This document shows positions 1 to 64,000 of a stretch of 64,000 nucleotides of DNA, in pieces. Position 1 is the stretch's first letter. Each line of letters begins with the position of its first letter. The notes below the pieces were generated by a model, which saw nothing but the letters and a program-made list of their open reading frames with translations, made no database searches and was not told where the DNA came from. The stretch covers positions 186,001 through 250,000 of the forward strand of contig CALVEH010000002.1 in NCBI GenBank assembly GCA_944326545.1, written 5' to 3'. A program made the position numbers and the translations under genes. The stretch is from Candidatus Gastranaerophilales bacterium. GTDB lineage: Bacteria > Cyanobacteriota > Vampirovibrionia > Gastranaerophilales > Gastranaerophilaceae.

Positions 1-1
1 A

Positions 2-346
2 CAAGCTCATGAAATCAGAATGAAAGGTCATAAAGAAATGAAGCCTATATTTGATAAAATTAAGGCTAAAAAAGCAGAAATAAGACAAATTGCAGACAAT
101 CCAAAACTTTCTGAAGACCAAAAAACTAAAAAAATAGATGCATTGGAAATAGAAATATTAAAACTTAAACAACAAGCAAGAAAAGTAAGAATCCAAAACG
201 CAAAAGAATTTGAAGCTATTTTGACACCTGAACAAAAAGCTGAATTCAACAAAATGAAAGAAGAAGGCAGAAAAATGCACATGATGAAAAAGCGTAACGG
301 TCATAAAAAACCTGCCAAATTCCCTCAACAAGCTCCTCAAAAATAA
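2..346 (+). CDS. Spy/CpxP-like small helical protein, 5' end outside window
   Basis: The reading frame is open back to the window edge (codons before the Met at 20 read QAHEIR), so the gene probably starts upstream and this is its 3' part. The visible protein is highly charged and predicted helical. It contains an LTPEQKAEFNKM segment near residue 70, which resembles the LTxxQ repeat of Spy/CpxP/ZraP periplasmic chaperone-like proteins, and a basic, His-rich tail. Those family members sit in the periplasm and bind unfolded protein or metal. No signal peptide is visible because the N-terminus is missing, so assignment to this family is tentative. A clear terminator follows it. Confidence 0.6.
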   Translation, partial: QAHEIRMKGHKEMKPIFDKIKAKKAEIRQIADNPKLSEDQKTKKIDALEIEILKLKQQARKVRIQNAKEFEAILTPEQKAEFNKMKEEGRKMHMMKKRNGHKKPAKFPQQAPQK

Positions 347-387
347 AACATACAATACCCGAAAATAAACACTCATAATATTTTTCG

Positions 388-425
388 AGCCTTCCTTATT
401 GCAAAAAATAAAGAAGGCTTTTTTA
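388..425 (+). terminator. Intrinsic terminator after Spy-like gene
   Basis: The stem agccttc/gaaggct (arms near 388-394 and 413-419) is followed directly by a T run, 40 bases after the stop codon at 346. It closes the first transcription unit before the next gene. Confidence 0.8.
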
Positions 426-497
426 TAAAATTTTAATAAAATCACGTTGACATGGCTATTTTCAGCTAGATATAATTGTACTTGGAAGTGGAGGGAT

Positions 498-1178
498 ATG
501 AGAATATTTAGAGTTCTTTTAATAACTCTTTTTATGCTATTTGCAACAGGTTCTGTTATTGCAAAAGATTTTAATGTGCCTGAAAACGTAAAAATACAGC
601 AAGAAATAAACCAAACGGGTTTTAATCTTCTTAACTCCAGTAATTACCACAAAAGAATAACCTTTTATTTAGTACCTCAAAACAAAGTAAAAACTAAAAT
701 CAATAAAAGAACTAATCGTATATACGTCTATAAAGGGACTCTGACATACATAGAAGATCCAAACGAACTTGCAGCGTTGCTAAGCTTGGACATAGCCAAA
801 CTCATGGATTATAAAGCAGGATTTTTCAGACAATTTTCTATAAGTTTCTCACCACGTAAATACGAGATAAAAGCAGACAAAAAAGCTGTAGATTTAATGG
901 CTAAAGCGGGTTATAACCCTGTTGCACTTATAAATCTTATGAATAAAACAGCAGAAGAACCTAACTGGTTTGAGCATAATATTATGCACCACAAGGGCAA
1001 AGAAAGAGCAACGTACATTTATCAATATATTTACGAAAAATATCCCGTTTATATAGCCAATAACACATATCTAAAAGAATATGAATACCAAAACTTCCTA
1101 AGAGTAACTCCAAAAGCAAGAAAAAAAGTGCGTTTTATACAACAAGAACGAATAAAAATACAAGATTCAGAGAAATAG
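498..1178 (+). CDS. Secreted M48-like protein lacking the zinc-binding motif (pseudoprotease)
   Basis: The protein has 226 aa from the ATG at 498 and a signal peptide of about 23 residues ending near VIAKD. A GGAGGG lies just upstream, and this start gives exactly the length of its paralogue at 2057-2737. The two align throughout (RIYVYKG, ELAA, AGYNP-AL, YIYEKYP, YQNFL). Where the paralogue has HEIAH, this copy reads LDIAK (residues 97-101), so both zinc-binding His and the catalytic Glu are gone, while the downstream ExKAD is kept. M48 peptidases need HEXXH, so this copy should be catalytically dead. A binding or regulatory role is an inference. It is the first gene of an A-B-A-B array with 1181, 2057 and 2787. 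Confidence 0.75.
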   Translation: MRIFRVLLITLFMLFATGSVIAKDFNVPENVKIQQEINQTGFNLLNSSNYHKRITFYLVPQNKVKTKINKRTNRIYVYKGTLTYIEDPNELAALLSLDIAKLMDYKAGFFRQFSISFSPRKYEIKADKKAVDLMAKAGYNPVALINLMNKTAEEPNWFEHNIMHHKGKERATYIYQYIYEKYPVYIANNTYLKEYEYQNFLRVTPKARKKVRFIQQERIKIQDSEK

Positions 1179-1180
1179 AA

Positions 1181-2041
1181 ATGAAGATAATTAATAAAAT
1201 AATAAGCATATTTATTATTGCAATTTATGCAACAAACATAACAGGTCCGTTATGTTATGCTAAAGCACAGCCAACCAAAAAGACAGTACTCAAAGCTACA
1301 ATAAAAAAAGAAATTAAAAATGACCAACCCAAAACAAAATATGAGAGTGAAATCATAGAAGACGAGTTGGCAAAAGAAATAGAATCTCAGTCAGTACAAA
1401 AGATAAAATACAAAAAACTTGAAATAAAAGACGATGCAGTTGCAATTTTACCTGTGGACACAAAAGTACAAAAAAGAATATATAAAGAAGAAATTCTTGA
1501 TGACGAAAAAGTTGTAATTAGCAAATCAAATAAAAAATACAAACCTTCCGATTATGTAAAACAAGTAAAAACAGAAAACGGCTCCGAGGTTATTTTAAGA
1601 CCTGTAAAACGAATATCAACAAAAAGTAAAAGAATAAAAATAAAAAAAGATACAGGTGAAGAAGAATACAGAGTTCCATTCCCTTCAATAGGTGACAAAG
1701 TTGCGTTTAAAGTAGTTAAAGATGTCAAAAAAGACGGAAAAATAGTTATCCCCAAAGGGACAATTGTATATGCAAGTGTTGGAGAAGTTGCCCCAAGAGC
1801 AATGGGTGGAGCTCCTGCAGAAATGACTCTTGAAAATTTTGAAATGAAAGACAAAGACGGAAATATGATTTCTTTAGATGGAGAAATCGCAAGTAGCGGA
1901 TATTCCCTTTCCTTTTGGATTGGGCTCGCTGAACTTGCAACAACACCGTTTTTATTCGGCTTAGCAGTACCTTTACTAAGGGTATTGCCGGGAGGACAAG
2001 CCGTTGTATCTCCTAAAAAGAATTACGTAGTATATTACTAA
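1181..2041 (+). CDS. Secreted hypothetical protein, partner B1 of duplicated module
   Basis: The protein has 286 aa with a signal peptide (hydrophobic residues 6-27). A long Lys/Glu-rich, probably disordered segment (30-165) follows. The C-terminal domain carries IPKGTIVYASVGEV, a strand-rich stretch, and a hydrophobic Gly/Leu-rich region ending in a VSPKKNYVVYY tail. The same domain order and the LPAGTI-type motif recur in the gene at 2787, so the two are paralogues. The start lies 2 bases after the stop of the pseudoprotease, which points to one operon. The P-x-GT-I motif is reminiscent of VirB10/TrbI-type beta domains, but no assignment is made. Confidence 0.7.
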   Translation: MKIINKIISIFIIAIYATNITGPLCYAKAQPTKKTVLKATIKKEIKNDQPKTKYESEIIEDELAKEIESQSVQKIKYKKLEIKDDAVAILPVDTKVQKRIYKEEILDDEKVVISKSNKKYKPSDYVKQVKTENGSEVILRPVKRISTKSKRIKIKKDTGEEEYRVPFPSIGDKVAFKVVKDVKKDGKIVIPKGTIVYASVGEVAPRAMGGAPAEMTLENFEMKDKDGNMISLDGEIASSGYSLSFWIGLAELATTPFLFGLAVPLLRVLPGGQAVVSPKKNYVVYY

Positions 2042-2056
2042 AGCAACGAGGTTAAA

Positions 2057-2737
2057 ATGAAAAAGATAATTTTATTATTTATATCAATACTACTTTCGAC
2101 ATCATTCTGCTGCGCAGACGAGCCAAGATTAGACCAAGATGCTCCATATCAAAAAAAGCTTATGGAAATAGGGTTTAGAATTTTAAACGCCAATCGTGTA
2201 GATAAAAGAATGACGTTTTACTACAAAAACGACCAAGATGTTAATGCAAAAATCCTAAGTAGAACCAAGAAAATATACATATACAAAGGGCTAATCCCAT
2301 TCATAGATAATGACGACGAACTTGCAGCTATCATTGCACACGAAATAGCTCACGGCTTAGATTTGCACGAAGGACTAGCAAGAAGAACAGCAATGAAATT
2401 GAGACCTATTAAATATGAGCAAAAAGCTGATCGAGTTGCTGTAGATTTAATAGTAAATGCAGGTTACAACCCACTAGCATTAATTATTGTTTTAAACAAA
2501 ACAACGGGAGAACCTTGTTTTGCAAGCAGTCGTTCAAATGGAACAAAAAGACTTGCCAATATTTATGAATACATATACAAAAAATACCCTGCATATCTTG
2601 TGTACAATGACTACAAAAAAAATATTTATTACCAAAACTTTCTATTAACAACAAAAAGTGAGAGAGCAAAAATCAGACAAAAATATCAAGAAGAAAAGCT
2701 AAAGTCTGTTAGTAATAAAGAAATAAAAAGAAAATAG
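2057..2737 (+). CDS. Secreted M48-type zinc metalloprotease
   Basis: The protein has 226 aa with a signal peptide ending near CCADEP. HEIAH at residues 95-99 is the HEXXH zinc/catalytic motif, and E121 in EQKAD supplies the third ligand in the M48 ExxxD pattern. There is no further transmembrane helix, so it should act as a soluble periplasmic or secreted peptidase. GAGG lies about 8 bases before the ATG. It stands between the two B-type genes and is the intact paralogue of the pseudoprotease at 498-1178. The substrate is unknown, but the obligate-looking pairing with the B proteins suggests that they are partners or clients. Confidence 0.85.
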   Translation: MKKIILLFISILLSTSFCCADEPRLDQDAPYQKKLMEIGFRILNANRVDKRMTFYYKNDQDVNAKILSRTKKIYIYKGLIPFIDNDDELAAIIAHEIAHGLDLHEGLARRTAMKLRPIKYEQKADRVAVDLIVNAGYNPLALIIVLNKTTGEPCFASSRSNGTKRLANIYEYIYKKYPAYLVYNDYKKNIYYQNFLLTTKSERAKIRQKYQEEKLKSVSNKEIKRK

Positions 2738-2786
2738 CATTTGTTACATACGTGATTTTCTTTTTTACATAGGATAAACTTTTGTT

Positions 2787-3965
2787 ATGAAAAAGATACT
2801 TACATACATATTATTATCTGTTTTTATATTTGCTCATTCAGGTATAAACACGATTGTAAAGGCAGAACAAAAAGCTTCTACCAATAATACTCAAGTGCAA
2901 GACACAGCTACAGACGAGGTTTTTAAAGGTAGAGCTGAAGTTACAGACAAGCTCGAAGAAAAAAACAAAGAGCTGTTTACAGGAGAAATAGACCAACTTG
3001 AAGCAAAAGACGTAATAAAAATGACAGTTTCGCAAGTTTTAAGCTCAGGCTATACAGAAGAGGGCGACGAATTTTTTGCAGAAATTTCAAGCGAAGTTGA
3101 AGGTGAAAAAGGTGTAATTCTTCCTGCTGGAACAATTGCTCACGGAACAGTAAAAGAAATACAAGGTTCAAAACGTCTTGGCAGAGATGGATGGATAGAA
3201 GTAAATTTTGATTACCTGATAACACCCGATGGTAGAGAAATTCCAATTCAAGGAAATATGAGTACAAAACTTAATCCTGTTGTTGGAACATCAAAGGTAA
3301 TAGCAAAAAGTGCAGGGTACACAGCAGTAGGAGGCGTAGTAGGCGGATTTTTAGCCCTCAATATGTTTGGATTACCTGCAGCTATTGTAAGCCAAGGTTA
3401 CACGTTAGCAGGAGGTGCTGCAGTTGGCGGTGCTGTTGGTATGGGTATAGCTTTGTATAGAAAAGGCAAAGACGTTCTTATATCTCCTGGTGATGAAATA
3501 AGAGTAAAAATAACAAAGGCAGTTGATTTACCTGTTTTCAAAAAAGAAGCCTTAATGCAAGAAGAATTCGTCTGTGATGGGTTAAACATCAAAATAACAA
3601 ACATTGACTTTGGAGAAGACCCATTTGGAGAAATGAACACAATAACAGTTGCGATTGTTATCACAAACCTTACAGATAAATATTTTACGGGTTTTGATAT
3701 ATCAATGGTAAATGATTTAAATGCATCATTCTATCCTTCAGTCTTTGGTGATACTACTTTAATGTTTTCTAAAATAAAGCCCGGTGACAGATTATCAGGC
3801 AGAATTTCTTTTTCAGTAGACAACATAAAAAGAAAGCATTGGCTTGTAATATATGATAGAATGGAAAGAAAACCTATTGCTAAAATTTCTATAGATAATG
3901 CAAAAAGAGAATTAAAAGACAAAAAGAATGCATCAAAAAAGAAGAAAAAGAAAAAAGATGCATAA
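2787..3965 (+). CDS. Secreted hypothetical protein, partner B2 of duplicated module
   Basis: The protein has 392 aa with a signal peptide ending near IVKAEQK. Its central domain (about 65-170) carries VILPAGTIAHGTVKEI and aligns with the IPKGTIVYASV domain of the 1181 gene. A Gly/Ala-rich hydrophobic segment (about 170-225, glycine-zipper-like) is followed by an ISPGDEIRVKI strand, which matches the C-terminus of the 1181 protein. Residues 250-370 form an extra beta-rich domain absent from the shorter paralogue, and the tail is poly-Lys. It probably associates with the envelope. The function is unknown. Confidence 0.75.
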   Translation: MKKILTYILLSVFIFAHSGINTIVKAEQKASTNNTQVQDTATDEVFKGRAEVTDKLEEKNKELFTGEIDQLEAKDVIKMTVSQVLSSGYTEEGDEFFAEISSEVEGEKGVILPAGTIAHGTVKEIQGSKRLGRDGWIEVNFDYLITPDGREIPIQGNMSTKLNPVVGTSKVIAKSAGYTAVGGVVGGFLALNMFGLPAAIVSQGYTLAGGAAVGGAVGMGIALYRKGKDVLISPGDEIRVKITKAVDLPVFKKEALMQEEFVCDGLNIKITNIDFGEDPFGEMNTITVAIVITNLTDKYFTGFDISMVNDLNASFYPSVFGDTTLMFSKIKPGDRLSGRISFSVDNIKRKHWLVIYDRMERKPIAKISIDNAKRELKDKKNASKKKKKKKDA

Positions 3966-4016
3966 AAATTTAAAAAATGGGTATTATTATACTAAGGACT
4001 AAAAAAGGATAATAAG

Positions 4017-4664
4017 ATGAAACAAAAAAAAGCGTTTACTTTGGCAGAAATATTGATTACCCTGACAATCATCGGGGTAGTAGCAGCTTTAACAATTCCT
4101 TCATTAATGTTTAGTACAGACGAAAAACAGGCCGTTGTAGGGCTAAAAAAAGCAATGTCTGCATTAGATCAAGCTGTTGATATAGCAAGAACAGAGCCCA
4201 AATTTCAACCAAATCCAAAATGCTATGTTTTGGCAGAAAATGCGCCTGATCCAGATGATAGCAGTCAAACAGCACAATGTGAAGACCTCTTTTTATATTT
4301 AAAAAACGTAATGCAAGTTCAAAAATATTGTAAAGAAGACCCTATTGGTGGTGAGTGTATTGCAGAATACGCAGAAACAACCGGTTGCGAAGGTTGGAAT
4401 GATTTAGCAAAGAAAAAGGCATTTGTTACAACTGATGGCATAAGCTACTTCGAATATTCTGCAGCAGACGGAGCATCAATAATAGGGGTTGATGTTAATG
4501 GTTTAAGAGGTCCAAACAGATGGGGCTTTGACATCTTCTCTTTACAATTAACAGGAACACGAGGTTCTATGCAGACATATCAACCAGGCGGTTGTGAATA
4601 TGCAGAAGAAGGCGGCAAAACAGGTTCTGAATTACTTCAAGAAACAGATGAAGAAACTCCATAA
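4017..4664 (+). CDS. Type IV prepilin-like / pseudopilin protein
   Basis: The protein has 215 aa. It begins MKQKKAFTLAEILITLTIIG, the class III signal of type IV pilins and type II secretion pseudopilins: a short basic leader, cleavage before Phe, Glu at +5 and a hydrophobic helix. Residue -1 is Ala rather than the usual Gly. The globular part has several Cys (CYVL, QCEDL, YCKE, GCEGW, GGCEY) that could form disulfides. It is preceded by AAGGAT. No pilus assembly genes lie in the window, so its machinery must be elsewhere. Its last 28 bases overlap the convergent gene at 4637-5404. Confidence 0.85.
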   Translation: MKQKKAFTLAEILITLTIIGVVAALTIPSLMFSTDEKQAVVGLKKAMSALDQAVDIARTEPKFQPNPKCYVLAENAPDPDDSSQTAQCEDLFLYLKNVMQVQKYCKEDPIGGECIAEYAETTGCEGWNDLAKKKAFVTTDGISYFEYSAADGASIIGVDVNGLRGPNRWGFDIFSLQLTGTRGSMQTYQPGGCEYAEEGGKTGSELLQETDEETP

Positions 4665-5404
4665 CCAAACATTGCAAAATCATATTTAACAGGATCTGAC
4701 GGGTCAAGCTTTTTTAGCTGGCCCGTTAGTTCTATAACAGCAGTATAATCATTCTGTTTTCTAGACAATAAACCTAATTGACGAGAGATTTTTGCAACAT
4801 GAACATCTAAAGGAATAAGCAGCTCAGACTTTGGCATAAAGCCCCATATACCTAAATCTACAGAACTTTTTCTTACCATCCAACGCAAATACATATTTAA
4901 TCTTTTACAAGCACTCTTTTTAGAAGGATTTGGCAAAAGATGATAAAAACCTTTTGTAACAGGCAAAGTCACTTTTGAATAAAAATAGTCAACTACAACC
5001 TGCAACATACGACCAACATCTTTAGATTGCTCCCAACCGTAGGCAAATAAAGATTCTAAAGAACTGCCTTCATTGTATAAGTTTTTTAAAATTATAATAA
5101 TTTGCTTTAAATCAATCCCAACTGAAAACCGGTAATCAATATCATCAACTACAGTAGAATTTTCATCAAAATTAACAACAAATTCGTATGGTTTGTTTCC
5201 CATTCTTTCAAACAAAATTTTTAATTTAGAAATAAACGCCTCTCTTTTACCATATGCAAAAATAGAAGCAATAAAAGCAGCAATCTCTATATCTTCTTTT
5301 TTTGCATATCTATGAGGAAACTGAACAGGATCATCTCCTATAAAAGCAGGGACTTCATAAGTTTTAACCAAATCATCCAAATATTCTTTAATTGCAACAA
5401 CCAT
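4637..5404 (-). CDS. TIGR02757/DUF2400 family protein
   Basis: The protein has 255 aa. FPHRYAKKEDIEIAAFIAS followed by AYGKR near the N-terminus, LNMYLRWMVRK in the middle and PLDVHVAKISRQLGL near the C-terminus match the pattern I know for the TIGR02757 (DUF2400) family. The role of this family is not established. The C-terminal DVH and helical repeats resemble HhH-type DNA glycosylases, which is an inference only. The gene starts 3 bases after the tadA stop, so the two are co-transcribed, and its 3' end overlaps the convergent pilin gene by 28 bases. Confidence 0.8.
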   Translation of the reverse strand: MVVAIKEYLDDLVKTYEVPAFIGDDPVQFPHRYAKKEDIEIAAFIASIFAYGKREAFISKLKILFERMGNKPYEFVVNFDENSTVVDDIDYRFSVGIDLKQIIIILKNLYNEGSSLESLFAYGWEQSKDVGRMLQVVVDYFYSKVTLPVTKGFYHLLPNPSKKSACKRLNMYLRWMVRKSSVDLGIWGFMPKSELLIPLDVHVAKISRQLGLLSRKQNDYTAVIELTGQLKKLDPSDPVKYDFAMFGYGVSSSVS

Positions 5405-5407
5405 AAA

Positions 5408-5842
5408 TTACTTTCTCATGTTTTTAAAATAAGTACTCAAAAGCTCATCACATTCTTGTTCTAATATACCGCCTTTAAAAGACAACCCAGAACTACACTT
5501 TTTCACAAGCTCGGGCATAGTTGTAAATGCACCATATAAAGAATCAAAAGACCCAAAGTACAAATTATCTATTCGAGACTGCAATATCGCCCAAGCACAC
5601 ATAGGACAAGGCTCAAGTGTAACATACATATCACAACCGTTTAATCTCCAAGTACCTAACTTACTAGATGCTTCTTTTAAAACTAACATCTCGGCATGTG
5701 CCGTTACATCGTTATTTTTTTCTTTTTGATTATGCAAGCAAGAAATGACATCTCCATCCTTAACAATAACAGCACCAACAGGTATGTCATCACCTGACAA
5801 ACGTGCTATTTCCAAAGCTTTTTGCATAAATTTGACGTCCAT
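5408..5842 (-). CDS. tadA: tRNA-specific adenosine deaminase
   Basis: The protein has 144 aa and belongs to the cytidine/deoxycytidylate deaminase fold. HAE at 49-51 gives the zinc-binding His and proton-shuttling Glu, and PCPMC at 78-82 gives the two Cys ligands. SRIDNLYFGSFD and GAFTTM are TadA-like. The enzyme converts A34 to inosine in tRNA-Arg(ACG). The length is normal for the family. It is the first gene of a two-gene unit with the TIGR02757 gene, divergent from the sigma factor gene across a 236-base spacer. Confidence 0.93.
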   Translation of the reverse strand: MDVKFMQKALEIARLSGDDIPVGAVIVKDGDVISCLHNQKEKNNDVTAHAEMLVLKEASSKLGTWRLNGCDMYVTLEPCPMCAWAILQSRIDNLYFGSFDSLYGAFTTMPELVKKCSSGLSFKGGILEQECDELLSTYFKNMRK

Positions 5843-5920
5843 AACAGCAACATATTATTACAAAATATTACAAAAAATCATTTTTTTTTAATAAAAATTT
5901 AATATTTCTTAATAAAAGAC

Positions 5921-5949
5921 TTGCATTAATATATACTCGATGATATATT
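5921..5949 (+). promoter_or_regulatory. Predicted sigma-70 promoter of the sigma factor gene
   Basis: TTGCAT (5921-5926) and TATATT (5944-5949) are separated by 17 bases, and a TG dinucleotide at 5941-5942 gives an extended -10. The 5' leader would be about 120 bases, with a ribosome site (aggag, about 6067-6071) before the ATG at 6079. The leader includes a weak hairpin-forming stretch near 6007-6030. Confidence 0.5.
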
Positions 5950-6078
5950 AAGTATATACATAAGTTTTGTGTTTAGTTAGTAAGTCTATAAGCCAAACGA
6001 CAAGCGGCAGATATAGTTATCTTTGCTGTGTATTTTTAATGCAAAAATTAGGATATTTAATAAATTAGGAGTAAGTGT

Positions 6079-6999
6079 ATGTCTAAAAACTTCGTCTCAT
6101 CAAAAGCAGCCTCAACCAAACCAAATGAAAACAACATTATGCCTCAATCAGGTGATGAAACACTAAATCAATACATAAGAAAGATTTCATCTCAAAAAGT
6201 TCTTTCTGCAGAAGAAGAAAAAGAAACAGCAAAAATTGCAAAAGAAGGAAATGAACAAGAAGCATTAAAAGCAAAACAAAAACTTGTACAAGCAAACCTA
6301 AAACTTGTTGTTAATATTGCAAGAAAAACAGTACAAGTATCACATCTGCCAATGGTTGATTTAATACAAGAAGGCAATCTTGGTTTAATGGTAGCAGTAG
6401 AAAAATTTGATTACAAACTCGGATATCGTTTTTCCACTTATGCAGCTTGGTGGATAAAACAAGCAATTTTTAAAGCAATATCAGAACAATCACACTGTGT
6501 AAAAATCCCTGTTTATATACAAGAAACACTTTCTAAATTTTCAAAAATAAAAACATCACTTGAACAAAAATACAACACACAAGTTAAAACTGAGGATGTA
6601 GCAAAACAAATGAATATGTCAGCAGAAAAAATAGACGCATTCTTGGGTGCATATACAAAATCTATTTCAATGGATTCTGCATACGAATTAAATACAGGAA
6701 GCGAAGTTACACTCTCAGACATCATAGAAGACACAACAGTATCAGTTTACGGCAACGCTGAATACGAAAACCTTAAAAAAGATATAGAAACAGTTGTTTC
6801 TCAACTTAAAGAAAGAGAACAAGCCGTTGTCAGAATGAGATTCGGACTCAATGAGTTTGGCAAAAAAACACTTGAAGAAATAGGCAAACTCTATGGCGTA
6901 ACAAAAGAATGCATCCGCCAAACAGAAAACAGAGCAATTAAGAAGCTAAGAGAAATGACTGACACAAATGTGCTTCTTTCAGCTTATCTCACTGACTAA
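6079..6999 (+). CDS. RNA polymerase sigma-70 family factor (group 1/2 type)
   Basis: The protein has 306 aa. Region 1.2 (about 27-60) is followed by region 2 with [33 protein letters not shown] and [14 protein letters not shown], region 3 (about 165-225) and region 4 with [14 protein letters not shown] and the helix-turn-helix [19 protein letters not shown]. There is no region 1.1, and the region 2.4/3.0 junction ([14 protein letters not shown]) differs from the primary-sigma consensus DQARTIRIPVH. It is therefore either a short housekeeping sigma or a group 2 alternative sigma of the cyanobacterial SigB/C/D type. The upstream gene is divergent, so it is transcribed alone. Confidence 0.88.
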
Positions 7000-7001
7000 T
7001 A

Positions 7002-7271
7002 TTAAGGACAAATGCTTTCCCAATCTATACCGTCATCATCGTCTTCGCCAGGTTCAGGAATTCTTTCTCCATCTTCTAACATTATTTGAAGCATAAGCTT
7101 TAACTGATTTTTATAATTAGCCAAAGCAATTTCCCTAGTTTTTGCACAATACGCAAAACTGGGGAATTCCTTTATTTCAATATAGTGATATGGATTGCCA
7201 TTAAAGTCCAGATCTGTGCCTTCAATTAAAGTCCAATCCAAATTTAAATAATACTCTAAATCTTTATCCAT
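7002..7271 (-). CDS. HicB-like fold protein, no HicA partner
   Basis: The protein has 89 aa. The order of a beta-rich start, EFPSFAYCAKTREIALANYKN and then MLEDGERIPEP resembles the HicB antitoxin core (…pGc…a…eAl.na.e.l….l.e.G..iP.P). The tail is acidic (EDDDDGIDWE). No HicA-type toxin gene lies next to it, and the domain also occurs outside toxin-antitoxin systems. Its start overlaps the end of the GerMN gene by 8 bases, so it is the last gene of the purD-infB run and is probably translationally coupled. Confidence 0.6.
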   Translation of the reverse strand: MDKDLEYYLNLDWTLIEGTDLDFNGNPYHYIEIKEFPSFAYCAKTREIALANYKNQLKLMLQIMLEDGERIPEPGEDDDDGIDWESICP

Positions 7272-7884
7272 CTAATGAATTCTCGCTTAACGGTTGTGAT
7301 ATCATTATGCCTTCGCCGCCCAACACTTCAGCTTGTTTTCCGTCTATGTACAAATAAATAGGCTTGTTGCTCGGGTTGTTAGCCAATGCTGTTTTAATAA
7401 CCTGTTTTAATCTACTATACAAACTATCTGCACCGCCACCTGTTTGAATATTTCCAGAAATATCAATTATAACTTTTTTATTTCCTTCTACGACACCTAA
7501 AATTTGTACATTTTTAGGGACTTCCGAATAAACACCAAGTTTCTTTTCATATTCAGATGGACCTAATACCAGTTGACTTAATGCAAATTTTAATTTTGAC
7601 TTTCCTGCCGGAACTTCTCTTTGAACTTTTTTGAAAACACCTGTATCATTCTTATCCATACCTAAGAAATATACAGTAACATAAGTCTTTGGAGCAGTTT
7701 TTTCTTTTGTTTTAGCTGCAGATTTTTTAACAGGTTCAGCTTTTTGAGGCGGTACAACTACCTGTTCTTCAGCAACCAACTTTTTTTCAACCTTTACGTG
7801 AGGCGTATCAAAAAAATTAGTTTTTACATAGAAAAACGCCAACACTGCAAGAGTTAATATTACTAATTTTGACCAGAATCCCAT
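7264..7884 (-). CDS. Membrane-anchored GerMN-domain protein
   Basis: The protein has 206 aa from the ATG at 7884, chosen because GGAG lies 9 bases upstream; an in-frame GTG at 7908 lacks a ribosome site. One N-terminal transmembrane helix (about 5-22) is followed by a Lys/Ala/Pro-rich linker. A C-terminal GerMN domain (about 70-200) carries TVYFLGMD, LVLGPSEYEKKLGVYSEVP, VIIDIS and PIYLYIDG. GerMN domains occur in spore germination and cell-wall proteins and are thought to bind ligand in the envelope. Here there is no sporulation context. It lies 33 bases after the DUF2993-like gene in the same operon. Confidence 0.82.
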   Translation of the reverse strand: MGFWSKLVILTLAVLAFFYVKTNFFDTPHVKVEKKLVAEEQVVVPPQKAEPVKKSAAKTKEKTAPKTYVTVYFLGMDKNDTGVFKKVQREVPAGKSKLKFALSQLVLGPSEYEKKLGVYSEVPKNVQILGVVEGNKKVIIDISGNIQTGGGADSLYSRLKQVIKTALANNPSNKPIYLYIDGKQAEVLGGEGIMISQPLSENSLDG

Positions 7885-7917
7885 TATATTCAGCTCCAAA
7901 TAATTCACTCATAAACT

Positions 7918-8790
7918 TTAATTATTATAATAGTTTTTTGGTACAATAACCAGCCCTTTTATAATAATTCTATCATTAATTATAGCAACATCCTTGAGTT
8001 TAATAATACTTTTAGAATTATTTAAAACATCAGCATTAAAAGCAAGAGGATTTAGCTTGTTTAGAATAGGAAGCAATCCATTTACATTAAAAGCTGAATG
8101 ACCGCTCATTGTTTCTATATCAGTAAACTCAATATTACCATCCTGAGCAATTATCCCCATTTTTATAGAAGCTTTTTTAGGTTCACGCATAGCTAAAGGA
8201 GCCATATATCTAACAGTAATAATAAGTTTGTTGTCTTTAATTTCTGCTTTCGGGTCAAAAACTTTCAATACAGAAACATTTCCAAAGTTCACATTCAAAG
8301 AATTTAACAACCTTGTATACTCAGGAGTATTCATCATTTTTTGCAAGTCATTTGAAGTAATTTCAGCTCTAAAACCAAGCAAAAAGTTTTCTGCCGTCAA
8401 AACTTCCCCGTTTTTATAAACAAAACGGTTATATCCGCACAAAGATTGACCACTAACATTAGACAAATACAATCCGTCAATAATAGCAGAATCAGAATGA
8501 GCATCTATGCTCTTAAATTTACCTTCAAGCATACTCATTGCACCAAAAGGAGTTATATCTACTTTAAAATTACCTGACAGAGCCTTATTCATTTGTCGTC
8601 TTACTTGAGATTCCAATGTTGTAGAAACAAGATAATTCATTCCAGAATATTTACTCAACGCAGCAGAAATAGGTCCGTTAACAACAGGCGTAGCAGGACA
8701 CATGCTCAAAGCTTCTGAAGTAGAAGATTCAGCAAACACAGGCATAGCTGATAATAATAGCAAAGTTAATATATATTTTATTTTATTCAT
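7918..8790 (-). CDS. Secreted DUF2993 (LmeA-like) protein
   Basis: The protein has 290 aa with a signal peptide ending near PVFAES. The body alternates short strands, with the pattern GKFKSIDAHSDSAIIDGLYLSNV followed later by LNVNFGNVSVLKVF and IIIKGLVIVPKN. This fits the DUF2993/LmeA family, whose members bind phospholipid in the envelope of Actinobacteria and are common in Cyanobacteria. The family call is by pattern and is not certain. It follows truB by 12 bases, so a secreted protein has joined the translation operon. Confidence 0.65.
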   Translation of the reverse strand: MNKIKYILTLLLLSAMPVFAESSTSEALSMCPATPVVNGPISAALSKYSGMNYLVSTTLESQVRRQMNKALSGNFKVDITPFGAMSMLEGKFKSIDAHSDSAIIDGLYLSNVSGQSLCGYNRFVYKNGEVLTAENFLLGFRAEITSNDLQKMMNTPEYTRLLNSLNVNFGNVSVLKVFDPKAEIKDNKLIITVRYMAPLAMREPKKASIKMGIIAQDGNIEFTDIETMSGHSAFNVNGLLPILNKLNPLAFNADVLNNSKSIIKLKDVAIINDRIIIKGLVIVPKNYYNN

Positions 8791-8802
8791 AAAATTCCCC
8801 TT

Positions 8803-9663
8803 TTATATAAATACTTTTTTAGTAACTAACTTATCAATTTGTTTTTGAGCCAATGCACACAAATTATTTTTGAAGACCAGACAAACAAACTCATCTTGCT
8901 CAAATAATTCACAAAGCAGACTCTGACCGTGCTGAACTTTGTCCATTTGTTCTTCTGATAACTCGTACTGATGGTAGGATAAAACATCAACAGGATTTAT
9001 CAAAAAACTTTTAACAACATCAGCATCAGAGATACTATCCAATTGAACAGAATTATCCAACGTAAACAGACCGGATTTTGTCCGTGTTAAAGCTGTCATC
9101 ACTGCTCCTGAGCCAATATTTTGCCCTAAATCATTAACAATAGAACGAATGTACGTCCCCTTAGAACATGCAATTTCTATCTTCGCTGTCTGTAAAGACT
9201 CATTAAAATCTATAAGTTGAATCTTATTTATGACAACTTTACGTTTTGGAATATCATCAGGGATAATACCTTCTCTTGCAAGTTCATATAATCTTTTGCC
9301 GTTATAATGAACAGCCGAATAAGCAGGAGGAATCTGCTCTATCTCTCCTTCAAAAAAAGTCAAAGCTTGAATAATCTGCTCTTTTACAACTTTTTTATCA
9401 GAAAATTTTTCAACAACACCTTCTGTATCATAAGTATCAGAAACTTTGCCAAACTCAAGCTCAGCAATATAAGCCTTATCTTCTTTTAGATATTCTATCA
9501 AGCGTGTAGCTTTACCAAACGCAATAGGCAAAACGCCTTCAGCCAATGGATCCAATGTACCGGTATGTCCAATTTGTTTAAATTTAGAGACACGACGTAG
9601 TCTTGCGACAACATCATGCGAAGTTAAACCTTTAGGCTTATAAATATTTAAAAAACCAAACAT
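8803..9663 (-). CDS. truB: tRNA pseudouridine-55 synthase
   Basis: The protein has 286 aa. GFLNIYKPKGLTSHDVV at the start and IGHTGTLDPLAEGVLPI carry the TruB signature with the catalytic Asp in GTLDP (about residue 38). KAYIAELEFG, PPAYSAVHYNGKRLYELARE and CSKGTYIRSIVNDLG are further family motifs. The C-terminus (about 230-286) is a PUA-like extension. The enzyme makes pseudouridine 55 in the T loop of tRNAs. Its place directly after rbfA is the usual infB-rbfA-truB order. Confidence 0.95.
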   Translation of the reverse strand: MFGFLNIYKPKGLTSHDVVARLRRVSKFKQIGHTGTLDPLAEGVLPIAFGKATRLIEYLKEDKAYIAELEFGKVSDTYDTEGVVEKFSDKKVVKEQIIQALTFFEGEIEQIPPAYSAVHYNGKRLYELAREGIIPDDIPKRKVVINKIQLIDFNESLQTAKIEIACSKGTYIRSIVNDLGQNIGSGAVMTALTRTKSGLFTLDNSVQLDSISDADVVKSFLINPVDVLSYHQYELSEEQMDKVQHGQSLLCELFEQDEFVCLVFKNNLCALAQKQIDKLVTKKVFI

Positions 9664-9678
9664 AAATACACCGATTAA

Positions 9679-10032
9679 TTAAATTTCACCTTTAGAAATT
9701 TTATCAATCAAATCCATAACTTTAGTACCACGTTCCAAAGAATCATCAGGAATAAAACGCAATTCAGGAGTAAGTCTCAATCTTACTCTTTTACCAACCT
9801 CATATCTTATTCTTGAAACATTATCTTCCAAAGCTTCAATCGTCTGCTTTTTAGCCTCATCATTAGTAGAAAAAACAGAAAAGTAAACTTTAGCAAAAGA
9901 ATTATCATGAGCCAATTCTATATCAGTAATTGACACAACACCACTTATACGAGGATCTTTGATATCTTTTTGAATGATATCTGCAATTTCTTTCATTAAT
10001 GTTTTTCTGACTCGTTCGTTACGTAATGACAT
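9679..10032 (-). CDS. rbfA: Ribosome-binding factor A
   Basis: The protein has 117 aa. RNERVRKTLMKEIADIIQ at the start, KDPRISGVVSITDIELAHD, AKVYFSVF and TPELRFIPDDSLERG match RbfA, a KH-fold protein that binds the 30S subunit during maturation of the 5' end of 16S rRNA. The gene sits 2 bases after infB and 15 bases before truB, in the standard operon order. Confidence 0.95.
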   Translation of the reverse strand: MSLRNERVRKTLMKEIADIIQKDIKDPRISGVVSITDIELAHDNSFAKVYFSVFSTNDEAKKQTIEALEDNVSRIRYEVGKRVRLRLTPELRFIPDDSLERGTKVMDLIDKISKGEI

Positions 10033-10034
10033 AA

Positions 10035-12512
10035 TTACACCAAAACCTGTCTTTCTACTTCTTCAGTTGTTGAAACTTCTATAATATCGCCTTCTTGAAT
10101 GTCATTAAACTTAGCGAATGAGATACCACACTCAAAGCCAGTAGCAACCTCTTTAACATCATCCTTAAATCTCTTAAGTTGATCAATTGTACCTTTAAAG
10201 ATTTCTTGACCGTCTCTAACAACGACAGCTGTTTTACCTCTGAGTATTTTACCTTCAGTAACATAACACCCAGCGATTTTAGAAGTTTTGCCAACAGTAA
10301 ATACTTGTCTAACTTCAGCTTTACCAAGAGAAACCTCTTTAATTTCAGGTTGTAACAAGCTAAGCATTGTCTTTTCAAGGTCTTCAAGTATTTGATAGAT
10401 AATATCAAATTTCTTAATAGTAACATTTTCTCTGGCAGCTGCCAGTTCTGCGTTGTTATCTTCTTTTACTGTGAAGCCTAAGATAATAGCATTACTTGCT
10501 GCAGCAAGCATAACATCAGCCTCAGAAATATCACCAACACCAACGTGTATAAGTTTTATAACAATTTCTTTAGATTTAAACTGACCAATAGCCTGTGACA
10601 ACGCTTCAGCTGAACCATTTGTATTTGCCTTAATGATAAGGTTAAGATGTTGTATTCCGTCCTCACCTTCACCAACAATCTCATTTCTGATATGGTTAGG
10701 AAGCATTGCTTCTAATCTTGAATTTCTTTCTTTTTCTTTTCGTTCTGCAACGATAGAACGCATTATTTTTTCATTTTCTACAACTTCAAATTTATCACCT
10801 GCTTGAGGAACTTCTGTCAAACCTAAAATCTCAACAGGAGTAGAAGGTGTAGCTTTTTTAACTCTTTCACCTGAGTCGGATAATAAAGCTCTAACCTTAC
10901 CGCAAACGTTACCTACAACCACACAGTTACCAGTTTTCAAAGTACCGTTTTGAACAAGCAGTGTAGCAACAGGGCCTTTACCTTTATCAAGGTTTGCTTC
11001 AATAACAACACCTGATGCAGGTGCATCCGGATTAGCTTTAAGATCTTGAACTTCAGCCAACAACAAGATGTATTCAAGAAGTTCATCAATACCTGTACCT
11101 TGCAAAGCACTAACTCTAACGCAAACAGTATCTCCGCCCCACTCTTCCGGAACAAGTCCGTGTTCAGTCAACTGTTGCAATATTTTATCAGGGTTTGCAT
11201 CCGGTTTATCTATTTTGTTAACAGCAACAATAATAGGAACTTCAGCAGCTTTTGCGTGGTTAATAGCTTCGATAGTTTGAGGCATAATACCGTCATCGGC
11301 CGCTACAACGAGGATTGCAATATCAGTAGCCTTTGCACCTCTTGCTCTCATTTCAGTGAAAGCTTCGTGACCTGGAGTATCGATGAATACAATTTTTTTG
11401 TTGTTCAAATATACTGTATAAGCACCGATAGACTGAGTAATACCCCCAACCTCTGTTGAAACAATCTTATGTTTAGACGCTCTGATAGAATCCAACAAAG
11501 TTGTTTTACCATGGTCAACGTGCCCCATAATACTGATTACAGGAGCTCTTCTTTTTAATAATTTTGGATCAATAGAAGCAAGTTCTTTTGCTTCTTCTTC
11601 TTTTTGAAGTTCTTCTTCCATATATGCTTCAAGGTCTTCTTCAAGAACTTCAATTTCAAAACTTTCACAAACTTTTTTAGCTGTAGCAACATCAATAACT
11701 TGGTTTACTGTAGCCAAAATACCTTGCATCATTAGGAATTTAACAATTTCTGCTGATGCTTTATTAATTTTTTCAGACAACTCACCAACAGTCAGAGGTT
11801 GGTTAATAACAACGCTTTTTACTTCTTCTGCTGCTTCTTCAACATGAGATCTTTTTTTATGTTTTTGAGCATTAGCCTTTTCTAAACTAATTCTTTCTTG
11901 TTCTTCCTCTTTTGAATTGTATGATTTTTCTTTTTTCTTAGAACCTTTTTTCTTAGAGTTTCCTTTTGATTCATATATTTCTTGAGGAATTATATGACGT
12001 TGAATAGGTTTTTTATCTTGACGTTGCTCTTTTTTAGCATCAGCAGCTTTTTTAGTTTGAGAATCATTTTTAGCTGAATCACTCTTTTTGTCAGCTTGTT
12101 TTGTTGAAACTTTATCAGAAGCAGATTGTTTTGGAGCAGGTTTAACAACAGGCTTAGGTGGTTCAATTTTTCCTAATTTCAGTCTTGAAACAGGCTGAAT
12201 AACAGGTTGTTCAATTTTTCCTAACTTAATCTTTTCTTGCGGCTTCTTTTCTTCAACAACTGGTTCTTTTGCTGCCGGTGCTTCCTCAACTTTTGGTTTA
12301 GCCTTTTTAACAACAAAAGCCTTAGGTTTTTTAGTTGACTCTACCTTAGGCCCTGATAATAACTCTTTTAACTTATTCGCTTGAATAGAAGAAATTACAC
12401 TTGAATGTGACTTAACCTTTACGCCAAGCAGCGTATCCAACTTTTCTATAATCTCTTTATTGGACTTATTAAGTTCTTTTGCTAAATCGTACACTCTAAT
12501 CGTATCTGTCAT
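10035..12512 (-). CDS. infB: Translation initiation factor IF-2
   Basis: The protein has 825 aa. An N-terminal IF2_N segment (TIRVYDLAKELNKSNKEII) is followed by about 170 residues of Lys/Ala/Gln/Pro-rich linker and a second IF2_N-like domain (about 240-290). The GTPase domain has GHVDHGKTT (P loop, about 330), DTPGHEAF (switch II) and NKID. The beta-barrel and C-terminal fMet-tRNA-binding domains follow. The length is ordinary for a bacterial IF-2. The ylxR gene lies 53 bases upstream and rbfA follows at 2 bases. Confidence 0.97.
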   Translation of the reverse strand: MTDTIRVYDLAKELNKSNKEIIEKLDTLLGVKVKSHSSVISSIQANKLKELLSGPKVESTKKPKAFVVKKAKPKVEEAPAAKEPVVEEKKPQEKIKLGKIEQPVIQPVSRLKLGKIEPPKPVVKPAPKQSASDKVSTKQADKKSDSAKNDSQTKKAADAKKEQRQDKKPIQRHIIPQEIYESKGNSKKKGSKKKEKSYNSKEEEQERISLEKANAQKHKKRSHVEEAAEEVKSVVINQPLTVGELSEKINKASAEIVKFLMMQGILATVNQVIDVATAKKVCESFEIEVLEEDLEAYMEEELQKEEEAKELASIDPKLLKRRAPVISIMGHVDHGKTTLLDSIRASKHKIVSTEVGGITQSIGAYTVYLNNKKIVFIDTPGHEAFTEMRARGAKATDIAILVVAADDGIMPQTIEAINHAKAAEVPIIVAVNKIDKPDANPDKILQQLTEHGLVPEEWGGDTVCVRVSALQGTGIDELLEYILLLAEVQDLKANPDAPASGVVIEANLDKGKGPVATLLVQNGTLKTGNCVVVGNVCGKVRALLSDSGERVKKATPSTPVEILGLTEVPQAGDKFEVVENEKIMRSIVAERKEKERNSRLEAMLPNHIRNEIVGEGEDGIQHLNLIIKANTNGSAEALSQAIGQFKSKEIVIKLIHVGVGDISEADVMLAAASNAIILGFTVKEDNNAELAAARENVTIKKFDIIYQILEDLEKTMLSLLQPEIKEVSLGKAEVRQVFTVGKTSKIAGCYVTEGKILRGKTAVVVRDGQEIFKGTIDQLKRFKDDVKEVATGFECGISFAKFNDIQEGDIIEVSTTEEVERQVLV

Positions 12513-12565
12513 TATATGTATATTTCTCCAAATTCTTGCTCTACATATAATATTTGTAACACAAT

Positions 12566-12829
12566 CTAATCTGCAAGTACAGCCCTGATTTTTTCTTTTA
12601 AGATATCAGATTCTTTTACCCTAAGTATTTTGTACAATTTACCCTTTTTAAAAGCATTGTTAAAGCAATCAAAAGACCTGCAAATATAAACCGACCGACC
12701 AAAAAACTTTGAATCAGGATTAACTTTCACCTCGTCTAAAGACTTATTAAAAGTAATCTTAATCAATTCATTGCGTGGTTTTAATTGATTACACGCTATG
12801 CACTTTCTAAATATCTTGTCATCAGCCAT
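12566..12829 (-). CDS. YlxR/RnpM-family RNA-binding protein (DUF448)
   Basis: The protein has 87 aa. RKCIACNQLKPRNELIKI and GRSVYICRSFDCFNNAFKKG are the DUF448/YlxR signature, with paired Cys in CIAC. In Bacillus subtilis the homologue modulates RNase P. The start at 12829 (ATG) lies one base after the purD stop. An in-frame TTG at 12841 would overlap purD and seems less likely. No strong ribosome site is visible, so translation is probably coupled to purD. The nusA gene usually found upstream is absent. Confidence 0.85.
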   Translation of the reverse strand: MADDKIFRKCIACNQLKPRNELIKITFNKSLDEVKVNPDSKFFGRSVYICRSFDCFNNAFKKGKLYKILRVKESDILKEKIRAVLAD

Positions 12830-12830
12830 A

Positions 12831-14096
12831 TTAACAACCAATTAATAATGTTTTACCGATATCTTTTCTATATTTCATAGAATCAAAGCTAACCATATCA
12901 ACACACTCATAAAGTTTTTGAGCTGATTTTTCCAAAGTTGATGCTTCTGTAGTTAAAACAGCAACTCGACCACCGTTAGTAAGCATATTTCCGTTAATAT
13001 CTTTTACTGTATTAAAATATGCAACATCGCAATGTTCTTCTACTTCGTCAAAACCTTTTAGTACTTCTCCATATTCACCTTTATTAGGGTAAGCACCTGC
13101 ACTCAAAACAACTGATGTACTATATAAAGGTTTTGCACGAAGTTCAGAATATTCATCAACCAATGATCCTGTTATTGCTGCACACATAACTCTAAGAAGA
13201 TTTTCTTCAAAAAGATTTAAGACGCATTGCGCATCAGGTTCTTTAAAAAACGGGTTAAACTCAATAACATTGAGGCCACCATTTCTATCAAGAATTATAT
13301 CCACACCTAAAATACCAACATATTGATTTCCGCTTTTTGCAAGTTCATCTAAAGCAGGATATATTGCTTCCTTAAATATTCTGCCTTCTAAGTTTCTATC
13401 AATCATATAAAAAGGAGCAAACGCCCCCAATCCTGATGTCAAAGAACCGCCATTACCTTCCAATACAGCTTTATATGGAACTACAGAATTTATAGGCATA
13501 GCATTGTAGCCGTCTGTAATAACGTAATAAGAGAATTCTTGACCTGCAATATAATCTTCTAATACAACCTTTTTATGACCGGCATCAAATAGATCTTCAA
13601 TAGTTCTTTTGGCTATTTTAAAATTGTCACAAACAAAAACATTTTCACCATGCATATGGCAATCTGTCTTAACAATAACAGGATATTTAGACTTTCTTGC
13701 ATAGTCTATTGCCATATTTTCTCTATCAAAAATACCGAATTTTGGAGTAGGTATTTTTGTCTTGTACATAAATTTTTTGGCTACAGATTTAGAATTAGCA
13801 ATCTTTGCAGCATCTGAAACAGGAGCAAAAATCATCAAGCCTGCTTCATTAAATTTTTCGCCAATACCGTTAGCAATAGCTTTTTCTGAAGAAGCTATAG
13901 TCAAATCAATATCATTAGCTTTTGCAAAATCCAAAAGATTTTCCACATCATCCGCTTTTATATCAATACAATTAGCGAATTCAGCAATAGCATCATTGCC
14001 CGGAGCAACAAAAACCAATTCTGTTTCCTCGTAATGAGAAACAAGTTTTGCAATAGAATACTCTTTAGCCCCTGAACCAACTATCAATATTTTCAT
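12831..14096 (-). CDS. purD: Phosphoribosylamine-glycine ligase
   Basis: The protein has 421 aa from the ATG at 14096, which has AAAGGG 8 bases upstream. MKILIVGSGAKEYSIAK is the N-domain dinucleotide-like loop of GAR synthetase; most homologues read GGREHA where this one reads GAKEYS. The ATP-grasp part has FMYKTKIPTPKFG, YPVIVKTD, VLEDYIAGQEFSYYV, GGSLTSGLGAFAP and VIEFNPFFKEPDAQCVL (family: NvRFGDPE). The ligase adds glycine to phosphoribosylamine in purine synthesis. It heads the infB operon here, in the place where nusA is common. The divergent GAKEYS and FNPFFKEPD motifs leave some doubt about activity. Confidence 0.88.
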   Translation of the reverse strand: MKILIVGSGAKEYSIAKLVSHYEETELVFVAPGNDAIAEFANCIDIKADDVENLLDFAKANDIDLTIASSEKAIANGIGEKFNEAGLMIFAPVSDAAKIANSKSVAKKFMYKTKIPTPKFGIFDRENMAIDYARKSKYPVIVKTDCHMHGENVFVCDNFKIAKRTIEDLFDAGHKKVVLEDYIAGQEFSYYVITDGYNAMPINSVVPYKAVLEGNGGSLTSGLGAFAPFYMIDRNLEGRIFKEAIYPALDELAKSGNQYVGILGVDIILDRNGGLNVIEFNPFFKEPDAQCVLNLFEENLLRVMCAAITGSLVDEYSELRAKPLYSTSVVLSAGAYPNKGEYGEVLKGFDEVEEHCDVAYFNTVKDINGNMLTNGGRVAVLTTEASTLEKSAQKLYECVDMVSFDSMKYRKDIGKTLLIGC

Positions 14097-14149
14097 AAAT
14101 ATAACCCTTTTTCTATTACTTTTATTATACACAATATAACGACTATAGC

Positions 14150-14182
14150 AAAAAGCCTTTACTGTAATAGTAAAGGCTTTTT
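14150..14182. terminator. Bidirectional intrinsic terminator
   Basis: The perfect inverted repeat aaaaagcctttac / gtaaaggcttttt (arms 14150-14162 and 14170-14182) gives A- and T-rich flanks on both strands. It lies 50 bases past the stop of the minus-strand gene at 14234-15115 and shields purD from read-through. Confidence 0.85.
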
Positions 14183-14233
14183 GTTTTGGTTAGTTATAGT
14201 CGGATATATATAAAATAAATGTATATTAAAAAC

Positions 14234-15115
14234 TTAGCAATTTGCGCCGATTACACCTGCAATAAGACCTGCGATACCGCCAACGATTGCACCTACAGGG
14301 CCACCAACACAAGCACCGATTGCTGCACCTGTACCGGTTGTTGCTGTAACACCGCCAACTTTACCAACAACTTCTCTTGTTCTTGTAGATTTTGGTGTTT
14401 GAGAACCTTCCATTTTAGCAATTATGTCTTCTGCTGAGTATGTTTGAGCATTACCAAAGCTGATTGTATTCCAGAAGGCGTTACCTAAAGCGCCATCGCA
14501 ATTTTGTTGAATCAATGCTTTCAAATCTTGACCTGTTACTGCGTGGAATTGTTCTCTAGCACAGTTTTTCAATGTCAACTCAAGCATTGCTGGATCATCC
14601 TTGAACTCTTGTTGCAATCTTGTGTATAGAGGTGATTGTCTTAGAGTGTTAACAATTCGTTCAAACTGAGCAACAATTTGATCAGATTCACCTTCGATTA
14701 CAACCGTTTGAAGAGCGTTACAAGCTTCTCTGATTGAGCCTGTCAATCCGTCTGTTGCAGATGCATAGTTTTTAGCATCTTTGCCTTCTTGATAGTATTG
14801 TTCTCTGGCTATATTTCTAAGGTCATAATCGTAAGCAAGTCGGTCTTTGTAATCCATATTCATATACTTGAGGTACTGAGGCCAGTATTGTTGATTCATA
14901 CCGTACATTCCCATACCCATACCACCGATTGCATAAGGATTACCCATACCTGCCATTGAGCCGGCTATTGACATATCATATACAGGAACATTACCTAAGC
15001 CAAAATGCTGGTAGAAACCTGCATTTAATTCAGTTAAACCATTTCCTGATGCAGTTGCCATTGCCGACATCTGATAAGGATTAGGATAACCATAAAATCC
15101 TGATATTCCGTTCAT
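14234..15115 (-). CDS. Hypothetical protein with Gly/Met-rich N-terminus and glycine-zipper C-terminus
   Basis: The protein has 293 aa and a visibly higher GC content than its neighbours. Residues 1-75 are rich in Gly, Met, Tyr and Asn (GMGMGMYGMNQQ) and look disordered. Residues 80-240 are helical (RLAYDYDLRNIAREQYYQEG, LYTRLQQEFKDDPAMLELTL). Residues 255-293 form a Gly/Ala/Val-rich hydrophobic hairpin (GAAIGACVGGPVGAIVGGIAG) of the glycine-zipper type. There is no signal peptide. A well-placed ribosome site (GGAGGTCGGTT) precedes the ATG. I do not recognise the family. A membrane-inserting or pore-like tail is inferred from composition alone. Confidence 0.75.
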   Translation of the reverse strand: MNGISGFYGYPNPYQMSAMATASGNGLTELNAGFYQHFGLGNVPVYDMSIAGSMAGMGNPYAIGGMGMGMYGMNQQYWPQYLKYMNMDYKDRLAYDYDLRNIAREQYYQEGKDAKNYASATDGLTGSIREACNALQTVVIEGESDQIVAQFERIVNTLRQSPLYTRLQQEFKDDPAMLELTLKNCAREQFHAVTGQDLKALIQQNCDGALGNAFWNTISFGNAQTYSAEDIIAKMEGSQTPKSTRTREVVGKVGGVTATTGTGAAIGACVGGPVGAIVGGIAGLIAGVIGANC

Positions 15116-15273
15116 AACCGACCTCCGAAATTACTCTTACGAGTACATAACCTTATTAATCTAACCTTACACTTATATAAAAACAATTTAGATTTCATAA
15201 TTGCTTAAAGCAAAAATTTTTCTTAACATTTGTTAACAATTTTCAATGATAAAATAGTAAAATTGGAGAGAAA

Positions 15274-18200
15274 ATGCTTATACAAGGCAGCTGCAAAAGC
15301 GACAGAACAAACCTACTAATACAAAAATATACGGATTTGCTCAACAGTGGTATTGAGGCAAACAAAATACTTGTGCTTTTACAAAACTCCTACAAAAAAA
15401 ATCAATTCATTGCAGAAGTAAAAAAACTACTAAAAATCCGGCATTACGAAGATCCACAAATACACACATTTTACGGCTTAATTTACAACACAATACTAAA
15501 TTTTTGGCCTATAATCCAAGACACAATAAACATTGGAGAAAACGTTGTTACTCCAAATCTTACGGGTCTTGAAATTTCGCAATTTTTCTTTAGACAAGCA
15601 GTCAAAGAAGCAGGTTTTAGCGATTACAACTCAAAGATAAACTTAATCCACCAGATGTTTAGAAGATACTCGCTTATAGTAAATAACGCCCTTTCTGAAC
15701 AAGAAGTGGAAAAACGTTCACAAATACTTAAAGAAGTATTTGCCACAGACGCAAAATCGGCAATAGAAAATTACAAGAAAAAGACTCTCGAATACAGAAC
15801 ATTTGACTATATAAGACAAGCTGCCGTATTTAGTTATATCTACAAAAAGCATAACTGTTTTAAGGATATACAATACCTTATACTTGACGATGCAGACGAA
15901 ATAACAACACTTGAACTGGATTTTATAAAGAGCATAAAACCACAACTTAAAGAAGCTATTATAGGATATGACAAATACGGTTCAAGCAGAATAGGTTTTC
16001 TAAACACTGACACACAGACAGTTAAAGAAATTGAAAAAACTTTTTCAAACGAAGAAAAAGTTAACCTTGATAACATAGATAATTTCACACCACAAGTAGA
16101 ACACAATGACTGTTCAAGACGTTTGGAAATGTTAAATAAAACAGCTGAAAAAATATCAGAACTTATAAAAAAGGGAATATCACCTGATGAAATAAGCATA
16201 ATAACACCAATTATTGACACAACATTAAAATTCACATTTGAAGAAGCATTTTTACCGCAAAATATAAAAATTTCATATTATTCCGGTAGTGAAAAGCTTA
16301 AAGACACTCCTCTCGTAAAAAACATACTAACCGTTTTAAATATGTCTTTAGGTGTAGAAACAGATGTTTTTAGCGTAAGGTCAGTACTAAACAATATGCT
16401 AAAAATTCCTGTTAAATATTGCATGCCTGTCATTGTGAAATATAAAGAAACAGGTTCAATACAAGCTACAGAATTTGAAAACCCAATTTATACAGAAGCA
16501 ATAAAAAAGCTTAAAGAAACAATAGACAAAATAACAAACGAACAGATGACCTTGTCTCAAAAGACATTTGAGATATACAAAAACCTTGTTAATCCAAACT
16601 TTGATGAATTTTACCAGCTGGAGAAAGTGAACTTTTTTATAAAACAAATACAAGACTTTGAAAATGTTTTTCACAGCCAAAAATGCAACCAAGCATTACA
16701 AAAAGCGATCTTAAACCAGCTTGAAAACTCAATTATATCTGAAAACCCCGCTTTTGCCCCCGAAATAGAAGAAAAATCAATAATTGTAGCAACAGCACAA
16801 AAAATAATAGATTTTTCTCTAAAAACAAAATACCAATTTTGGCTTGATATAAGTTCTTCCGAGTGGACAAAAGAGGATATGGGTACTCTTTATAATGCCT
16901 GGGTGTTTCAAAAGTCTTGGAATAAAGAAGAATTTACCTATGAAGACAGTATTGAACTTGCAAAGCTAAAGACCAAAAAACAGTTACGCAAACTTTCTTT
17001 ATTAGCGCAAGATAAAATTTATGCGTACTCTAGCCTTTTTGATACAGAAGGTAATGAAAACTTTGGAGGTATAGAAGAATACATACTGCCTAAAGAAAAA
17101 CAAACAAAGGACTTTGATTTTAAATTTACACCTCGTGACGACCAAAAGCCTGTTCTGGAATATAAATCCGGAAATATGGCTATATCTGCAGTGCCGGGAG
17201 CGGGCAAAACAACAATACTTCTTGCACTGATAATAAAACTTCTATCTGACGGGGTACAAAGTGACAACATATTTGTTATGACATATATGGATTCAGCAGC
17301 CAAAAACTTTAAAGAAAGGATAAAAAAAGCTTGTCCAAACCTTGAAAAAATGCCTAATATTTCAACAATCCACGGACTTGCATTAAGAATTTTAAAAGAA
17401 AACTCAAATTATCTTAGAGTTGGGCTTAATGCTGATTTTGAGGTTTGTGACGACAACCTCAGACAAAAAATCATTAGAGAAATTATGTCAAAGCTTCAAA
17501 TTGACCAAAACGAGTTTGACCGCTATGACAAAGCTATATCAGCACTAAAACTTTCTGACGTAAAAGAAATCCCCTACATCAAAGACAGAGAAATCTTTCT
17601 TTTCATAAAATTTTACAACGCCTATAACAACTACCTAAAAAGCAGAAACATTATAGACTACGATGATATGCTTTCATATTGCGTAAAAATTCTTGAAGAA
17701 AACAAAGACATAGCAGAATATTATCAAGATATCTGTCACTACGTTATAGAAGACGAGGCTCAAGATTCATCTGTTATTCAACAAAAACTGCTGTCACTTT
17801 TATGCCAAAAGCATAAAAACCTCATTCGCTGTGGAGATATAAACCAAGCAATCACAACAACTTTTACAAACGCAGACTTGGAAGGGTTTAAAACATTCAT
17901 ATCAAACAGCAACAACGTGTCAATGAACCGTTCTCAAAGATGTTCAAAAGATGTTTATCAAACAGCGAACAGACTTATAGACTTTTCTAAAACAGACGAA
18001 AACTTAAAAAATTCGTTTTTCGACATAAAAATGAACGAAGTTACAGGCAAAAACCCTGTAGTTACTAACGGATTAAATGTACAAACATTCGACAATTACA
18101 CAGAAGAAAATAACTACCTTCTGGAACAAATAAGAAATATATTTAATAAAGACTCAAAAGCAAGTATCGCTATACTTGTAAGGAATAACTACATAATTGA

Positions 18201-19095
18201 AGAGTATTCTCAATTTTTAGGACAATACGGTTACAACGTAATAACAAAAAGCGACTGTCTTAAAAACCAACCTGTGTTTGCGTTAATACTTGCTCTGCTA
18301 AAATTCTGCTCTCACCCTTGGAATAATGAAACAGTCTTAAACGTAGCGGAAACAATTAAACAACAAAAGATTTTAAAAATAACAAACGAAGATTTACAGT
18401 TTATAAAAGATTTAAAAACACCATTTATATTACAAAAAGCAGACGAAACAGAAAGTTCACAACTATCACAACTGTTGTGGGACTTAAACTACTGGCTTGA
18501 AAACACACATCTTACAATAGAAGAAACTGTAGTAAAAATGGGAAATTATTACTACAACACAGATGTAGAAAAATCAAATATCTACATAATAGCTACACTG
18601 CTAAAAAGAATGGAAAGCCAATACAAAACACACGATATCTTACTTGAAAGAATTGAAGAGCTTTCTCAACGTCCTATACTTAGCAAATTCAAATTCTTTA
18701 CAGATACAGAAGAAAAGTCAGACCTTAAAGAATCTTCTATACAAATAATGACATACCACAAATCAAAAGGTGACGAATTTGATTACGTGTTTATCCCCGG
18801 ACTAAGCGAAGAAATACTGCCAATAGACTTAAATCAAATAAAAATTAAATCAAAAGAGCGTTTTATAGAAGCAGTAAAAAGCTTAAACTTAAAATACAAG
18901 AAAAAAGATGAGCAACAGCTTAAACAATTTATTGCACAAGAAAACTTAAGGCTTTTCTACGTAGCAATAACAAGAGCCAAGAAGAAACTCTACATAAGCT
19001 GTGCTAAAAAATACAAAAAATATTCAAGACTAAAAGATACTAAAATTTCACTTTTGTTCGACAATATGCTTTTAGGAGAAAAAAATGCAAACTAA
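15274..19095 (+). CDS. Double UvrD-like helicase, AddB-AddA-like fusion
   Basis: The protein has 1273 aa. The C-terminal half is a complete SF1A helicase: Walker A AVPGAGKTT (639-647), DYDDML, motif II DEAQD (827-831), GDINQAI, motif V with YHKSKGDEFDYVF and motif VI LFYVAITRAKKKL (about 1227-1240). The N-terminal half repeats a degenerate helicase plan: IQGSCKSDRT in place of Walker A, LILDDADEI in place of motif II and IIGYDKYGSS in place of motif III. In AddAB the AddB subunit is likewise an inactivated helicase. The gene is followed, with an 11-base overlap, by a separate Fe-S nuclease. I infer a recombination-repair helicase-nuclease of AddAB/RecBCD type. Confidence 0.8.
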   Translation: MLIQGSCKSDRTNLLIQKYTDLLNSGIEANKILVLLQNSYKKNQFIAEVKKLLKIRHYEDPQIHTFYGLIYNTILNFWPIIQDTINIGENVVTPNLTGLEISQFFFRQAVKEAGFSDYNSKINLIHQMFRRYSLIVNNALSEQEVEKRSQILKEVFATDAKSAIENYKKKTLEYRTFDYIRQAAVFSYIYKKHNCFKDIQYLILDDADEITTLELDFIKSIKPQLKEAIIGYDKYGSSRIGFLNTDTQTVKEIEKTFSNEEKVNLDNIDNFTPQVEHNDCSRRLEMLNKTAEKISELIKKGISPDEISIITPIIDTTLKFTFEEAFLPQNIKISYYSGSEKLKDTPLVKNILTVLNMSLGVETDVFSVRSVLNNMLKIPVKYCMPVIVKYKETGSIQATEFENPIYTEAIKKLKETIDKITNEQMTLSQKTFEIYKNLVNPNFDEFYQLEKVNFFIKQIQDFENVFHSQKCNQALQKAILNQLENSIISENPAFAPEIEEKSIIVATAQKIIDFSLKTKYQFWLDISSSEWTKEDMGTLYNAWVFQKSWNKEEFTYEDSIELAKLKTKKQLRKLSLLAQDKIYAYSSLFDTEGNENFGGIEEYILPKEKQTKDFDFKFTPRDDQKPVLEYKSGNMAISAVPGAGKTTILLALIIKLLSDGVQSDNIFVMTYMDSAAKNFKERIKKACPNLEKMPNISTIHGLALRILKENSNYLRVGLNADFEVCDDNLRQKIIREIMSKLQIDQNEFDRYDKAISALKLSDVKEIPYIKDREIFLFIKFYNAYNNYLKSRNIIDYDDMLSYCVKILEENKDIAEYYQDICHYVIEDEAQDSSVIQQKLLSLLCQKHKNLIRCGDINQAITTTFTNADLEGFKTFISNSNNVSMNRSQRCSKDVYQTANRLIDFSKTDENLKNSFFDIKMNEVTGKNPVVTNGLNVQTFDNYTEENNYLLEQIRNIFNKDSKASIAILVRNNYIIEEYSQFLGQYGYNVITKSDCLKNQPVFALILALLKFCSHPWNNETVLNVAETIKQQKILKITNEDLQFIKDLKTPFILQKADETESSQLSQLLWDLNYWLENTHLTIEETVVKMGNYYYNTDVEKSNIYIIATLLKRMESQYKTHDILLERIEELSQRPILSKFKFFTDTEEKSDLKESSIQIMTYHKSKGDEFDYVFIPGLSEEILPIDLNQIKIKSKERFIEAVKSLNLKYKKKDEQQLKQFIAQENLRLFYVAITRAKKKLYISCAKKYKKYSRLKDTKISLLFDNMLLGEKNAN

Positions 19096-19753
19096 TAATG
19101 CACAAACATATACCCTCTCAAAATTGCAAATGTATGACGAATGCCCTCAAAAGTACAAGTTATGCTACATAGATAAAGTACATATTGCAGAGCTAAACAC
19201 TCAAACACAAACAGGTAATAACCTGCATAATATAATAAATTATTACCTCAAAGGAATGGATGTAACAAAGCTTATCGAAGCACTCCCACCAAGCGATAAA
19301 GCTCTGTGGCACAATTTTAAAACTAACGAGATAAAAAACTACAAAATAGTTGAAAGTGAATACGCATTCAACTTAAAGATTGATGAGCATTGGCTAACGG
19401 GAAGAATCGATGCCCTGTTTGAATTTGACGGAAACTATATAATTTTAGACTGGAAAACAGGCTCAAGCTTTACCCCCGAAAATGTAAAATTTCAAACAAA
19501 ATTCTATCTTGTATGCTTGTATGAAATATTAAAACTTAAAAAGCTTATCAACACCCCAGAAGAACTTTCAATGCAATATCTAAACCTTGCAACTAACAGT
19601 AAAATAAAAATACCTTTTGATAGTGATTTATACATAAACTACAAAAAAGAAATTTTAGAAATAATAAGAAAAATCAACGAAAGTACAACATACTTTTGCA
19701 ACAAAAAAGACACCTGCAAATATTGCAAATACTATAGAGCCTGTCCGTTTTAA
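19085..19753 (+). CDS. PD-(D/E)XK nuclease with predicted 4Fe-4S cluster
   Basis: The protein has 222 aa of the PDDEXK_1 (Cas4/AddB nuclease) type. It shows H48 in GNNLHNI, D109 in GRIDAL and D122-W-K124 in ILDWKTG as the active site. C20 (in YDECP) with C211-x2-C214-x5-C220 at the C-terminus gives the four-Cys pattern that binds 4Fe-4S in AddB and Cas4. Its start overlaps the double-helicase gene by 11 bases, and AGGAG precedes the ATG. In AddB this domain is fused to the inactive helicase, whereas here it is free-standing. It is probably the nuclease subunit of the same complex. Confidence 0.88.
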   Translation: MQTNNAQTYTLSKLQMYDECPQKYKLCYIDKVHIAELNTQTQTGNNLHNIINYYLKGMDVTKLIEALPPSDKALWHNFKTNEIKNYKIVESEYAFNLKIDEHWLTGRIDALFEFDGNYIILDWKTGSSFTPENVKFQTKFYLVCLYEILKLKKLINTPEELSMQYLNLATNSKIKIPFDSDLYINYKKEILEIIRKINESTTYFCNKKDTCKYCKYYRACPF

Positions 19754-19792
19754 TAAAAGGCAATTTTTACGCTTTAGACGTTTTATGCAATT

Positions 19793-20440
19793 ATGCAAAC
19801 TTTGTCTAATATATCTTTTAAATCAAGAAACAGTCTCGTAAAAGACGCAGGATTGGTGTGTAGAAAAGTAAGAACAGCATTCCCTTACGTTTCCCACGCA
19901 AAAGCTGCACACGAAGCAAGCACTGAAATATTAAAAAACAAAGATATAGTAAACTTTATCCTCAAAAGAGAAAAAACACTAAAAGAATACAGAGAAGACC
20001 AAAGACATATACAAAAACCGTTCAACCGCTACAAAGAAATACTATACTGCGCAATAAAAGAAAAACTTGCTGCCTGCTATGACCTTTCTGTACTGACAGA
20101 ACTTGTTTTACGTCTCAACGGAATCAAAAACTGTACAAAAGTATCTCTAACTAATGCAGAAGGAAAACTTCTTAACCATAGTGCAGTAATTGTAAAAACA
20201 AGCAACAACCCTAAAAAAAATATAATCATTGACCCTTGGTTGCAAGACTGCGGATTGGAATCAGAAATGCTTACAAAATACAAAAGTATTTACGCAAAAT
20301 ATTTCAGAAAATTGTCCCCAAATGACAAAATAGAGCTGATACTTCGCCCGCAAGAAAAGCTATCACAAGAAGAAATTAATTATTTTAAAGAAAAATATCC
20401 GCAACTAATAATAAACAAAGCTCTTTTCACAAAAGCATAA
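19793..20440 (+). CDS. Hypothetical protein, possible C-H-D (papain/transglutaminase-like) fold
   Basis: The protein has 215 aa. The N-terminus, MQTLSNISFKSRN, carries the short SFK-type motif seen in several other proteins of this window. The core holds an ordered Cys-His-Asp set: C95 in AACYDLS at a helix start, H129 in NHSAVIV and D147 in IIIDPW. This order and spacing are typical of transglutaminase/papain-like catalytic triads (C-helix, then H-x-x-V strand, then D-P-W). The function is inferred from pattern only. There is no signal peptide, and the ribosome site is weak or absent. It follows the nuclease gene by 39 bases. Confidence 0.65.
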   Translation: MQTLSNISFKSRNSLVKDAGLVCRKVRTAFPYVSHAKAAHEASTEILKNKDIVNFILKREKTLKEYREDQRHIQKPFNRYKEILYCAIKEKLAACYDLSVLTELVLRLNGIKNCTKVSLTNAEGKLLNHSAVIVKTSNNPKKNIIIDPWLQDCGLESEMLTKYKSIYAKYFRKLSPNDKIELILRPQEKLSQEEINYFKEKYPQLIINKALFTKA

Positions 20441-20442
20441 TC

Positions 20443-20479
20443 ACAAAAAAAAGGATCTGTACTCTTGTATCAGATCCTT
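20443..20479 (-). terminator. Intrinsic terminator of SLOG gene
   Basis: The arms aaggatctg (20451-20459) and cagatcctt (20471-20479) are followed, on the minus strand, by a T run. The hairpin lies just past the stop of the minus-strand gene at 20503 and directly after the convergent plus-strand gene. Confidence 0.75.
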
Positions 20480-20502
20480 AAATTTAATTTCTACTTTATA
20501 TT

Positions 20503-21072
20503 CTAATCCAAGTAGAATGCAGTAATAACTTTGTGAGATTCTTCCGCATACTCAATAGCTTTGTGCAAAGTATTTGAAGTATGTGACAAGAAACATATCA
20601 ACTGCTGACAGTCATCGATAATCTCTCTGTTACAAATGCGGCTGGCATCAGCAAGAGTCATCATAGCTCTGTCAGAGTGTTCAATAATATTAGGAACACC
20701 AATCAACTGATCCTGTACGTCAGAAGGTTGCTGACCAATAGTCTGAGGTAAAATAACTTTCAATTTATCAGGGTTAGACTTCATAGCACCTCTGATAGTT
20801 GCAGCGTTAGTACCTGAAGAACCACCTGACGTAATGATTGTATTACCTTGAGCAACCAGTGCATAAGATAACGTTTCAATAATTTGTTGGTGAGTAATCG
20901 GCAAATTACGACTGCCGATAATAGCAATTCTCTTAGCAGACTGTTGTATCGTAGCAAGCTCCATAGCAAGCTGATCTACAGTGTTTGCTTCATCCTCAGG
21001 AACCTTATCAAGGTCATCTGTAGGAACCATAATCGTAGGTTGTTCTTGTTTTTCTTGGTTTTCGTCTGACAT
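20503..21072 (-). CDS. SLOG/DprA-like Rossmann-fold nucleotide-binding protein
   Basis: The protein has 189 aa. An acidic, disordered N-terminus (1-35) precedes RIAIIGSRNLPITHQQII, TIITSGGSSGTNAATI and LKVILPQTIGQQP. These match the GSR and SGG loops of the DprA/LOG/YpsA (SLOG) superfamily, which bind nucleotides or nucleotide-derived ligands. The C-terminus continues the Rossmann core (QLICFLSHTSNTLHKAIEYAEE). It is too short and lacks the features of a full DprA, so a role in transformation is not claimed. AGGAAACG precedes the ATG. Confidence 0.75.
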   Translation of the reverse strand: MSDENQEKQEQPTIMVPTDDLDKVPEDEANTVDQLAMELATIQQSAKRIAIIGSRNLPITHQQIIETLSYALVAQGNTIITSGGSSGTNAATIRGAMKSNPDKLKVILPQTIGQQPSDVQDQLIGVPNIIEHSDRAMMTLADASRICNREIIDDCQQLICFLSHTSNTLHKAIEYAEESHKVITAFYLD

Positions 21073-21198
21073 AGTCGTTTCCTAAATATAATATTTTACT
21101 AAAAAATTTTTTTTGATTATCATAATAATATCATAAATTATGAAAATTAAAAGTGTTTTCATAAAAACAGGCTGAAACACAAACAAGTCGGGGGAGCA

Positions 21199-23736
21199 TT
21201 GGAAGAATTACTTAAAAGTCTTAATGACGAACAAAGGGCAGCTGTTGTAGAAAAAGAAGGTGCATTGCTTGTACTGGCAGGTGCAGGTAGCGGCAAAACA
21301 AAAGTGTTAACTACACGTATAGTTAACCTTGTAAAATCAGGTGTAAACCCATATAAAATCCTCGCCGTTACATTTACAAACAAAGCGGCAAAAGAAATGC
21401 GCGAACGTCTTTCTAAAATGATAGGCGAAGATGTCGTAAAAAAAATGTGGGTAGGTACTTTCCACAACATCTGCGGCAGAATACTCCGTTTTGATATAGA
21501 AAACTACAAAAGCCCCGACGGAAGAAAATGGGATAACAACTACGTTATCTATGATGAAACAGACACTAATACAATCATAAAAAATGCAATAAAAAAATTA
21601 AATATTGATGAAAAAACCTTTGCACCAAAACTTGTTAAAGCAGCAATAAGCAACGCTAAAAGTAAGATGCAAGATGCTTATACATTTGCAACAAGAGCAA
21701 GAGATTACAGAAGCCAAAAAATTTCAGAAATTTACTACGAGTACGAAAAACAACTTCTTGCAAACAACGCTATAGACTTTGATGATATGCTTCTTTTAAC
21801 AGTAAACCTGCTTTCAACAAACGAAGAAGTTAGAAACAAATACCACGAAAGATTTTCACACATATTGGTTGACGAGTTTCAAGACACAAACATAAGCCAA
21901 TATATGCTAATAAGACACCTATACTCTAACGGAAAAACAGACGAAGAGCTTAAAGGCCGAAGCTTATGTGTTGTAGGTGATGTTGACCAATCTATTTACA
22001 GTTGGCGTGGAGCTGATTACAAAATCATTTTGAACTTCCAAACTGATTACAGAAATGCAAAGCTTATTAAACTGGAAAAAAACTATCGTTCAGTAGGTAC
22101 AATTCTAGATGCAGCAAACGCAATCATTGTAAACAACACTGAACGTGTAAGCAAAAACTTGTATTCAACCAAAGGTCAAGGCGAAAAAATTGATATCTAT
22201 GAAGCTCAAGACGAATCCGGAGAAGCTTACTACATAGCTAACCGTATAAAACAATACGCAAGAAACCTTAATGATTATGCCGTTTTATACAGAACAAACT
22301 CTCAATCACGTGCAATAGAAGAAGCTTTAATATCTCAAGGAATTTCTTACAGAATGGTTGGAGGCCTAAAATTCTACGACCGTAAAGAAATTAAAGACCT
22401 TATCGCATACTTAAAGCTTATCTACAACAGACACGATTCACAAAGTTTAAAAAGAATAATTAACGTCCCCAAACGTTCAATAGGGGATACAACAGTTAAA
22501 AAATTGCAAGAAATAGCCTCTCAGATGGATTACTCCGTGTATGAAGTAATCGAAAACATCGAAGAATACGATGATTTTTCTGCGGGAGTTAAAGCAAAAC
22601 TCAAAAATTTTGTCGAGCTTATAGACAAACTCGATAAAAACAGAACATCGTTGTCATTGCCTGAGTTTATTGCATTTATAATTGAAGAAACAGGCTATCT
22701 TGCAGAACTGAAACAGGAAGACACCGAAGAATCACAATCTCGTATAGAAAACCTTCAAGAGCTTGTGAACGTAGCTCGAGACTTTTCTGCAGAGGATGAA
22801 ACAAATATTCTCGGTGAATTCCTTGCTCAGGTTGCATTGGTCAGTGACCTTGACGAAACACCTGATGCAGACAATGCAGTTACTTTAATGACACTACACG
22901 CAGCTAAGGGCCTTGAGTTCGAAACCGTATTCCTTGCAGGTTTGGAAGAAGGTATTTTCCCTCATAGCCGTTCGTTAAACAACAACACAGAGATGGAAGA
23001 AGAAAGACGTCTTATGTATGTTGGAGTAACACGTGCAAAACAAAAATTGTACATAACTTACGCAAAAAGACGCCAAATGTGGGGAGAAACAAGATACTAT
23101 ACCCCAAGCAGATTTTTAGAAGAAATTCCATACAACCTGACAAACAGAAATACATCAGAAGAAAACAGCTACAGCTCAGGTAGAAACAGCACGTTCAGCC
23201 AAGCTGTCAACAAAATCAAATCACAAGCAAAAACAAACAGCTCTGGTTATGTGGAAAAAACAACAAGCTTTGGCAAAGGATTTATCGCACCTTCTGCCGG
23301 TCTTACAAACACACAAAGCATAAGCAAGGTTGTAAAGAAAAAACCTGTCTATAACGGAGAAAGCAACTATAGTCAAACAGCATATAAAGCACCTCAACAA
23401 CCTAAGCCAAACAACTTTGTAAAAAGAGAATCGTTTGTTGTTAAAAATGCTCAAAACCAAGCAAAAGACGAAGAAAGAATTAAAAAAATTCTCGAAGACA
23501 ACCCTATAAAACGAATGCTTGAAGAAAAGAAAGCTAAAGAAGCTGCACTACAAGCAGCACAAGAAGAATCTTCATCAGGTTTCAAACAAGGTGACAGAGT
23601 CTTTCACGAAAAATTCGGTATAGGCCACATTGATGAAATAAAACAAATAGGTTCATCATCAATGTATGTAATAGATTTTGGAAAGCAAGGCAAAAAAGCA
23701 GTAGATGCTCTTTATGCAAATTTAAAGAAATTCTAA
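21199..23736 (+). CDS. pcrA: ATP-dependent DNA helicase PcrA/UvrD
   Basis: The protein has 845 aa. The start is a TTG at 21199 behind GGGGGAG, with no in-frame ATG nearby. The SF1A motifs are complete: LNDEQRAAV (Q motif), GAGSGKT (28-34), DFDDMLL, VDEFQDTN, VVGDVDQSIYSWRGA, LEKNYRS, LMTLHAAKGLEFETVF and MYVGVTRAKQKLYI. The C-terminus (about 790-845) has FKQGDRVFHEKFGIGHI, the tudor-like RNA polymerase-binding module of PcrA. The helicase acts in nucleotide excision repair, clearing of stalled polymerase and plasmid or replication restart. Confidence 0.95.
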   Translation: MEELLKSLNDEQRAAVVEKEGALLVLAGAGSGKTKVLTTRIVNLVKSGVNPYKILAVTFTNKAAKEMRERLSKMIGEDVVKKMWVGTFHNICGRILRFDIENYKSPDGRKWDNNYVIYDETDTNTIIKNAIKKLNIDEKTFAPKLVKAAISNAKSKMQDAYTFATRARDYRSQKISEIYYEYEKQLLANNAIDFDDMLLLTVNLLSTNEEVRNKYHERFSHILVDEFQDTNISQYMLIRHLYSNGKTDEELKGRSLCVVGDVDQSIYSWRGADYKIILNFQTDYRNAKLIKLEKNYRSVGTILDAANAIIVNNTERVSKNLYSTKGQGEKIDIYEAQDESGEAYYIANRIKQYARNLNDYAVLYRTNSQSRAIEEALISQGISYRMVGGLKFYDRKEIKDLIAYLKLIYNRHDSQSLKRIINVPKRSIGDTTVKKLQEIASQMDYSVYEVIENIEEYDDFSAGVKAKLKNFVELIDKLDKNRTSLSLPEFIAFIIEETGYLAELKQEDTEESQSRIENLQELVNVARDFSAEDETNILGEFLAQVALVSDLDETPDADNAVTLMTLHAAKGLEFETVFLAGLEEGIFPHSRSLNNNTEMEEERRLMYVGVTRAKQKLYITYAKRRQMWGETRYYTPSRFLEEIPYNLTNRNTSEENSYSSGRNSTFSQAVNKIKSQAKTNSSGYVEKTTSFGKGFIAPSAGLTNTQSISKVVKKKPVYNGESNYSQTAYKAPQQPKPNNFVKRESFVVKNAQNQAKDEERIKKILEDNPIKRMLEEKKAKEAALQAAQEESSSGFKQGDRVFHEKFGIGHIDEIKQIGSSSMYVIDFGKQGKKAVDALYANLKKF

Positions 23737-23739
23737 GAA

Positions 23740-23770
23740 GAAACAATGTAGAAAATTTCTACATTGTTTC
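23740..23770. terminator. Bidirectional terminator overlapping a stop codon
   Basis: The 15-bp perfect inverted repeat gaaacaatgtagaaa / tttctacattgtttc has a one-base centre at 23755. It starts 3 bases after the pcrA stop and covers the last codons and stop of the convergent gene at 23759, so the same bases encode the Glu-Thr-Met end of that protein. Confidence 0.8.
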
Positions 23771-24814
23771 TTTAGTAACTTTGTTTAACAAAGCAATAGC
23801 TTCGTCATCTTTGCCGTCTTTAATTAAATCAACAAAAGCTTTTGAATTTGCATCGTCAGGGTTAGCAACTATTTTGTTTTTAAGAATTTGTTTTTTCAAT
23901 TCTTTAAAGTTGTTATAAACATAGCCCTCAACGTCACCCATTGTTACATCAGTTTTGATAGGTCCTTCTAATGTGTTAAGAACTCTCGGCTCGTCAAATG
24001 CTACAGCATTAATTGGAGCACGACCGTCTTTATGTACAGGGAAACCGTTCCAATTATGCATATCAGAGCCTGTAATTCTATCTCCACCTTCATGGACATA
24101 AGATTTTTGCAAAATAGCAACATCAGGAGAATTTGCAACAACAGCACAATCTTCTATTTGATTGTTTTCGTCTTTATTTACAGCAGCCCATTCATTATTT
24201 ACATATTCGTCATCAGCTGAATATTTACCGTATTTCATAACAACTGCAGGTTTATCAATTTCAAAATAACCTTGACGATCATCTAATGCACCCTGATGCC
24301 AAATGTTTTTTATAGCAGTATGGTACTCACCGTCATCCGCAAATTTTACAGTTTCGATATTTATGCCGTCACGTTCTGCAATTCTATTCATTTCTTCAAT
24401 AGTTCTTGCATTTGTAAATACAGGTACAGCTCTATAAGTAACTTTTTTCAAAGCCTCACTATCTTGTGGGACATAAGGCAAGAAAGAAATACCTTTACCT
24501 TTGATATTATCGGCTTTTTGAGGTCTAAAATAATCAGACGGTCTAGACATAAGAACTTCTTCTTTATTTGTTCTGTCTACAGGGCATTTTTTTCTCAATT
24601 CAGCGATTTTAGCTTGAATTTTATCCATACCAATTTCATAATAGCCCCATTCAATATTGTCACGACCCTTTGGAGGATGTGCCATCTGATACTTTAAATC
24701 TTCTTCTAATTTAGATATTTCAGCCCTAACATCTTGAGTTGTATCAGTTTTTTTAGTATTGCCTCTAAAATTAACATTTGAATAATTTGAGCCATAAGGA
24801 TTAATTTTAAACAT
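23759..24814 (-). CDS. Hypothetical protein with N-terminal NVNFRG motif
   Basis: The protein has 351 aa from the ATG at 24814, preceded by AGGTGGGG at 7 bases. An in-frame GTG two codons upstream is less likely. The N-terminus, KINPYGSNYSNVNFRGN, carries the (N)xxF(K/R)G motif shared with other proteins here. A helical, charged segment (20-85) follows, then a mixed alpha/beta region (FLPYVPQDSEALKKVTYRAV, YVHEGGDRITGSDMHNWNG, VMKYGKYSADDEYVNNEWAA). There is no signal peptide and no transmembrane helix. I recognise no family. It probably forms a monocistronic unit. Confidence 0.75.
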   Translation of the reverse strand: MFKINPYGSNYSNVNFRGNTKKTDTTQDVRAEISKLEEDLKYQMAHPPKGRDNIEWGYYEIGMDKIQAKIAELRKKCPVDRTNKEEVLMSRPSDYFRPQKADNIKGKGISFLPYVPQDSEALKKVTYRAVPVFTNARTIEEMNRIAERDGINIETVKFADDGEYHTAIKNIWHQGALDDRQGYFEIDKPAVVMKYGKYSADDEYVNNEWAAVNKDENNQIEDCAVVANSPDVAILQKSYVHEGGDRITGSDMHNWNGFPVHKDGRAPINAVAFDEPRVLNTLEGPIKTDVTMGDVEGYVYNNFKELKKQILKNKIVANPDDANSKAFVDLIKDGKDDEAIALLNKVTKETM

Positions 24815-24916
24815 TTTCACACCCCACCTGCATTCTACGATAACATTCTAAAAACAAAAATTTAGAACTTTTTGCTAAAACGAATGGAAATATGAAAAAG
24901 TTTTTACATTACAAAA

Positions 24917-25597
24917 CTATGAGAAGAAATGACCTCTTTTAGAATCAAGTGTAATTTTATCAAAAGAGTACAATCTTGCCGGTCTTTTAGAACCTGATTT
25001 TGTAAATTCATCAAGTTCTTTTAAAATGGCTTGAGACAAGAATTTTTTTCTAAAATTACGTTTATCAAGTTTTTTCATCAAAATCATTTCATAAGCTTTT
25101 TGCAACTCTGTTAAAGTGAATTTTTGAGGCAAAAGCTGGAACGCTATAGGACAAAATTCAAGACGTTCTCTTGTTCTTTTTAAAGAATACTCAATAATTT
25201 CTTTGTGGTCGAAAGCCAAAGCCGGCAAGCTGTTAACAGGATGCCATTTAACTTCTGTAATTTCAGTATTTTCTTCAAATGAAAGAACAATGTCATCAGA
25301 ACGAATCAACGCAAAATAAGCACAAGTGATAACACGTGCAGCAGGGTGACGCAACGGATCACCAAATGTATACAACTGTTCAAGATAAATGTTTTGAACG
25401 TTTGTCTTTTCTTTCAAAATACGCAAAGCCGCATCATCAAGAGTTTCAGAAATACGTACATAACCACCTGGCAATGCCCACTTACCTTTGAACGGTTCGT
25501 TAGCACGTTTAACCAACAATACTTTAAGTTTGTCATCTTTGATAGTTAAAATAACTACGTCAGTCGTGACCTCATGCGTTTTTGTTTCTTTGAACAT
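24917..25597 (-). CDS. NrtR-like Nudix-domain transcriptional regulator
   Basis: The protein has 226 aa. The Nudix domain (about 10-150) is followed by a winged-helix-like C-terminus (FTLTELQKAYEMIL, NFRKKFLSQAILKELDEF), the architecture of NrtR regulators that respond to ADP-ribose. The Nudix box starts correctly (G45 to E51, R59), but the REUXEE core reads R-I-L-K-E-K, so two Glu are lost. That fits a sensor more than a hydrolase. NrtR proteins usually control NAD synthesis genes, and none is adjacent. GAGG precedes the ATG. Confidence 0.82.
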   Translation of the reverse strand: MFKETKTHEVTTDVVILTIKDDKLKVLLVKRANEPFKGKWALPGGYVRISETLDDAALRILKEKTNVQNIYLEQLYTFGDPLRHPAARVITCAYFALIRSDDIVLSFEENTEITEVKWHPVNSLPALAFDHKEIIEYSLKRTRERLEFCPIAFQLLPQKFTLTELQKAYEMILMKKLDKRNFRKKFLSQAILKELDEFTKSGSKRPARLYSFDKITLDSKRGHFFS

Positions 25598-25706
25598 AAA
25601 TCCTCGGCTTGTTTATAACTTATTTATATTTTAAAATAAAAAAAAGCATTTTGTAAGTTTTTGATAAATCTTTACAAAATGCTTTCTTAATTTTTTAATT
25701 TAATTA

Positions 25707-26306
25707 CTAAATAGCACCAGATAATGTAACTATTGGAAGGCTATCTAAAGAATTATTTCTCAAAACGTTTGCTTCTCTATCTATTGATAAAGGCCCGCGA
25801 ACAACACCTGTCTGTCTGTATTTCAATATCGCAGGGTCAGGATTGATTTTCTGAGCGTTATACTCAGACATAATTCCGCTGACAAAACGTTTTGTTTCAG
25901 CAAAAGGAGGAACTCCTTTATACTTGCTGACGTTACCAGGGCCGGCATTATATGCAGCCAAGGCTAATTCCATAGAGCCAAATTTTTGATACATCATCTT
26001 GTAGTACATCAAACCGCCACGAATGTTATCACTAAGCTGATATGGGTTATACCCTAATCTTCTGGCAGTTGAGGGCATTAACTGAAATACCCCTACGGCT
26101 CCGTACGAACTTCTTTTTTCGTGTACAAAACCCGATTCCATTTTTGCAATGCTCAATCCGATAGCAGGATCTACGCCCATTTCCAAAGAATGTTTTACAA
26201 TGTAATCTTTGACTGTGGACTTAGAAGTTGATGCTTGTGATTGTTGTGGATTCGCTAAAATGCAAAAAATGAGTAGTAAGGTTAGTGTTAGTAACTTTCT
26301 AATCAA
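25707..26306 (-). CDS. Secreted lytic transglycosylase (SLT family)
   Basis: The protein has 199 aa with a TTG start (AGAGGA 7 bases upstream) and a signal peptide ending near QQSQAS. AIGLSIAKMESGF places the catalytic Glu at residue 57. GAVGVFQLMPSTARRLG, DNIRGGLMYYKMM and LALAAYNAGPGNV are the other SLT motifs. The enzyme cleaves peptidoglycan to 1,6-anhydromuropeptides in the periplasm. It lies behind a leader of about 180 bases with its own strong promoter, which suggests RNA-level control. Confidence 0.92.
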   Translation of the reverse strand: MIRKLLTLTLLLIFCILANPQQSQASTSKSTVKDYIVKHSLEMGVDPAIGLSIAKMESGFVHEKRSSYGAVGVFQLMPSTARRLGYNPYQLSDNIRGGLMYYKMMYQKFGSMELALAAYNAGPGNVSKYKGVPPFAETKRFVSGIMSEYNAQKINPDPAILKYRQTGVVRGPLSIDREANVLRNNSLDSLPIVTLSGAI

Positions 26307-26488
26307 ATGTTAATCCTCTGTTTTGTAAATCGAAGCGGGGAAAAAGCTTCTGCTTTGGCTCTAAATTTCGGCTAAGTTTCTGTGGAATCTTCTTCCACCC
26401 CCTCTCCGAAATCCAACGGGAGCCCCCCGGAAACTAATTTTTTACTCTGATTGCTTTGACATTCACATCTGATTAAAAAACCAGCTTC
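26307..26488 (-). ncRNA. Structured 5' leader of the lytic transglycosylase; candidate riboswitch (ydaO-like?)
   Basis: The leader is about 180 nt on the minus strand and far more GC-rich than other spacers here. It has blocks such as CCGGGGGGCTCCCG, GGGTGGAAGAAGATTCCAC and ACTTAGCCGAAA. TGGAA-GAAGA-TTCCA forms a good hairpin. Near the 3' end, AAAGC-AGAA-GCTTT followed by TT could be a weak terminator. Cell-wall hydrolase genes are classic targets of the c-di-AMP (ydaO/yuaA) riboswitch, and parts of the sequence (Gs around GGGG…GGGGTG, AGCCGAA) recall it. I could not align it fully, so the class remains a guess. Confidence 0.4.
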
Positions 26489-26494
26489 CTGTAC

Positions 26495-26522
26495 ATAATA
26501 CTTCATAAAGACAAAAAGTCAA
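26495..26522 (-). promoter_or_regulatory. Predicted sigma-70 promoter of the lytic transglycosylase leader
   Basis: On the minus strand, TTGACT (26522-26517) and TATTAT (26500-26495) are separated by 16 bases. Transcription would start near 26488, just before the structured leader. Confidence 0.55.
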
Positions 26523-26660
26523 GTCCTGTGCTCTTTTACCACCTGTATCACCATTTATTGGCGGTTTTTAGAGCATTTTTATTCTCAATCAAACTATAAG
26601 TTTTTTTAATTAGATGACGGAATATTCGTTTGTGATAATATAGAGTAAAGGGAGATTTGA

Positions 26661-27593
26661 ATGCCAAGAAAAAAATGTATTGAAATTGTTCTGGATGTTG
26701 AAACAACAGGACTCGATTATAAAAAAGAGAGAATTATAGAATTTGCAGCAGTAAGACTCGAAAACGGAGTTATAAAAGACAGCTATGAAACTCTGATTAA
26801 TCCGCAACAGCACATAAGAAAATCAAGTATGGCTGTACACGGCATAACTGAAGAAATGGTTGCTGACCAACCTACTGAAGAAGAAGTTATGCCTAAAATT
26901 TTAGAATTTATCGGAGAATATCCAATTGTTGCTCACAATGCAATCTTTGACTATAACTTTATTAACGAAGCATCTAAAAGACTTTACGGTAAGCCTATCG
27001 AAAATCAACGCATAGACTCTCAATTCTTATTTAAAGAAGTCTATCCAGAATTTGAATCGCATGGTCTTGAAAATCTTATGAACAAATTCGGTGTAGAATT
27101 TGACACAAGACACAGAGCAATGGCCGATACAGTAGGGTTGGCTCAAGCATATCCAAAACTTAAAAAGTTATACGAAAAGAAATATGACTGGCAAATGAAA
27201 CAAATAGATAACATTGAATATCTGTTTGAAAGATACTTGCGCATACAACAAGCAGTGCAGACTATGCAGTCAGAGCTACAAGACTTAAAATCAATATTCA
27301 AACTCTATTTTGACGAAGGAGGCAAGCCTGTAACTTCTATGACTGGCGAAACTCTTGTATATCAATCAAAACAGTCTTATTCTTATGATTTTGTTCAAAT
27401 CAAAGATATTTTGGATGATATAGGCGCACTTCCAAAAGCCGTAAAACTTAATAACGGATTTGTAGACAGACTAGTTAACGGTCATAGCCTTGATGAAGAA
27501 ACAAGAGAAAAAATCAAAGCAGCTCGCTACGATTTTTCAGAGACAAGAAACATTCAAATACTAAAATCAGATAAACACAATTGTGAAAAATAA
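26661..27593 (+). CDS. DnaQ-like DEDDh 3'-5' exonuclease
   Basis: The protein has 310 aa. LDVETTGLDY gives Exo I (D12, E14), IVAHNAIFDYNFI gives Exo II, and HRAMADT gives Exo III with the His of the DEDDh class. The nuclease domain ends near residue 175. The remaining 135 residues (helical, LFERYLRIQQAVQTMQSEL onward) are not recognised. It resembles the epsilon-like exonucleases of DNA polymerase III or the free-standing homologues found in low-GC bacteria. Whether it proofreads the replicase cannot be told from sequence. AAAGGGAG precedes the ATG. Confidence 0.85.
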   Translation: MPRKKCIEIVLDVETTGLDYKKERIIEFAAVRLENGVIKDSYETLINPQQHIRKSSMAVHGITEEMVADQPTEEEVMPKILEFIGEYPIVAHNAIFDYNFINEASKRLYGKPIENQRIDSQFLFKEVYPEFESHGLENLMNKFGVEFDTRHRAMADTVGLAQAYPKLKKLYEKKYDWQMKQIDNIEYLFERYLRIQQAVQTMQSELQDLKSIFKLYFDEGGKPVTSMTGETLVYQSKQSYSYDFVQIKDILDDIGALPKAVKLNNGFVDRLVNGHSLDEETREKIKAARYDFSETRNIQILKSDKHNCEK

Positions 27594-27597
27594 AAAG

Positions 27598-27622
27598 ACC
27601 TGAACTCTCGTTCAGGTTTTAT
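27598..27622 (+). terminator. Intrinsic terminator after exonuclease gene
   Basis: The arms acctgaac (27598-27605) and gttcaggt (27610-27617) enclose a tctc loop and are followed by TTTTA, 5 bases past the stop. Confidence 0.8.
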
Positions 27623-27671
27623 ATTAAAATTGTCTAGTTTTGCCGTATCAGTTTCTTTTATGAAAATTTTA

Positions 27672-27860
27672 TTATGCGATGAAGTTAGTACCGAATCTTG
27701 TTGCACCTAAGAATACGCATTCTTCTAACATAGAATCGAGGCTTCTGTAGATTTTTTTAGCAGGAGCTTTTTCAGCTTCTTCAATACCGTGTCTTGTTTC
27801 GTTATATTGTGCTGCGATTGCTAATGTATAGTTTGCGAATGGATTAGTTGCGTTAATCAT
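27672..27860 (-). CDS. Small hypothetical protein
   Basis: The protein has 62 aa, with a GAGG-containing ribosome site before the ATG and a base composition richer in GC than the spacers. The sequence starts MINATNPFANYTLAIAAQYN and ends with a neutral ATRFGTNFIA. One amphipathic helix is likely in the middle. It has no signal peptide and no recognised family. Coding is supported by the ribosome site, codon use and a compact intergenic position. The role is unknown. Confidence 0.6.
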   Translation of the reverse strand: MINATNPFANYTLAIAAQYNETRHGIEEAEKAPAKKIYRSLDSMLEECVFLGATRFGTNFIA

Positions 27861-27970
27861 TTTATCTCTGACCTCTGTTTATTTAACTCACATATATATA
27901 AAAACAAAAAGTATATAAAAATTGCCAAATTAGTATATACTTTTCTTAACAAATCTTAATATTTTAGCAA

Positions 27971-28951
27971 TTAAGCCAGCGTAACAAGATTTCCATCAAT
28001 ATTAATTGAACAGATATTTAAATTTTTATCCCAATATATTTGAGATTTAATTTCAGGAAGATAATTTATATTTTCAGATGCCATTGAAACGGCGGTTCTT
28101 AAATCCAACATATTTTCAGAAACAAGACCTTTTATTATATCGCTAACAAAAGATGTACTGCCGGCCATTGTACCTTTGGCATCAACGGCTTTTCCATTTT
28201 TTAAAAAGACTTTTTTTCCGCAAAAGTCCATTGATTCTTTATTACTATGAGCAATAGGCAAAGCGTCACTTATTAAAATAATTTTGCTCAAAGGCTTCGT
28301 TCTAAATGTTATTTTTAAAACATCTTTTTGAACGTGAACCATATCAGCAATCAGCTCTGTATAAATATCGTCATTAACAAGGGCCGAAACAACAGTTGAT
28401 TTTTCGCGATGAGAAAAATTTCCCATTGCATTATACAAATGAGTAACTTGATCAACACAAGACAAATCACAACCCAAGCAGTGTCCTGCTGATACCCTAA
28501 CCCCTTTAGACTTCAAATATTTGCTCAATAAGTTATCGTCATCAAGCTCTGGAGCAAGGGTGACAATTTTTATTGCCTCATCTTCTAGCAATTTATAATT
28601 TTCAATAGTAGGTTTAATTAATTGATTTTCGTCATGAATTCCTTTTTTTAAAGGATTAATAAAACAAGCTTCTAGATGGACTCCAAGAATCTTTGCCATA
28701 GGTTGAGACAAATTTTCTTGCAATTGCATAGCATGTTTTATTTCTTTAATTTGAACTTGCAGATTTTCTAAGGTATCCGTTGCCAAAGTAGGGAAAAAAC
28801 CACAAACACCATGTTTCAATATTTTTTTTGCAAACTCCAAATAATCTTCACTAGAACAATTTGCAAAATCTATACCAAAGCCCCCATGAATGTGTTGTTC
28901 AATGAGGGCTTTAGTTTCAATTAAATTATCTACTGATTGATTATCATACAT
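27971..28951 (-). CDS. nagA: N-acetylglucosamine-6-phosphate deacetylase
   Basis: The protein has 326 aa. HIHGGFGIDF gives the HxH metal pair near the N-terminus. GVHLEACF gives the metal-binding Glu, SAGH and HLYNAMG the two further His, and ISDALP the catalytic Asp. GTMAGST is also typical. The enzyme removes acetate from GlcNAc-6-P in amino-sugar and cell-wall recycling. It is about 50 residues shorter than usual because the N-terminal strands of the small beta domain are missing. nagB is not nearby. It follows malQ by 31 bases, so the two may be co-transcribed as sugar-use genes. Confidence 0.88.
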   Translation of the reverse strand: MYDNQSVDNLIETKALIEQHIHGGFGIDFANCSSEDYLEFAKKILKHGVCGFFPTLATDTLENLQVQIKEIKHAMQLQENLSQPMAKILGVHLEACFINPLKKGIHDENQLIKPTIENYKLLEDEAIKIVTLAPELDDDNLLSKYLKSKGVRVSAGHCLGCDLSCVDQVTHLYNAMGNFSHREKSTVVSALVNDDIYTELIADMVHVQKDVLKITFRTKPLSKIILISDALPIAHSNKESMDFCGKKVFLKNGKAVDAKGTMAGSTSFVSDIIKGLVSENMLDLRTAVSMASENINYLPEIKSQIYWDKNLNICSINIDGNLVTLA

Positions 28952-28982
28952 AATAACTACCCGAAAAACTATTCAAGTATTA

Positions 28983-30899
28983 TTATATAAATTTTTCCAA
29001 TTCTTTCAATAGTTTTTCGTGTTTTTTAGCAAAAACGCTACCTCTTGCTTCAATAGCCATTTTTAAAATCAACGGCATATTAAGAGCAAGACCTTCAGGT
29101 TTAATATTATTCTTATAAACTTCTTCAAAATTATCAGGCAATCTTAAAGACCAGTTTTTGTCACCTGATGTACCAGGAGTATTATAAGTGCTTTTCAAAC
29201 CGAAGAAGTCTGTAAAGAATACTTGAATGTTTTCTGCCTTAGAAGCAAAGATTTCTGCTAATTTGACGTTCATCAAAGCTTTTGGATCAGTCGTCAATTT
29301 AACAATTAAATCATCTCTTTCTTTGCCTTGAAGTTCTGAATACATATCATCAACAAGGTTTACAACATGCAAATATCCAACGTGAGTATTAATCATTTCG
29401 TCAACCCACATAGAAACAGGCTCGTTATCATGAGTACCAACCATAGCCCAGCTTCTAGGAACAATGTTGCAACATCTGTATGGGTGTTCCGGTTTGTCGT
29501 ACTTAACAAACTGAGTCAATCTCATACCTTGCAAGTCGTATTCTTTCATAACAGATTCTACAGGGAATGTAAGAGTACCAAGGTCTTCACAAACGATAGA
29601 ATCTTTATTAAGTCCTTCTTCTTTAGCAGCTGCGATAACAATTTTTTCTATCATCGCACCATATCTTTGAATTTGTTCCTTAGATAATTTTTTAACTCTT
29701 TTTTCCTTATCAGGTTCAAGCTCCATATTCAAGTCATCCATAGTAGCAATAGCGTACTGAGCAAGCTCAGGATGTTCAGGAGATGAATACAATCTGCCTG
29801 CACCTTGTTGAGGAAGAGGTTTTTTACCTGCTTTGTATACCCAAGGGTCAATCAAACCAACAATGTGGTCAATTCTCACACCACCCGGGTTTTCTTTAAA
29901 CATTTTTTTATAAAGTTGTTTTAAAAGCTTACCTGCTTCGCCAAGAGAGCCATCTTCGTTGAACATTTTCTTAGGGTCAACGACAGGGAATCCCCAAGCT
30001 TGACCATCTTTAGAGAAATAGTCAGGAGGACAACCTAGCATCCAACCATCTAAGAACAATGATTGATAAGCCCAGCTATCTCTGTCAGAAAATGCAACTT
30101 GTCTGTCTGCAATAAGTTTCAAATCATGCTTTAACGCATATTTTTTAGTTTGTTCATTCTGTTTTGCAGCAACGAACTGACAGAATGAATAATAATTAAT
30201 TTCATCAGCGTATTTAAGTCTTAATTCTTTTTCTCTTAAAAATACAGCTTTTTTCTCTTCATCATTTTTCGGGTTGAATAAATTTCTGTCAACAGAGCTG
30301 TTCCACAATGGCCAATAATCATTGTTATTTTCAATAACTAAAGCTTCGTACAAAGCGTCTTTAGAAAGCCAGAAATCATTTTCTTGCTTAAATTTATCAA
30401 ACTCTTTGTTAAGTTTGTGATTATTCCATTGTTTAAAGTTTACATAAGCTTCTTTTAAAGCTTCATCTTGAGCTTTAACAATATAAGAATAAGCTGTTTT
30501 ATTTATATCTTTGTTTGGATTTTCATTACAAACCTTGTTATAAGTTGATGTTGAAAGAATATTACCCCAATCTTTAGTAGTCAGCTGTTCTAAATCGATA
30601 AACAAAGGATTCAAAGAAAAAATTGTACCTGTGTAAGGTGAAGAATCACATGCCTTAGTTTTTCCTTGTGGTCCAAGCTGTATTGCATTGAAAAGACCTG
30701 AAGCAAAATCCATAAGTTTTTTACCTGCTTCTGAATTTGGAGTACCAAAACCTGTATTTTTGCCCGGAATTGCAGGAAAACTGTTTCCATGAATAATCAA
30801 AGCAAAATTCTTTTTCCCAAGTTCTTTAAGAGCTTTTTGGCAAATCTTTTTAATTTTCTTTGCATCTTTGTCTGTTTTGTTTAAACAACAACAAATCAT
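28983..30899 (-). CDS. malQ: 4-alpha-glucanotransferase (GH77)
   Basis: The protein has 638 aa. GCPPDYFSKDGQAWGFPVVD is the GH77 substrate-loop signature, GVRIDHIVGL holds the nucleophile Asp, VCEDLGTL the acid/base Glu and GTHDNEPV the third acid. The enzyme rearranges alpha-1,4 glucans (maltodextrin and glycogen turnover). It is about 130 residues longer than Escherichia-type or plant-type D-enzymes, mainly in the N-terminal 260 residues. The MICCC start is unusual, but an AAGGGG lies upstream. Confidence 0.92.
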   Translation of the reverse strand: MICCCLNKTDKDAKKIKKICQKALKELGKKNFALIIHGNSFPAIPGKNTGFGTPNSEAGKKLMDFASGLFNAIQLGPQGKTKACDSSPYTGTIFSLNPLFIDLEQLTTKDWGNILSTSTYNKVCNENPNKDINKTAYSYIVKAQDEALKEAYVNFKQWNNHKLNKEFDKFKQENDFWLSKDALYEALVIENNNDYWPLWNSSVDRNLFNPKNDEEKKAVFLREKELRLKYADEINYYSFCQFVAAKQNEQTKKYALKHDLKLIADRQVAFSDRDSWAYQSLFLDGWMLGCPPDYFSKDGQAWGFPVVDPKKMFNEDGSLGEAGKLLKQLYKKMFKENPGGVRIDHIVGLIDPWVYKAGKKPLPQQGAGRLYSSPEHPELAQYAIATMDDLNMELEPDKEKRVKKLSKEQIQRYGAMIEKIVIAAAKEEGLNKDSIVCEDLGTLTFPVESVMKEYDLQGMRLTQFVKYDKPEHPYRCCNIVPRSWAMVGTHDNEPVSMWVDEMINTHVGYLHVVNLVDDMYSELQGKERDDLIVKLTTDPKALMNVKLAEIFASKAENIQVFFTDFFGLKSTYNTPGTSGDKNWSLRLPDNFEEVYKNNIKPEGLALNMPLILKMAIEARGSVFAKKHEKLLKELEKFI

Positions 30900-31251
30900 A
30901 AATTTCTTACCCCTTCTTGACTACCATGATTCTAATTTTAAAATTATCGTAACACTTAGTATATTTTTTTTATATAGCCAGTGTGCATAAATTATAACTG
31001 TTTTTACATTTCTTTACCAAATAGCAAAATAAACTATAAAAAATAGAAAATGTAGAAGATACATAAAATGATATTTTAAAGATTATCGATACATATAATT
31101 TCAATTAAAAACAAAGCTTACTAAAACAGATATTGGAAAAAGAATACATCATAGTTTTTTTAAATATTTACATTTGTTTATAAATTTGCACGGCATGTTA
31201 AAAGTTGTGATAATGAGTTTATTAATAGTCTAACCATTCCTTTCTTGACTT
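30900..31251. other. AT-rich spacer with no recognised gene
   Basis: This stretch of about 350 bases is very AT-rich. A 12-codon open frame at 31195 has no ribosome site. No conserved element is visible, but a terminator at its right-hand end implies that something may be transcribed rightward through it. Confidence 0.4.
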
Positions 31252-31290
31252 ATGCGGCCTAATAAAAATACGCCGCATTTTATTTTTATT
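31252..31290 (+). terminator. Orphan intrinsic terminator
   Basis: The arms atgcggc (31252-31258) and gccgcat (31272-31278) are followed by a long T-rich tract. No plus-strand gene precedes it, and the nearest gene (malQ) runs away from it. Confidence 0.6.
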
Positions 31291-31304
31291 TTTTTTGATG
31301 ATTA

Positions 31305-31313
31305 TGCTAGTAT
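31305..31313 (+). promoter_or_regulatory. Possible extended -10 promoter of the structured leader
   Basis: TG at 31305-31306, one base, then TAGTAT (31308-31313) gives an extended -10 without a clear -35. The start would be near 31320, exactly where the structured element begins. Confidence 0.35.
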
Positions 31314-31319
31314 AGAGTT

Positions 31320-31490
31320 ATCCTAAGAGTGTCCGAGAAAAATTCGTGATAAGGAGCACTCTGCCGAGCAAAAACTGACTAAATGTTAGGTTTTGCGAGA
31401 GGAAGACGTGAACGAATTTTTGGAGTGTCACGTTGAAAAGGTGAGCAGTGGCGGCTCGAAGGTTCGAGGCGACGACTGCGACACTAGATT
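31320..31490 (+). ncRNA. Multibranched structured RNA leader, family not recognised
   Basis: This is a GC-rich element of about 170 nt upstream of the kinase gene. AGTGTC (about 31328) pairs with GACACT (about 31479) and closes the whole element. AAAAATTCGT (31338-31347) is fully complementary to ACGAATTTTT (31412-31421). GCAAAA…TTTTGC with an inner CTGAC/GTTAG forms an arm, CTCGAA-gg-TTCGAG forms another inside GCAGT/ACTGC, and AGAGTG/CACTCT offers an alternative 5' hairpin. No terminator follows; the RNA runs into a GGGGAG and a GGAGG ribosome-site region. I could not match it to a known riboswitch class. Confidence 0.6.
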
Positions 31491-31531
31491 AAATTATATT
31501 TAGGGGAGTTTTGTGGAGGATTTTTACACAT

Positions 31532-32680
31532 ATGAACTTTTTTTCTTGGTTATTTAGACCTAAAAAATATAAAAATGTACTTGAATACTATCCAGACGCA
31601 GTGCTAATAGTATCAGAATCAGGAGAGCTCTTATACGCAAACGAAAATTTGTTAAAATTATTCAATATCTCAAGCGATGAACTTTTTAGTCTTGAACTTT
31701 TAGATTTGTTTGACGGTGGTTTTAACCTTATAGACAACCTTGCAAAATCAGAAGATTCTGCAATTGTTAAATCTAAATTCAATACGGATGAAGAGTTAAT
31801 TTTAGAAATAAGAGCCTCTGAATATGAAGACTCTGAACAAAAAATCATTATCACTTTTCGTAATGTCACTAACAATCAAAAAATGCTTAACAAACTGCTT
31901 TTTGAGCATGAATATCTGAACAAAATCACAAAAAACAGAAACAAGTTTTTAGCAAAAATATCAAACGAAATAACATCACCGATACATTCAATAAACGGTT
32001 TTTCTCAAGCAATACTTGAAGGTCTCGGTGGTGATGTTAACGAAAAACAAGAAAAATACCTAAAAATAATAAACAAAAACTCAACTCAGCTTTTAGAGCT
32101 TATGAATGATTTGCTTGAATACACAAAACTTGAATCTGGTATTTACGATTACGAATTCAAAAACTTTGATTTTGTAACATTGATAACTAATTTATTCAAT
32201 CAATACAAAGAAAAAGCAGATGAAAAGAAATTAATCATTAACTTTAACCTTAATAGTTTAACTAAAAGGACTTTTTATTCAGATGAAAACGTTTTAAAAA
32301 GAATAATTGAAACCCTTTTGGAAAACGCATTAGAAAGAACAGAAACAGGTTCGATTCAACTAACAGTCAGCCACCCTGACAACAATTTTTTGGAATATGC
32401 AGGCATAGTTAATTCAACAAATCTGCAAGAAAATCCTTATGTAATGATACAAATAACAGACACTGGAAAGTCTATTTCTGAAGAAGATTTGTCAAACATT
32501 TTTGACCCTTATGCAAATATAGACAAGTACATAGCTAAAAAGACTATAAACAAAGGGTTGGAAATGGGCATAATTTATAACCTGACAAGAATTTTAAAAG
32601 GTAGAATTTGGGCTGAATCAAATGAAGAAAAAGGATGCAGCTTTGCATTTGTAATTCCTACAGAAAAAATCAACTTATAA
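31532..32680 (+). CDS. PAS-domain histidine-kinase-like protein without the phospho-acceptor His
   Basis: The protein has 382 aa from the ATG at 31532 (GGAGG 12 bases upstream). An in-frame TTG at 31511 is an alternative start. An N-terminal PAS-like domain (about 12-105: VLEYYPDAVLIVSESGELLYANENLL) is followed by a HisKA-like two-helix segment and a HATPase_c domain with an N box (LLENALERT), DTGKSISEEDLSNIF and GLEMGI. The H box reads ISNEITSPI, so Asn145 stands where SHE-x-R-T-P has the phospho-His. It has no transmembrane helix and no adjacent response regulator. It may bind ATP but should not autophosphorylate at the normal site. Confidence 0.85.
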   Translation: MNFFSWLFRPKKYKNVLEYYPDAVLIVSESGELLYANENLLKLFNISSDELFSLELLDLFDGGFNLIDNLAKSEDSAIVKSKFNTDEELILEIRASEYEDSEQKIIITFRNVTNNQKMLNKLLFEHEYLNKITKNRNKFLAKISNEITSPIHSINGFSQAILEGLGGDVNEKQEKYLKIINKNSTQLLELMNDLLEYTKLESGIYDYEFKNFDFVTLITNLFNQYKEKADEKKLIINFNLNSLTKRTFYSDENVLKRIIETLLENALERTETGSIQLTVSHPDNNFLEYAGIVNSTNLQENPYVMIQITDTGKSISEEDLSNIFDPYANIDKYIAKKTINKGLEMGIIYNLTRILKGRIWAESNEEKGCSFAFVIPTEKINL

Positions 32681-32695
32681 AAACAGGAGCAGTCT

Positions 32696-33760
32696 ATGGC
32701 TAACGTCACTCTTAAAAATGTAGTTAAAAGATATGATACAAAAACGATTATTGCCAATGTATCTTTAGACATAAAAGATAAAGAATTTTTGGTTCTTGTC
32801 GGTTCATCAGGATGCGGAAAATCTACAATTTTAAGAATGATTGCAGGGCTAGAAGACATCACAAGCGGAGAAATCTATATAGGTGATACTTGTGTAAACA
32901 ATATTCACCCGAAAGACAGAGATATTGCCTTTGTTTTTCAAAGTTATGCACTATATCCGCATATGACAGTGTATGAAAACATTGCTTTTCCGCTAAAAAT
33001 GCGTAACTTCAAAAAAGAAGAAATAGACAAAAAGGTAAAAGAAGCAGCAGAAATTCTTAACCTAACAGAATACCTGAACAGAAAGCCCAAACAACTCTCA
33101 GGCGGACAACGTCAAAGAGTTGCTCTTGGCAGAGCAATTGTAAGACAACCAAAAGTTTTTTTAATGGATGAGCCATTATCTAACCTTGATGCAAAATTAA
33201 GAGTTCAAATGCGCTCAGAAATAAAAAAATTACACGAAAAATTGCAAACTACATTTATCTATGTAACCCACGACCAAACTGAAGCTCTCACTATGGGTGA
33301 CAGAATAGTGGTTTTGGATAAAGGAGTTATTCAACAAGCAGGAAAGCCTGAAGAAATTTATTACAATCCTGAAAACACTTTTGTAGGAGGTTTCTTAGGC
33401 TCACCATCAATGAATTTTATTAACTGCAAAGTTCAAAACGGCACTGTTACATTTAACGAAAAATATATTGTGTATCTTACAGACGAGCAAAAATCGATTA
33501 TAGGAAATAGAGAAGACATAATAGTCGGTATTAGACCAGAAAAAATGGATGTCATAAATTCTAACTACAACTTTACTGTTCCTGTTGAAATATCAGAAAT
33601 GCTTGGCAGTGAAAAAATTGTTTACTTTAACATAAACGGATCTAAGTGTAGCGCAAAAGTTGATACGCAAAAAGATTTTGATAAAGAAATAACTCTACAA
33701 TTTAATACAAATGACTTTTTATTCTTTGACGTAGAAACCCAAAAAAGAATATCTTTATAA
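32696..33760 (+). CDS. Sugar-type ABC transporter ATP-binding protein (UgpC/MalK/MsmX family)
   Basis: The protein has 354 aa. Walker A is GSSGCGKST, followed by FQSYALYPHMTVYENIAFPL, the signature LSGGQRQRVALGRA, Walker B VFLMDEPLSNLDAKLR and an H loop in YVTHDQTEALTMGDR. The C-terminal 110 residues form the TOBE/OB regulatory domain of the MalK group. The ATPase powers uptake of oligosaccharides or glycerol-3-phosphate with separate permeases, none of which is encoded here. It may therefore serve several transporters, as MsmX does. It starts 15 bases after the kinase-like gene behind AGGAG. Confidence 0.92.
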   Translation: MANVTLKNVVKRYDTKTIIANVSLDIKDKEFLVLVGSSGCGKSTILRMIAGLEDITSGEIYIGDTCVNNIHPKDRDIAFVFQSYALYPHMTVYENIAFPLKMRNFKKEEIDKKVKEAAEILNLTEYLNRKPKQLSGGQRQRVALGRAIVRQPKVFLMDEPLSNLDAKLRVQMRSEIKKLHEKLQTTFIYVTHDQTEALTMGDRIVVLDKGVIQQAGKPEEIYYNPENTFVGGFLGSPSMNFINCKVQNGTVTFNEKYIVYLTDEQKSIIGNREDIIVGIRPEKMDVINSNYNFTVPVEISEMLGSEKIVYFNINGSKCSAKVDTQKDFDKEITLQFNTNDFLFFDVETQKRISL

Positions 33761-33860
33761 ATCTAATCCGATTTCCTATTCTTAGACATCACCATGTCCT
33801 CACCTTCGCTTCGCCCTCTCAAAAACGATACTCAATCGTTTTTTCGGCAGAGTGGGGACA

Positions 33861-34196
33861 GGCTCACTAGCATTACCATAGCTCCGCTGTTCACTTTATC
33901 TGCTACACTTAACTTCGTTAAGTTCCGCTGACAGGCTCACTAGCATCATCACAGCTCTACTGTTCGCTTTGTCTGCTACACTTAACTTCGTTAAGTTCCG
34001 CTGACAGACCCACTAGCATTACCACAGCTCCGCTGTTCACTTTATCTGCTACACTTAACTTCGTTAAGCTCCGCTGACAGGCTCAATAGCATCGCCATAG
34101 CTCTGCTGTTCGCTTTGTCTGCTACACTTAACTTCGTTAAGTTCCGCTGACAGGCTCACTAGCATCGCCACAGCTCTGCTGTTCGCTTTGTCAAAA
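33861..34196 (+). repeat. 73-bp tandem repeat array, about 4.6 copies
   Basis: Units start at 33861, 33934, 34007, 34080 and 34153, exactly 73 bases apart. Each runs from ggctcactagcat through gctctgctgttc and tgctacacttaac to gttccgctgaca, and holds the hairpin ACTTAAC-TTC-GTTAAGT. Units 1 and 3 share CACTTTATC and units 2, 4 and 5 share CGCTTTGTC, which suggests duplication in pairs. The period is not divisible by 3 and no long frame crosses the array, so it is non-coding. It is clearly GC-richer than its surroundings. The segment 33770-33860 before it looks like a diverged leader with another hairpin (AAACGAT/ATCGTTT). Confidence 0.9.
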
Positions 34197-34217
34197 AAAA
34201 ACCGACTTGCGCCGGTT
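34193..34217 (-). terminator. Strong minus-strand terminator beside the repeat array
   Basis: On the minus strand, AACCGGC-GCAA-GTCGGTT (GNRA-type loop; arms 34217-34211 and 34206-34200) is followed by a nine-base T run. No minus-strand protein gene ends here. Confidence 0.75.
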
Positions 34218-34281
34218 AAACTTTACCACATATTAGAGAGAGGAATTAGAGAGAGAGAAAATTTAAAACTTTTTTGTTTCC
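34198..34281 (-). ncRNA. Candidate small RNA with CU-rich segment
   Basis: A minus-strand TATATA (34293-34288) has a weak -35 (TAGAAA, 34316-34311) at 17 bases. It would start an RNA of about 85 nt ending at the strong terminator above. The RNA would carry a pyrimidine-rich stretch (TCTCTCTCTCT, TTCCTCTCTCT) able to pair with Shine-Dalgarno sequences. The promoter is weak, so this rests mainly on the orphan terminator. Confidence 0.3.
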
Positions 34282-34426
34282 TCTACTTATATAGTTCCCA
34301 TATTTTATGTTTTCTAAACATTTTTTAGAAAAATTTTCGTTTTTTTTTACATTTCTTTACAAAAAAGATTTCAAATAACAAAAAAAATTTTTATAGTTTT
34401 TAAAACTGACAAAAGAAGGAGACTAT

Positions 34427-34720
34427 ATGCCTGTATCATTCAAAGCAACGTTTGAAGGAATGTCATCAGATGTTCTAAAAACAATTTTTGAAAGCAGAAC
34501 AAAATCAGACACAAAACACAAAGTTGTTTTTATAAAAGGTTGCGATCATTACGGTGATGACAAATTTGAACTTTACAGAGACAACAAAAAAACAGCTGAA
34601 TACGAGACAGATATAGTCGACGAACGGCTATTTTCCATACAAAGATTAATGGGAATATTTAACATATTAAAAGCAAAAGAAGCTCAAAGCAAAATACACG
34701 AAATGAAATCAAAAAAATAA
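34427..34720 (+). CDS. Small hypothetical protein
   Basis: The protein has 97 aa behind a strong ribosome site (AGAAGGAGAC). It starts MPVSFKATFEGMSSD, with an SFKA motif at the very N-terminus. A short strand-rich core (HKVVFIKGC, KFELYRDNKKTAEYETD) and a C-terminal helix ending in Lys residues follow. There is no signal peptide and no known family. It is monocistronic between the repeat region and a terminator. Confidence 0.7.
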   Translation: MPVSFKATFEGMSSDVLKTIFESRTKSDTKHKVVFIKGCDHYGDDKFELYRDNKKTAEYETDIVDERLFSIQRLMGIFNILKAKEAQSKIHEMKSKK

Positions 34721-34740
34721 TCGAATAATATCATATAAAA

Positions 34741-34765
34741 AGCCCTCTAAGAATCTTAGAGGGCT
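34741..34765. terminator. Terminator shared by the convergent 34427 gene and hppA
   Basis: The inverted repeat agccctctaag / cttagagggct (34741-34751 and 34755-34765) is followed by T-rich flank on the minus strand and by weaker T-rich flank on the plus strand. Confidence 0.8.
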
Positions 34766-34790
34766 TCAACTTTATTAATAACTAAAGTTA

Positions 34791-37238
34791 TTAGTTTTCA
34801 CTAGCAGCTTCATCAGCTGATTTTTCTGGAATTCTCATTGCATAGAAAGATCTCCATACAAATACCAATGCAATGATTAAGAATATCCATCCTGCAATAG
34901 GAGCGATATGTCTAAATGATTCATTGATAGAGATTTCCATTGCCAACAAACCAAACAAAGTAGTGAACTTGATAATTGGGTTCATTGCAACTGAAGAAGT
35001 ATCTTTGAATGGGTCACCAACTGTATCACCTACAACAGTAGCATCATGCAATGGTGTACCTTTTTCGCAAAGGTCACATTCAACGATTTTCTTAGCATTA
35101 TCCCAGCAACCGCCAGCATTAGCCATAAATACAGCTTGGAACAAGCCGAATACAGCAATTGCAATCAAGTAGCTTACAAAGAATGCTACAGGAGCAACTG
35201 TTTTGCAAGCAGGTGCTGACAAGCAAGCAAATGCCAATGCAAATGCAAACAATGCGATAAAGATGTTAACCATACCTTTTTGTGCATATTGAGTACAGAT
35301 TTTAACAACTTCTTTTGAGTTAGCAACGTTTGCAGTTTTTACGCTTTCGTCATCAATTTTGATGTGACGTTTGATGTATTCAACAGCTCTGTATGCACCT
35401 GTTGTAACAGCTTGCATAGAAGCACCTGAGAACCAGTAAATAACAGCACCACCTGCTAAAAGACCCAAAATAGTGTATGGGTTTAACAAGTTGAGTACTT
35501 GTTCAGGTTGAATACCCAAAGTATTTTTGATTACAAGAATCAAAGAGAAAATCATAGTAGTAGCACCAACTACAGCTGTACCGATAAGTACAGGTTTAGA
35601 TGTAGCTTTGAATGTGTTACCAGCACCATCATTTTCTTCTAGTTGTTGTTTAGCAACATCAAAGTTTGGTTTGAAACCAAAGTCTTTTTCGATTTCTTCA
35701 GCAACGCCTTCTCTTTGTTCGATTAATGATAATTCGTAAACTGATTGAGCGTTGTCAGTAACAGGACCATAGCTGTCAACAGCAATTGTAACAGGACCCA
35801 TACCAAGGAAACCGAATGCAACAAGACCAAAAGCAAATACAGATGCATAAATCATAACTGTATCAGGAATCATTGTACTGAAGTAGTAAGACAATCCCAT
35901 TAAGAATACGATTACCATACCAATCCAGAATCCAGAGAAGTTACCAGAAACAATACCAGAAAGGATTGTTAAAGAAGAACCGCCTTCTCTTGAAGCAGTA
36001 ACAACTTCTTTAGTATGCAATGCATTTGGACTTGTAAAGATTTTTGTAAATTCAGGAATCAATGCAGCGCCCAAAGTACCGCAAGAAATAATACCTGCTA
36101 ATACCCACCAGAGGTTTTCGCCCATTGAAGCCAATAACCATTTAGATACACCGAAGGTCATAACGATAGACAAGATTGATGTAATCCAAACTAAGTTTGT
36201 TAAAGGTTTTTCAAAATCAACTTTTTCAGCTTTGCCGAATAAAAGTTGAGTTAAACCAGTATTTACCCAGTAAGCAACTACTGAAGTAACAATCATTAAG
36301 AATCTCATTGTAAAGATCCAAGTTAACAATTGGATTTGGTATTCAGGGAATACACCTAACAAGATGAAAGAAACGAGAGCAACACCAGTTACACCGTAAG
36401 TTTCAAAACCGTCAGCTGTAGGTCCGATAGAGTCACCAGCGTTGTCACCAGTACAGTCTGCAATAACACCAGGGTTTCTCGGATCGTCTTCTTTGATTTT
36501 GAATTGAATTTTCATCAAGTCAGAACCGATATCAGCAATCTTTGTAAAGATACCACCAGCTACACGAAGAGCAGAAGCACCCAAAGATTCACCGATAGCA
36601 AAACCGATAAAGCAAGCACCTGCTAAATGTCCTGGAACAAATAACAAGATGATAAGCATCATGATTAACTCAACACTAACGAGCAATACACCGATACTCA
36701 TACCAGCTTTTAAAGGAATGTTTAAAACTTTTAAAGGTTTAGCTTCTAAAGAAGCAAAAGCAGTTCTTGCGTTAGCTAAAGTATTCATTCTAATACCAAA
36801 CCAAGCTACACCATAAGAACCTAAAATACCGATTACAGACCAAGCAAGGATAATCAATACACCTTTTAAGCCCATGTGTTGTAATCCGCCAAAATAGAAT
36901 GCAATACAGCATCCGATTAAGATTTCCAAAGCAAGTAAGAATTTACCTTGTTGAATAAGATAAGTCTTACAAGTTTCGAAAATAGTGTTTCCGATTTCAG
37001 CCATAGCTGAGTGAACTTTGTAGTTTTTAACTTTGATGAATTCGATCAAACCAAAAACTAAGCCCAATACGGAAATACCGATACCCAACAACAACAGATT
37101 AAAGCTGTGTGGGTCGGCTGCCAAATTTGGAACAACCAAATCGGCTTCCCCTGCAAATGCAGAGTTGGCTGCCAAAAGTGTTGCGAACGCAGATAAGACA
37201 CCGCCTTTTAGCAAACCGGACCATTTTAAGTTAGCCAT
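34791..37238 (-). CDS. hppA: Membrane-bound ion-translocating pyrophosphatase
   Basis: The protein has 815 aa from the ATG at 37238 (GGGAG 8 bases upstream). About 16 transmembrane helices and the catalytic stretch GGIFTKIADIGSDL followed by EDDPRNPGVIADCTGDNAGD identify a proton or sodium pump driven by pyrophosphate. The second acidic motif reads VDSYGPVTDNAQSVYELS in place of ADAYGPIADNAGGIAEMS. GNTFKA places Lys where K+-independent enzymes have NTTKA and K+-dependent ones NTTAA. About 40 extra residues (LIEQREGVAEEIEKDFGFKP) separate these motifs. It belongs to a divergent branch of the family. An N-terminal signal-like segment (AFAGEA) precedes helix 1. Confidence 0.92.
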   Translation of the reverse strand: MANLKWSGLLKGGVLSAFATLLAANSAFAGEADLVVPNLAADPHSFNLLLLGIGISVLGLVFGLIEFIKVKNYKVHSAMAEIGNTIFETCKTYLIQQGKFLLALEILIGCCIAFYFGGLQHMGLKGVLIILAWSVIGILGSYGVAWFGIRMNTLANARTAFASLEAKPLKVLNIPLKAGMSIGVLLVSVELIMMLIILLFVPGHLAGACFIGFAIGESLGASALRVAGGIFTKIADIGSDLMKIQFKIKEDDPRNPGVIADCTGDNAGDSIGPTADGFETYGVTGVALVSFILLGVFPEYQIQLLTWIFTMRFLMIVTSVVAYWVNTGLTQLLFGKAEKVDFEKPLTNLVWITSILSIVMTFGVSKWLLASMGENLWWVLAGIISCGTLGAALIPEFTKIFTSPNALHTKEVVTASREGGSSLTILSGIVSGNFSGFWIGMVIVFLMGLSYYFSTMIPDTVMIYASVFAFGLVAFGFLGMGPVTIAVDSYGPVTDNAQSVYELSLIEQREGVAEEIEKDFGFKPNFDVAKQQLEENDGAGNTFKATSKPVLIGTAVVGATTMIFSLILVIKNTLGIQPEQVLNLLNPYTILGLLAGGAVIYWFSGASMQAVTTGAYRAVEYIKRHIKIDDESVKTANVANSKEVVKICTQYAQKGMVNIFIALFAFALAFACLSAPACKTVAPVAFFVSYLIAIAVFGLFQAVFMANAGGCWDNAKKIVECDLCEKGTPLHDATVVGDTVGDPFKDTSSVAMNPIIKFTTLFGLLAMEISINESFRHIAPIAGWIFLIIALVFVWRSFYAMRIPEKSADEAASEN

Positions 37239-37341
37239 CTTTTTCTCCCTTGTCCTCTTTCCATCGCAAAAGGACCATTTTCTACACATACCCCAATTGT
37301 ACTATAAATTGCTGTTTTAGCAAGAAGTTTTCTCTAACTGA

Positions 37342-38352
37342 TTAAAAAACTTCCCAAAGTTTTAGCTTGCTCAATAACGAATTATCATCTTTTAGCAATA
37401 TCTGCTTCACAAGTGCATTTACAACCTTTATATTTCCATCTAATTCAAGTTTTACATCTTCTCCTAAAAGTTCTTTCAATTTTAGACACTGAATATCAAC
37501 AAGTTTAGCCTTTAACAATTCATACTGTGGAGGTAAACCAGCCTCACAATAACTCTCGAATTTTCTAAACAATGCATTTATATCAAGATTAGCAACATCA
37601 TTAGGCGTACATTTGTCAGACTGAATCTGTACTAAACAGACCTGTATCAACTTACCCAACAAATTTTTATACAACCGATAATCCGAATTTTCTGCAGACA
37701 TAGCAATTGCCGAAAATATTGCAGGTAAAGTGCGTACATCTTCAGGGAACTCATTGTCTTGTACATAAAAATCTATTGCAGTTAAAGATTTATCCTTATG
37801 GTTATAGATAATGTTGCCTGGACAACAGTCAAAAACCATATCATTATCTTTTGCATAACGTATTTGTTTATACAAATTGTAATACGATTCGACAGGAAGA
37901 TTAAAAAGTTCCTTTGAACGTTTTGATAAAAAACAGCCTTCCCCCTCGATATACTTCATTATACTAGAACCATTTTTTAATTTTGCGACTATATGGTTAA
38001 TTTCGTCCTTTTTGTCAATCTTAAAAGATAACAAATTTTGATAATCAACTAAAGAATCGTTATCATTATTCTTTTTGACAACACGCACACAATAAGGAGT
38101 ATCCGGTATTCTATAAGTCTTAGCTTCACTGCCTTCACCTAGAAAATTCTTATTATCGGCTATAGCTGCATCAATTTTTGCAAAAATTCTTTTTCTGGGC
38201 AATTCAAGCAAATCTTTTTCTCTACCGGAAAAGGATATAACATCAGCATTAAGTTCAGGCACTCGAGTTGCAAACTGAACATTTTTATTGCCACAATTCT
38301 TATCACGGCTACGTATTGCAGTATTACAATGTAACTGATGAATACTAATCAT
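37342..38352 (-). CDS. Protein-kinase-like fold protein with ISFSG motif
   Basis: The protein has 336 aa from an ATG at 38352; a GTG at 38370 is possible, and neither has a clear ribosome site. ISFSG occurs at 39-43. The core shows a kinase-like order: a Gly-rich loop FLGEGSEAKTY (about 70-80), VRVVKK with a candidate ATP-binding Lys (93-94), a catalytic-loop-like FDCCPGNIIY (D175, N180) and AIDFYV (D194) in the place of DFG. The C-terminus is helical. This matches bacterial effector or APH-type kinases in outline. Activity is an inference. The N-terminus is Cys/His-rich. Confidence 0.65.
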   Translation of the reverse strand: MISIHQLHCNTAIRSRDKNCGNKNVQFATRVPELNADVISFSGREKDLLELPRKRIFAKIDAAIADNKNFLGEGSEAKTYRIPDTPYCVRVVKKNNDNDSLVDYQNLLSFKIDKKDEINHIVAKLKNGSSIMKYIEGEGCFLSKRSKELFNLPVESYYNLYKQIRYAKDNDMVFDCCPGNIIYNHKDKSLTAIDFYVQDNEFPEDVRTLPAIFSAIAMSAENSDYRLYKNLLGKLIQVCLVQIQSDKCTPNDVANLDINALFRKFESYCEAGLPPQYELLKAKLVDIQCLKLKELLGEDVKLELDGNIKVVNALVKQILLKDDNSLLSKLKLWEVF

Positions 38353-38396
38353 AACAGTGTGACAAAACACCTAAACATACAAAATTGCCTAATAGT

Positions 38397-39761
38397 TTAA
38401 AAGACGTTAGTTTTTGTAATATTTTTAAATTTAGTAATACTGCCTTGGAACAATAAATCAATAGAGCCTACAGCACCGTTTCTGTGTTTTGCGATAATGA
38501 CTTCGGCCTTACCACGATTTTCTGTGTCTTCTTTATTGTAGTATTCATCACGATAAATAAACATAATAATATCAGCGTCTTGTTCAATCGCACCTGATTC
38601 TCTCAAGTCTGACATCATAGGACGTTTGTCTGGACGAGATTCAACAGCACGAGACAACTGAGAAAGCGCTATTACAGGAACATTCAATTCTCTTGCCAGA
38701 CCTTTCAAACCTCTTGAAATGCCAGAAATCTGTTGGTTACGGTCTTCTTTGTTACCTGAAGCTTCCATCAACTGCAAATAGTCAATAACAACCAAGCCTA
38801 TTTCTTTTTGCTCCATTGCTAAACGTCTGCACTTTGCTCTAACCTCCATAACGGTTGCCCCAGGTTTATCATCAATATACAAAGGAGCATCTGCAAAGTG
38901 ATTCATCGCGGTAGTAAGCTTTTCCCAGTCAGAAGCGTGCATATTCCCTGTTTTAAGCTTTTGGGTATCAACCTCGGCTTCTGAGCACAACATACGTTGA
39001 ACAAGCTGTTCTTTTGACATTTCTAAAGAAAAAATAGCAACTGTCTTTTTAGCTTTTAATGCAACATTTTGTGCAATGTTTAAGGCAAGCGCTGTTTTCC
39101 CCATAGAAGGACGAGCTGCAAGAATTATCAAGTCAGATTTTTGCAATCCGGATGTCATATTATCAAAATCATAAAATCCTGTAGGAACACCTGTTAACTC
39201 ATCACGGTGCTCATATCTGTATGAAATTTGTTCATAACTTGTTAAAACCAAGTCTTTAACAGAAACCAAATCAGAAGATGTTTTTTGTTGAGCAATATTA
39301 AAAATTAATTTTTCTGCATTATCCAAAGTAGCTTCTGTAGTCGTATTATCATATGCCATCTCAACAATCTGAGAACCTGCATTAATCAACTCTCTTTTAA
39401 TAGCTTTTTCTTGAACAATCTTTGCATAATACTCAATATTAGCAGTTGTTGTGACATTCAACGCCAAATCGTTAATGTAAGCACGACCACCAACAAGCTC
39501 AAGCTTGTCTTTTTCATTAAGACGTTCAGATACAGTAACAATATCTATAGCCTGATTTTTATTAAATAATTCAACAATAGATTCATAAATAACTTTGTTA
39601 GCCGGTTTATAAAAGCTGTTTGTATTAAGCATATCAGCAACCCTGTTAAAACAAACAGGATTCGTCAAAATCGCGCCCAAAATAGCTTCTTCGGCATCAA
39701 TATTTTGAGGTGGAAGCTTTGATATTTTTCCCTCATTAGTTTTTACTAAACTGTTTTGCAA
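38397..39761 (-). CDS. dnaB: Replicative DNA helicase
   Basis: The protein has 454 aa. The TTG start at 39761 has GGAAGG about 11 bases upstream. The N-domain (PPQNIDAEEAILGAIL) is followed by the RecA-like domain with AARPSMGKTALALN (Walker A), FSLEMSKEQL, VVIDYLQLM, ALSQLSRAVESR and SDLRESGAIEQDAD. The helicase unwinds DNA as a hexamer at the replication fork. The length and motifs are standard, and no intein is present. Confidence 0.96.
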   Translation of the reverse strand: MQNSLVKTNEGKISKLPPQNIDAEEAILGAILTNPVCFNRVADMLNTNSFYKPANKVIYESIVELFNKNQAIDIVTVSERLNEKDKLELVGGRAYINDLALNVTTTANIEYYAKIVQEKAIKRELINAGSQIVEMAYDNTTTEATLDNAEKLIFNIAQQKTSSDLVSVKDLVLTSYEQISYRYEHRDELTGVPTGFYDFDNMTSGLQKSDLIILAARPSMGKTALALNIAQNVALKAKKTVAIFSLEMSKEQLVQRMLCSEAEVDTQKLKTGNMHASDWEKLTTAMNHFADAPLYIDDKPGATVMEVRAKCRRLAMEQKEIGLVVIDYLQLMEASGNKEDRNQQISGISRGLKGLARELNVPVIALSQLSRAVESRPDKRPMMSDLRESGAIEQDADIIMFIYRDEYYNKEDTENRGKAEVIIAKHRNGAVGSIDLLFQGSITKFKNITKTNVF

Positions 39762-39902
39762 TCAGACCCGTACCTTCCTTTTGCAATATTATAATTTGCT
39801 AAAAAATATTATTCATTAAAAATTAAGAAAATTAAACAACCGGGGATTGTAACAAACAAACTTAAATAAAAAAATTAAACTAAAAGAAATTTGGAGAAAA
39901 GA

Positions 39903-40208
39903 ATGTTCAAAAAAATAATCATACCAAAAAATGAAATAGAATACAGACAAGATTGTATAGACAATAAATACCTGATAAATGAGGGCAATAGAGCAATAGG
40001 ATTGTTTGCTATAACAAAAGAACAAACAATCCCAACACAAATTTCGCCGCAAGATGTATTGTTCTATTCACTTGAAGGCATTTTAGAAATCAATTTTGAT
40101 GATAAAAGTTTTGTTTTAGAAAAAGACAATATGATTCTTATTCCTAAAACAAGCGCTTATACGCTCAAAGTAATAGAAAATACAAAAATATTGACCGTAA
40201 GACTATAG
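39903..40208 (+). CDS. Small single-domain cupin protein
   Basis: The protein has 101 aa from the ATG at 39903 with GGAG 6 bases upstream; an in-frame TTG at 39891 overlaps that ribosome site. The pattern DVLFYSLEGILEINFDDKSFVLEKDNMILIPKTSAYTLKV is the two-motif cupin barrel (G-x5-E-like turn, then P-x(2)-x-H-like). The usual metal-binding His residues are largely missing, so it may bind a ligand without metal. The function is unknown. It lies between the divergent dnaB and a convergent membrane protein gene. Confidence 0.75.
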   Translation: MFKKIIIPKNEIEYRQDCIDNKYLINEGNRAIGLFAITKEQTIPTQISPQDVLFYSLEGILEINFDDKSFVLEKDNMILIPKTSAYTLKVIENTKILTVRL

Positions 40209-40212
40209 ATAA

Positions 40213-40962
40213 TTACAGATAACAATTTGCTTCTTTGTAAATTTCGTTGCCCATACCTAATGCAAACTGAGCAAATAAATCAGCAAAGACAAGACAAATA
40301 TAAAAACTTACAAACGGAAGCAATAATCCTAAAATTTGTCCGTTAACCAGTAATACAGAAAGTATAAGCATACACAAAGAAACAAGTATGCATTCGCAAA
40401 CAAGTATTACATAATTAATCAAATTATGCTGAATCAAAGCAAATGCCTTCTTTATGTTAAAGAATGAACTAATCTTAAAATCAATAGCAAAGTTTAGAGC
40501 CAGCATAATATACATAGCTGTATAAATAACATATAAAAAAGCGCCAACAACAAGCAACGCAGCAGAAACTCCATTAAAGGTCAAAGGAGATATAAACAAT
40601 AATAATCCCATAACTGCAAGAAACGGTATAGAGAATATAAATCCGCCAACGTATGACTTAAAGCCTATATGAATAAAGTAGGCAATAAATTTCCACGATG
40701 GCATTCTTCCGTTCTCATGAACGATTCTGTTATGAACCACTTTAAAGAAATATCCGGATATTGCTAACAAGCAAACCAAAACAAGCAATGAATACATTGT
40801 CACCATATAATAGTTTATAGGATCAAAAATCATTCGCTTTATACCCGGAAAGATAAAAGCAAAAACAGGGAAAAACAACAATAAGCCGCCTATAAGTACT
40901 TTACTTACCCAATTTTTATCTTGCGGCACGAAAATAAATGCTTGCTTCAGACTAATACCCAT
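40213..40962 (-). CDS. Multi-pass membrane protein, DUF4013-like
   Basis: The protein has 249 aa from the ATG at 40962 (AGGAG 7 bases upstream). It has six to seven predicted transmembrane helices. VSKVLIGGLLLFFPVF near the N-terminus and NFAIDFKISSFFNIKKAFALI near residue 165 also occur, diverged, in the next gene upstream (WFVKLLIGGFFLMIPIL, NFAIDKKILSFIGFPRAALLV), so the two are paralogues. The pattern fits the DUF4013 family of unknown function. It follows the paralogue after a terminator hairpin. Confidence 0.78.
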   Translation of the reverse strand: MGISLKQAFIFVPQDKNWVSKVLIGGLLLFFPVFAFIFPGIKRMIFDPINYYMVTMYSLLVLVCLLAISGYFFKVVHNRIVHENGRMPSWKFIAYFIHIGFKSYVGGFIFSIPFLAVMGLLLFISPLTFNGVSAALLVVGAFLYVIYTAMYIMLALNFAIDFKISSFFNIKKAFALIQHNLINYVILVCECILVSLCMLILSVLLVNGQILGLLLPFVSFYICLVFADLFAQFALGMGNEIYKEANCYL

Positions 40963-40984
40963 TAGCACGCTCCTAAATTAAAAT

Positions 40985-41033
40985 AAACACACTACCATTG
41001 TAGCACTTTTTTCTACAAAATGGTAGTGTGTTT
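40985..41033 (-). terminator. Terminator between the two DUF4013-like genes
   Basis: A 13-bp stem aaacacactacca / tggtagtgtgttt (40985-40997 and 41021-41033), extended by TTGTAG/CTACAA, is followed on the minus strand by TATTTTAAT. It separates the paralogues into two units or attenuates the second. Confidence 0.7.
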
Positions 41034-41072
41034 AGTCAAAATATTCAGATATATTTAGCGTTTCAACTACAC

Positions 41073-41708
41073 TTATTTAACTTGAGCTCTAGCTTCAGCT
41101 AAATGCGGAGCATCTTGAATATACTGTCCAAGCAAATTATACGAAGACAATGTAAATGCGTAAGCTAAAAATGGCAATGGAATTACAGTTACAGCTAATA
41201 ATGCCATTAGTAAAATGTAAATAGCAGATACCCCAACTACTTGAAGAATAAAGTTCAAAGTATTAGGGTTATCTTTTACAAGCAATGCGGCTCTTGGAAA
41301 ACCGATAAATGACAAGATTTTTTTATCAATAGCAAAATTAGCAGACATTAACAATGTCAATATACCTGCAACTATCTGGAACAAAATCGTCAAAATAACA
41401 TACACAAGTTTTAATTTTGCGAATAAAACACTCATAATAAGCAAAACAATAGAAAAAACAACACCAAGAACGATGCATCCAATAAAGCATTTAAAACCTA
41501 AAACCAAGTTATCACCTAAATCAGACGCTGGTGAGCCAGGCAAATTACCGTCTTTATTCATAAATTTTTCAAGATACTTTACAACGTAGCCCATAATTGC
41601 AAAGTTAAGAATTGGTATCATCAAAAAGAAACCACCAATTAGCAGCTTAACAAACCACCCGTCAATACTTGCAGGCGCTTTTAAAGCCTTCACAAAATCC
41701 ATACTCAT
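41073..41708 (-). CDS. Multi-pass membrane protein, DUF4013-like
   Basis: The protein has 211 aa with AGGAG 6 bases before the ATG. It has five to six predicted transmembrane helices. WFVKLLIGGFFLMIPILNF, MGYVVKYLEKFMNKDGNLPG and NFAIDKKILSFIGFPRAALLV resemble the DUF4013 family and the paralogue at 40213-40962. The NGRMPSW/DGNLPG loop after the second helix is common to both. It lies 51 bases downstream of ribH. The function is unknown. Confidence 0.78.
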   Translation of the reverse strand: MSMDFVKALKAPASIDGWFVKLLIGGFFLMIPILNFAIMGYVVKYLEKFMNKDGNLPGSPASDLGDNLVLGFKCFIGCIVLGVVFSIVLLIMSVLFAKLKLVYVILTILFQIVAGILTLLMSANFAIDKKILSFIGFPRAALLVKDNPNTLNFILQVVGVSAIYILLMALLAVTVIPLPFLAYAFTLSSYNLLGQYIQDAPHLAEARAQVK

Positions 41709-41759
41709 ACTAAACTCCTATTCATCTAATACCATCAATATTAGTGAATATTACAATTT

Positions 41760-42224
41760 TTAAAGGAGCTTTGTCAAGTTTGCCATTTCTATTGCAGTCT
41801 TAGCTGCTTCAGAGCCTTTATTTCCGGCTTTTGTTCCTGCTCTTTCTATAGCTTGTTCAAGATTATCAGTTGTGAGTACTCCAAATATAACAGGTACACC
41901 GGTTTCTAAAGAAACATGTGCAATACCTTTAGAAACTTCAGAAGCAACAAAATCATAATGGCCAGTAGATCCTTTTATAACAGCACCTAGTGTAATAATT
42001 GCATCATACTTACCACTTTTGGCAGCTTTCTTAGCTATTACAGGAATTTCAAAAGCACCCGGAGTCCAAATAACGTCAATAGTTTCTTCTTTGATCCCAT
42101 GTCTTACAAGTTCATCAATTGCACCAGAAAGCAATTTTGACCCAATAAACTCATTAAATCTTGAGATTATTATACAAAATTTTTCATTATTTGTGATATA
42201 TCCGCCTTGAATAACATTTGCCAT
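41760..42224 (-). CDS. ribH: 6,7-dimethyl-8-ribityllumazine synthase
   Basis: The protein has 154 aa. [52 protein letters not shown] and [24 protein letters not shown] are the RibH motifs for ligand binding and catalysis (His of GHYD). The enzyme makes lumazine in riboflavin synthesis and assembles as pentamers or 60-mers. The other rib genes are elsewhere, except ribF about 1.1 kb away. AGGAG precedes the ATG. Confidence 0.96.
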
Positions 42225-42392
42225 TATTTATTCTCCTGTTTAGTCTTTACATAAAATATACAATACATATTTTTTTAATAAAAGTAATTATTTTGACTTG
42301 TTTACAATTATCCACAGTGAGAACAAAAAGACTAATACAAAAATTTTCACTTGTAGGTAAAAATTTTTATAAATAGAATTTGGGGAATAAAA

Positions 42393-42491
42393 ATGTATTA
42401 TTTAAAAAGAAACAGGAGACTGCTTTTCAGTATTGCATACATTTCACTAATCTACAGCTTAATTATCTTTTTCATAACAACATTGCTTTAA
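42393..42491 (+). CDS. Predicted 32-aa single-pass membrane microprotein
   Basis: The ATG at 42393 has GGGGA 6-7 bases upstream. The peptide has a basic start (YLKRNRR) and one hydrophobic helix of about 20 residues (LLFSIAYISLIYSLIIFFIT), then stops at 42489. This is the normal layout of small membrane regulators and of type I toxin peptides. There is no paralogue in the window. The spacer 42225-42392 before it holds a TTGACT-like -35 and one DnaA-box-like TTATCCACA (42308-42316). Confidence 0.45.
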   Translation: MYYLKRNRRLLFSIAYISLIYSLIIFFITTLL

Positions 42492-42587
42492 ATATTAAGA
42501 TTGCGTTACAAAATAGCAAAAATCAACATTTTTGAATTTAATATAAATAGGTCTTATATGTGTATATTAAAGAGAAGGGGTTAAATC

Positions 42588-43283
42588 ATGGCAGTAGAAA
42601 GTATTGGTGCGTTCAACAATTTTTCAAAATCTGTTAATTTTCAACAAACAACAAAACAAGCAGAACCCAAAGTAGCAGCACCAGTCAAAAAAGATTTTAA
42701 AACAACGATTTCTGAAAACAAAACACCAATTGTTGTTGGTGCAATAGCTTTAGCAGCTATTGGAGCAGGAATATATGCAAACAGAGGCAAGCTTTTCGGA
42801 AAAGTATCCGGTGCATTGGTATCAGAATCCAAAAGTATCCTTGATAAAATCAACAGAATTAAAGCTAGCTGTATTAACGAAGCAAACAAAGTTATTGCAG
42901 ATAACACAGTATTTGGGGAAATAAAATTACCAGTAATCGATAAAGCAGCAGGAATGCGCTCAGCTGATAAAACACAACCGGAAAGATTCCATCAAGCAGC
43001 TACTTGGATAGAAGAAGCATATAAACAAGCATACTCTAAAGCAAAAGATCTTAGAGACGGAAACAACATGCTAAACTATATCTACAACAGAGTAAACAAA
43101 GAAAACACTGCACTTGCTCAAATGTATGCTCAAATGCCTGAAGCTGAAGCTAGTGTAAGAATGACTCAATTTGCCAAAGACGTAACAAAAATGGACAAAC
43201 ACTCAGGTATGACAGTAGAAAGATTTGTCAAAGATATGAAAGAAGTGTTTATACCAAAAGCTAAACAAGAACTTGGTATATAG
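42588..43283 (+). CDS. Hypothetical membrane-anchored protein
   Basis: The protein has 231 aa behind GAAGGGG. The N-terminus, IGAFNNFSKSVNFQQTTKQ, carries a variant (VNFQQ) of the NxxF(K/R)G motif. A single transmembrane helix lies at about 49-64 (TPIVVGAIALAAIGAGIYA), preceded by a polar linker, and is followed by a helical domain of 160 residues. The topology is probably N-in or N-out with a large helical domain. No family is recognised. Confidence 0.72.
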   Translation: MAVESIGAFNNFSKSVNFQQTTKQAEPKVAAPVKKDFKTTISENKTPIVVGAIALAAIGAGIYANRGKLFGKVSGALVSESKSILDKINRIKASCINEANKVIADNTVFGEIKLPVIDKAAGMRSADKTQPERFHQAATWIEEAYKQAYSKAKDLRDGNNMLNYIYNRVNKENTALAQMYAQMPEAEASVRMTQFAKDVTKMDKHSGMTVERFVKDMKEVFIPKAKQELGI

Positions 43284-43300
43284 GTTTTTCATCACATACA

Positions 43301-43333
43301 AAGCCTGCTGATGAACAATTAGCAGGCTTTTTT
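43301..43333 (+). terminator. Terminator shared by the convergent genes 42588 and ribF
   Basis: The arms aagcctgct (43301-43309) and agcaggctt (43321-43329) are followed by a T run on the plus strand and A run upstream. The same stem sequence is used near 60231-60256. Confidence 0.85.
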
Positions 43334-43337
43334 GTTG

Positions 43338-44264
43338 CTAAATAATTTTGTTTGAATCAAAAAATTCTTTCGCAAAAATTTCATCTTTAACAATCTGAGA
43401 TTTTAAATCAGGTAACGAATCAAATTTTTTCTCATCTCTAATTTTTTTCACAAAAGATACTTTAATATCCTTGTCATAAATATTTTCATTAAAATCGAGC
43501 AAATGAGCTTCTAAAAGCAAGGTATTAGAGCAAGTAACAGTAGGGCGCTTGCCCAAATTTGTTATAGCTTTGTATTTTACACCATCAATTTCAACCACAG
43601 TAACATACGAACCTCTTGAAGGCTTAATAATATTTTGAGGATATTTTATGTTCGCAGTAGGGAAAGATATTGTACGACCTATTCTGTCGCCGGTCACAAC
43701 TCTTCCTTTTACATAGAAATACTCACCTAGTAAATTTTTTATTCCATCAACAGAGCCCTGATCGACCATTTGTCTAATTTTAGAACTGCTAATCAAGGTA
43801 TTATCATAAGTAATTGGCGGTATTTCATAATACTTGTAACCAAACTCAGACTGATAAGCCCTAAGCATTGTAGAATCGCCTTGTTTATTAGCACCAAAAA
43901 AGTGATTAAACCCCGTTGTGATAAACTTAGGTTGAAAATTCTTTACCAAAACATCTTTTAAATAATCAACTGCAATCAAATCCGCAATTTCTTCATCAAA
44001 ATCTAACATATAAACATAGTCAATGCCTTGTTTTTCGAACAACTCAAGCCTATCTTGAGGCTGAATTATGTATTGAGGTGTTCTGTTTTGTAAATAGCAC
44101 AAAGGGTGCTCTTTAAAGGTTATAACAGCAGATTTCAAGTTATTTTGCACTGCAAGGTTAACTGTATTTTTCAGTACAACTTTATGCCCTTGATGAACAC
44201 CGTCAAAAAAGCCAAGGCAAATTGATAAATTTGGATTATGATTTAATTTTTCAAAAATTTCCAT
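43338..44264 (-). CDS. ribF: Bifunctional riboflavin kinase / FAD synthetase
   Basis: The protein has 308 aa. The N-terminal FAD synthetase domain has LGFFDGVHQGH, TFKEHPLCYL and TGFNHFFG. The C-terminal kinase domain (about 180-308) has GRVVTGDRIGRTISFPTANI, GSYVTVVEIDG, NLGKRPT and EAHLLDFNENIY. The enzyme converts riboflavin to FMN and FAD. The length is normal. The ribosome site is weak. Confidence 0.95.
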   Translation of the reverse strand: MEIFEKLNHNPNLSICLGFFDGVHQGHKVVLKNTVNLAVQNNLKSAVITFKEHPLCYLQNRTPQYIIQPQDRLELFEKQGIDYVYMLDFDEEIADLIAVDYLKDVLVKNFQPKFITTGFNHFFGANKQGDSTMLRAYQSEFGYKYYEIPPITYDNTLISSSKIRQMVDQGSVDGIKNLLGEYFYVKGRVVTGDRIGRTISFPTANIKYPQNIIKPSRGSYVTVVEIDGVKYKAITNLGKRPTVTCSNTLLLEAHLLDFNENIYDKDIKVSFVKKIRDEKKFDSLPDLKSQIVKDEIFAKEFFDSNKII

Positions 44265-44379
44265 GACTCTATCTTATTTAAGATAAACAATATTTTCAAA
44301 TAATTAACAATCTAACATCCGGAATATATAATATTTATTACTAAAACCGTAATATTAATTAACATATAAAACCATGTAT

Positions 44380-44408
44380 TTGCAAAGTTATATAATAAGT
44401 GTTATAAT
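44380..44408 (+). promoter_or_regulatory. Strong predicted sigma-70 promoter of a small RNA
   Basis: TTGCAA (44380-44385) and a perfect TATAAT (44403-44408) are separated by exactly 17 bases. The predicted start is near 44415. Confidence 0.7.
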
Positions 44409-44414
44409 AATAAT

Positions 44415-44517
44415 GTTATTAATGTTTCGGCTAGTGTAAAAACCTTACGAGGGTCGGGATGTAAGATTTAAACATCGAAAGATGTTTGTGAGATTACAAA
44501 ACCCCTCGTTTTTTTTT
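44415..44517 (+). ncRNA. Candidate small RNA of about 100 nt, family not recognised
   Basis: It is bounded by a consensus-like promoter and a strong terminator. ACGAGGGT (44447-44454) pairs with ACCCCTCGT (44501-44509), followed by eight or nine T. Inside lie TGTAA/TTACA (44460-44464 and 44494-44498) and a perfect 7-bp hairpin AAACATC-GAAA-GATGTTT (44470-44487) capped by a GNRA loop. The 5' part has CCTTAC, which could pair with GTAAG (44461-44465) as an alternative fold. There is no open frame with a ribosome site. The SRP RNA core (GGAAG/AGCA) is absent, and it is too short for 6S RNA. Confidence 0.72.
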
Positions 44518-44540
44518 GCCTCTTTTTTGCTTGTTTTACC

Positions 44541-45224
44541 CTACGTGAAGTTTATATTTGTTATTTTCTTTAGGTTTACAGACTTTGGAGATTCTATTTC
44601 TTTTATCTTTATAAAAGAATCTAACTGTTTAGAATACTCCATCATTCTGCCTCTTGGTATATATAAATCTGTCATAAAAGTTCTTTCTGAACTCGGATTT
44701 TTTATAAAGCCAAATTTTGAATAAAAACTATCCAAATCTATACGACTATTGCTGACTACATCAAGACCAATTCTTTTTACATTAGAATTCTCACAATTGT
44801 GGAATAAAAATTTTAACATACTCATACCTGTATACTTAACATACTTGTTTTGAGAAACAGGCCAAGAAGCAATATTATCCAAATAACAATCTTGCATGTC
44901 TTTATATGTAATAATCCCACAAGGTTTATTGCCCTCAACAAACAAAAAAGACTTTTGGGGAGTAGTAAACCCTGACATTAAAACAGCATTATTAATAATA
45001 CGCTTCCAAGTTCTTAAAATACTGTCTTTAAAACCACTACCTAAAGTAAGCGATTTCAATTTTATATTAGAGGCCATATTATCCAAAAATACTCTGTCAT
45101 CATAATCAAGACTGTATACTTTAAAAGAATGTGCAACATCTTTTATTGCAACATCAACTACAGCAAACTCTTTTGCCTTAAAACTCGTATTATTTACTCT
45201 GTTATTAATGTTTCTAACTTTCAT
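44541..45224 (-). CDS. GNAT-like acetyltransferase with N-terminal TSFKA motif
   Basis: The protein has 227 aa. NNTSFKAKEF occurs at residues 11-20. The C-terminal half has a GNAT plan: FVEGNKPCGIITYKD, YLDNIASWPVSQN, KYTGMSMLKFLFHNC at the acetyl-CoA loop (degenerate Q/RxxGxG/A), IGLDVVSNS and DSFYSKFGFIKN. An N-terminal region of 60-70 residues is not recognised. It has no signal peptide and no transmembrane helix. The substrate is unknown. Its stop lies 23 bases from the end of the convergent small RNA at 44415-44517. Confidence 0.65.
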   Translation of the reverse strand: MKVRNINNRVNNTSFKAKEFAVVDVAIKDVAHSFKVYSLDYDDRVFLDNMASNIKLKSLTLGSGFKDSILRTWKRIINNAVLMSGFTTPQKSFLFVEGNKPCGIITYKDMQDCYLDNIASWPVSQNKYVKYTGMSMLKFLFHNCENSNVKRIGLDVVSNSRIDLDSFYSKFGFIKNPSSERTFMTDLYIPRGRMMEYSKQLDSFIKIKEIESPKSVNLKKITNINFT

Positions 45225-45278
45225 AAAAATATCCGGCTATACAAGTGTAAATTAACTGCAAAAATTTTTCAAACAATA

Positions 45279-45307
45279 TTGATAAAATTAAAAAAAATTT
45301 TTATAAT
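45279..45307 (+). promoter_or_regulatory. Predicted sigma-70 promoter upstream of the 45380 operon
   Basis: TTGATA (45279-45284) and TATAAT (45302-45307) have a 17-base spacer. Transcription would start near 45314 and immediately meet a terminator hairpin before the first gene. Confidence 0.6.
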
Positions 45308-45331
45308 GATTATGAAAGGTTATTTAATTTA

Positions 45332-45365
45332 AGTATCTCAAATAAAATATGAGATACTTTTTTTA
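45332..45365 (+). terminator. Terminator/attenuator in the 45380 leader
   Basis: The arms agtatctca (45332-45340) and tgagatact (45350-45358) are followed by TTTTTTTA, about 20 bases after the predicted start and 15 bases before the next ATG. Confidence 0.65.
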
Positions 45366-45379
45366 TCTAAAAGGGACCG

Positions 45380-46114
45380 ATGTATCGTTTTTACAGAGCC
45401 TTAATATTAACAATTTTAATGATAATTCCCCAAACAGCGTTTGCTCAGCAAACTATTATTAACGTGCCATCATCAGATGTGTTGCCATACGGAGAAGTTA
45501 TACTTAAACAGTCAAACAAATTCAGACCTTTTGGTGACGGTAAATATGTATCACTAACCCCTCAAATAATTGTTGGTACAGGCAAAGGAACAGAAATTTC
45601 AGTAGAAGCAGGCACCAACATAGAAGATACAACTTCTGTAAAAATGAACATTACAGCGAAAAAAGTTTTTAAAATAAAAAAATCTGCCAGATTCACGGTT
45701 GGTGGAGTTATAAATCCTTCCTTAACAGAAGGTCAAAAACCTGACAGTATGATATACGCTCATGGCTCATATCTTTGTAAAAAAACAAAAACAACAATAA
45801 CAGCAGGCGGTTTTGTCGGCGGAAAACAAGAAATGCCTTCATTAACAGGTGTTATGCTTGGTATAGACCAAACAATTATCCCTAACAAACTCCGTATAGC
45901 AGTTGATTGGATGTCACGAGATGAATCTTGGGGCGCCCTTGGAGCAGGGCTAAAAATAAGACCTGAGCCAACAACTTCTATAACAACAGCTGTCATAATT
46001 CCAAACGCAGACGAAAACCGTCTTGCTTTTTCTGTATCGATATCAAAATATGTTGGAAAAGTACTGCCTGAACCGGCAAGAAAAGAAAAAGAAACTAATG
46101 GAGATAATTTGTGA
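45380..46114 (+). CDS. Secreted beta-barrel-like hypothetical protein
   Basis: The protein has 244 aa with a signal peptide ending AFAQQ. The rest alternates short strands with few helices (KYVSLTPQIIVGTGKGTEISVEAGT, SARFTVGGVINPS, TTTITAGGFVGGKQ, LGAGLKIRPEPTTSITTAVIIP). It could be a small outer-membrane barrel or a periplasmic beta-protein. The C-terminus is charged and lacks the Phe end typical of OMPs. The stop (TGA, 46112-46114) overlaps the ATG of the next gene by one base. AAGGGA precedes the start. Confidence 0.7.
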   Translation: MYRFYRALILTILMIIPQTAFAQQTIINVPSSDVLPYGEVILKQSNKFRPFGDGKYVSLTPQIIVGTGKGTEISVEAGTNIEDTTSVKMNITAKKVFKIKKSARFTVGGVINPSLTEGQKPDSMIYAHGSYLCKKTKTTITAGGFVGGKQEMPSLTGVMLGIDQTIIPNKLRIAVDWMSRDESWGALGAGLKIRPEPTTSITTAVIIPNADENRLAFSVSISKYVGKVLPEPARKEKETNGDNL

Positions 46115-46518
46115 TGAAAAAGATTATATCAGCAGCTTTTATAACTTTTGTTTTTATATCATTTTCACATTTCGCATGTGCAGAAAGTCCCAAAAATTAT
46201 CAAAAAGCAAAGCTTGAAGGAATGAATTTTTCTAACCTAAACCTCGAAGGTGCAAACTTTGAAAATGCTGAGTTAGATAAGGCAAACTTCAAAAATGCAA
46301 ACCTAAAAAATGCAAACTTTAAAGACGCAGACATAGAAAAAGCCACTTTTGAAGGAGCTGACCTTGAAGGTGCAAACTTTGAAAACGCTGACCTTGAAGA
46401 AACCTCTTTACTGAATGCCAACATAAAAAATGTAAACTTTAAAAATACAGAACTTGAATACGCAATCTGGACAGACGGAACTGTATGCGGAGCTGGTTCA
46501 GTAGGTTCTTGTTGGTAA
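46114..46518 (+). CDS. Secreted pentapeptide-repeat protein
   Basis: The protein has 134 aa from the ATG at 46114 (GGAG about 10 bases upstream). The signal peptide ends near HFACAES. Residues 34-118 hold about 14-16 A(D/N)LxX repeats (ANFENAELDKANFKNANLKN and so on), which fold as a right-handed quadrilateral beta-helix. The C-terminus has three Cys (VCGAGSVGSCW plus one in the signal). It overlaps the barrel-like protein gene by one base and should be coupled to it. The function is unknown. Confidence 0.88.
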   Translation: MKKIISAAFITFVFISFSHFACAESPKNYQKAKLEGMNFSNLNLEGANFENAELDKANFKNANLKNANFKDADIEKATFEGADLEGANFENADLEETSLLNANIKNVNFKNTELEYAIWTDGTVCGAGSVGSCW

Positions 46519-46935
46519 TTAAGAATTAATCAACTTTTGATACGGAATAGTTATACATTCAGGCAAGCGTCTAAACATTTTATTAGTTGTAGTATTAACA
46601 GCAACACAAGTCACGTTAGCAACTATATTCACTACGCCAGTATCTTTATTTTTAAGAGTCTGCTTAAAGATAATTGCGCTTGGTCGTAATTCTTCAATTT
46701 CTGTAGTCAAAATCAAATTATCATCCAACTTGGCAGAAACTTTATATTTTACATTAAGCTCAACAACAGGCAAAACACAACCTTCTTCTTGCATCTGTTT
46801 TAAGTCAAGCCCCAATACTTTATCGGTAAACTCGATTCTGCCTGCCTCTAACCATCTTAAATATGCACCGTGCCAAACAACACCATAAGCGTCTGTATCG
46901 GCATAATATACTCTTATCTCATTATCGTGTTTCAT
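46519..46935 (-). CDS. Acyl-CoA thioesterase, 4HBT family (YbgC-like)
   Basis: The protein has 138 aa. VYYADTDAYGVVWHGAYLRWLE is the hot-dog active site with the catalytic Asp in DTDAYGVVWH. KYKVSAKLDDNLILTTEIEEL and RLPECI are further features. YbgC in the Tol-Pal cluster acts on short acyl-CoAs; no tol genes are here. It ends one base from the convergent pentapeptide-repeat gene and follows the TPR gene by 16 bases. Confidence 0.9.
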   Translation of the reverse strand: MKHDNEIRVYYADTDAYGVVWHGAYLRWLEAGRIEFTDKVLGLDLKQMQEEGCVLPVVELNVKYKVSAKLDDNLILTTEIEELRPSAIIFKQTLKNKDTGVVNIVANVTCVAVNTTTNKMFRRLPECITIPYQKLINS

Positions 46936-46951
46936 AAAAAACCTACTTTAA

Positions 46952-48556
46952 CTAAGAATCAAAAAGTCCTTGGATTTTATCTGCAATTTCTTGAGGATCA
47001 AGCTCGTTTGTAACATTATTCAAATCCATTGCAATTTGATAAAGTTTTGCAGCCTCAACCTTGTCACCTTTAATAGCAACGGAACGTCCAAGGTTATAAT
47101 GAGCCAATGCATAGTTTGGATTAAACTTAATAGCCTTTTCAAAAAGTTCTATTGCATTTTGAACACGTCCTAAATCATCAAGATAAATAACGCCAAGGTT
47201 ATTATAAGCAATATCGTACGTAGGATCGTATTTTATAGACAATTCATACTCTTTTATAGCTTCATCAATATCTCCCTTACCCCAATGCAAAAAGCCCAAA
47301 TTACAATGAATTTTGGCGTTAGTTGGATCAAGTTCCAAAGCTCTTCTATAAACAGTCAATGCGTTGTTATACTCTTGCTTGTCGTAAAAAGCACTACCCA
47401 AATTGATAAATATATCAATATCTGTAGGGGTCAAAAGATATGCGCTGTGATAAGCACTAATTGCCGCATCTGTGTTTTTCTCAGCTTCTTGAAAAACATA
47501 ACCCAAAGTCTGAGCAATAACACTTGTCCACTCAGGTTTTGGATTTAAGGTTATAGCGTTTTGATAATAAGAGATTGCTGCCTTAGTTTCTCCTTTAAGG
47601 TACAAGATATTTGCAAGATTGCTGTAGAACTCAGCTGCATTAGGTTGTATTTCAATAAGTTTTAAATAAGACTCAACAGCACTGTCTAAATCACCCAACT
47701 CTTCATATACAGAGCACAATGAGCGATAAGCTGTTATATTAAGACTGTCAACAATTATAGCCATTTTATACTCAAGTATGGCATCTTCATAACGACCCAT
47801 TGCTCTATAAATATCACCTAAAAGGCAATACAAAAGAACAAACCCCGGAGCTTTATCAAGGGCATCTCTATACAAATCGACCGCATCATTTATACCGTTT
47901 CTTGCTACCAGATACCATCCTTTTAACAACATTGGCATAAACTGCAAATAAGAAAGAACCTTAAACACACTTTTTAAAGCATGCTTATCAAAAGGCAGTG
48001 TAAGCAAAGAGAGGAACAACTCTTTTTGTCTTAACAAAGATATTTTAAAACTCTTAACAGACATTACTCTGTAGAGATTGTATTTCAAAAAATGAGCTCT
48101 TGATGACGTAAATGGCTTTAATTTAATAGCCTTTTGAGCAAAATCCATTGCATCAGGGAAATGAGCTTTTTTAGTATGACAACACGCAAGCATATAGTAT
48201 GCTTGAGCATTTTTGTCATTTTTTTCTACAGCAAGATTAAAATAGTTAATGGCTCTATCGATTTCATTTTTATAATAAAAAGCCATACCTATTTTGAAAT
48301 ATATTTCATCAGAATTAATATAAGACTCAAGAGCACGCTGATATTCTGTAATAGCCTCATCAATATACTGACGAGCCTGACGAATATCCAAGTGCCACTC
48401 TATGTATAAATCACCTAACTTAACATGCAACTCAGCATTAGTCGGGTCTTTAGACAACTCGAGCTGACACTTTTCAATAGCACGTTGTAAGCTGCTATTA
48501 ACCTTAAAATCTTTTTTATTCTTATCTCTATCTCTATACTGTAATATTCTAAACAT
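46952..48556 (-). CDS. TPR-repeat protein
   Basis: The protein has 534 aa. About ten to eleven tetratricopeptide repeats with the W/L-G-Y-A-F/Y-A-P pattern, such as AELHVKLGDLYIEWHLDIRQ, AQAYYMLACCHTKKAHFPDA, NAEFYSNLANILYLKGETKA and YDIAYNNLGVIYLDDLG, span residues 35-525. It has no signal peptide and no enzymatic domain. It is a cytoplasmic protein-protein scaffold of unknown partner. It lies between the PilZ gene and the thioesterase gene in an operon of minus-strand genes. Confidence 0.9.
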   Translation of the reverse strand: MFRILQYRDRDKNKKDFKVNSSLQRAIEKCQLELSKDPTNAELHVKLGDLYIEWHLDIRQARQYIDEAITEYQRALESYINSDEIYFKIGMAFYYKNEIDRAINYFNLAVEKNDKNAQAYYMLACCHTKKAHFPDAMDFAQKAIKLKPFTSSRAHFLKYNLYRVMSVKSFKISLLRQKELFLSLLTLPFDKHALKSVFKVLSYLQFMPMLLKGWYLVARNGINDAVDLYRDALDKAPGFVLLYCLLGDIYRAMGRYEDAILEYKMAIIVDSLNITAYRSLCSVYEELGDLDSAVESYLKLIEIQPNAAEFYSNLANILYLKGETKAAISYYQNAITLNPKPEWTSVIAQTLGYVFQEAEKNTDAAISAYHSAYLLTPTDIDIFINLGSAFYDKQEYNNALTVYRRALELDPTNAKIHCNLGFLHWGKGDIDEAIKEYELSIKYDPTYDIAYNNLGVIYLDDLGRVQNAIELFEKAIKFNPNYALAHYNLGRSVAIKGDKVEAAKLYQIAMDLNNVTNELDPQEIADKIQGLFDS

Positions 48557-48626
48557 GTTTACTTATTTTTTAACTCTAGTCTTATATTAAATTATTTATA
48601 TTATTTTTGCAAACTTACAAAATATC

Positions 48627-49253
48627 TCAAGAATTGGATTTTGCATTTTGCTCACGTTCTATCAATAAACACTTTTGGATTATCTTATCACGGTCTTTTT
48701 CCGTAATCTTTAAAAATTCCATAACATATTCATTAGAACGATAAAAATTCTTATGAATTATTATCCCTGATACCTTTATCAAGGAAGAAAACTCATCAAG
48801 ACGTAATCTTGCTTCGTACTCTTTTCCGACCTCTATTGAATCTTCACACAAGAATCTGACGCCACCACCACTTAAATCAATTGTGGCGGTTTTTATGTTA
48901 TCTTCTTCATCTTTACCAATAATAAAGAAATCTGTTATAAACGGCATTCTTAAGTATCGTCTGCGTTGTATAACCTGATGGTGATTGCTAAACTCTATAA
49001 CAAACACCCCGTTAAAAGGTGAATCAAATACAATGGAATCAAAAATCATAATGCCGGTAAAGCTGTAAACAAAAGCTTTTATTTCAGTGCCTTCACTCAA
49101 ATATGGAATATATTCCTTTTGAGAAGCAGGAAAAGAAAGCACAAGACGATCAGACTCAGGCTCAAGAATATAGCAATCAATAATGGTTTTGCTAATACCT
49201 GTATCTAGCTCTACTTGTACTTTTTGACCTTTCTTTACAGCTCTGTTGTGCAT
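48627..49253 (-). CDS. PilZ-domain protein with YcgR-like N-domain
   Basis: The protein has 208 aa. A YcgR-type N-terminal barrel (about 5-95, TEIKAFVYSFTGIMIFDS) is followed by a PilZ domain with RRRYLRMPF and DLSGGGVRF, the RxxxR and D/NxSxxG motifs that bind cyclic di-GMP. It probably links c-di-GMP to surface motility or envelope behaviour. It starts 5 bases after the inactive M16 gene, so it is in the same operon. Confidence 0.92.
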   Translation of the reverse strand: MHNRAVKKGQKVQVELDTGISKTIIDCYILEPESDRLVLSFPASQKEYIPYLSEGTEIKAFVYSFTGIMIFDSIVFDSPFNGVFVIEFSNHHQVIQRRRYLRMPFITDFFIIGKDEEDNIKTATIDLSGGGVRFLCEDSIEVGKEYEARLRLDEFSSLIKVSGIIIHKNFYRSNEYVMEFLKITEKDRDKIIQKCLLIEREQNAKSNS

Positions 49254-49258
49254 TATAT

Positions 49259-50488
49259 CTATAGTCCTTTCAAATATTCAGACGGAGCAAGCACCGTTAG
49301 AACATAATTGTCAGTAATACAAGAATTAGCAACTCTTTGTATATCTTCAACAGTCACGTCTTGAACCATTTGAATAAATCTTTCTTCAAAATCAGCGCCA
49401 AGACCTTTATCTTCGTAATAAGCAATCAGGCTTGCCTGTTGAAGGTTTGTTTCTGAAAAGAATTGTCTTTTACCTATAAGGTTATTTTTTGCATTTTCAA
49501 GTTCTGTTTCTGAAACAGGAATATTTTTAATCTTATCAAGCTCAACCTTAAAGCCTTCTAAAGAAGTTTTTATGTTTTTAGGTTCAGTTGCAATGTAAAC
49601 ATTAAACAAAGCACTCTGATCATAAATTTCATAACTGCTTCTTACAACATAAGCCAAGCCTTTTTTGTCACGAAGTTCTAAAAACAGTCTTGAAGACAGC
49701 CCGCTGGAACCAAGCATAGTATTCATCACCATTATTGCAGGGTAGTCTTTATCAAAAATACTTGGAACTCTCCAACCTTGAATAATTTGAGCTTGAGAAG
49801 CATCATCTTTTTCTATTTTAACAACTTCTGCCTTATTCAAGTCCTGAGGTCTGTTTTCAATTTTACAATCTACAACATTTTTGATATCTGAAAAATATTT
49901 TTTCAACAAATCAATAACGCAATCATTGCTAAAGTCACCGGCTATACTTATAACTTTTGAAGACTTTTCAATTAACGAATGATAGGCCTTTTCAACATCT
50001 TGTTTTGTAATACAATCAATATCTTTCAAAATTTGTGTATAAGTATGACCGTAAGAATGATTTTTGTATATCGTTGAATAGAATCCATCTAAAGCTCTAG
50101 TTTTAGGCTCATCAAGTTCTGCTTGGATTTCACCTTTCAACTTAATAATTTCTTTTTCAAAATCATCTAAAGTTGAATTTTTAATAATATCAGCAAGAAT
50201 CTCAAGACCTTTTTCAAAATCTTCATTCAAGCATTGAAGCTTAAATCTTATAAAATCTTGCTTCATCTCGCTATAGCAATCAATAGCGTTTTCATCCAAT
50301 TCTTGAGCGAGTTTTTCTGCAGATCGATTTTTTGTACCCTGCAAAAACAGTCTGTTCAATATTGTATAAATACCTGCTTTTTGTTCAGGCTCAGATATCT
50401 TAAAGTAAAAACACAATGCATGTCGCGGAGTATTTTTATTTTCTTTAAGAATCAAAGGTATATTATTATCTAAAACTATTTTGTTCAT
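49259..50488 (-). CDS. M16 peptidase family, non-catalytic subunit
   Basis: The protein has 409 aa. It aligns with the M16 fold (GTKNRSAEKLAQELDENAI, SSGLSSRLFLELRDKKGLAYVV, GKRQFFSETNLQQASLIAYYE), but where HXXEH is expected it reads YTILNRLF, so the zinc site is absent. The R/Y pair typical of the partner subunit (SSRLF) is kept. It starts 12 bases after the active subunit, and together they should form a heterodimeric peptidase of the PqqL/YmxG or processing-peptidase type. AAGGAAG precedes the ATG. Confidence 0.9.
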   Translation of the reverse strand: MNKIVLDNNIPLILKENKNTPRHALCFYFKISEPEQKAGIYTILNRLFLQGTKNRSAEKLAQELDENAIDCYSEMKQDFIRFKLQCLNEDFEKGLEILADIIKNSTLDDFEKEIIKLKGEIQAELDEPKTRALDGFYSTIYKNHSYGHTYTQILKDIDCITKQDVEKAYHSLIEKSSKVISIAGDFSNDCVIDLLKKYFSDIKNVVDCKIENRPQDLNKAEVVKIEKDDASQAQIIQGWRVPSIFDKDYPAIMVMNTMLGSSGLSSRLFLELRDKKGLAYVVRSSYEIYDQSALFNVYIATEPKNIKTSLEGFKVELDKIKNIPVSETELENAKNNLIGKRQFFSETNLQQASLIAYYEDKGLGADFEERFIQMVQDVTVEDIQRVANSCITDNYVLTVLAPSEYLKGL

Positions 50489-50500
50489 TGTTCTTCCTTT

Positions 50501-51835
50501 TTATTCCGGCAATAGTACAGTAGTGACAGAGTGATTTAAAGCCAAATACTTTTGGGCAGCTTCGTTAACTTCTGCCATAGTTATTGAATCAAGTGCTTCA
50601 GAGTACTGTTCAACCAAATCTAAATCATCACAAACAGTCATATAATAACCGATATTTTCGGCTATATCTGAAACAGTTTCTGCTGATTCAGCAAAGCGAG
50701 CTTTTAATTTTTTCTTTGCTTTATTAAACTCACGCTCTGTCATATCGCCTTTTAATAATTTTTCCAATTCGGATTTAATAAGCTCCAATGCCTCATCTTT
50801 TTTATCAGCTTTGTAATTAGCCTGAACAAAGAAATTTCCGCCATCTTTAAAATTATAAAAATCTGTAGCAACAACGTTGAAAACAGGTTCTGCAACTTTT
50901 TCTATGAGGTTTTGATACAATCTGGAGCTTTGACCTTCGCCTAAAATAATATTTATAATTTCAAGAGCTATATTAGCTTTTAAATCTCTTGCAATAGGGC
51001 CTAACCAACCTGTAATAGCAAACCCAGTATTAATTTTGCCCTTAAGTTCAATATATTTTGCTTCATCAACAGGTTTGTCCAATTGATATTGAGGGTTTTG
51101 GAAATTTTCTCTTCCTTTGAAATCGAACTCTTTGCACAACAACTCAAGTACTTTTTCGTGGTCAAAATCACCGGCAACAATAGTTGTAATATTGTTAGGA
51201 GTATAGTGTGTTCTGTAATAATCTAAAATTGTTTCTCTCGGTATTGAAGCAATTGTTTCAGGAAAACCAATAACATCACGTCTGTACGGATGACTTGTGT
51301 ACATATTTTTGTTAGTGGAGTTATAAATTTTTGTCCAAGGCTGATCCTGACGCATTCTGATTTCTTCAATAACAACGTGTCTTTCTCTTTTTTGAGATAC
51401 ATTATCGTCACCCAAAGTAAAAACAGGCCCTATTTCATCCTCAGGAATAACAGGATCAAGCATCATATCGGCATGTAATTCTACAGCTTCTTTTAAATAA
51501 GCGTCATTAGGACCTTTTGGTAATGTTACATAGTAAAAAGTATAATCTTTCCAAGTTGCAGCATTAACAATTGCACCTTTAGCCTCTAATGTTTTATCAA
51601 AGTATCCTGCTTTATGCTTATGAGTACCTTTAAACATAAGGTGTTCCAAAAAATGAGAGATACCGTTGTTCTCATCATTTTCGTTTATAGAACCTGTTTT
51701 AACCCAGCTTGAAACATTAACAAGTCCGCCTTCTTTATGAGCTAGGACTATTTTATGTCCGTTTTCTCGTTCATATATTTCTACAGGACGAGTCAAATAC
51801 GGATAATTTATTTCTTTTTTTATAATATTTTCCAC
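50501..51835 (-). CDS. M16 zinc peptidase, catalytic subunit
   Basis: The protein has 444 aa from the GTG at 51835 (AGAGG 7 bases upstream). An ATG six codons earlier lies on the wrong side of that ribosome site. H61-F-L-E64-H65 (GISHFLEHLMFKGT) is the inverse zinc motif, and VIEEIRM supplies the third ligand. It lacks a signal peptide, so it should act in the cytoplasm, as in the ymxG type. It heads the operon: M16 active, M16 inactive, PilZ, TPR, thioesterase. Confidence 0.9.
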   Translation of the reverse strand: MENIIKKEINYPYLTRPVEIYERENGHKIVLAHKEGGLVNVSSWVKTGSINENDENNGISHFLEHLMFKGTHKHKAGYFDKTLEAKGAIVNAATWKDYTFYYVTLPKGPNDAYLKEAVELHADMMLDPVIPEDEIGPVFTLGDDNVSQKRERHVVIEEIRMRQDQPWTKIYNSTNKNMYTSHPYRRDVIGFPETIASIPRETILDYYRTHYTPNNITTIVAGDFDHEKVLELLCKEFDFKGRENFQNPQYQLDKPVDEAKYIELKGKINTGFAITGWLGPIARDLKANIALEIINIILGEGQSSRLYQNLIEKVAEPVFNVVATDFYNFKDGGNFFVQANYKADKKDEALELIKSELEKLLKGDMTEREFNKAKKKLKARFAESAETVSDIAENIGYYMTVCDDLDLVEQYSEALDSITMAEVNEAAQKYLALNHSVTTVLLPE

Positions 51836-51915
51836 CTGACTACCTCTATACATAATTTACCAAACTATTGTATCAGATAAACAAGGCTTTTACACGTATA
51901 GACGGTGGATTTTCT

Positions 51916-53367
51916 TTATTTTATATTCCAAAAATCAGGATGTAACATAGCCAAAAACGGAATCAATTCCAACCTGCCCACAAGCATATTAAATATACAA
52001 ATAATCTTTGACACAGGGTGCAAAATATCAAAAGACCCCATCGGCCCGATAGGTCCAAAACCAGGACCAACGTTACCAAGTGTTGTTATACTACCTGTTA
52101 AACCAATAATGGTATTGTTCTCTAAAACAGATATAACAAGAGCAGATAAAGCAAAAATCAAAAAGTAAAAGAAGATAAATGCAACAATCTGTTTAATAAC
52201 TTCTACAGGAACAATTGATCTGTTAAATTTTATAGGATAAACAGCGTTAGGGTGCATAATTTGAGCAACTTCTTTTTTCATATATTTGAATAAAATCATC
52301 CATCTGATTACTTTCAAACCACCACCGGCAGATCCTGCACAAGCTCCACAGAAAAGTAATAAAAACAACACAAGCTTTGCAGGCAAAGACCATAATGCAA
52401 AATCAGACGATGCAAAACCTGCTGTCGTAATTATACTGCACACTTGAAATACAGCTGATGTTATTGAATCCCAAACGTCAAAGGAATTTTGGAAAAACAA
52501 TACAAGTGCAAGCACAACAGAAAATGCAAAAACAATGCAAGCGTACGTAATAAATTCTTCATCTTTCAATGCAAAAGATATTTTTTTATTCAAATAAACT
52601 TTATACATAAGTGCAAAGTTTGCGCCAGCAAAAAACAGAAAAATACTTATTATCCAACATATCAAATTAGAATGATACCCTTGGATACTCAACGGATTAG
52701 GTGAAAAACCGCCACCTGCAAGTGTTGAAAAAGAGTTGCAAAAAGCATCAAATAAAGGCATGCCTGCAAGCTTTAAGCAAACAATCTCAAACACTGTAAG
52801 AATTAAATATATTGTCCAAACAGCAGTAGCAGTATGTCTTATTCTGGGTGTAATTTTATCTTCAGTAGGCCCTGGAGCTTCCGCAAAAAACATCTGTCTT
52901 CCTGCTACGGCAAACTGGGGCAAAATAGCAATAAACAAAACGATTATCCCCATACCACCTAGCCATTGACTCATCGAACGCCAAAAAAACATTGCCTTTG
53001 GAAAATCAAACGAAGTCAAAATAGTCGCACCAGTTGTAGTAATACCTGAAACTGCCTCAAAAAGACTATTTATAGGGCTTAAGCCATAAAACAAATACGG
53101 TATCATACCCATTAAAGAAAACAAAATCCACGACAAAGCAACAACGCAAAGTGCCTCAGATTTTTTAATATCATTTAAACTTTCAAAAGTATTTGAGCGT
53201 GTTTTAAAGCTAAAACTAAGCAACAAACACAAAACAGAAGGTGTAATAAAAGGCATTATTGAAGAATAATCGCCATAATAAAGAGCTACGGCAATCGGTG
53301 CAAGTATAACTATTGCAATGCACCTTAATATCAATCTCAAAGAAGTGAATATGTACGTAAGCCTCAT
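51916..53367 (-). CDS. trkH: Potassium uptake membrane subunit TrkH
   Basis: The protein has 483 aa with about ten transmembrane helices. Four selectivity-filter segments are visible: GITTTGATIL, FSTLAGGGFSP, ITTAGFASS and GSITTLGNVGPGFG. The TrkH/KtrB fold carries K+ across the inner membrane under control of TrkA. It starts 2 bases after the trkA stop, in a trkA-trkH operon. Confidence 0.95.
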   Translation of the reverse strand: MRLTYIFTSLRLILRCIAIVILAPIAVALYYGDYSSIMPFITPSVLCLLLSFSFKTRSNTFESLNDIKKSEALCVVALSWILFSLMGMIPYLFYGLSPINSLFEAVSGITTTGATILTSFDFPKAMFFWRSMSQWLGGMGIIVLFIAILPQFAVAGRQMFFAEAPGPTEDKITPRIRHTATAVWTIYLILTVFEIVCLKLAGMPLFDAFCNSFSTLAGGGFSPNPLSIQGYHSNLICWIISIFLFFAGANFALMYKVYLNKKISFALKDEEFITYACIVFAFSVVLALVLFFQNSFDVWDSITSAVFQVCSIITTAGFASSDFALWSLPAKLVLFLLLFCGACAGSAGGGLKVIRWMILFKYMKKEVAQIMHPNAVYPIKFNRSIVPVEVIKQIVAFIFFYFLIFALSALVISVLENNTIIGLTGSITTLGNVGPGFGPIGPMGSFDILHPVSKIICIFNMLVGRLELIPFLAMLHPDFWNIK

Positions 53368-53369
53368 TG

Positions 53370-54698
53370 TTACCCTCTAAAGAAATCAATTATTTTTTGA
53401 GAAGACTCTTCTCTTGTAAATATCAATAAAGAATCACCTTCATTAAGTTTTGTCATACCGTTAGGGATTATAACGCTTAACCCCCTTTGGATAATTGCAA
53501 TAACAGCTTTTTCAGGCAATTTTAAATCCATAAGAGTAACCAGATTAAATTTTTGAGGAACAATTGCCTCTATAATTCTACCTTGACCGCCTTCAACAGT
53601 TGCCAATATATCAACATCCGTTTCGATAAGGTTTTTTCTTATTTCAGTAATAGATGCATCTTTTGGAGATATTGCAACATCAATACCAACCTTTTCAAAA
53701 AGACGAATATTAGCTGATTTAGATACTCTTGTTATAACTTTTTTAGCTCCGATTTGTTTGGTTAATAGAGAGCAAAGCAAATTCTTTTCATCATTGTTTG
53801 TAACACTTATAACAACATCGCTATCACCAAAATCTTCTTGTTCAAGCAATTCTATATTTGTACCATCGCCGTATAAGACTAATGATTTTTTCAAGTGTTC
53901 TGTCAGATATTCACAACGCTTGTAATCCATTTCAATAATTTTGGTCTTGATATTTATTTTTTCAAGATTTTGAGCAAGCATCAAACCCACACTGCCACCA
54001 CCGATAATAGCAGCTGTCTTTACTTTGGTATTGCTTTGGAAAATATCCCTTGCCAAAATATCTAGAGAAGTTGACGACCCCATAAATATAACTTTGTCAT
54101 TTAAAAGAAATTCTGTTTCCCCATCAGGAATAAACAAGCTCGAATCTCTTGTAATCCCAACGACAAGGGTCTGTTCTACAAATTTGCACTCTTTAAGCTT
54201 TTTATTCAAAAGAATAGAATCTTCTTTAATTCGGTATTCCAAAAGCCTTGCGCGACCGCCTGCAAAGTTCTCAACATCAACAGCTTCCGGAACGGTAATT
54301 ATTCTAAAAATTTCCTGTGTAAGAAGTTCTTCAGGCCAAATAACATAGTCTATCATTTCATATCTTGTATTTTTAACAAGTTTTAATGATTCAATATATT
54401 CAGGCTTGCTGACAAAACAAACAGTCTTTGCACGGCTCAATCTGCTGACTGTTAGACAGGATACGATATTTGCTTCATCAAAAGCGGTACATGCAATAAA
54501 AACATCTGCATCTTCGATATTAGCAGATTTCAAAGTATTTATATTAGATCCGTTACCGCTGACAAAGCTTATATCAAGCTTATTCAAAGCATCAGTTTTG
54601 TTTTCGTCTTTATCAATTATTGTTACATCATGGTCTTCAAAAAATTCGGTTGCTATCAACAACCCTATTTCGCTCGCACCAAATACAACTATTTTCAT
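53370..54698 (-). CDS. trkA: Potassium uptake regulatory subunit TrkA
   Basis: The protein has 442 aa from the ATG at 54698. An upstream in-frame start at 54731 would add an unlikely 11 residues. It holds two RCK repeats: MKIVVFGASEIG with DVTIIDKDENKTDALN in the first, and TAAIIGGGSVGLMLA with IKTKIIEMDYKRCEYL in the second, each with a C-terminal RCK_C part. It binds NAD(H)/ATP and gates TrkH. The length fits full TrkA more than the half-size KtrA. Confidence 0.93.
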   Translation of the reverse strand: MKIVVFGASEIGLLIATEFFEDHDVTIIDKDENKTDALNKLDISFVSGNGSNINTLKSANIEDADVFIACTAFDEANIVSCLTVSRLSRAKTVCFVSKPEYIESLKLVKNTRYEMIDYVIWPEELLTQEIFRIITVPEAVDVENFAGGRARLLEYRIKEDSILLNKKLKECKFVEQTLVVGITRDSSLFIPDGETEFLLNDKVIFMGSSTSLDILARDIFQSNTKVKTAAIIGGGSVGLMLAQNLEKINIKTKIIEMDYKRCEYLTEHLKKSLVLYGDGTNIELLEQEDFGDSDVVISVTNNDEKNLLCSLLTKQIGAKKVITRVSKSANIRLFEKVGIDVAISPKDASITEIRKNLIETDVDILATVEGGQGRIIEAIVPQKFNLVTLMDLKLPEKAVIAIIQRGLSVIIPNGMTKLNEGDSLLIFTREESSQKIIDFFRG

Positions 54699-54833
54699 AA
54701 TATTTTCCGTTATATTGTAATTTGCAACCATTATAATACATAAATTTAATTGGCAAAATATATTTTTGTTTTACAATATTAGATATTGAGAGTATCACTG
54801 GCCATTAAGGCTTTTATAAGGGGAGAAAATAAA

Positions 54834-55943
54834 TTGGATTTTACTACATTAACTATAGATTTCTTAAAGCAATTAAGTAATATATTTGGAAGCTACGGGC
54901 TTGGTATCATCGCATTGACTGTTATTATAAGACTTGCAATGTGGCCGTTAAACGTTTCTCAGCAACGTTCTATGAAAACAATGCAAATGCTTCAACCAAA
55001 AATGAAAGCTATCCAAGACCGCTACAAAAACAATCCGCAAATGATGCAACAAAAGATGATGGAGTTCTATAAAGAACACAAATTCAACCCTATGGCAGGT
55101 TGCTTACCATTGTTAATTCAAATGCCAATCTTCATTCTTTTGTATTCATCATTAATGAGCCCACAGTTCATTTCTATGGCTGGTCAATCAAACTTCCTTT
55201 TCATCAACAGACTTGATGCAACATTAAAAGGTAATGCAGGCGTTTCTAATGACGGAGTATTTTCTGTAGGGACAAGAGACACATTCTCTTTAAATAAAAA
55301 TATTAAAGTTTACATTGGTGACAAAGAATTAGAAAATGCAAAATTAACAAACCCAAGAAACGCAGTTAAAGTTCAAGGTGACATAACACCAGGTGAACCG
55401 GTTGATTTAAAAATCAGCCTTGACGATTTTGATTTAAAATTCAGCCAACTTGCACAAATTACAAGTGCAGAAGCAACTGTTACAGATAACAATACAAGAG
55501 AAATTGAAAAAATCACTTTCAAAAAACAAGGTGACAACTTGATTGCATCTGTTCCGACTGCAGCAACAAAATCATCATTCAACTATGATGTATTACTTCT
55601 CGTTGTTATATTTGGTGCATCTATGTTCCTTACTCAAAAAATAATGATGGCAACAAACAAAATGCAACAAGCAGACCCTGCTCAAGAAGCAATGCAAAAA
55701 ACTCTCGGAACAATGATGCCTGTTATGCTTACAGCAACATTTTTATTCATTCCGATTCCTGCTGGTGTATTGTTATACTTGATTGCAAGCAACGTTATAC
55801 AAATTGCACAAACAGTTATTATCAACAAACAGCTTGATAATGAAGAAGCAAACAAAAAGAACAAAAAAATTGACGAGTCAGTATCTAACGCTAAAAAAGT
55901 AGAAGCAAAAGAAATTAAAAACGTAGATACAGAAAACAAATAA
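54834..55943 (+). CDS. yidC: Membrane protein insertase YidC/Oxa1
   Basis: The protein has 369 aa from the TTG at 54834 (GGGGAG 8 bases upstream); a longer frame from 54786 has no ribosome site. TM1 (GLGIIALTVIIRLAMWPLN) holds the conserved Arg of the hydrophilic groove and MKAIQDRYKNNPQMMQ is the cytoplasmic coiled coil. GCLPLLIQMPIFILLY (TM2) and TM3-TM5 follow. An insert of about 120 residues (100-220) separates TM2 and TM3. It is not next to rnpA-rpmH, which lie 4 kb away. Confidence 0.93.
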   Translation: MDFTTLTIDFLKQLSNIFGSYGLGIIALTVIIRLAMWPLNVSQQRSMKTMQMLQPKMKAIQDRYKNNPQMMQQKMMEFYKEHKFNPMAGCLPLLIQMPIFILLYSSLMSPQFISMAGQSNFLFINRLDATLKGNAGVSNDGVFSVGTRDTFSLNKNIKVYIGDKELENAKLTNPRNAVKVQGDITPGEPVDLKISLDDFDLKFSQLAQITSAEATVTDNNTREIEKITFKKQGDNLIASVPTAATKSSFNYDVLLLVVIFGASMFLTQKIMMATNKMQQADPAQEAMQKTLGTMMPVMLTATFLFIPIPAGVLLYLIASNVIQIAQTVIINKQLDNEEANKKNKKIDESVSNAKKVEAKEIKNVDTENK

Positions 55944-55958
55944 TAAAGGAATACTCAA

Positions 55959-56534
55959 ATGAACGAAAGAGCGAAACAAGCACTTGATATCCTTTTAGAA
56001 GGTAATAAAAATTTTGTAAGCGGCAAATCAACAGCCATCCACAGAACTGTTGAAGACTTAAAGTCGCTTCAAAACGGACAATCTCCTATCGCTTGTATTG
56101 TGACTTGTTCAGACTCAAGGGTTATTCCAGAGCTTGTTTTTGACAAAGGCTTCGGCGATATATTTGTTGTCAGATGTGCAGGTGCAGTAATTGGTGAAAA
56201 CATATTAGAAAGTGTTGAATACGCTGTAGATCATCTTAAAGTACCTCTTGTAATCGTGCTAAGCCACGATGATTGTGGCGTTATGAAGGCAGCTAAAGCA
56301 TTATATCCAAAAGAACCTGAACATTTAGAGCTGTTAATTCGTTCTGTATATGAAATTATCGATAGCGAAACAGAATGTTACAACGAAATAGCAAGAAATT
56401 ATACACTAACTAAAAAAAGAAAATTGCTTAAACGCTCTAAAATATTGAGAGAAGCACACCACGAAGGCAAATTTGAGATTGTAAGAGGTTATCTCAAATT
56501 TGACACAGGAGAAGTTGTTATAATCGAAGACTAA
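55959..56534 (+). CDS. Beta-class carbonic anhydrase
   Basis: The protein has 191 aa. C50-S-D52-S-R54 and H103-D-D-C106 (SHDDCG) are the zinc ligands and catalytic dyad of beta carbonic anhydrases, with FVVRCAGAV between. The enzyme interconverts CO2 and bicarbonate. It follows yidC by 15 bases behind AAAGGA, so the two are probably co-transcribed. The C-terminus ends in GEVVIIED, slightly shorter than usual. Confidence 0.92.
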   Translation: MNERAKQALDILLEGNKNFVSGKSTAIHRTVEDLKSLQNGQSPIACIVTCSDSRVIPELVFDKGFGDIFVVRCAGAVIGENILESVEYAVDHLKVPLVIVLSHDDCGVMKAAKALYPKEPEHLELLIRSVYEIIDSETECYNEIARNYTLTKKRKLLKRSKILREAHHEGKFEIVRGYLKFDTGEVVIIED

Positions 56535-56539
56535 TTTCG

Positions 56540-57373
56540 TTAGTCTTCTTTTCTTCTTTTTGGCGGAGTATATGTCAATAATTTAAAAATTGTCGCAACA
56601 AGACATATCAGGTAATTGGTTTCTTGTACATCTCTATATGCTCGATCCATATCTACTCGTTCGCTTTCAAGTTCCCTTTTTTCTTGAAACTTTTGAAGAT
56701 TTTGCTCATTTAATAAAGTTTTTTCTTTACCGTTTAAAAGATAAAGATTTCCATAGTAATCTCTTTCAAAAGTTTTTTTAACAGCTATAAAATCGTCTTG
56801 AGATTTTAAAGAAATATCAAATGTTTTGTTTTTTGCATCTTTAAATTCCAACTCATAGTTATAGCCGGACACAGCGTGCTTATCTTTGACAAATAAATCA
56901 CCACTAAGTTTTTTATCCTCTAATTTTTCTGTATTAACAGTCATACCGACTTTTTTATCATTCAAAGAAAAATCTACACGATAAAAATTTTCGCCCATTT
57001 TTTCAATTTTGGGCATTTCTGTATTTTTAAAGGTATTTAGCTGATAAAACGCGTTAGATGTTTTTTCTGTCTGCTTAAAGGTTTCTTTCAATTCTTTATA
57101 CAAGTTTTGTGTGTTTTCATCTGTTTTATATACAGCATACCTTTCATCTAAACTATTTTGAGCCTTGTTATAAAAAAGAGGATTAATAACCAATGTATTT
57201 GCTAGTATTGCCCAATAAATTGCATCACCCGCACTAAAATTAGACTTTTTAGGCATTCTTTCATTTCCATTATTATATCCGTTAGGCCCTGACAAAGAAC
57301 CTGAAGCACCCTTAAAAGACTGTTTTGTTCTATTTATGTTAGAAACATATCCATTTACTTTTTGAATTGCCAT
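56540..57373 (-). CDS. Hypothetical membrane protein with N-terminal QSFKG motif
   Basis: The protein has 277 aa with AGGAAG before the ATG. NRTKQSFKGASGSL at 14-27 contains the SFKG motif. A hydrophobic segment lies at about 48-66 (GDAIYWAILANTLVINPLFY) and another near the C-terminus (NYLICLVATIFKLLTY), with a beta-rich, polar domain between. The tail is basic. I recognise no family. It lies 5 bases from the convergent carbonic anhydrase. Confidence 0.72.
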   Translation of the reverse strand: MAIQKVNGYVSNINRTKQSFKGASGSLSGPNGYNNGNERMPKKSNFSAGDAIYWAILANTLVINPLFYNKAQNSLDERYAVYKTDENTQNLYKELKETFKQTEKTSNAFYQLNTFKNTEMPKIEKMGENFYRVDFSLNDKKVGMTVNTEKLEDKKLSGDLFVKDKHAVSGYNYELEFKDAKNKTFDISLKSQDDFIAVKKTFERDYYGNLYLLNGKEKTLLNEQNLQKFQEKRELESERVDMDRAYRDVQETNYLICLVATIFKLLTYTPPKRRKED

Positions 57374-57502
57374 TTTATCTTCCTATTTAAATCTAAAAAA
57401 CATTATCATAAAACCAAAGCAATATTTTATGAAAAACATCACCCTAATACAAAAGTCCTGACAAAGTTTTTTTGTCACCTTAAAAGACTAAAGTTACATA
57501 TC

Positions 57503-58564
57503 TTAATTGATAAGCATACAATCGCCGTAGCTATAGAACTTATACTGTTCTTTTATAGCTTCTGCATAAGAGTCAAAAACAAAATCTTTGCCTGCAAAGG
57601 CAGATACAAGCATTATCAATGTTGATTTAGGCAAGTGGAAGTTTGTAATAAGTCTGTCTACAACTTTGAACTCAAACCCTGGATATATAAACAAAGTAGA
57701 GTCATCTATTGTTTCAATAACTTCACCGTACTTTTTAGCGCAAGTTTCTAAAGTTCTGACTGTAGTTGTACCAACTGCCGTAATTTTTTTACCTTGTTTT
57801 TTAGCATCGTTAATAATTTTTGCAGTTTCCGCAGAAATTTCAAACTCTTCAGAATCCATTTTGTGATCAAGAATATTATCTACCTTAACAGGTCTGAAAG
57901 TACCAAGACCTACGTTCAAAGTTACATAACAAATTTGGACACCTTTAGCTTTCAATTTTTCGAGAATTTCTTCCGTAAAGTGTAACCCAGCTGTTGGGGC
58001 AGCAACAGAACCTTCTCTTTGTGCATAAACTGTTTGATATCTGTCATAATCAAGATTTTTCAACTGCTCATCTGTCATTGTTCTTTCAATATAAGGTGGT
58101 AAAGGAATATTACCGACCTTGTCCAAAATTTCATAAAAATTGCCGTCATAATGCAATTCTACAAGCCATTTACCCTCATTTTGACGAGTAAGAACTTTTA
58201 CATACAAGTCAGGAGATATCTCAATAATAGACTCTTCTTTAACTCTTTTAGATGGATTTATCAATACTTCCCAAACCTTATCGCTGATTTGTTTAAGAAG
58301 AAAAACCTCAATATGGGCACCTGTATTTTTACGACCAAACAATCTTGCAGGAATCACCTTAGTGTTATTTAAAACAATGACATCATTCTCGTCAAAATAA
58401 TCTGTTATGTCATAAAAATGTTTATGCTCAACAGATTTTTTTGCTCTATCAAGAACCATCATCCTGCAATTTTCACGTTTTTCTGACGGAACTTGCGCAA
58501 TCAGTTCTTTAGGTAATTCGTAATCATATTCGTTTATTGAAAATTTGTCTTCCATTTTATTCAT
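57503..58564 (-). CDS. queA: S-adenosylmethionine:tRNA ribosyltransferase-isomerase
   Basis: The protein has 353 aa. YDYELPKELIAQVPSEKREN, VIVLNNTKVIPARLFGRK, GNIPLPPYIER, YQTVYAQREGSVAAPTAGLHFTEEIL and NFHLPKSTLIMLVSAFAG are the QueA signatures. The enzyme transfers the ribosyl group of SAM to preQ1 in tRNA, in queuosine synthesis. The length is standard. No other que gene is in the window. Confidence 0.96.
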   Translation of the reverse strand: MNKMEDKFSINEYDYELPKELIAQVPSEKRENCRMMVLDRAKKSVEHKHFYDITDYFDENDVIVLNNTKVIPARLFGRKNTGAHIEVFLLKQISDKVWEVLINPSKRVKEESIIEISPDLYVKVLTRQNEGKWLVELHYDGNFYEILDKVGNIPLPPYIERTMTDEQLKNLDYDRYQTVYAQREGSVAAPTAGLHFTEEILEKLKAKGVQICYVTLNVGLGTFRPVKVDNILDHKMDSEEFEISAETAKIINDAKKQGKKITAVGTTTVRTLETCAKKYGEVIETIDDSTLFIYPGFEFKVVDRLITNFHLPKSTLIMLVSAFAGKDFVFDSYAEAIKEQYKFYSYGDCMLIN

Positions 58565-58647
58565 ACTTCGTCTTCTTAATTTTTCGGCCTAATATTAATT
58601 TAAAAAGAACAAGACTTTGTTTTTACAAAGCCTTGTCCTTAAACTAT

Positions 58648-59664
58648 TTAAAACAATTGCATTTCTATTACTCTTTTCGCAATCCTTACAGTGTTCAATG
58701 CAGCACCGATTCTTATGTTATCTGCAACACACCATAAATCAATAGCATTATCAAAAGCAATATTTTTTCTTATTCTACCGACGTAAACAGGGTCTTTGCC
58801 TGCAGCATCTAATGGTGTAGGATAAACAAAGTTTTCTACATCATCCATAACTTCTACACCCCAAGCATTTTCCAAAAGTTCTCTTGCTTTTTGTGCAGAA
58901 ATTTCTTTTTCAAATTCAATAGTTACAGCCTCAGAGTGTCCGTGGAAAACAGGAACTCTAACAGCAGTACAAGAAATAGGAACATCTTCACCAAGGTGGA
59001 GAATCTTTCTTGTTTCATTAGTAACTTTCATCTCTTCTTTTGTATATCCGTTATCACAGAATACATCAATTTGCGGGATAACGTTATAAGCAATAGGTTT
59101 TTTAAACTTAACATTTTCAAAATCTTTGCCATCGTTAACAGCCACAGTATTCTCTTTAAGCTCATTAATAGCAGCCAATCCCGCACCAGAAACAGCTTGA
59201 TAAGTGCTGACTATCAATCTTTTAATTTTTGCATAATCATGTAACGGTTTTAATACCAACATTAACTGAGAAGTTGAGCAATTTGGGTTAGGTATAATAC
59301 CTTTATGATTTTTCAAATCATCGTCATTAACCCCAACGATAACAAGCGGACAATCCTTATCCATTCTATATGCACTTGAGTTGTCGATAAAAACGCAACC
59401 TCTTTTTACAGCTTCGGGAGCAAGAGCAAGAGAAGTAGATCCGCCTGCAGAAGCAAGTACAATATTTACACCTTCAAAAGCCTCAGGCGTAGCTTCTACA
59501 ATGGTGTGTTCTTCGCCCTTAAACGTAATTTTTTTACCTGCACTTTTTGCACTGGCCAAAAACTTAATTTCGTTGTATGGAACGTTTTCTTCAACGAGAA
59601 TCTTTAAGATTTCTCTACCTACAACACCTGTAGCACCTAAAACTGCAATATTCGGTTTTCTCAT
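58648..59664 (-). CDS. asd: Aspartate-semialdehyde dehydrogenase
   Basis: The protein has 338 aa from the ATG at 59664 (GGTGGG 7 bases upstream). PNIAVLGATGVVGREIL is the NADP-binding loop. NPNCSTSQL holds the catalytic Cys, STYQAVSGAGLAA follows, and the later RVPVFHGHSEAVTIEF carries the active-site His. The enzyme reduces aspartyl phosphate for Lys, Met, Thr and diaminopimelate synthesis. It follows queA in the minus direction, but about 80 bases and a promoter-like region separate them. Confidence 0.95.
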   Translation of the reverse strand: MRKPNIAVLGATGVVGREILKILVEENVPYNEIKFLASAKSAGKKITFKGEEHTIVEATPEAFEGVNIVLASAGGSTSLALAPEAVKRGCVFIDNSSAYRMDKDCPLVIVGVNDDDLKNHKGIIPNPNCSTSQLMLVLKPLHDYAKIKRLIVSTYQAVSGAGLAAINELKENTVAVNDGKDFENVKFKKPIAYNVIPQIDVFCDNGYTKEEMKVTNETRKILHLGEDVPISCTAVRVPVFHGHSEAVTIEFEKEISAQKARELLENAWGVEVMDDVENFVYPTPLDAAGKDPVYVGRIRKNIAFDNAIDLWCVADNIRIGAALNTVRIAKRVIEMQLF

Positions 59665-59692
59665 TCTCAATCCCACCATTTCTATTGTGTTA

Positions 59693-59799
59693 CAAATAAA
59701 TTATAATATAAATATTTTATAGGGCTACCCCATCTCGGCTGACTATTTCCAATTATCGTCCAGTGTTTAGGGGCACACCCCCCCCTCTATTAAGTGATT
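59693..59799 (-). other. Spacer with GC-rich segment and C8/G8 run
   Basis: Between rnpA and asd lies a GC-rich block (about 59720-59785) with an eight-base C run (59778-59785) and AGGGGcacaCCCC on the plus strand, followed toward asd by AT-rich sequence with TATAAT. No coding potential is visible. The homopolymer could be a slippage site or part of an RNA. Confidence 0.35.
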
Positions 59800-60192
59800 T
59801 TATCTTGGCGTGCTATTTTTTGTAGCTGATTTGCAAAATGCCAATTTATCAATTAATTTATAAAAAGATTGCTGAACCTCGCACAGTTTGCACCCTATGG
59901 CTTTTTCTTTAGGCAAAAGAATAAATGACATATATTGTTCACAAATTCCAAGTTTATTTTCTTTTAGGGCAAGTCTGATACACTCTCTCATTAGTCTTCT
60001 TATTCTGTTTCTTTTAACAGCTCTTTTATGATATTTTTTGCTGACAACAAAACCAAACTTTGTTGGCGTGTCTAAATCTTTTTTGGGCTTTCCGACGTAA
60101 AGAGTCAACATAGAATCAGAAACGATTTTTCTGTTTTTGTATGTAGCATCAAAAGCTTTTTTATTTTTGAGCCTGTATTTTTTAGGAATCAT
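59800..60192 (-). CDS. rnpA: Ribonuclease P protein component
   Basis: The protein has 130 aa from the ATG at 60192; an in-frame TTG at 60210 also lacks a ribosome site. PKKYRLKNKKAFDATYKNRK at the start and KFGFVVSKKYHKRAVKRNRIRRLMREC carry the RNR motif that binds P RNA. It assists tRNA 5' processing. It lies downstream of rpmH, as is usual, but behind a terminator hairpin. The C-terminus (about 100-130) has three Cys and no known feature. Confidence 0.92.
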   Translation of the reverse strand: MIPKKYRLKNKKAFDATYKNRKIVSDSMLTLYVGKPKKDLDTPTKFGFVVSKKYHKRAVKRNRIRRLMRECIRLALKENKLGICEQYMSFILLPKEKAIGCKLCEVQQSFYKLIDKLAFCKSATKNSTPR

Positions 60193-60225
60193 ATTTTTAT
60201 TAAAACACAAATAAATAACAATATC

Positions 60226-60256
60226 AGAAAAAGCCTGCTATTTGAAAAGCAGGCTT
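60226..60256 (-). terminator. Terminator/attenuator between rpmH and rnpA
   Basis: On the minus strand, the stem aagcctgct/agcaggctt (arms 60256-60248 and 60239-60231) is followed by a T run (60232-60226). It should lower rnpA expression relative to rpmH. The same stem is used after the 42588 gene. Confidence 0.75.
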
Positions 60257-60278
60257 TCTAAAACTAAACTTTAAAAGA

Positions 60279-60431
60279 CTACGCTCTTTTTTTAGCTTGG
60301 ATAGCCAATCTATGACGGCCTTTAGCTCTTCTTCTGTTTAAAACTGTTCTTCCGCCAGGAGTAGCCATTCTAGCTCTAAAACCGCTGACGTTTTGTCTTT
60401 TTCTTTTTGTTCCTTCTAATGTACGTCTCAT
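60279..60431 (-). CDS. rpmH: 50S ribosomal protein L34
   Basis: The protein has 50 aa. [20 protein letters not shown] followed by [20 protein letters not shown] matches L34 closely, with the usual Thr-x-x-Gly-x-x-R-Lys start. A GGAG-type ribosome site (caaggagca) lies before the ATG. It is found immediately upstream of rnpA, the usual order. L34 is a short basic peptide of the large subunit. Confidence 0.96.
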
Positions 60432-60536
60432 TTTTATTGCTCCTTGAATTAATTTTTTCGCGTTATATCATGATAAATAAGACATAGACGATTGTCAAAT
60501 GCGGATAATAAAGGATTTAATAAAGGTTTACACAAG

Positions 60537-61361
60537 ATGGATAAAAAAATAGAAAAAACAATCGGTTTCATTGGCGCAGGCAAAATGGCTACAGCAATAA
60601 TAAAAGGCTTGATAAGGTCAGAATTGTTTGACAAAAAAAACATAATAGCTTCTGAACCTAACAAAGAGTATGCTCACAAAATAGAAAAAGAACTCGGCAT
60701 AAAAATCGTCCATAACAACAGAGAAGTTGCTGCTGACGCTGATATAATTCTTCTTGCAGTTAAACCTTTTGTTGTTAAAGATGTACTAACAGAAATAGAA
60801 GACAAAATTGACGACTCAAAACTAATAATAACAATAGCAGCAGGAATATCCTCTAAAAAAGTTGAAGATATACTTGAAAAGAAAGCAAGAGTTATAAAAG
60901 TTATGCCAAACACTCCAGCCTTGCTTGCAACAGGCATGAGTGCGGTTTGTAAAGGAGAAAACGCAACAGAAGAAGACTTTGAAGAAGTAATAAAAATCTT
61001 TGAAAGTGTTGGCAAAGTTATTAAAGCAAAAGAATCTGATATTGATGCAATAACAGGCGTAAGCGGTTCCGGACCGGCTTTTTATTACTACATTATCAAT
61101 GAAATTGCCAAAGCAGGTGAAAAACTGGGGCTGGATTACCAAACAGCATTAACCCTTTCTGCTCAAACAGCTCTTGGCTCAGCTAAAATGATTTTAGAAT
61201 CAGGCGTTGCCCCAGAACAGCTTATAACAAACGTAACAACACCGGGCGGCACAACTGCAGAAGGCAACAAAGTATTAAACGAAAGCAATATATCAGAAAT
61301 TCTGTTTGAAACGGTAAATAAAACAGCTCAAAAATCACACCAAATGGGTAAACAGCTGTAA
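60537..61361 (+). CDS. proC: Pyrroline-5-carboxylate reductase
   Basis: The protein has 274 aa from the ATG at 60537 (AAAGG about 10 bases upstream); an in-frame TTG at 60492 is less likely. TIGFIGAGKMATAIIKGL is the NADPH loop. ILLAVKPFVVKDVL, VIKVMPNTPALLATGMSAV, ITGVSGSGPAFYY and VTTPGGTTAEG are the ProC motifs. The enzyme makes proline. It starts divergently from rpmH. Confidence 0.96.
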   Translation: MDKKIEKTIGFIGAGKMATAIIKGLIRSELFDKKNIIASEPNKEYAHKIEKELGIKIVHNNREVAADADIILLAVKPFVVKDVLTEIEDKIDDSKLIITIAAGISSKKVEDILEKKARVIKVMPNTPALLATGMSAVCKGENATEEDFEEVIKIFESVGKVIKAKESDIDAITGVSGSGPAFYYYIINEIAKAGEKLGLDYQTALTLSAQTALGSAKMILESGVAPEQLITNVTTPGGTTAEGNKVLNESNISEILFETVNKTAQKSHQMGKQL

Positions 61362-61395
61362 ATAAAACAAAATTTTTCAAACTTTTACGCACACT

Positions 61396-61430
61396 TTGCC
61401 GGTAGGATTAAATCTTCCGGCAATATTGTT
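61396..61430 (+). terminator. Intrinsic terminator after proC
   Basis: The arms ttgccgg (61396-61402) and ccggcaa (61417-61423) are followed by a T-rich tract, 35 bases after the stop. Confidence 0.65.
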
Positions 61431-61513
61431 TTGGCAAATAAGTCTTCTTTTTTACGACTTGTTTTAGCAGTAATAATATACTTGTAAAAATATTTTTGTA
61501 CTAGAATTAAGCT

Positions 61514-61666
61514 ATGGAAAATAAAAACAACTTGAACAAAAAGAGAAAAGCACCTGAAATAAAAATTAAGAATATGGGTGTTGATATAGACAAAAACGAG
61601 TACAGAGAAATTGTACTCTCAAACTCTGCCCGACCCGAAGCTTCTTTTTACGACAGATACAGATAG
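61514..61666 (+). CDS. Predicted 50-aa protein
   Basis: The 50-codon frame starts with a Lys/Asn-rich N-terminus (ENKNNLNKKRKAPEIKIKN) and ends SFYDRYR. There is no Shine-Dalgarno and no recognised domain, but codon use looks coding and it sits alone between proC's terminator and the micro-ORF repeat. A short, basic cytoplasmic protein is the best guess. Confidence 0.45.
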   Translation: MENKNNLNKKRKAPEIKIKNMGVDIDKNEYREIVLSNSARPEASFYDRYR

Positions 61667-61676
61667 TCATTGCATT

Positions 61677-61832
61677 AAACAAATACAAATGAACTTGTTA
61701 TCAATGATAGAGGTGTCTAATTGTTATAGCTCACCAAGATATTGAAACCACGTAAAACAAATACAAATGAACTTGTTATCAATAATTGAGGTGTCTAATT
61801 GTCATAGTTCGCCAAGATATAGAAGCCTTATA
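61677..61832 (+). repeat. 78-bp direct repeat, two copies
   Basis: The copies start at 61677 and 61755, exactly 78 bases apart, and are near-identical over their first 66 bases, then diverge. Each contains aaacaaatacaaATG followed by a short open frame (see the two entries below). Confidence 0.85.
61689..61745 (+). CDS. Micro-ORF 1 of the duplicated pair (18 aa)
   Basis: This frame is MNLLSMIEVSNCYSSPRY, stopping at TGA 61743. It lacks a ribosome site. Three of five base differences from micro-ORF 2 within the first 18 codons are silent, which hints that the reading frame is under selection, though the number is very small. Confidence 0.3.
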   Translation: MNLLSMIEVSNCYSSPRY

Positions 61833-61841
61833 AAAAAATAA
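61767..61841 (+). CDS. Micro-ORF 2 of the duplicated pair (24 aa)
   Basis: It begins MNLLSIIEVSNCHSSPRY and, because the TGA of copy 1 reads AGA here, runs six codons longer (RSLIKK) to the TAA at 61839. Its stop touches the terminator at 61841. Confidence 0.3.
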   Translation: MNLLSIIEVSNCHSSPRYRSLIKK

Positions 61842-61866
61842 AAAGCCCTCAAATAATTGAGGGCTT
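61841..61866. terminator. Terminator of dnaK, shared with the micro-ORF region
   Basis: The stem aaagccctcaa / ttgagggcttt (61841-61851 and 61856-61866) has T- and A-rich flanks on both sides. It lies 29 bases past the dnaK stop. Confidence 0.85.
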
Positions 61867-61894
61867 TACTTATTAGGTTAAGTGTAATGTGTCC

Positions 61895-63769
<1,875 letters not shown>

Positions 63770-63856
63770 TCAAACTATTTTACTCTAACTCTTTTATAAC
63801 ACCGTTTTTTTGGAAAAATTAAAAAATAAACAAAAAATTAATATTTCAGGCATGTA

Positions 63857-63890
63857 AAAGAGTCGGTTGAATATATCAGACCGACTCTTT
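63857..63890. terminator. Terminator beyond the partial gene at the window edge
   Basis: The arms aaagagtcggt (63857-63867) and accgactcttt (63880-63890) are followed by T-rich flank on the minus strand, 24 bases past the stop of the minus-strand partial gene. Confidence 0.75.
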
Positions 63891-63913
63891 GTTTATGATT
63901 ATTTCCTAATAGC

Positions 63914-64000
63914 TTATTTTCCGCCTTTGTATGCGTCAACAATAGTATGGATTTTGTTAGCCAATAATCCAAAGCCTGCTAAAGCTGCACCAATATATGC
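63914..64000 (-). CDS. Partial small hydrophobic protein, 5' end outside window
   Basis: The frame is open from the right edge to the TAA at 63916-63914. The visible 28 residues begin AYIGAALAGFGLLANKIHT and end in DAYKGGK. It is a Gly/Ala/Leu-rich C-terminus of a membrane or amphipathic peptide. Nothing more can be said without the rest. Confidence 0.55.
   Translation of the reverse strand, partial: AYIGAALAGFGLLANKIHTIVDAYKGGK

Follow-up and report, generated by a model that had tools for sequence, protein, structure and literature searches.

Which enzyme prepares double-strand ends for RecA is unclear in most cyanobacteria, because the model strains have no recB, recC or recD: a published survey places recBCD in marine Prochlorococcus and Synechococcus and describes well-studied model strains as being without recB, recC or recD (PMC5101192). 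S. elongatus encodes AddAB, as stated in one paper. A locus in a stretch of 64,000 nucleotides from a Candidatus Gastranaerophilales bacterium (the window) has two helicase modules in one long chain and a nuclease gene that overlaps its end. Is this a machine of the AddAB or AdnAB kind in an unusual layout, and are its parts found elsewhere in the Cyanobacteriota?

Two helicase modules and an overlapping nuclease gene

The features of the locus are the following.

15265..15270, + strand: purine-rich, ribosome-binding-like GGAGAG before the fused helicase gene (sequence read)
15274..19095, + strand: fused two-helicase chain, 1273 aa (ORF list; fused family in 54 of 59 genomes)
15274..17127, + strand: N-half, residues 1-618, degenerate UvrD-like (AddB/AdnB-like) helicase module (AF2, Foldseek/VIA, PF00580 in relatives)
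15286..15309, + strand: degenerate Walker A of the N-half, GSCKSDRT (residue 5), intact in some relatives
15883..15900, + strand: motif II-like LDDADE of the N-half, D-x-D-E in 45/48 rows
17140..19008, + strand: C-half, residues 623-1245, complete SF1A helicase (UvrD-helicase, PF00580, 3.4e-47 at residues 623-876; UvrD_C, PF13361, 1.5e-27 at residues 889-1245)
17188..17211, + strand: Walker A of the C-half, AVPGAGKT (residue 639), GxGKT in 48/48 rows
17746..17772, + strand: motif II of the C-half, IEDEAQDSS (residue 825), DEAQD in 48/48 rows
18961..18984, + strand: motif VI of the C-half, VAITRAKK (TRA at residue 1233), TRA in 48/48 rows
19074..19079, + strand: purine-rich, ribosome-binding-like AGGAGA upstream of the nuclease start, within the helicase gene's 3' end (sequence read)
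19085..19095, + strand: overlap of the helicase and nuclease genes, 11 nt (ORF list)
19085..19753, + strand: PD-(D/E)XK nuclease, 222 aa, Cys 20/211/214/220; E92, D109, D122, K124 (PDDEXK_1, PF12705, 1.1e-18; AF2)

The sequence-only reading had taken the 1273-aa chain for an inactivated helicase half joined to a complete SF1A helicase, and motifs, Pfam and the fold model agree with it. The Pfam matches are confined to the C-terminal half, where both domains score over the cut-off and place this half in the UvrD/Rep superfamily (SF1A). The same half carries the SF1A motif GDINQAI at residue 854, and its profile A3 matched PcrA at 7.4e-74. The chain stops 28 residues past UvrD_C (1245 of 1273) and gave no PDDEXK match in Pfam. 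A promoter and terminator scan returned fewer sites than in shuffles and was uninformative.

In the N-half, the Walker A pattern GxxxxGK[ST] is kept in 11 of the 48 family rows, and the arginine position of motif VI holds Arg in none of them (36 acidic, 9 Lys, 3 other); judging from these motifs, the ATPase activity of this half appears to have been lost. Its AF2 model (pLDDT 87.8), compared through Foldseek/VIA, gives residues 1-610 a complete UvrD-type fold, and the rigid fits are best with AdnB (TMq 0.69; rmsd 4.4 over 567) and AddB (chains 4cej, 4cei and 3u4q, which superpose over about 560 residues). UvrD reaches a Z-score of 29, with a poorer rmsd, against 22-24 for AdnB and AddB, and since its scores are the higher ones the kinship with AddB is not proved. 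PF00580 exceeds its gathering score (23 bits) in the N-halves of L050 (40.5 bits), L083 (28.0 bits) and L206 (27.7 bits), with no match in those of L212 and L203; these matches and the full UvrD-like fold uphold the placement of residues 1-600 in the UvrD/AddB family.

The claim of a separate, overlapping gene for a four-Cys nuclease was equally sound, given the 11-nt overlap, C20/C211/C214/C220 and the PDDEXK_1 match. C20, C214, C220, E92, D109, D122 and K124 are invariant across the 24 rows of alignment A6, which omits some photosynthetic nucleases, two of them (L242 and L257) without most of the C-terminal cysteines. The AF2 model (pLDDT 92.0) has AdnA as its best Foldseek match (TMq 0.75), with the Argonaute-associated Cas4 ACE1 among the first matches behind it. 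Assignment to the AddB/AdnA/Cas4 four-Cys type is supported, and the cysteine cluster may hold iron. Orthology with 9iab/9iac, which are ACE1, was rejected: the cyanobacterial nuclease profile A5 reached only 0.0021 against 9iab. Our literature search found no paper holding the codes 9iab/9iac.

From a fused gene to three genes across the phylum

A search for the same arrangement among relatives and Cyanobacteria, as the sequence-only reading had proposed, found the fused family in 54 of the 59 genomes searched, the window's genome counted in (it is absent in G029, G038, G050, G053 and G058), and separate genes elsewhere in the phylum. The fusion is conserved across the Gastranaerophilales and one Vampirovibrio, and in seven of the 54 genomes, all seven drafts, the gene is incomplete or fragmented. 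A chance fusion or an assembly artefact was rejected on this spread. The nuclease gene adjoins the helicase gene in 39 of the 49 genomes read, again with the window's genome included; a matching stand-alone nuclease lies elsewhere in eight of the other ten, and none was seen in G033 and G045. In two of these ten the contig ends early, 125 nt past the helicase gene in G057 (L055) and 562 nt past it in G042 (L044), and in both the nuclease was found on another contig.

An N-half match occurs in 302 of 386 genomes of the phylum. Seven non-photosynthetic loci were read outside the Vampirovibrionia class, and in six of them N, C-half and nuclease genes stand in a row on one strand; L263-L268 had been fetched for the proximity of C-half and nuclease, an adjacent N gene being no criterion, and L212 and L206 for their N gene, while G089, with C-half and nuclease on one contig, was not among the loci read. 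The next downstream gene is recJ in four of the six three-gene loci, and in L206, the seventh locus and without the three-gene row, recJ adjoins the N gene in divergent orientation. L266 runs off its contig at both ends, which leaves its N and nuclease genes partial. In photosynthetic genomes the three are scattered genes: L267 has C-half and nuclease ~1 kb apart on opposite strands with no N gene near, and the N gene of G225 (L204) is in two ORFs. C-half and nuclease are also on different contigs in G105 and G072, although neither genome shows a photosystem gene.

In a tree, one branch (SH-aLRT 100) separates all 39 C-half rows from 26 other UvrD/AddA-like helicases, and another (99) sets off the 21 fused rows. 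The N-half profile gave only four weak P-loop matches in 45 genomes reached via other organisms' loci (46 of the 53 loci L089-L141 submitted, 45 of 46 genomes covered). What had been called an unusual partition of a RecBCD/AddAB machine thus stands for the fusion and the detached nuclease and falls short in that the parts are separate genes phylum-wide; a better description is a fused version of a three-part set that spans the phylum.

Could the nuclease instead be a Cas4-like enzyme that acts on its own, and the chain of two helicase modules a stand-alone translocase with its N-half as a structural relic? The ten genomes in which no nuclease was found beside the helicase would fit, as would the scattered genes of photosynthetic cyanobacteria. 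However, C-half and nuclease occur together in 42 of the 45 genomes having either within a sample of 66, and the N-C-nuclease order is the same in the six non-photosynthetic loci and in the fused lineage. We regard this independence as quite improbable.

The 66 genomes were hand-picked for a spread of families and genera (an N-half match in 43, none in 23), and presence limits were set after viewing the score gaps, with G089 (C-half 1.6e-52) scored present and G061 and G066 (C-half 1.9e-30 and 2.4e-31; nuclease 5.7e-9 and 5.5e-8) scored absent. On this footing, 37 genomes have all three parts and no RecC, nine have a partial set only and four have neither the set nor RecC. None of the three genes was found in any of the 15 genomes sampled from the RecC family f37; G105, with 9% contamination, has both the three-part set and RecC. 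The three gene families co-occur in 30 of the 35 sampled photosynthetic genomes outside the RecC family, photosynthetic being defined by a PF00124 match (G167, with all three parts and without this match, is not counted). The pattern, in a statistic that ignores phylogeny and with RecC genomes mainly from one family, suggests that an AddAB/AdnAB-like end-processing enzyme is ancestral to the phylum and was displaced by RecBCD in one lineage.

A proposed end-processing enzyme

Computation established the parts, predicted folds, motifs, gene order, co-occurrence and the single C-half group of the tree, and we consider it fairly probable that the locus encodes an AddAB/AdnAB-like helicase-nuclease for double-strand ends in a split-and-fused layout. 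The C-half would be the ATP-driven SF1A motor, with 3'-5' polarity, and the N-half, AddB/RecC-like, a helicase module without motor function by which the second strand is held or read. The four-Cys nuclease would dock on the fused chain and, in the resulting complex, cut the strands fed by the motor, perhaps under some Chi-like control; such resection would leave single-stranded DNA to be handed over to RecA. The ancestral state was probably three co-directional genes (N, C and nuclease), presumably an operon, of which N and C would have fused once, in the Vampirovibrionia lineage, and which would have been scattered in photosynthetic cyanobacteria.

We are evenly divided on the broader proposal, namely an overlooked phylum-wide three-subunit enzyme of the AddAB/AdnAB class that carried out ancestral resection, gave way to RecBCD in the RecC lineage of small genomes and became fused in Vampirovibrionia. 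Such an enzyme would have been overlooked because its inactive subunit mostly escapes curated models, its motor resembles another UvrD and its nuclease is a separate protein. Cyanobacteria that have no RecBCD may rely on it to process broken DNA ends, in which case it would fill the end-processing gap in model cyanobacteria without RecBC. Cyanobacteria are model organisms for gene replacement, and three defined co-occurring families make the end-processing question directly testable in standard strains. For structural and biochemical work the fused version provides a form made of two proteins, and it would show that this enzyme class can distribute its motor, non-motor and nuclease modules over either three genes or two.

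The sequence-only reading had presupposed no full addAB elsewhere in the genome, and this was contradicted. Near recA, an AddB-like chain of 860 aa, with PDDEXK_1 at its C-terminus, is encoded immediately upstream of an AddA-like helicase of 819 aa. By sequence this pair is only weakly AddAB: the longer chain reached only 0.0083 against an addB model, matched no PDB sequence and is called AddB-like for the order of its domains and the AddA-like helicase beside it. (A profile built from AddB-like chains pooled several helicase-nuclease fusions and carries no claim.) Since this pair is present, the fusion is not the sole AddAB-like machine there, and the pair could perform double-strand break resection in the window's genome.

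Some relatives also carry both sets, which would fit a three-protein complex whose main job is not end resection but work at stalled forks or gaps, perhaps with RecJ, the AddB/AddA-like pair handling breaks where present. The recJ gene beside four of the three-gene rows points the same way, RecJ being described in a passage of PMC1193525 as a gap-repair exonuclease. Against such a role, no AddB-like chain was found in any of six relatives from families f2 and f3, all draft genomes, and the absence of all three genes from the sampled genomes of the RecC-bearing f37 is what one would expect if RecBCD takes over the same job. We find a fork or gap role unlikely, though less so than an independent nuclease, and keep end processing as the preferred reading.

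Known systems, defence and phages

The locus resembles the mycobacterial AdnAB in its two UvrD-like helicase modules and PD-(D/E)XK nuclease and, in predicted models only, in fold (the N-half fits AdnB best and the nuclease AdnA). AdnAB has a nuclease at the end of each chain, whereas here both helicase modules share one nuclease-free chain and the single nuclease is a separate protein. With AddAB, known from Firmicutes and Proteobacteria, the locus shares one active, AddA-like SF1A motor and one inactive, AddB-like module. AddB bears the four-Cys nuclease at its C-terminus; here this nuclease is detached from the helicase-like chain and has its own gene, the motor chain is without the C-terminal nuclease domain of AddA, and motor and non-motor modules are fused. 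No NCBIfam addA or addB model reached its cut-off (addA_Gpos 110.6 bits vs 707.65), and residues 1-618 gave no addB match. The likeness to RecBCD lies in RecC (1w36_C), which is among the Foldseek matches of the N-half model; the RecC family PF04257 is absent from the window's genome (G000), and the four neighbouring ORFs scanned include no RecD-type second motor.

Like Cas4 and ACE1 (9iab/9iac), the nuclease is a free-standing PD-(D/E)XK enzyme of similar fold, and the Cas4 model TIGR00372 matches it at 5.6e-14 (52.4 bits, below the cut-off of 65). Unlike theirs, its gene overlaps a helicase gene, and no cas or Argonaute gene is among the four neighbouring ORFs. The helicase core is UvrD-like as in GajB of Gabija, whose chains in the PDB are about 495 aa, and the same four ORFs include no GajA-like gene. 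An anti-phage module made of a Gabija-like UvrD helicase and a Cas4/ACE1-like nuclease would agree with the place of ACE1 among the first Foldseek matches behind AdnA, with the PADLOC GajB models that match the C-half (best 6.6e-55) and with the PADLOC Cas4 models that match the nuclease (1.5e-14). The GajB matches, however, are to the generic UvrD core; defence systems are patchy, whereas the N-half is widespread in the phylum, the parts co-occur and the C-half forms one tree group; and RecJ is the neighbour in four loci. A defence role therefore seems very unlikely to us, the least probable of the readings weighed here, and a defence island was rejected, the PADLOC matches being generic.

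A SLOG/DprA-like gene was left out as a part of the system, since genomes lacking the system have it next to a PcrA-type gene. Phage origin was rejected as well: tblastn against 50,697 phage records gave 43 that match, none of them covering 80% of the query, and the 20 matches listed of these 43 span the UvrD core only, at 23-28% identity.

The fused helicase and its overlapping nuclease gene

A 1273-aa chain with a separate, overlapping nuclease gene had been read from the sequence alone, and the open reading frames, their overlap of 11 nt and the Pfam matches bear out the coordinates of this pair:

15274-19095 (+), fused helicase chain, 1273 aa (open reading frame)
19085-19753 (+), stand-alone nuclease, 222 aa (open reading frame, PDDEXK_1)

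In Pfam, residues 623-1245 of the long chain correspond to UvrD-helicase plus UvrD_C, residues 1-600 have no match, and the 222-aa protein is a PDDEXK_1 nuclease (1.1e-18). A purine-rich stretch lies 5' of each gene, that of the nuclease being inside the 3' end of the helicase gene. The fused family was found in 54 of the 59 genomes searched, the window's own included, and the named loci matching both halves belong to Gastranaerophilales, uncultured bins and a Vampirovibrio (27% identity). The nuclease gene adjoins the helicase in 39 of the 49 genomes with loci examined, again including our own; in eight of the other ten, a stand-alone nuclease that matches the family profile at 6e-63 or better is encoded at another place, and in two (G033 and G045) the family profile search found no matching one elsewhere in the genome. 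The fused set in the window is a real, conserved system.

The expectation that this genome would hold no other addAB did not stand, since a search with PF12705 and PF00580 found a second pair:

L003:8465-13507 (contig C1, close to recA), AddB-like/AddA-like pair

Its first gene encodes 860 aa that end in a PDDEXK_1 domain, and the gene directly after it an 819-aa UvrD-type chain. The 860-aa chain resembles AddB weakly by sequence (addB_alphas, 0.0083) and had no sequence match in the PDB; it is also short, and no Walker A is seen near its start by eye. Within the same order, six of six genomes of families f2 and f3 (drafts of about 150-410 contigs) yielded no PDDEXK_1 chain above 350 aa, and the fused system is therefore the only AddAB-like candidate found there.

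Identity of the N-half and of the nuclease

The window's N-half (residues 1-618) by itself matched no Pfam or NCBIfam family. Nonetheless, PF00580 was above its gathering score of 23 in the N-halves of three relatives (L050, 40.5 bits; L083, 28.0; L206, 27.7), and not in those of L212 and L203. A profile of N-halves also hits the C-halves, at their start and around motif II, so the two halves are homologous. An AlphaFold model of the N-half, built with 20 sequences as input, reached a mean pLDDT of 87.8. Foldseek ranked UvrD chains at the top (2.4e-20, TMq 0.58), and the highest TMq among the 50 matches listed were those of AdnB (0.69) and AddB (0.64). In VIA-align, UvrD was ahead in Z-score (29.2, with rmsd 8.7 over 503), while AdnB (Z 23.9, rmsd 4.4 over 567) and AddB (Z 22.5, rmsd 5.5 over 562) gave the better rigid fit. 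The profile matches in relatives and the modelled fold thus uphold the placement of residues 1-600 within the UvrD superfamily, and we conclude that they form a complete helicase module with an AdnB/AddB-like domain arrangement; descent specifically from AddB is not proved.

Across the 48 rows of the helicase family alignment, the N-half keeps the GxxxxGK[ST] pattern in 11 and D-x-D-E at motif II in 45. No row has Arg where the Arg of motif VI would align (acidic in 36, Lys in 9, other in 3), and the C-half keeps GKT, DEAQD and TRA in all 48. At Walker A the window has GSCKSDRT and some relatives have GPPGTGKT or GPLGSGKT. Judging from these motifs, the N-half motor is decaying. In two relatives, the N-half is interrupted in frame by some 200 aa (L081:5495-6199 and L080:5339-6043) with a DUF559 endonuclease-like domain (3.8e-37 and 2.1e-36) flanked by a PLPQGE-type repeat peptide; this insert has the look of a mobile cassette that keeps the frame.

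The active-site pattern of the nuclease (E92, D109, D122-x-K124) is invariant in its 24-row alignment, as are three of the four cysteines, C211 being the exception. Most of the C-terminal cysteines have been lost from two photosynthetic nucleases outside that alignment (L242 and L257), which means that not every member of the family has an Fe-S cluster; for the window's protein we infer that the cysteines hold a metal. AdnA resembles the nuclease model (pLDDT 92.0) most (TMq 0.75), followed by ACE1 and Cas4 among others. The L081 nuclease has an insert of its own, of about 58 aa, and a nucleotidyltransferase/HEPN gene pair (Pfam) lies between it and the fused helicase (L081:9631-11150).

Separate genes across the phylum, their co-occurrence, and RecC

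A search for the arrangement in relatives and Cyanobacteria, as had been suggested, was fruitful: besides the fused form, the parts occur as separate genes elsewhere in the phylum, where 302 of 386 genomes gave a match to the N-half profile. In the photosynthetic genomes examined, N is a gene of about 660-725 aa (once split in two ORFs), with Walker A intact in all ten undivided genes examined; C (about 735-840 aa) lies at another place and the nuclease (about 250-285 aa) at yet another. Outside the class, six of the seven non-photosynthetic loci examined have N, C and nuclease together, in this order and on one strand (L212, L263, L264, L265, L266 and L268). The next gene downstream is recJ (above the NCBIfam cut-off) in four of the six; L212 has no recJ there, and the L266 contig ends inside the nuclease gene. 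The seventh locus, L206, has N without C or nuclease, with recJ lying divergently beside N. In 45 genomes from outside the phylum, a small, non-random sample reached via other loci, the N-half profile gave only four weak P-loop matches.

A tree was made of 65 helicase rows: 39 C-halves (fused, operon and scattered) and 26 other UvrD/AddA/RecB-like helicases, among them PcrA and the AddA-like chain from the genome of the window. All 39 lie on one side of a branch apart from the 26 others (SH-aLRT 100), and the 21 fused rows on one side of another (99), in a tree by a quick method with several long outgroup branches and a letter make-up that differs between rows. Because the fused rows share one side, one fusion event suffices.

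RecC (PF04257) was found in 62 of 386 genomes. Family f37 holds 57 of these, none with an N-half match; the remaining five (four in f14, and G105) have one. In a set of 66 genomes picked by hand, the complete trio occurs in the absence of RecC in 37, and RecC in the absence of every part in 15, each from f37; four have neither, and nine have part of the set (C and nuclease in four, N and C in two, N and nuclease in one, N with RecC in two). G105, with 9% contamination, has all three parts plus RecC. Of the 35 genomes that are photosynthetic (Photo_RC) and outside f37, counted by hand, 32 hold N, 33 hold C and 33 the nuclease; 30 have the full trio, and RecC is in none. Fisher tests of co-occurrence gave 9e-7 to 6e-14, values that ignore phylogeny and whose RecC side is essentially f37 plus f14. 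The pattern suggests that RecBCD took the place of the set in f37. In G136 (f35), photosynthetic and 99% complete, RecC and all three parts were not found.

Proposed mechanism, earlier literature and neighbouring genes

AddAB and AdnAB are established helicase-nucleases and the basis of our analogy. By this analogy, the C-half would translocate along one strand, the N-half would split the duplex and guide the other strand, and the nuclease would cut the strands as they emerge; complex formation, polarity and any Chi-like control are likewise inferred. The set is a variant of the AddAB/AdnAB kind, new as such. It is of interest chiefly as a candidate for the end-processing enzyme of most cyanobacteria, one that is open to experimental test.

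Among the titles and abstract beginnings listed in searches of PMC-licensed texts, no paper describing the three-part set was found. The excerpted text of PMC5101192 has recBCD present in marine strains and absent or incomplete in model strains, and credits PCC 7942 and PCC 7002 with a recB that resembles the E. coli gene and might be a C-half orthologue. S. elongatus is said to encode AddAB in the part of PMC10269773 seen, where the genes are not named. The general RecBCD/AddAB distribution is given in an excerpt of PMC1193525, and the excerpts of PMC5704561 and PMC11063404 have no bearing on the set.

Downstream of the window's pair, a 215-aa protein (19793-20440, +) has a weak transglutaminase-like match (PF04473); among the loci compared, many of which stop some 1.5 kb beyond the helicase, its BLAST matches beyond itself (L013, L014, L015 and L028) are all from the same genus. 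A SLOG/DprA-like gene follows (20503-21072, -; PF02481, 1.2e-6, 28.3 bits, slightly below the 29.6 cut-off); it adjoins a PcrA-type gene in relatives and lies near the three-gene row in L212, at 57.5% identity.
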